This document shows, one piece after another, positions 1-15,478 of a stretch of 15,478 nucleotides of DNA. The notes under the pieces were generated by a model that did not search any database, had not been told where the DNA came from, and worked only from the letters and a program-made list of their open reading frames with translations. The DNA is taken from NCBI GenBank assembly GCA_950071955.1, contig CATMOC010000020.1, positions 1-15,478 on the forward strand, in the 5' to 3' direction. The stretch comes from an uncultured Mesorhizobium sp. (GTDB lineage: Bacteria > Pseudomonadota > Alphaproteobacteria > Rhizobiales > Rhizobiaceae). The position numbers and the translations under genes were made by a program. How positions within the stretch are numbered: position 1 is the stretch's first letter; every line of letters begins with the position of its first letter.

Positions 1-463
1 CGCCGAAGAGGCGCGCGCGGGACGTCCGCTGCACGACGTAGAACGACGTCGCGATCAGCGCATTGCCGCCGAAGGCGAAGATAACCGCCGAGGTGTGCAG
101 CGGCCGCATGCGGCCGAAGTTGAACCAAGGTTCGATGTTCAGGTCGGGAAAGGCGAGCTGCAGGGCGACGACCACCCCGACCAGGAAGCCGACCACGCCC
201 CAGAAGACGGTAGCGATGGCGCCGTAGCGCACGACGCCGTCCAGGTAATCGGTGCCGTTCGTCCTGAAGGGGATCGCGGCAGCCTCAGCCGTGGCGCGGG
301 GCGAGAAGGACGTGTTGCGCATGAGCACGGCCGCGCTCACGACGAGGACGACCACGAGCACCCACATGTGTTGCTGGAAAAGGGTGTCGGTCGCAAAGGC
401 CGCACCCAGCAGAGCCAGGAAGGCGAAGAGGCCTATCCCCACGATTTCTGCGCCGTATTTCAT
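1..463 (-). CDS. ccoN: cbb3-type cytochrome c oxidase subunit I, N-terminal part
   Basis: This is the 5' end of ccoN/fixN; the gene runs off the left edge, leaving about 154 residues. CcoN is the haem-copper catalytic subunit of the high-affinity terminal oxidase used at low oxygen, in the inner membrane. I translated the minus strand by hand. It shows hydrophobic segments at about residues 8-24, 34-48 and 80-104, then the family-typical stretch [15 protein letters not shown], in which H123 should be a low-spin haem b ligand. The start ([20 protein letters not shown]) resembles rhizobial FixN, and a GGGG Shine-Dalgarno lies six bases before the ATG. An FNR/FixK box lies about 90 bases upstream, as expected for fixNOQP; the remaining subunits should lie outside the window to the left. 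Identity is secure from the motif; the completeness of the gene cannot be judged. Confidence 0.93.
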
Positions 464-552
464 CTTTTTCCCCGCTCGCGCTCGTGAAAGTAAGTCCGGC
501 GACTCTTGGTCGCTCGTGCGTCAGCTTTTCGCGCTTCGGCCCCCAGGGCGCT

Positions 553-566
553 TTGATTCAGGTCAA
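553..566. promoter_or_regulatory. FNR/FixK-type anaerobox between ccoN and the hemerythrin gene
   Basis: The sequence TTGAT-TCAG-GTCAA matches the FNR/FixK dyad TTGAT-N4-ATCAA at nine of ten informative bases. Its centre is about 96 bases from the ccoN start and about 72 bases from the chosen hemerythrin start, so it could serve both divergent genes. Control of fixNOQP by this kind of site is well established in rhizobia; control of the hemerythrin gene is inferred. Confidence 0.85.
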
Positions 567-631
567 GAACGGGGCCGGGGAGGTCTGGCACGATTCCTGA
601 ATTGGACCGTGCAGCAAGGGAATTCGCACTG

Positions 632-1147
632 GTGAACAAGAGATCGGCGGCGGAAGTATGCGAGCAGCCGGACATCTGTCCGATCGCTGGCGCATGCGGA
701 CGGGAAGGGGCCGTGCCATGCGTGGAAATGAACCGGGCGCACGAGCGGAAGCTCGGCATCTGCGACGCGCTGGAGGCGATCGCAGACGGACTGCCGTCAA
801 GCATCGATCGATTCCGGTGCCTCGAGGTGGCGAGTTCGCTGGTGCCGCTGCTTCGCGAATGCCATCGCTATGAGGAAGAGATCGTCTATCCCGCCTTCGA
901 GATCGGCGGCCCGGCCCGCGGCGCGGCAAGCACCGTGAAACGGCTGAGGGCGGAGCATGTCGAGGACGAATGCGCGGCCCAGGACCTCTCCGAGGCTTTG
1001 CTGGCGATCGGCCATGGCGAAGCGGTCAGCAATCCGGAAGCGCTCGGCTTCATGCTGCGCGCTTTCTTCGAGGGCGTGCGCCGCCACGTCGCGTTCGAGC
1101 AGGAACACGTCCTGCCGCTGATGCACCGGTCCGGGGCGAGCCATTGA
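632..1147 (+). CDS. hemerythrin (HHE) domain protein with N-terminal cysteine cluster
   Basis: This gene encodes a cytoplasmic protein of about 171 residues with a hemerythrin-like four-helix bundle. Candidate di-iron ligands are H37 (NRAHE), H78 and E82 (HRYEEEIVYP), H109 (LRAEH), and H142 and E146 (RHVAFEQEH), in the order usual for the family. In front of the bundle is a cluster of four cysteines (C10, C16, C22, C30), which is not part of the standard domain and could bind metal or be redox active. I chose the GTG at 632 because AAGGG lies about 11 bases upstream; a TTG at 602 would extend the protein but has no ribosome site, and an ATG at 728 would lose the cysteine cluster. It is divergent from ccoN with an FNR/FixK box between them, suggesting a role in oxygen, NO or iron handling at low oxygen. 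The exact function is unknown. Confidence 0.85.
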   Translation: MNKRSAAEVCEQPDICPIAGACGREGAVPCVEMNRAHERKLGICDALEAIADGLPSSIDRFRCLEVASSLVPLLRECHRYEEEIVYPAFEIGGPARGAASTVKRLRAEHVEDECAAQDLSEALLAIGHGEAVSNPEALGFMLRAFFEGVRRHVAFEQEHVLPLMHRSGASH

Positions 1148-1154
1148 CAGGCAT

Positions 1155-1174
1155 GGAAGCCGGTTCCGGCTTTC
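1155..1174 (+). terminator. short GC-rich hairpin after the hemerythrin gene
   Basis: An 8-bp stem (1155-1162 with 1167-1174, one G-T pair) encloses a GTTC loop, starting eight bases after the hemerythrin stop codon. Only short T stretches follow (TTTC, then GGACTTTG), so it is a weak intrinsic terminator or a structure that attenuates readthrough into the next gene. Confidence 0.4.
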
Positions 1175-1237
1175 TGGACTTTGCCCGGTAGAGAGCTAGG
1201 CTGAGCCGGAACCTTTGGGCGACGGAGCCGTGAATTC

Positions 1238-1639
1238 GTGAGGATCGCTACGACGACCGCGCTGTCTGCGCTTCTGGCGGCCGTCGCCGCCGGATCGTCC
1301 GCCGAGCCGTTCGAACTTCCCGGCGAGTACCGGCCGTCGCCGCAACTCGCGGAGGGACTCTACGTCTGCCGGAACGATCGTACCATCAGCCACTCGCTCG
1401 ATTTCTCGGCGAACGGAACTTACTCCATGCCTGAACTGTCTGCCGGCGGCGGCAATTTTCGGCTCGGCCCGGACGGGTCGTTCGAATGGCTGTCGGGACC
1501 TTTCGCCGCTTCCGAAGGCGACGCCGTGACCATCCGGGGAATGAACGCCAGGCGGGCGGCGGACCGCGAACCGGTCATCGTCCTGCTCTACGACATGCCC
1601 GGCGTGGAAAGCCACGACTACTGCTTCCGGGAAGGTTGA
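1238..1639 (+). CDS. small exported protein of unknown function
   Basis: The product is 133 residues. Residues 1-22 form a clear signal peptide (basic start, hydrophobic core, GSSA before E23), so the mature protein of about 111 residues should be periplasmic. The mature part is rich in Gly, Ser and aromatic residues and looks beta-rich, with two cysteines (C44 in LYVCRND and C129 near the C-terminus) that could form one disulphide. The start is a GTG preceded by GGAG about ten bases upstream. It lies 90 bases after the hemerythrin gene on the same strand and converges on fnrN, with 22 bases between the stop codons. The overlapping antisense frame (1196-1747) is a GC-bias shadow. I do not recognise a family. 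Confidence 0.7.
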   Translation: MRIATTTALSALLAAVAAGSSAEPFELPGEYRPSPQLAEGLYVCRNDRTISHSLDFSANGTYSMPELSAGGGNFRLGPDGSFEWLSGPFAASEGDAVTIRGMNARRAADREPVIVLLYDMPGVESHDYCFREG

Positions 1640-1661
1640 GGAGACTCGGGGGATCGCCTGG

Positions 1662-2387
1662 TCAGATGCCGGACCGCGCTTCCAGGCGGGCCATGTGGTC
1701 GATGACCACGTGCCGGTTGTTCTCGATCCTGATGACGCCGTCGGCACGCAGCCGCGTCAGTTGCCGGCTGACCGTCTCGATCGTGAGGCCGAGGAAATCG
1801 GCGATGTCGGCACGGGTAAGCGGCAGGTCGAAGCTGGCGCCCGGCCGGGTCCGCGCCGTCGGGTCGATGTTACGGGCGATGAGCAGCAGGAAGCTCGCGA
1901 CCTTCTCGGCGGCGGTCTTGCGGCCAAGGGTGACCATCCAGTCGCGCGCCTCGTCGAGTTCCTTCAGCGTCTGGGTCAGAAGAAGATGCTCCAGGCCGGG
2001 GCTTTCCTTCATCATGCGTTCGATGGTCGCCTTCGGAAAGGAGCACAGAGCGACGTCGGTGGCGGCTTCCGCGTTGATCGCGCTTTCGGCCCTGAAGGGT
2101 CGCCCCAGGAAATCAGGGGCGAACTGGAGGCCAACGATCTGCTGGCGTCCGTCCGACAGGGTCTTCGTCAGCTTCACGACCCCGCCGAGCACGTTCGAAT
2201 AGTGGTCGATCGTCTCCTGGTCCCCCACCAGTTCGGCGCCGGCTTCGATCTTCTGCTTCGAGGACGTCTTGGAGAGGCCGAGCAGCTGATCGGGCGACAG
2301 CGCGCCGCATATCCCCCGGTGGCGCGCCTCGCACGCTTCGCAGAGGGCGGGCACGCCCGAGGTATGAATGTCCTGCCTGTCAGCCAT
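1662..2387 (-). CDS. fnrN: FnrN-type oxygen-sensing Crp/Fnr transcription regulator
   Basis: The product is a 241-residue Crp/Fnr regulator. Cysteines C16, C19 and C27 (CX2CX7C) plus C115 (VALCSF) are the expected ligands of an oxygen-labile 4Fe-4S cluster; the CX2CX7C spacing is that of rhizobial FnrN and differs from the CX2CX5C of E. coli Fnr. A cyclic-nucleotide-binding-like beta barrel spans about residues 30-125, a dimerisation helix about 128-160, and a C-terminal helix-turn-helix (LTRADIADFLGLTIETVSRQL) carries E204, S207 and R208, the E-x-x-S-R set that reads TTGAT half sites. It diverges from hemN, and an FNR box lies about 80 bases upstream of its ATG, consistent with the autoregulation known for fnrN. 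The ribosome site is weak. It is the likely regulator of all FNR boxes in this window, although a FixK from elsewhere could share them. Confidence 0.95.
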   Translation of the reverse strand: MADRQDIHTSGVPALCEACEARHRGICGALSPDQLLGLSKTSSKQKIEAGAELVGDQETIDHYSNVLGGVVKLTKTLSDGRQQIVGLQFAPDFLGRPFRAESAINAEAATDVALCSFPKATIERMMKESPGLEHLLLTQTLKELDEARDWMVTLGRKTAAEKVASFLLLIARNIDPTARTRPGASFDLPLTRADIADFLGLTIETVSRQLTRLRADGVIRIENNRHVVIDHMARLEARSGI

Positions 2388-2467
2388 CTAACCGCAATCG
2401 CCGTTGCGCCCGTGTAGCGGAATTGCTCGCGCCAATCTCGCGCCAGATTGTCTCATCCGGCGCCACA

Positions 2468-2481
2468 TTGACCGAAATCAA
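2468..2481. promoter_or_regulatory. FNR/FixK-type anaerobox between fnrN and hemN
   Basis: TTGAC-CGAA-ATCAA matches the FNR/FixK dyad at nine of ten informative bases. Its centre is about 61 bases from the hemN ATG and about 87 bases from the fnrN ATG. Assuming a site near -41, the hemN transcript would start about 20 bases before its ATG, in front of the AAGGGAG ribosome site. Shared control of fnrN (autoregulation) and hemN (activation) is the simplest reading. Confidence 0.85.
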
Positions 2482-2535
2482 GGTTGCGCGGAAGCCCGGC
2501 GTGCATCCGGGGAGTATTGCAAGGGAGCCTTTCGG

Positions 2536-3885
2536 ATGCGCCACGAGAACAAGTCACGATTGAACGAAGCCGTGCCGCGCTACACGAGCTACCCGACGGC
2601 GCCGCATTTCCACGCCGGCATCACGGCCGACACCGTCCGCGAATGGATCCTCCGGATCGAGCGCGAGGAGCCGATCTCGCTCTATCTCCATGTCCCCTTC
2701 TGCGACCGCCTCTGCTGGTTCTGTGCCTGCCATACCAAGCAGACCCGGCAGTACGAACCGGTGGCGAGTTACGTGCGCTCGCTCTGCCGGGAGATCGAGA
2801 CCGTGTCGGGCCTGATCGGCAACCGGGCACCGGTGCGGGCCATCCATTTCGGCGGCGGTTCGCCGACCATGCTGAAACCCGAGGACATCATGGCGCTGGG
2901 CGCAACGGTGCGCGGTTCGTTCCGGCTGGTGGACGAGCCCGAGATCAGCGTGGAGATTGATCCCAACGACATGACGGACGAGCGGCTGGACGCATTCGCC
3001 GCGATCGGCATGACGCGGGCCAGCCTCGGGGTGCAGGATTTCGACCCGAAGGTGCAGAAGGCGATCAATCGCGACCAGAGTTTCGAACTCACCGAGCGCG
3101 TGGTCGACGGCCTGCGCGCGCGCGGCATCGCCTCCATCAATCTCGACCTGCTCTACGGCCTGCCGCATCAGACCTGCGCGACGCTGGAGCAAACGGTGCG
3201 CATGGCGCTCAGCCTCGCGCCCGACCGGATCGCCCTCTTCGGCTATGCCCACGTCCCGTGGTTCAAGAAGCACCAGACCATGATCGCCGACGAATGGCTG
3301 CCGCTGCCTGAGGAACGCTATGCCCAATCCATGCTGGCGGCCCGCCTGATCGCCGAAGCCGGCTACGAGGCGATCGGCATCGACCATTTTGCCAGGCCGG
3401 AAGACAGTCTCGCGGCGGCGGCGCGGGAAGGGCGGCTCAGGCGGAATTTCCAGGGCTACACCGACGAGCGCTGCGACACCCTCATCGGCCTCGGCGCCTC
3501 CTCGATCAGCAGGTTCCGGCAGGGATACGCGCAGAACCAGCCGGCGACCTCGGTCTATCAGCGAACGGTGGACGAGGGCGGCCTGGCGACGGTCAGGGGC
3601 ATCGAACTCAGCGCGGAAGATCATGCGCGCGCCTGGATCATCGAACGTCTGATGTGCGATTTCGCCTTCGACGGCGAGGAAGCGGCGGTCCGATTCGGAC
3701 CCGTTGCGCGGCCGCTCATCGCCGAAGCGGCGCTGCTCTCGACCACCGGACGGCATCCATGGCTCGTTCGGCGCGGCGACGTCTTCGTCGTGCCGGAAGA
3801 ACACAGGCCTCTCGTGCGGACCGTGGCCGCCCGGTTCGACAGCTACCTGAAGCAGGGCGAGGCACGGCACTCCGCGGCGGTGTGA
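2536..3885 (+). CDS. hemN: oxygen-independent coproporphyrinogen III oxidase (radical SAM)
   Basis: HemN converts coproporphyrinogen III to protoporphyrinogen IX by radical SAM chemistry when oxygen is too low for HemF. The product is 449 residues, close to the usual 450-460. The 4Fe-4S/SAM motif is C56, C60, C63 (HVPFCDRLCWFC), followed by C65 as in genuine HemN rather than in the HemW look-alikes. The GGGSPTML stretch at about residues 107-114 is the SAM-binding glycine motif, and the N-terminal VPRYTSYPTAPHF is a HemN hallmark. I chose the ATG at 2536, preceded by AAGGGAG at eight bases; the frame stays open 44 codons further upstream but that part runs through the FNR box and has no homology I recognise. 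Haem supply for the cbb3 oxidase at low oxygen explains its position beside fnrN and ccoN. Confidence 0.96.
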   Translation: MRHENKSRLNEAVPRYTSYPTAPHFHAGITADTVREWILRIEREEPISLYLHVPFCDRLCWFCACHTKQTRQYEPVASYVRSLCREIETVSGLIGNRAPVRAIHFGGGSPTMLKPEDIMALGATVRGSFRLVDEPEISVEIDPNDMTDERLDAFAAIGMTRASLGVQDFDPKVQKAINRDQSFELTERVVDGLRARGIASINLDLLYGLPHQTCATLEQTVRMALSLAPDRIALFGYAHVPWFKKHQTMIADEWLPLPEERYAQSMLAARLIAEAGYEAIGIDHFARPEDSLAAAAREGRLRRNFQGYTDERCDTLIGLGASSISRFRQGYAQNQPATSVYQRTVDEGGLATVRGIELSAEDHARAWIIERLMCDFAFDGEEAAVRFGPVARPLIAEAALLSTTGRHPWLVRRGDVFVVPEEHRPLVRTVAARFDSYLKQGEARHSAAV

Positions 3886-3901
3886 ACATTTTCCGCCATT
3901 T

Positions 3902-3915
3902 TTGACCGCGCGCAA
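3902..3915. promoter_or_regulatory. possible degenerate FNR-like dyad after hemN
   Basis: TTGAC-CGCG-CGCAA keeps the TTG-N8-CAA skeleton of FNR/DNR sites but the second half site (CGCAA) departs from ATCAA at two positions. It lies 16 bases after the hemN stop and about 56 bases before the small gene at 3972. It could be a weak site or chance. Confidence 0.25.
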
Positions 3916-3971
3916 AGTAGACAGGCGATCGCCACGATAGGTTGCGCCCCATCGAGTTGCAGGAGATGCAC

Positions 3972-4163
3972 ATGGGAGTCAGCAGCGTGAACGAGGCCGT
4001 CGCGGAAGTGGGGACGGAGGAGGTCGGATCCTACGACATCTGGAGGGCGCAAAAGGATCTGGAGCGCCTCGCCTTCGGCTTCCGGTCGAGATCGGCCGAA
4101 TTGCCGACCGAGTTGCAGCGCCTCAAGGATTTTCTCCAGCGGCTGTCCAAGACGGGCTGTTGA
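3972..4163 (+). CDS. small unknown protein downstream of hemN
   Basis: The product is 63 residues with no signal peptide or membrane segment. The first third is acidic (E/V/G-rich); the rest (SYDIWRAQKDLERLAFGF, then ELPTELQRLKDFLQRLSK) looks like two amphipathic helices, and there is a single terminal cysteine. AGGAG lies six bases before the ATG at 3972, and third codon positions are strongly G/C, so I consider it a real gene. An ATG at 3966 would add two residues but overlaps the ribosome site. It sits 86 bases after hemN on the same strand and 115 bases before the dehydrogenase gene. I do not recognise a family; the neighbourhood suggests a possible low-oxygen role, which is inference only. 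Confidence 0.65.
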   Translation: MGVSSVNEAVAEVGTEEVGSYDIWRAQKDLERLAFGFRSRSAELPTELQRLKDFLQRLSKTGC

Positions 4164-4278
4164 AGGCTCTTGTCCTGCCGTTGACGTCCGCGCCATCCAC
4201 CGCGACCTTCGGCACAGGCTTGCTTCCCGCCCCACGGCGCGCGAGGATCGGCCAACTCGAACGACGGGGGAGGTCGCG

Positions 4279-5148
4279 ATGTCGCTGCAGGGCAAGACGC
4301 TTTTCATTTCGGGAGGCTCGCGCGGAATAGGCCTCGCCATCGCTTTGCGTGCCGCGCGCGACGGGGCCAACGTGACGATCGCCGCCAAGACGGCGGAGCC
4401 GCACCCGAAGCTGCCCGGCACGATCCACTCGGCCGCCGCCGAGATCGAGGCGGCCGGCGGCAAGGCGCTGCCGGTCCTTTGCGACATCCGCAACGAGAAG
4501 ATGGTCGCCGAGGCGGTGAACGCCACCGTCGAGGCGTTCGGCGGGATCGATATCTGCGTCAACAATGCCAGCGCGATCCAGCTGACGGGGACGCTCCAGA
4601 CCGATATGAAGCGCTTCGACCTGATGCATCAGATCAACACGCGGGGTACCTTCCTCGTCTCCAAGACCTGCATTCCGCATCTGAAGAAGGCGCAGAACCC
4701 GCACATCGTCAATCTCGCGCCGCCGCTCGACATGCAGGCGAAATGGTTCAGGAATCACGTCGCCTACACGATGGCGAAGTTCGGCATGTCCATGTGCACG
4801 CTCGGCATGAGCGCGGAATTCGCCCGCGACGGGATCGCGGTGAACTCGCTGTGGCCGCTGACGGCTATCGATACAGCCGCCGTCCGCAATCTGCTCGGCG
4901 GCGAGGCGGTGGCCGGGATGAGCCGCTCGCCGCAGGTGATGGCGGATGCCTTCCATGCGGTCGTCACGCGCCCCTCGCGTGAGTGCACGGGCAACTTCTT
5001 CATTGACGAACTGGTCCTGCGGGAGGCCGGCGTGACCGACTTCTCCGTATACGCTCCGGGCGCGAAGGGTCCGCTGGCCGCCGATTTCTTCGTTCCCGAC
5101 GAGGTGTTCGAAAAGACCGACACGAAGGTCGCCGGAACGTTTTCCTGA
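4279..5148 (+). CDS. short-chain dehydrogenase/reductase, HSDL2-like
   Basis: The product is 289 residues with a Rossmann fold: nucleotide motif SGGSRGIG (residues 11-18), NNAS (95-98), a structural Asn at N120, and the catalytic pair Y163 and K167 in AYTMAKFGMSM. The stretch WFRNHVAYTMAKFGMSMCTLGM and the later AVNSLWPLTAIDTAA closely follow the hydroxysteroid dehydrogenase-like 2 family, whose real substrates are poorly known. In that family a serine stands in NxSPPL before the Tyr; here the stretch reads NLAPPL, with A147 in place of the catalytic serine. The cofactor preference is uncertain. The ATG follows GGGGGAGG at about seven bases (4265-4272). It converges on the exonuclease fusion gene with 18 bases between stop codons. 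Family assignment is firm, activity is not. Confidence 0.88.
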   Translation: MSLQGKTLFISGGSRGIGLAIALRAARDGANVTIAAKTAEPHPKLPGTIHSAAAEIEAAGGKALPVLCDIRNEKMVAEAVNATVEAFGGIDICVNNASAIQLTGTLQTDMKRFDLMHQINTRGTFLVSKTCIPHLKKAQNPHIVNLAPPLDMQAKWFRNHVAYTMAKFGMSMCTLGMSAEFARDGIAVNSLWPLTAIDTAAVRNLLGGEAVAGMSRSPQVMADAFHAVVTRPSRECTGNFFIDELVLREAGVTDFSVYAPGAKGPLAADFFVPDEVFEKTDTKVAGTFS

Positions 5149-5166
5149 GGCTTCTCGCCGACGACG

Positions 5167-7293
5167 TCAGGCGAACATTAGGCTGCGCAGCAGATCGGGG
5201 ATGATCTGCAGGGCTTTCAGCGCGGCCTTCAGCTCCGCCTGATCCGGGCGCGACAGCGCGCCTGTTTCGACGCGGTTGGAAACGGCGATGCCGGCCAAAA
5301 GGTCGCGGCTCTGCTGCGCGAGCATCGCCTTGAGGATGGTGCCATGCGCGGCGACCAGCCGGTCGAAGTCGCTTTCGCTGCCGATCCCCAGGCCGCCCAG
5401 GGCTTCGAGACGCTCCCGCGTCGATCGAACCCGCAGGTCGTGCCGGATCGCCAGGGCGCGGGAGAAGGCGACGAGCGGAAACAACCCGTGCTTCTTAAGG
5501 TCGACGCGCCCCTCTTCGGTGCGGAAGCCGCCGAGCAGCGTGAAAGGCCCGGCACCCATCGAGATGCGTTCGCCGAGCAGCTTGGCGAAGACCGGATTGC
5601 CGCTACCCATGGCATAGGCGTGATCGAACAGCGTATTCGCCAGGGCGAACTCGCCCCAGACCGGCCTGAGGTCGAAGAAGATGTCGACGTTGAGCAGGTC
5701 CTCGGGACGGGAGCGCTGAACCCAGTCCGAGATGCGACCGAGCCAGAGCGCTGACGAGCCGCGCCAGGCGGCGTTCCTCGCCATGACGCCGCCGGTGCAA
5801 TAGGGAACGCCGGCGGCATTCAGGATCGCCGCGATCTTCTCGCCGAAGGATCCGAACCAGCGGTCCTCCAGTCCGTCGGGATCGCCTTCGGCAAAGACGA
5901 TCGCATTGTCCTGGTCGGCCGCGAGCAGGCTTTCGCCGCGGCCCCCGGAGCCCAGCACCATCACACAATAGGGGCAGGGCGGACCACCCAGGCCTTCCGA
6001 CGCCATCTCGGCCTCCGCCAGCTGCGCGGCACGGCGGGTGACGATGCGCAGTTCCTCGCTGACGATCTCGGCGATGTTGCGGGCTTCGATGTGTTCGCCG
6101 ATCAGGGCTTCGGCGACCGCGGGCAGGGTCGACCATGCCGAGGCGAGTTCCTTCGCGTCGGCCGCCGCGTCGATCTCGTCGTCGAGGCTGATCGCGGCGC
6201 CGGCGCGCAACCTCAGCAGGTCGCGGGCCGAGATCACGCCGGCAAGCCTGTCGTGCTCGTCGCGGACCGCAAGGTGGCGGATCCTGAGCCGGTCCATCCG
6301 TCCGATCGCCCGGTAGACGAAAGCGGCGCCGCGGATGCTGGCGAGCGGACGCGTCGCGTACGTGCCAACCGGATCGGCGAAGGCAGCCTCTCCCCTCGCA
6401 GCGATGCGGCGCATCATGTCGCGCTCCGTCGCGATCCCGTAGGCACTCACCGGTTCGCCTGTGTCGCCCGTGTCCGAGACGAAGACCGAACTGATCCGCC
6501 GCTCGACCATGAGCGAGATCACGTCGCGTGTGGTCGCCGACGCAGGCACCACGACCGGCGGCGCGCTCATCACGTCCGCGACGCGGTGCCTGTAGGCGTA
6601 GGGGTCGATCGAACCGAAGGCCCTCGGTCCTGCGAGCGCGTCGGGCCGGGTCACCGGCTCGGCCCAGCCTGCGCGATGGTGCGTCTCCAGCTGGCCCGTG
6701 AGCGCCAGGCACGCGCGCTCCGCCTCGGCAAGCGTGCGGATGCCCCTTTTCTCGAGATGCGGCAGGAGCGCCACGAAGATGTCGGCCGCCGCCTTCGCGT
6801 CTCCCGGCGCCTGATGCCGCCCCTCGATGGCGATGCCGAGCCAGCTGGCGGTCATGTCGAGCGACTGGTCGGGTAGGTTCGGATTGGCGATCGACGCCAG
6901 CATGCGCACGCACAGCGTACGCGGCTTTTTCCAGGGGATGCCTGCGCTGCGCGCCTCACGCTCCAGGATGGCGAGGTCGAAGCCGATGGAGAAGCCGACG
7001 AGCACCCTGCCGCAGGCGAAGGCGCCGAAGCGCGCCCAGGCCTCCCGGAACTCCGGCGCGTTGCGCGTCATGGCATTGGTGATGCCGTGGATGGCCGTGG
7101 ACGCTCCGGGGATGCCGATCTTCGGATCGACGAGGGTCTCGAAACTCTCCTGCGCCCGGACGCGTCCACCGGAAATGGCGACTGCCGCGATCTGGACCAG
7201 CGACGCCCTGGCCGTGTCGAGCCCGGTCGTCTCGGTATCGACCGCCAACGCGTCGAGCACGGCAAGCGGCGTTGCTCCGCTGGTAATCTTCAT
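5167..7293 (-). CDS. exonuclease / CBS pair / DUF294 nucleotidyltransferase fusion
   Basis: The product is 708 residues with three parts. Residues 12-180 are a DnaQ-like DEDDh 3'-5' exonuclease with D19 and E21 (VDTETTG), D106 (GFSIGFDLAIL), H160 and D165 (HQAPGDAKAAADIF), all ligands present. Residues about 228-365 are two CBS domains (VADVMSAPPVVV; RHLAVRDEHDRLAGVISARDLL), likely nucleotide sensors. Residues about 385-550 are a DUF294/GlnD-like nucleotidyltransferase with GSGGRGE (448-454) and the acidic pair D460 and D462, followed by the DUF294 C-terminal helical part. In Pseudomonas and Vibrio relatives I recall these as separate neighbouring genes next to an acetate-type Na+/solute symporter; here they are fused and no symporter is in view. 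I chose the ATG at 7293 because GGGGAGG lies six bases upstream; a GTG at 7323 in frame lacks one. An FNR-like box stands 48 bases upstream. Targets of the two enzymatic domains are unknown. Confidence 0.9.
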   Translation of the reverse strand: MKITSGATPLAVLDALAVDTETTGLDTARASLVQIAAVAISGGRVRAQESFETLVDPKIGIPGASTAIHGITNAMTRNAPEFREAWARFGAFACGRVLVGFSIGFDLAILEREARSAGIPWKKPRTLCVRMLASIANPNLPDQSLDMTASWLGIAIEGRHQAPGDAKAAADIFVALLPHLEKRGIRTLAEAERACLALTGQLETHHRAGWAEPVTRPDALAGPRAFGSIDPYAYRHRVADVMSAPPVVVPASATTRDVISLMVERRISSVFVSDTGDTGEPVSAYGIATERDMMRRIAARGEAAFADPVGTYATRPLASIRGAAFVYRAIGRMDRLRIRHLAVRDEHDRLAGVISARDLLRLRAGAAISLDDEIDAAADAKELASAWSTLPAVAEALIGEHIEARNIAEIVSEELRIVTRRAAQLAEAEMASEGLGGPPCPYCVMVLGSGGRGESLLAADQDNAIVFAEGDPDGLEDRWFGSFGEKIAAILNAAGVPYCTGGVMARNAAWRGSSALWLGRISDWVQRSRPEDLLNVDIFFDLRPVWGEFALANTLFDHAYAMGSGNPVFAKLLGERISMGAGPFTLLGGFRTEEGRVDLKKHGLFPLVAFSRALAIRHDLRVRSTRERLEALGGLGIGSESDFDRLVAAHGTILKAMLAQQSRDLLAGIAVSNRVETGALSRPDQAELKAALKALQIIPDLLRSLMFA

Positions 7294-7340
7294 GCGGCAC
7301 CTCCCCGAAGGGGTGATTACCACGTCCCGGCGCTTCCTTG

Positions 7341-7354
7341 TTGATCCTGATCAT
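7341..7354 (-). promoter_or_regulatory. FNR/FixK-type anaerobox upstream of the exonuclease-CBS-DUF294 gene
   Basis: On the plus strand TTGAT-CCTG-ATCAT matches TTGAT-N4-ATCAA at nine of ten informative bases (only the last base differs). It is centred about 54 bases from the ATG at 7293, and the gene on the other side ends rather than starts here, so the site can only serve the fusion gene. A site at -41 would put the transcript start close to the ribosome site, giving a very short leader. The match is seen; the regulation is inferred. Confidence 0.7.
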
Positions 7355-7373
7355 GGAGGAAGGCAACGCGTAG

Positions 7374-7409
7374 AAAATCGCCCGGCGGATTTCTCCGCCG
7401 GGCGATTTT
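7374..7409 (-). terminator. strong intrinsic terminator after the OmpA-family gene
   Basis: A perfect 16-bp stem (7374-7389 with 7394-7409) encloses a four-base loop. The stem has a GC core flanked by AAAA on one side and TTTT on the other, so it can act in both directions. It begins 20 bases after the stop codon at 7430 of the minus-strand gene. It also insulates the exonuclease-fusion promoter just beyond it from readthrough. Confidence 0.88.
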
Positions 7410-7429
7410 ACAGAGTCGTATCTGCGGGT

Positions 7430-9298
7430 CTACTGGGCGCTCGCGACCGGGGTCACCAGCGGCGTGATGCGCCGGATCGCGACGCGACGGTTCTCACGCG
7501 ACGGACCGTCGGTTGCGATCTTCAGGTACCGTTCGCCGTAGCCCTGGGTGACGAGGTTCTCCGGCGGGATGTCGTAGTACTGCGTCAGGACGGTGGCGAC
7601 CCCTTCGGCACGGGCGTCCGACAACGCGAGGTTCGACACGTCAGACCCCACGGCGTCGGTGTGACCCTCGATCAGGAAGGTTTCCGCCGGGTTCTCGTCC
7701 AGCATCCGCTGGATGGCCGACGCGATACCCTCGAGTTCGTCGACTTCACTCGGATCGACCTGCGCCGACCCGGTCGGGAACGTGATCGTATCGAGATCGA
7801 CCCGCCGTACCGTATCGCGCAGCCTCGCCGACCGCTTGACGTCGTCGACGGAATAGAGCTGACGCGCCCTTTCCACCGGCGGCTGGTCAAGGAACTGGTA
7901 GTACCGGTCCGGATCTTCGACCTGGCCCGCGTCCAGAATGTACTCGCGATAGGGAATACGCAGACGGAGCGGCGGCAGGTCCCGGCCCGGATCGCGCCAT
8001 TCGCGCTGGCGGTCGTAATCGCGCTCGTCCACATAAGTGAGGATGACCTCGCGACCGTCCGGCATCACCCGGGAACGGCGGATCACATCGCCGAAGCGGT
8101 TGCGCACCGTCACGATCTGCACGCCGTTCGGCCGGACGATCGTCTCGCGAACGCGACCGCGCGGCAGTTCCTCGTAGTAGATGTCCTCCGCATTGCGTTC
8201 CAGGCGCCCACGGTCGGGACCGCGCACGAACGTCTCGCCGCCGAGCTGGTAGATTATGCGCTCGCCGATCTCGCGCAGCACGTCGGCACCTTCGGGGCGC
8301 TCGTCGCGTTCGCGCCGATACTCCTCGCGGTCGATGCGACGGCCCTCCGTGGCTGTGATCGATTCGATGTCGCGCGGGGAGATTTCCGGCGTCTGGGCGT
8401 CCTGGTCCGAGGTCGGGGGCGGAACGTCTTCTGTTTCAGGGACGTCGACTTCGGGCACCGGCTGATCGCCGTCCGCCACGCCGGGCTGCTTGGCGCTGTC
8501 CAGGATCGGCGCGGCGTTTTCCGGCATGACGTCGGACTGGTCGCCGGGAGGCGGCGACGGCTGGTCCGAGGGAGCCGGAGCGGCCTCGGGAGCAGGCGGG
8601 GTTCCCTTCGGGACCGGTTGCACGGGCGCATCTCCTGCCGGCGCGGGCTGCTGCTGCGGCGCGGGGGCGTCGGCGGCGGGCTGGTCGGCTCCGCCGTTGG
8701 GGGCTGGGGTGGCACCATCCCGGGGCGCCGCGTCCGCGGGTGGAGGTTCGACGGCCGGCGCGCCGGCGGCAGGCTTGTCGGTCTGCGCGGGCTGCTCCGC
8801 TTCAGGCGCCGGGTCCTGCGGCTGAGGCCGTGGCTCGGGCGCCTCCATGGCAGGTGCGTCCTGCGGGGCGGCATCCCCCTTTGGTGCCGGTTCAGGCGGG
8901 ATTTCGGCCTGCGGTGCTTCCTTGGGAGCGGGTTCCGGAGCAGCCTGTGGCGCGGCCTCGGGTTCGGGATTGGCCTGTGGCGCGGCCTGGGGCTCGGGAG
9001 CCGGCTGCGGTTCGGCTGCCTGCTCGGGCTGGGGCTCGGGCGCGGGTTCGGCGGCGTTCGGTGCCGGAGCCGGCTCTTGCGCCGTTGGCTGTGGAGCCGG
9101 AGCGGGCTGATCGCCCGCCGGAGCCGGCTGGTCGCCTTCCTTCAGCGGGACCTCCTCCGCGGGAGGAGCGTCGTTCTGCGCCAGCAGGATGTTCTCCGGC
9201 GCGACGGTGCCGGCCTGGCGCTCGTCGGCAAAGACGGGCGCCGACGCCATCAGCACGCCAAGTGCTGTGCCGGCGACGATGCGTGCATGAAGTTTCAT
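7430..9298 (-). CDS. OmpA-family outer-membrane/peptidoglycan protein with long Pro/Ala-rich region
   Basis: The product is 622 residues. Residues 1-24 are a signal peptide (cleavage after PVFA, before D25). Residues about 43-300 are a low-complexity region dominated by Pro, Ala, Glu and Gln (EPAPEPQ-like units), predicted disordered and long enough to span much of the periplasm. Residues about 300-490 are a charged region rich in Arg, Asp and Tyr with a repeated RxxxPxG pattern. The C-terminal OmpA-like domain (about 500-612) has FPTGSAQV, IEGHTDAVGS with D547, and LSDARAEGV with D561 and R563, matching the peptidoglycan-binding residues of OmpA/Pal. No OmpA-type N-terminal beta barrel is evident. 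AGAGGA precedes the ATG at about ten bases. It is followed by a strong terminator, so it is probably a single-gene unit. A role in envelope integrity is inferred. Confidence 0.9.
   Translation of the reverse strand: MKLHARIVAGTALGVLMASAPVFADERQAGTVAPENILLAQNDAPPAEEVPLKEGDQPAPAGDQPAPAPQPTAQEPAPAPNAAEPAPEPQPEQAAEPQPAPEPQAAPQANPEPEAAPQAAPEPAPKEAPQAEIPPEPAPKGDAAPQDAPAMEAPEPRPQPQDPAPEAEQPAQTDKPAAGAPAVEPPPADAAPRDGATPAPNGGADQPAADAPAPQQQPAPAGDAPVQPVPKGTPPAPEAAPAPSDQPSPPPGDQSDVMPENAAPILDSAKQPGVADGDQPVPEVDVPETEDVPPPTSDQDAQTPEISPRDIESITATEGRRIDREEYRRERDERPEGADVLREIGERIIYQLGGETFVRGPDRGRLERNAEDIYYEELPRGRVRETIVRPNGVQIVTVRNRFGDVIRRSRVMPDGREVILTYVDERDYDRQREWRDPGRDLPPLRLRIPYREYILDAGQVEDPDRYYQFLDQPPVERARQLYSVDDVKRSARLRDTVRRVDLDTITFPTGSAQVDPSEVDELEGIASAIQRMLDENPAETFLIEGHTDAVGSDVSNLALSDARAEGVATVLTQYYDIPPENLVTQGYGERYLKIATDGPSRENRRVAIRRITPLVTPVASAQ
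8560..9170 (-). repeat. imperfect short repeats encoding the Pro/Ala-rich region
   Basis: This part of the OmpA-family gene is built from degenerate units that encode EPAPEP, APQA and QPAPAG-like peptides. One clear case is the 16-base word GCCTGTGGCGCGGCCT, which occurs at 8943 and again at 8973, exactly ten codons apart. Such tracts change length easily by slippage or recombination. Confidence 0.7.
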
Positions 9299-9421
9299 GA
9301 AAATGTTTCCTCTCGAGAGTAAGCCCTTCGCGGCACAAACCCTGCTGGATCAGGATGGTTCCTTTATGTCCGCATCTCGGCCGCCGCGATTTTCCCCGCG
9401 CGGGTGCTTGACCTTGGTGCT

Positions 9422-9889
9422 ATGCGACGCGACATGCGCGCGATGGAAAGACCATTCTGGAAAGCCAAGGACCTCGACGAAATGTCGAAGGCCGAATGGG
9501 AATCGCTCTGCGACGGCTGCGGCAAGTGCTGCCTGGCCAAGCTGGAGGACGAGGACACCGGCGAGATCCACTGGACGAGCGTCGGTTGCCGGCTGTTCGA
9601 CGCCCACCTGTGCCGTTGCGCGGACTATCCCAACCGGCTTTCGCGCGTTTCAGACTGCGTCAAGCTGACGCCCCAAAATGTCAGGACCATCTCCTGGCTG
9701 CCGTCGACCTGCGCCTACCGCCTCGTCGCCGAGGGCAGGGACCTGCCCAACTGGCACCCCCTGCTTTCCGGGCGACCCGAAAGCGTCCACGAGGCCGGCA
9801 TCTCGATGCGCGGCCGCATCACGGCGCTGGAGCAGCATCTCGAGGAGCCCGAGGACTATTTCGACCATATGCTGGATGAGGAACCGTGA
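9422..9889 (+). CDS. ycgN: YcgN/UPF0260 family cysteine-cluster protein
   Basis: The product (about 155 residues from this start) follows E. coli YcgN almost throughout: [39 protein letters not shown], then [49 protein letters not shown] and a C-terminal acidic tail. The conserved cysteines form a CxxCxxCC-type cluster with further paired cysteines, suggesting a bound metal or Fe-S centre; the biochemical role is unknown. The start is uncertain: a GTG at 9404 and ATGs at 9422, 9434 and 9443 are in frame and none has a good Shine-Dalgarno. The family's homology begins right after the ATG at 9443, while 9422 gives a length close to the E. coli protein. It is divergent from the OmpA-family gene across about 120 bases. 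Confidence 0.9.
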
Positions 9890-10059
9890 GGAGGCTGGCG
9901 GTCTCCGTCTCGCGCGCGGACCGGACGGTGCCGTCACGGTTCTCCCCCGTTTCTTCTGCCACCCACGGCCTACTCGTTTTGCCGGTTTACGGGATTTCCC
10001 CCTCCGTCAGCCGTCGGCGCTCCTCCGATCCCTTCCCGCCATCTTCATGAATGGCTACT

Positions 10060-10124
10060 GAACGGTCCGTTCGATCCCGGTTCACACGACGCGTGGCATT
10101 GCCGGGTTCCGCTGAAGCGGCAAT
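10060..10124 (+). promoter_or_regulatory. dyads in the leader of the small exported protein gene
   Basis: The 260-base gap before the gene at 10151 holds two dyads. GAACGG-T-CCGTTC (10060-10072) is a perfect 6-bp inverted repeat with one central base, like a compact operator. ATTGCCG (10098-10104) pairs with CGGCAAT (10118-10124), and inside it CCGCT-GA-AGCGG offers an alternative hairpin, 27 bases before the start codon. They could be an operator and a leader structure; no function is shown. The rest of the gap holds nothing I can identify. Confidence 0.35.
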
Positions 10125-10150
10125 CAGACAGTCGAGATCGGAGAAGCGAA

Positions 10151-10588
10151 ATGATGTTGAAGATGAAGAAGATCGTGTCGATTGCGCTGGCCACGGCAAT
10201 CGGCACCGGCGCGTTTGCGGCCAACGCCGGCTCCGCGATGGCGGCCGGCAGCGTCCCGGCACCCACCGTGGAGGTCCAGTTCGGACCCGGCGGCCACCTC
10301 GGCGACATGCGGCGGGACCATTCCCCGCGCCCGGAGATACGCGAGCATCGCTTCCGCCGCGACGAGCCGCGCAGGGGCCATTTCCCGCGCCACGGCGGTC
10401 GCAAGGGATTCAGCCCGCGGTTCTGCACGAACGGCGAGGCGGTCGCCAAGGTCCGTTCGCTCGGCGTCAACCGTGCGCACGTCGTCTGGGCGAACCATCG
10501 CGCGGTCAAAGTGAACGGCCGCAAGTTCGGGCGTCACGTCAGCGTGACGGTGGGCCGCGCGCCGTTCTGCCCCGTCATCCGCTTCTGA
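10151..10588 (+). CDS. small exported basic (His/Arg-rich) protein, unknown function
   Basis: The product is 145 residues with a signal peptide (KMKKIVSIALATAIGTGAFA); cleavage is likely after A23 or A31. Residues about 49-90 are a His/Arg/Pro-rich stretch (REHRFRRDEPRRGHFPRHGG) that is probably flexible and strongly cationic. The C-terminal part, CTNGEAVAKVRSLGVNRAHV to APFCPVIRF, looks like a small folded domain bounded by C92 and C140, which may form a disulphide. Similar C-terminal domains occur, as I recall, in small exported proteins of rhizobia without known function. GGAGAAG lies just before tandem ATGs (10151 and 10154); either could be used. It converges on the SIMPL gene. Confidence 0.75.
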   Translation: MMLKMKKIVSIALATAIGTGAFAANAGSAMAAGSVPAPTVEVQFGPGGHLGDMRRDHSPRPEIREHRFRRDEPRRGHFPRHGGRKGFSPRFCTNGEAVAKVRSLGVNRAHVVWANHRAVKVNGRKFGRHVSVTVGRAPFCPVIRF

Positions 10589-10608
10589 GGCACAACCTGT
10601 CGACCGGG

Positions 10609-10632
10609 ACGTCGCCGCTCTGCCGGCGGCGT
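10609..10632. terminator. bidirectional hairpin between convergent genes
   Basis: A 9-bp GC-rich stem (10609-10617 with 10624-10632, one G-T pair) and a six-base loop lie between the stop codons at 10588 and 10649. It has no long T run on either side, so efficiency as an intrinsic terminator is uncertain, but the position between two convergent genes fits. Confidence 0.45.
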
Positions 10633-10648
10633 TCGTCCGTTTGCGGCC

Positions 10649-11380
10649 TCACTTCCGGCCCTTGATCCCGAAGGTCATTTCGACCTCGACGCGGTAGGCG
10701 TTCTCTCCGGGCTCGAGGGGCACGGATTCGCGCATGTCGGCGGCCGCCTTGGCCATGAATGGCTGCGGCGGCTGCAGCGAGCCGGTCCGCTCGGCGATCC
10801 GGGCGACCGCCCCGAGCTGGACGCCGGCGGCCTCGGCGAGCGTACGGGCCTTCTCGACCGCATCGGCGACCGCCTTCTTGCGTGCTTCCGATAGAGCCCC
10901 GGAGGGATCCTCGTTGACGAAGCTGATGCCGCCGCCTTGGTTGACGCCGAGCGAGACCGACCGGTCGAGGATGGCGCCGGCCTTCGAAATGTCGCGCACG
11001 CGCACCGTCAGCGTGTTGGTCACCTGGTAGCCGACGAGTTGGGCCGTCTGGCCGCCCTGGTCGTCGCGCGGATATTCGTAGCGGGGATTGATCTGGATGC
11101 CGGCCGTCTGCAGGTCGCGGTCCTCGATGCCGGCCTCCTTTAGCGCCTGGGTCACGGCCGTCATCGCCTCGTTGTTGGCCTGCATGGCCGCCTGCGCGGT
11201 TTCGGCCTCGCGCATCACGCCGAATGTGAGGATGGCGGTGTCGGGGCGCATCGCATGCTCGCCTTCGCCGGTCACGATGATGTGCGGACGTCGCCACCCC
11301 GCCGCGTCCTGCGCCAGTGCCGGAAGCGAAACCGCGGCAAGTGCTGCAGCGAGGAAGAGCGACGAGGCGGTGCGAACCAT
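10649..11380 (-). CDS. SIMPL domain (DUF541) periplasmic protein
   Basis: The product is 243 residues. Residues 1-23 are a signal peptide (LPALA before Q24). The rest is a SIMPL/DUF541 domain: IIVTGEGEHAMRPDTAILTFGV near the start, the NNEAMTAVTQALKEAGIEDRDLQT helix, INPRYEY, a VTNTLTVRVRDISKAG strand-helix and ARKKAVADAVEKARTLAEAAG, ending in YRVEVEMTFGIKG. The family includes E. coli YggE and Brucella BP26; reported roles include envelope stress tolerance, and the molecular activity is not settled. GGAG lies eight bases before the ATG. It is alone on its strand here, with the tRNA 110 bases upstream on the other strand. Confidence 0.92.
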   Translation of the reverse strand: MVRTASSLFLAAALAAVSLPALAQDAAGWRRPHIIVTGEGEHAMRPDTAILTFGVMREAETAQAAMQANNEAMTAVTQALKEAGIEDRDLQTAGIQINPRYEYPRDDQGGQTAQLVGYQVTNTLTVRVRDISKAGAILDRSVSLGVNQGGGISFVNEDPSGALSEARKKAVADAVEKARTLAEAAGVQLGAVARIAERTGSLQPPQPFMAKAAADMRESVPLEPGENAYRVEVEMTFGIKGRK

Positions 11381-11490
11381 GGCATTGTCTCCGTTGGAAA
11401 AATCTCCCCCGCCGATTATGCCGCGATTGTGCGTTGTTTTGGGCGCGGCGCTTGTGCGAGGCCGAAAAAGCCACTAATCCACGCCCCGTG

Positions 11491-11566
11491 GGGCCTGTAG
11501 CTCAATGGTTAGAGCCGGCGGCTCATAACCGCTTGGTTGGGGGTTCGAGTCCCTCCGGGCCCACCA
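11491..11566 (+). tRNA. tRNA with CAU anticodon, probably tRNA-Ile2 (lysidine type)
   Basis: A complete cloverleaf is visible: acceptor GGGCCTG with CGGGCCC, D arm GCTC/GAGC, anticodon loop CTCATAA with CAT at 11524-11526, T loop TTCGAGT, discriminator A at 11563 and an encoded CCA. The body (GGCGGCTCATAACCGCTTGG) resembles E. coli ileX tRNA-Ile2 (GGCGACTCATAATCGCTTGG) more than elongator tRNA-Met, so the C34 is probably converted to lysidine by TilS to read AUA. It is not an initiator: the first pair is G-C. Annotation pipelines often label it tRNA-Met. Confidence 0.9.
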
Positions 11567-11750
11567 CCTAATACCCGTCCTGACGCGACAAACTGTGCCG
11601 CCGCATGCCACGAGTATACGTCAGGCAGTCGTCCGGGGAAGATGCGGTCACAACGCATAGGCGGCTGACAAGGAACCACAATTCCGATTCCCGTGCCATT
11701 TGTGGTGGTGCAGCGACACCACTTCCCCGACGGCGCTATCGATTGCGGAA

Positions 11751-12680
11751 CTAGAAGCCGACCTTGTCGCCTCCCTTGAGGCTCAGCATCGCCCGCGCGT
11801 CGGCCGGCGTGGCGATTTCCATTCCCAGTTCCTCGATGATCCGCCTGATCTTGGCGACCTGTTCGGCATTCGAGCGGGCGAGCTTGCCGCGGCCGATGTA
11901 GAGGGAGTCCTCGAGACCAACCCGGACGTTTCCGCCCAATAGTGCGGTCATCGTCAGGAAGCCCATCTGGGCCTTGCCGATGCCGAACGAGGACAAGCGG
12001 TAGTCCGATCCGAAGAGCCTGTCCGCCGTCTGCTTGAAGAACATCAGGTTGTCGAGTTCGGCGCCCATGCCGCCCGCGATGCCGAAGACGCCCTGGATGA
12101 AGAAGGGAGGCTCGACCAGACCGCGGTCGACGAACTGCTTCAGATTGTAGAGATGGCCGAGATCGTAGCATTCGAACTCGAAGCGGGTGCCGTAGGCCTG
12201 GCCGACCTCGACCATGATGCGCTCGATCATGTCGAAGCTGTTGGGATAGATCGTGCTCCAGGAATTCTCGACGTAGGACTTCTCCCAGTCGAACTTCCAG
12301 TCCGTGTACTTGCGCGCCAGCTGGGCGACGGAGAAGTTCATGGAGCCCATGTTGAGACTGGTGACCTCCGGCTTGGCGCGATGGGCCGGCGCGAGGCGCT
12401 CGTCGAGCGTCATGCCGAGCCCGCCGCCCGTCGTCAGGTTCAGCACTGCGTCCGTCGACTGCTTGATGCGCGGAAGGAACTGCATGAACAGGTCCGGATC
12501 CTGCCGCGGCCGTCCGGTCTCGGGATCGCGCGCGTGCAGGTGGATGATCGCGGCGCCGGCTTCCGCCGCCTCGATCGCGGAGGCCGCGATCTCCTGCGGC
12601 GTGATCGGCAGGTGCGGCGACATAGTCGGCGTGTGGATGCCTCCGGTGATGGCACAGGTGATGATGACTTTGTCCGTCAT
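11751..12680 (-). CDS. beta-keto acid cleavage enzyme (BKACE, DUF849)
   Basis: The product is 309 residues of the Kce/BKACE family: TIM-barrel, divalent-metal enzymes that cleave a 3-keto acid with acetyl-CoA, giving acetoacetate and a CoA ester. H47 and H49 in IIHLHARDP and E257 in VRVGLEDSL match the metal-binding positions of the family. NLTTGGG (81-87) and SLNMGSMNF (108-116) are further family signatures. Characterised members act on 3-keto-5-aminohexanoate or dehydrocarnitine among others, and substrate cannot be assigned from motifs alone. The ATG lies four bases after the dehydrogenase stop codon, with GGGAGGG inside the end of that gene as its ribosome site, so the two are co-translated. 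The upstream dehydrogenase most likely supplies its 3-keto acid. Confidence 0.92.
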   Translation of the reverse strand: MTDKVIITCAITGGIHTPTMSPHLPITPQEIAASAIEAAEAGAAIIHLHARDPETGRPRQDPDLFMQFLPRIKQSTDAVLNLTTGGGLGMTLDERLAPAHRAKPEVTSLNMGSMNFSVAQLARKYTDWKFDWEKSYVENSWSTIYPNSFDMIERIMVEVGQAYGTRFEFECYDLGHLYNLKQFVDRGLVEPPFFIQGVFGIAGGMGAELDNLMFFKQTADRLFGSDYRLSSFGIGKAQMGFLTMTALLGGNVRVGLEDSLYIGRGKLARSNAEQVAKIRRIIEELGMEIATPADARAMLSLKGGDKVGF

Positions 12681-12684
12681 GGGA

Positions 12685-13626
12685 TCAGTTCCCTCCCGCT
12701 GGTGACTCGAGTTCGTTCTTCAGAGACATCAGGCGCATCAGCGCCCGGTCGCGCCAGCGCATCCTTTCGCCCACGGCCGCGCGGGGAGTTTCCCGCCGCC
12801 GGCTGTCTTCGATCGTCTGCAAGGCGTGGTCCTGCCACGCTTCCCCGACATGCAGGTCGCGCCCCATCGCCTGGTAGAGATGGCCGTAGCGGGCGGCGTA
12901 GTCGAGGAAGCCGTCGGGCGCGTTCAGGTCCATGGTCTCGAAGGGGCCCATGAGGGCCCAGCGCAACCCGAGACTGTGTTTCATCACCGCGTCGAGATCC
13001 GCGGGGTCGATAACGCCGCGGGCGACGAGCCCGACGGCTTCGTTCACCACCGCGGTCTGCAGGCGGTTCATGACGAAGCCTTCGATCTCCTTGCGCACCA
13101 CGACCGGCACCTGGCCGATCGATGCGAGCACGCCGCATACCTCCACTACGAAGGCATCGGCGTGCCAGGGCGAGGGCGCGACTTCCACGACCGGCATGAG
13201 GTGGGGCGGATTTGCCGGATGGGCTACGATGCAGCGGTCGCGGCCCGGGATTTCGGAAAGGAACCGGCTTCCGACGATCGAACTGGAGGAGCTTCCGATG
13301 GGCACCCCGTCGGGCGCATGCCGGTCGAGAAGTCCGAACACGCCGCGTTTGATGTCCGCGTCTTCGGGAACGCTTTCCTGCACGTAGTCCGTGTCCTGCA
13401 GGGCTTCGGCGAGCCTGTCTGCGGCGCGGACGCGCGAAGCCGCCGCGTCCGGATTGGCGACGAGACCCACTGCGGCCATGTCGCCCAGCGCCGTTTTCAC
13501 CGAAGACAGCGCCGAGACCGCCGCGCCGGGTTCGCGATCCCAGAGGCTGACGTCCCAGCCGGCCCGGGCAAAGGCTATTGCCCATCCGCGACCGATCAGT
13601 CCCGTCCCGATGATCCCTGCACGCAT
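12685..13626 (-). CDS. 3-hydroxyacid dehydrogenase, CRYL1/L-gulonate 3-dehydrogenase-like
   Basis: The product is 313 residues of the 3-hydroxyacyl-CoA dehydrogenase superfamily. The N-terminal Rossmann part has GTGLIGRGW (7-15) and D30 at the end of the second strand, pointing to NAD. VAHPANPPHLMPVVEV carries the catalytic H136 and E148. The C-terminal helical part (KEIEGFVMNRLQ; LRWALMGPFETMDLNAPDG; WRDRALMRLMSLK) tracks lambda-crystallin/L-gulonate 3-dehydrogenase closely; carnitine 3-dehydrogenases are also related. Its partner BKACE suggests oxidation of a free 3-hydroxy acid rather than a CoA ester. AGGGA lies ten bases before the ATG. A promoter and two repeat operators lie immediately upstream. 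Confidence 0.88.
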   Translation of the reverse strand: MRAGIIGTGLIGRGWAIAFARAGWDVSLWDREPGAAVSALSSVKTALGDMAAVGLVANPDAAASRVRAADRLAEALQDTDYVQESVPEDADIKRGVFGLLDRHAPDGVPIGSSSSSIVGSRFLSEIPGRDRCIVAHPANPPHLMPVVEVAPSPWHADAFVVEVCGVLASIGQVPVVVRKEIEGFVMNRLQTAVVNEAVGLVARGVIDPADLDAVMKHSLGLRWALMGPFETMDLNAPDGFLDYAARYGHLYQAMGRDLHVGEAWQDHALQTIEDSRRRETPRAAVGERMRWRDRALMRLMSLKNELESPAGGN

Positions 13627-13640
13627 GATCCCGAGTCCCT

Positions 13641-13694
13641 TCTGATATCGCAGTTAAGCGCCACACGCGTCTGACGTCAATCTGATATCGCAGT
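13641..13694 (-). promoter_or_regulatory. paired 14-bp operator-like repeats around the dehydrogenase promoter
   Basis: TCTGATATCGCAGT occurs identically at 13641-13654 and 13681-13694, exactly 40 bases (about four helical turns) apart. On the minus strand one copy lies just before the -35 hexamer and the other starts inside the -10 hexamer. The core CTGATATCGCAG is a near-palindrome around GATATC. The upstream copy also overlaps a perfect dyad, GCAGTA-A-TACTGC (13690-13702). This geometry suits a dimeric repressor binding co-operatively on one DNA face; no regulator gene is in the window. Confidence 0.75.
13652..13680 (-). promoter_or_regulatory. sigma70-like promoter of the dehydrogenase-BKACE operon
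   Basis: On the minus strand TTGACG (13680-13675) and TTAACT (13657-13652) are separated by 17 bases. The -35 box is nearly ideal; the -10 box matches only three of six bases, as is common in alphaproteobacteria or in activator-assisted promoters. Transcription would begin near 13645, about 20 bases before the ATG. Confidence 0.6.
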
Positions 13695-13709
13695 AATACT
13701 GCACGCTTT

Positions 13710-14726
13710 TCAGGCCTGTGTTTGCCGTGGCGGAAGGTTTGGCAGTCTCAGTTCACGATTTCCGGTGATGCCCTTCGGCCGCAGCATGAGGACGATGAGC
13801 ATGATGATCGCTAGGCCGACCTCGCGCAGGCCGGGCATCGCCGGGACCGTCAGCCCGACGACCGTGAACCCGCCGGCCACGGTGCGGAGCATCTCGCCCA
13901 GGAACGCGATCACGATGGCGCCGATCACGGCACCCGAAAGGCTGTGCTGGCCACCGATGACGAGCATCGCAAGGGTGAGGAAGGTCAGTTCCAGGTAGAA
14001 CTGGCTGACGGAGAGTATGCCGATCGCGTGGCCTTGCAGGACGCCGCTGGCTCCCACGACCGCCGCCGACAGGACGAAGGCGGCGAGCCGCAACCGGCGG
14101 ACCGCGATGCCCGACGCGAGCGCGGCCGCCTCGTCCTCGCGCGAGGCCCGCAGCATCAGGCCGGCCCGCGAACCGGCGAACACGCTCGCCACCAGCAGCG
14201 AGGCGAGCACGACGGCCGTGGCGATGGGCAGGTTCACCGCGAGCGGCAGGCCGATCAGCGAGGCCGTGCCCTTGGTCAGACCGGTCGCATGCGACATGGT
14301 CGTGTTGACGATGGCAAGGAACGCCAGCGTCGCGATGCTGGCGCCGATGCCGGCCAGCCGCACGACGGCGACGCCGAAGACGGCGGCCACGATCGCGGCG
14401 AGCAGCATCCCCGTGGCCATGCCGCCCCAGAGCCCCAGGTCGGTCGACAGCACGAAGGCCGGAAGGTCGGGCAGGAACACCTTCTTGGTGATCACGGGGA
14501 TGGTGAACCACGCCGCCGCATAGGCCGCGATCCCGGCGAAAGCCGCATGCCCGAACGAAAGGATGCCGGTGTTCGACACGAAGATGGAGAGCCCGATCAC
14601 GAAGGCCAGCTTGACCATCATGTCGATCGCGAAGCGCGCCGTCGCGGCCGAACCCAGATAGCCGGGCAGCGTCGCCAGCAGGATCATGCCCGCGAGGAGG
14701 AGATATGTCTGCACCCGGCCGGACAT
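13710..14726 (-). CDS. livM: branched-chain amino acid-type ABC transporter permease LivM
   Basis: The product is 338 residues, a normal length for LivM, with about nine to ten hydrophobic segments. LSFGHAAFAGIAAYAAAW (about residues 55-72) and the cytoplasmic coupling motif GGQHSLSGAVIGAIVIAFLGEML (about 256-278) are family signatures. It forms the inner-membrane channel with LivH. The ATG shares one base with the livH stop codon, so translation is coupled. The HAAT family carries branched-chain amino acids but also other acids, amides and aromatic compounds; the adjacent dehydrogenase and BKACE suggest a hydroxy or keto acid. The ATPases and binding protein are not in the window and are presumably upstream. 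Confidence 0.93.
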   Translation of the reverse strand: MSGRVQTYLLLAGMILLATLPGYLGSAATARFAIDMMVKLAFVIGLSIFVSNTGILSFGHAAFAGIAAYAAAWFTIPVITKKVFLPDLPAFVLSTDLGLWGGMATGMLLAAIVAAVFGVAVVRLAGIGASIATLAFLAIVNTTMSHATGLTKGTASLIGLPLAVNLPIATAVVLASLLVASVFAGSRAGLMLRASREDEAAALASGIAVRRLRLAAFVLSAAVVGASGVLQGHAIGILSVSQFYLELTFLTLAMLVIGGQHSLSGAVIGAIVIAFLGEMLRTVAGGFTVVGLTVPAMPGLREVGLAIIMLIVLMLRPKGITGNRELRLPNLPPRQTQA

Positions 14727-15478
14727 CAGACGCGCTCTCGCGCGGAGGCGGGACGGAAGAGCCCCTGCGGCCGCAGCACGAGGACCATGATGACCGCCAG
14801 GTAGACGAAGGCCTCGCGGAAGGGCCGCAGGTCGGTGGGGAGCAGCACCTGCAGGAACACCGTCACCATGCCGACGGCCAGGCCGCCGAGGACTGCGCCC
14901 GGGAGGCTGCCCATGCCGCCGACCACGGTCGCCACGAAGCCGATCAGCGCCAGGTGCAGCCCGAGGCGGGGCTCCACCACCCCCGTCTGGGCGACGTAGA
15001 GTACCGCCGCCGAGGAGGCCAGGATGCCGCTGAGGCCGAACGCCACCGCGATGACCCGGTTGGCCCGGATGCCGAGCAGCCGCGCCATCTGGAAGTCCAC
15101 CGCGGCCGCCCGCATCTCCACGCCGATCCGCGTCTTCCTCAGGAAGGCGCCCGTGGCCAGGAGCAGGAAGATCGTCACCCCGATCGTGACGATCTGGATC
15201 ATGGGCACGCGGATGTCGCCGATCATGAGCGGCTGCGAAAGCGAAGGCAGGATGTTCAATCCCATCGGGCGGGCTCCGAAGATCAGGACCAGGGTGTTCT
15301 GCAGGAGGTAGCTTAGCGCGAAGCTGGTGATCAGGAGGGTCGAGGGATTGGCCCCGCGCACGGGACGGAAGGCCAGCCGCTCGGACAGCAGCGCCAGCAG
15401 CAGCGCGCCGCCCGCGGCGAAGAACAGCGCGACGGGAAAGCCCAGCCCGATCGCCAGCACGAGGATATAGACGGTCAC
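14726..15478 (-). CDS. livH: branched-chain amino acid-type ABC transporter permease LivH, partial
   Basis: About 250 residues are visible and the reading frame continues through the right edge, so the true N-terminus (roughly 35-45 residues in the family) is missing; the GTG at the edge is an internal valine codon. Multiple membrane segments and the coupling motif GGMGSLPGAVLGGLAVGMV near the C-terminus identify it, along with RAAAVDFQMARLLGIRANRVIAVAF in the loop typical of LivH. It pairs with LivM as the second permease subunit. Confidence 0.93.
   Translation of the reverse strand: MTVYILVLAIGLGFPVALFFAAGGALLLALLSERLAFRPVRGANPSTLLITSFALSYLLQNTLVLIFGARPMGLNILPSLSQPLMIGDIRVPMIQIVTIGVTIFLLLATGAFLRKTRIGVEMRAAAVDFQMARLLGIRANRVIAVAFGLSGILASSAAVLYVAQTGVVEPRLGLHLALIGFVATVVGGMGSLPGAVLGGLAVGMVTVFLQVLLPTDLRPFREAFVYLAVIMVLVLRPQGLFRPASARERV

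Follow-up and report, generated by a model that had tools for sequence, protein, structure and literature searches.

A gene in the 15,478-nucleotide stretch of DNA analysed here (the window) encodes, in one chain, a DEDDh exonuclease, a pair of CBS domains and a DUF294-type nucleotidyltransferase, and raises the question of what these parts do together. The fusion ties the widespread DUF294 family to an exonuclease partner, and the testable claim that it raises is that a nuclease fold erases a protein tag. The parts and the architecture are already present in databases, annotated for instance as 'DNA polymerase-3 subunit epsilon/CBS domain-containing protein'. The open-licence literature searched, covered in partial texts, yielded no biochemical function, activity, ligand or target of a DUF294-family member, and the titles and abstract starts among the matches listed there held no report on the fusion or on a DEDDh domain as its eraser. 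We propose, with a probability of roughly 0.4, that the fusion protein acts as a reversible switch for protein nucleotidylation, complete in one chain and comparable to GlnD and GlnE, in which the DEDDh domain is the eraser and the CBS pair the sensor.

Domain architecture and active sites

Pfam profile searches with the 708-residue protein detected RNase_T (E 7.6e-26; 92.1 bits against a cut-off of 24), two CBS stretches (E 4.1e-17), DUF294 (PF03445; E 1.6e-37; 128.9 bits against a cut-off of 21), and DUF294_C (PF10335; E 2.5e-26; 92.7 bits against a cut-off of 22.5), and thereby all domains that a preliminary description, made from the sequence by eye, had placed in this single chain (Table 1). 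The sole further match, Rv2179c-like, overlaps RNase_T. The bounds of the CBS pair combine a first stretch from Pfam (residues 238-298) with a second half taken from PDB profile matches, and the predicted structure of the exonuclease part matched DnaQ/PolC exonucleases in a fold search. The ATG at 7293 is taken as the start, backed by the GGGGAGG sequence; the longest open reading frame begins at a GTG at 7323. The G+C content at third codon positions of the gene is 0.86.

Table 1. Features of the fusion gene and its upstream region, in window coordinates
Feature	Position	Strand	Basis
CDS, 708 aa, DEDDh exonuclease - CBS pair - DUF294 nucleotidyltransferase - DUF294_C	5167..7293	-	Pfam, homologues
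RNase_T / DEDDh exonuclease domain, residues 17-173	6775..7245	-	Pfam; predicted structure
CBS pair, about residues 238-361 (T289-x-x-D292, S355-x-x-D358)	6211..6582	-	Pfam and PDB profile matches
DUF294 nucleotidyltransferase domain, residues 390-530	5704..6126	-	Pfam
DUF294_C putative substrate-binding domain, residues 569-697	5203..5589	-	Pfam
Ribosome-binding sequence GGGGAGG, 6 bases before ATG	7300..7306	-	by eye
Terminator-like inverted repeat, 16-base arms, 4-base loop	7374..7409	.	by eye

A protein search (7996 scored) returned 3648 proteins matching the fusion protein at E <= 1e-3, the best 120 of which, the window's own included, all carried the same four Pfam families. Moreover, 409 stretches in named genomes encode relatives of the fusion, and the best 80, which were kept for further analysis, match over nearly the whole length. 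As labelled, most of these 80 are Hyphomicrobiales, and the others comprise further Alphaproteobacteria, four Gammaproteobacteria MAGs, one Acidobacteria MAG and a few entries without a class; one of the 80 (L072) has a stop within the matched stretch. Since the 120 listed proteins share the four families and the 80 loci match at near-full length, an assembly or annotation artefact was ruled out. Two copies of the fusion, in different gene neighbourhoods, occur in Mesorhizobium xinjiangense lm94 (L004 and L035).

The catalytic residues named in the preliminary description (D19, E21, D106, H160, D165, D460 and D462) were located as given there, GSGGRGE was found to begin at residue 448, and the named residues proved conserved: D106, H160 and D165 are kept in 80/80 relatives, and D19, E21, D460 and D462 in 79/80, the odd one being a gap each time. 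In an alignment of 59 sequences they are invariant, together with D537, D541, C499 and G501. The five-residue DEDDh set (D, E, D, H, D) is thus complete in the fusion protein, as is the DUF294 active-site motif GS-x-G/A-R ... D-x-D. In a wider count the strict form of this motif was present in 94 of 100 DUF294 frames; a serine or threonine after DQD is the sole difference in five of the six deviating frames, and the sixth (L189) is described below.

The T/S-x-x-D signature of CBS domains binds the ribose of adenine nucleotides. Among the 80 relatives, T289 is kept in 79 (serine in the other), D292 in 80, S/T355 in 80, and D358 in 74. Because both half-sites keep the signature, the sensing of an adenine nucleotide by the CBS pair, which had earlier been called probable, is plausible on the strength of these residues. 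The CBS protein 2rif, which was solved with AMP, was among the fold matches of the predicted structure.

The fusion gene is preceded by a co-directional OmpA-family gene (7430-9298), and the inverted repeat between the two is perfect and has A/T flanks on both sides, as judged by eye. From downstream a short-chain dehydrogenase gene converges on the fusion gene at a distance of 18 bases. Given the terminator-like repeat on one side and the convergent gene on the other, the fusion gene is probably transcribed alone. Elsewhere the window holds a hemerythrin-domain gene (602-1147), a radical SAM gene that we take to resemble hemN with a divergently oriented Crp/Fnr-type regulator (1662-3885), and, at 11751-15478, BKACE and 3-hydroxyacyl-CoA dehydrogenase genes together with, on the same strand, what by eye appear to be two branched-chain amino acid ABC permease genes.

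Fused and split forms and their gene neighbourhoods

DUF294 matches were found in 226 of 299 sampled Pseudomonadota genomes, the weakest of them probably including GlnD and GlnE. The phylum sample comprised 80 of the 150 listed DUF294 places, i.e., 73 of the 75 odd ranks and 7 further places; the two odd ranks left out were the window's own gene and one place inside an already sampled region. Five of the 80 loci were fused and 62 had a co-directional DEDDh frame within 700 bases, while a DEDDh frame was found elsewhere in the locus in six and nowhere in seven. The statement in the preliminary description that the parts occur as separate neighbours in other bacteria is thereby borne out. With a stricter count (1.5 kb between domains) the 80 loci divided into 5 fused, 53 adjacent, 15 farther and 7 without a DEDDh frame, and by domain position the adjacent exonuclease lay co-directionally downstream in 51 and upstream in 2. 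The odd-rank subset (n=73) gave 4 fused, 47 downstream, 1 upstream, 14 farther and 7 none. Within the same 80 loci, 62 adjacent exonuclease matches compare with 10 elsewhere.

At E <= 1e-40 the fusion profile matched 55 of 289 sampled Alphaproteobacteria genomes, and full-length matches were present in 15 of the 289, in 11 of them without stops. The matching genomes contributed 54 DUF294 genes, of which 15 were full-length and another 15 directly follow a co-directional DEDDh gene, with a gap of at most 151 bases; stops fell inside the matched stretch in 4/15 full-length and 8/15 upstream exonuclease rows. In G420 and G515 the split between the DEDDh and DUF294 genes falls at residue 216-219. 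For the remaining genes the DEDDh gene was convergent within 700 bases in six cases, within 2.2 kb in four and farther away in five, and for 9 of the 39 unfused genes the contig gave no DEDDh match at the threshold applied. In G374 and G432 one exonuclease may have been counted for two DUF294 genes. As 13/80 phylum loci lack a co-directional DEDDh frame within 700 bases and these 9/39 genes lack a match on the contig, DUF294 proteins may also work without a DEDDh enzyme or with one encoded elsewhere. The earlier argument that fusion points to joint action of the parts was upheld. The unit is a transferase with a DEDDh partner, joined in different ways. Seven of ten split proteins scanned with Pfam carry an N-terminal cyclic-nucleotide-binding domain (one of the seven, L133, under the curated cut-off), and none was detected in the fusion protein.

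In a quick tree calculated without bootstrap, 33 fused exonuclease domains formed one clade (SH-aLRT 98) and the split partners were spread over several. Judged from these sequences, the fused exonuclease has one origin among those sampled. The number of partner clades is given as several because the clade-change counts of the sets ADJ (14) and OTH (11) are inflated: L290-L295 in OTH are exonucleases beside DUF294 genes, and L274 duplicates a row of ELS. A chance fusion with a housekeeping DnaQ was rejected, since the fused clade stands apart from the putative epsilon-type clade of the same genomes. The 62 adjacent split partners all keep the first D, the E and the H; the motif II residue is D in 38 and E in 24, and the last D is kept in 61. 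The exception is L189, which has N at that position and whose DUF294 frame (5945-7969 +) reads SVQNN where others read SDQDN; its exonuclease frame runs from 7945 +, and the transferase and exonuclease active sites are lost together in this single case among the 62. In the genome of L150, a DEDDh domain was seen at the C-terminus of a 694-residue frame (L274:1393-3474:-) with weak PAS matches below the cut-off, some 3 kb away from a CBS-DUF294 gene that is not fused.

Symporter genes recur near both forms. Among 81 fusion loci (80 relatives and the window), an SSF symporter cluster was present in 32 and a DUF4212 cluster in 33, cluster identity resting on one scanned member per cluster, and 48 of the 80 phylum loci had an SSF or DUF4212 match. 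The symporters are of mixed subfamily: six of nine scanned exceeded the VC_2705 cut-off, two were ActP-like and one was of PRK10484 type. A VC_2705 symporter (threshold E <= 1e-60) was found in 40 of 55 Alphaproteobacteria genomes with a fusion-profile match, versus 28 of 234 without one (Fisher p 1e-18, genome relatedness ignored), and in 29 of 39 Alphaproteobacteria genomes with both, the transferase part and the symporter lay within 8 kb. No symporter was found in the 15,478-nt window itself; that of its own genome is on contig 350, which places it among the 10 unlinked genomes. These neighbourhood surveys confirm what had been stated of the split form, namely its position beside a symporter gene. 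A hybrid kinase with PAS_7, kinase and receiver domains and no SSF domain by Pfam occurs in 15/81 fusion loci and a LuxR-type regulator in 14/81; the two would form a CrbS/R-like system. An MscL mechanosensitive channel gene lies directly 3' of the fusion gene in 9/81 loci (cluster C21, e.g., L051:2274-2699:+).

A possible protein-nucleotidylation switch

The fusion protein shows the GlnE/GlnD-type fold, i.e., a transferase with a helical substrate-binding domain, and Foldseek returned GlnE and DrrA, both protein adenylyltransferases, as the only significant matches of the DUF294 part among solved structures. By hhalign the split DUF294 set matched the GlnD profile over 249 columns; the fused-only transferase profile, built from a less diverse set, did not match GlnD (probability 0.4), and among PDB sequences the transferase profile found nothing up to E 10. 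DUF294_C belongs to the same Pfam clan as GlnD_UR_UTase, according to the excerpt of PMC3710099. The preliminary description had suggested the addition and removal of a nucleotide on a protein or an RNA; the opposing activities remain the best-supported reading, and of the two alternatives a protein target fits the fold evidence better than RNA does.

DEDDh enzymes cut the phosphodiester at a 3' end and release a 5'-NMP. In the proposed switch, the DUF294 and DUF294_C half would transfer a nucleoside monophosphate onto a side chain of a target protein. A nucleotide linked through its 5'-phosphate to a protein hydroxyl would chemically resemble the last nucleotide of a nucleic acid, with the protein hydroxyl taking the role of the ribose 3'-OH in the ester that DEDDh enzymes cut, and the DEDDh half could hydrolyse this phosphodiester, freeing 5'-NMP and the unmodified protein. 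The CBS pair, replacing the ACT domains of GlnD, would sense an adenine nucleotide and bias both activities, and the most likely target would be an SLC5-type organic-acid uptake protein, either the symporter or a partner of it. We infer the direction of each activity, the donor nucleotide, the CBS ligand, the target and the eraser role of the DEDDh domain. The support consists of the architecture, the conserved active sites, the GlnE/DrrA fold, the single fused clade, and the gene linkage that joins the parts with one another and with symporters. Counted against the switch are the several partner clades, the E at motif II in 24/62 split partners, the absence of a symporter beside the window gene, the fused-only profile without a GlnD match, and the 13/80 loci without a close co-directional DEDDh. 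The fuller version, in which a dedicated DEDDh eraser is joined to a GlnE-like writer and an adenine-nucleotide sensor in a module that switches SLC5 symporters or regulators by energy state, is rather unlikely.

Writing, erasing and sensing are each done by a separate domain in GlnD. The fusion shares with GlnD a nucleotidyltransferase joined to a helical substrate-binding domain from the same clan, but the HD and ACT domains are absent by Pfam, and DEDDh and CBS domains stand in their places. GlnE has two transferase domains, one of which is the eraser, as stated in the excerpt of PMC12663964, whereas the fusion has one transferase and one DEDDh domain. Lacking HD and ACT domains or a second transferase domain, it was filed neither as GlnD nor as GlnE, and is tentatively seen as a switch of their kind with a different eraser and a different sensor. 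DrrA has, to our knowledge, no CBS sensor. In the excerpt of PMC12663964, the eraser of DrrA/SidM, SidD, is a separate protein of phosphatase fold, and RNase Z provides a precedent for a ribonuclease that erases protein AMPylation, acting on SelO substrates, although it is likewise a separate protein and has a metallo-hydrolase fold. The eraser folds named there are transferase, Fic, phosphatase and the metallo-hydrolase of RNase Z, and DEDDh would, if the proposal is true, be a further one.

Closest in composition are PP_0354 and PP_0353 of Pseudomonas putida, a CBS-domain protein and an RNase_T exonuclease, which differ from the fusion in being two proteins with the CBS-protein gene first, whereas the fusion has the exonuclease first; moreover, PP_0354-type proteins have a cyclic-nucleotide-binding domain that is absent from the fusion. 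For P. aeruginosa, we presume the assignment of the exonuclease between PA3232 and PA3233. The excerpts of PMC9927547 describe pp_0354 and pp_0353 as an operon that belongs to the MxtR/ErdR (CrbS/R) regulon and whose promoter binds ErdR in P. putida KT2440, and they locate the P. aeruginosa homologues beside actP and yjcH; according to a published excerpt, propionate raises the cluster PA3232-PA3235. The P. fluorescens homologue of PP_0354, Pflu5625, has cAMP-binding, CBS and transferase domains and was predicted to regulate proteins by nucleotidylation, with reference to Aravind and Koonin 1999 (excerpt of PMC5715377). If true, the proposed switch would add a post-translational layer to acetate and pyruvate uptake, beside the CrbS/R two-component system.

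Other possible roles for the exonuclease and the transferase

Growth phenotypes of P. putida KT2440 bear on the direction of the two activities. In the excerpts of PMC9927547, deletion of pp_0353 slows growth on pyruvate, as does deletion of actP-I, and deletion of pp_0354 does not; on acetate or succinate neither the pp_0353 nor the pp_0354 deletion has an effect. An inhibitory tag that persists without its eraser would explain the asymmetry between pp_0353 and pp_0354 on pyruvate, and an exonuclease acting alone explains this phenotype as well. The latter is part of an alternative that we consider unlikely, in which the DEDDh domain is an RNA exonuclease for particular carbon-metabolism mRNAs and the CBS-DUF294 part is its regulator, possibly through nucleotidylation of the exonuclease or a partner, and neither reverses the other. 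It is close to the speculation on mRNA degradation by pp_0353 voiced by the authors of PMC9927547, in the part excerpted, and it accords with the ordinary DnaQ-like active site, because of which nucleic acid may be the exonuclease substrate. However, it leaves unexplained both the persistent linkage or fusion of the exonuclease to a GlnE-like transferase and the recruitment of partners from several DEDDh clades. Among published findings, the one that weighs most against a DEDDh eraser concerns RNase T, an E. coli DEDDh enzyme: in the excerpt of PMC12663964 it failed to deAMPylate SodA in vitro and SucA in cells. The two proteins are deAMPylated by RNase Z, and both had been AMPylated by SelO, not by a GlnE-type writer.

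RNase T and the CCA-adding enzyme are an end-turnover pair with opposing activities on RNA ends. Their precedent, together with the RNase_T and nucleotidyltransferase family memberships, could suggest that a tRNA or small RNA gains nucleotides at its 3' end from the transferase and loses them to the DEDDh domain. We regard this as quite improbable, since the significant Foldseek matches are not RNA-tailing enzymes and the domain at the C-terminus is of GlnD/GlnE type. The editosome TUTase scored E 0.12 and weaker against the DUF294 part, and poly(A) and CCA enzymes were absent among the first 50 matches listed in the fold searches with the predicted structure. DUF294 profiles gave hhalign probabilities of 0.1-0.2 against PolyA_pol proteins, values that leave room for PolyA_pol-type relatives. 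Among the controls, GlnD versus PolyA reached 97.5, but the aligned GlnD columns (458-649) lie outside the transferase part; GlnD versus MNT gave 45.0 and PolyA versus MNT 0.2 (after length filters the sets held 30/30 GlnD, 23/24 PolyA and 13/21 MNT loci). Least probable is a cycle in which the product of the transferase is a short oligonucleotide or a small molecule carrying a nucleotide, the DEDDh domain hydrolyses this product and the CBS pair reads an adenine nucleotide, as the fold distance of the DUF294 part to small-molecule transferases is far larger than that to GlnE and DrrA.
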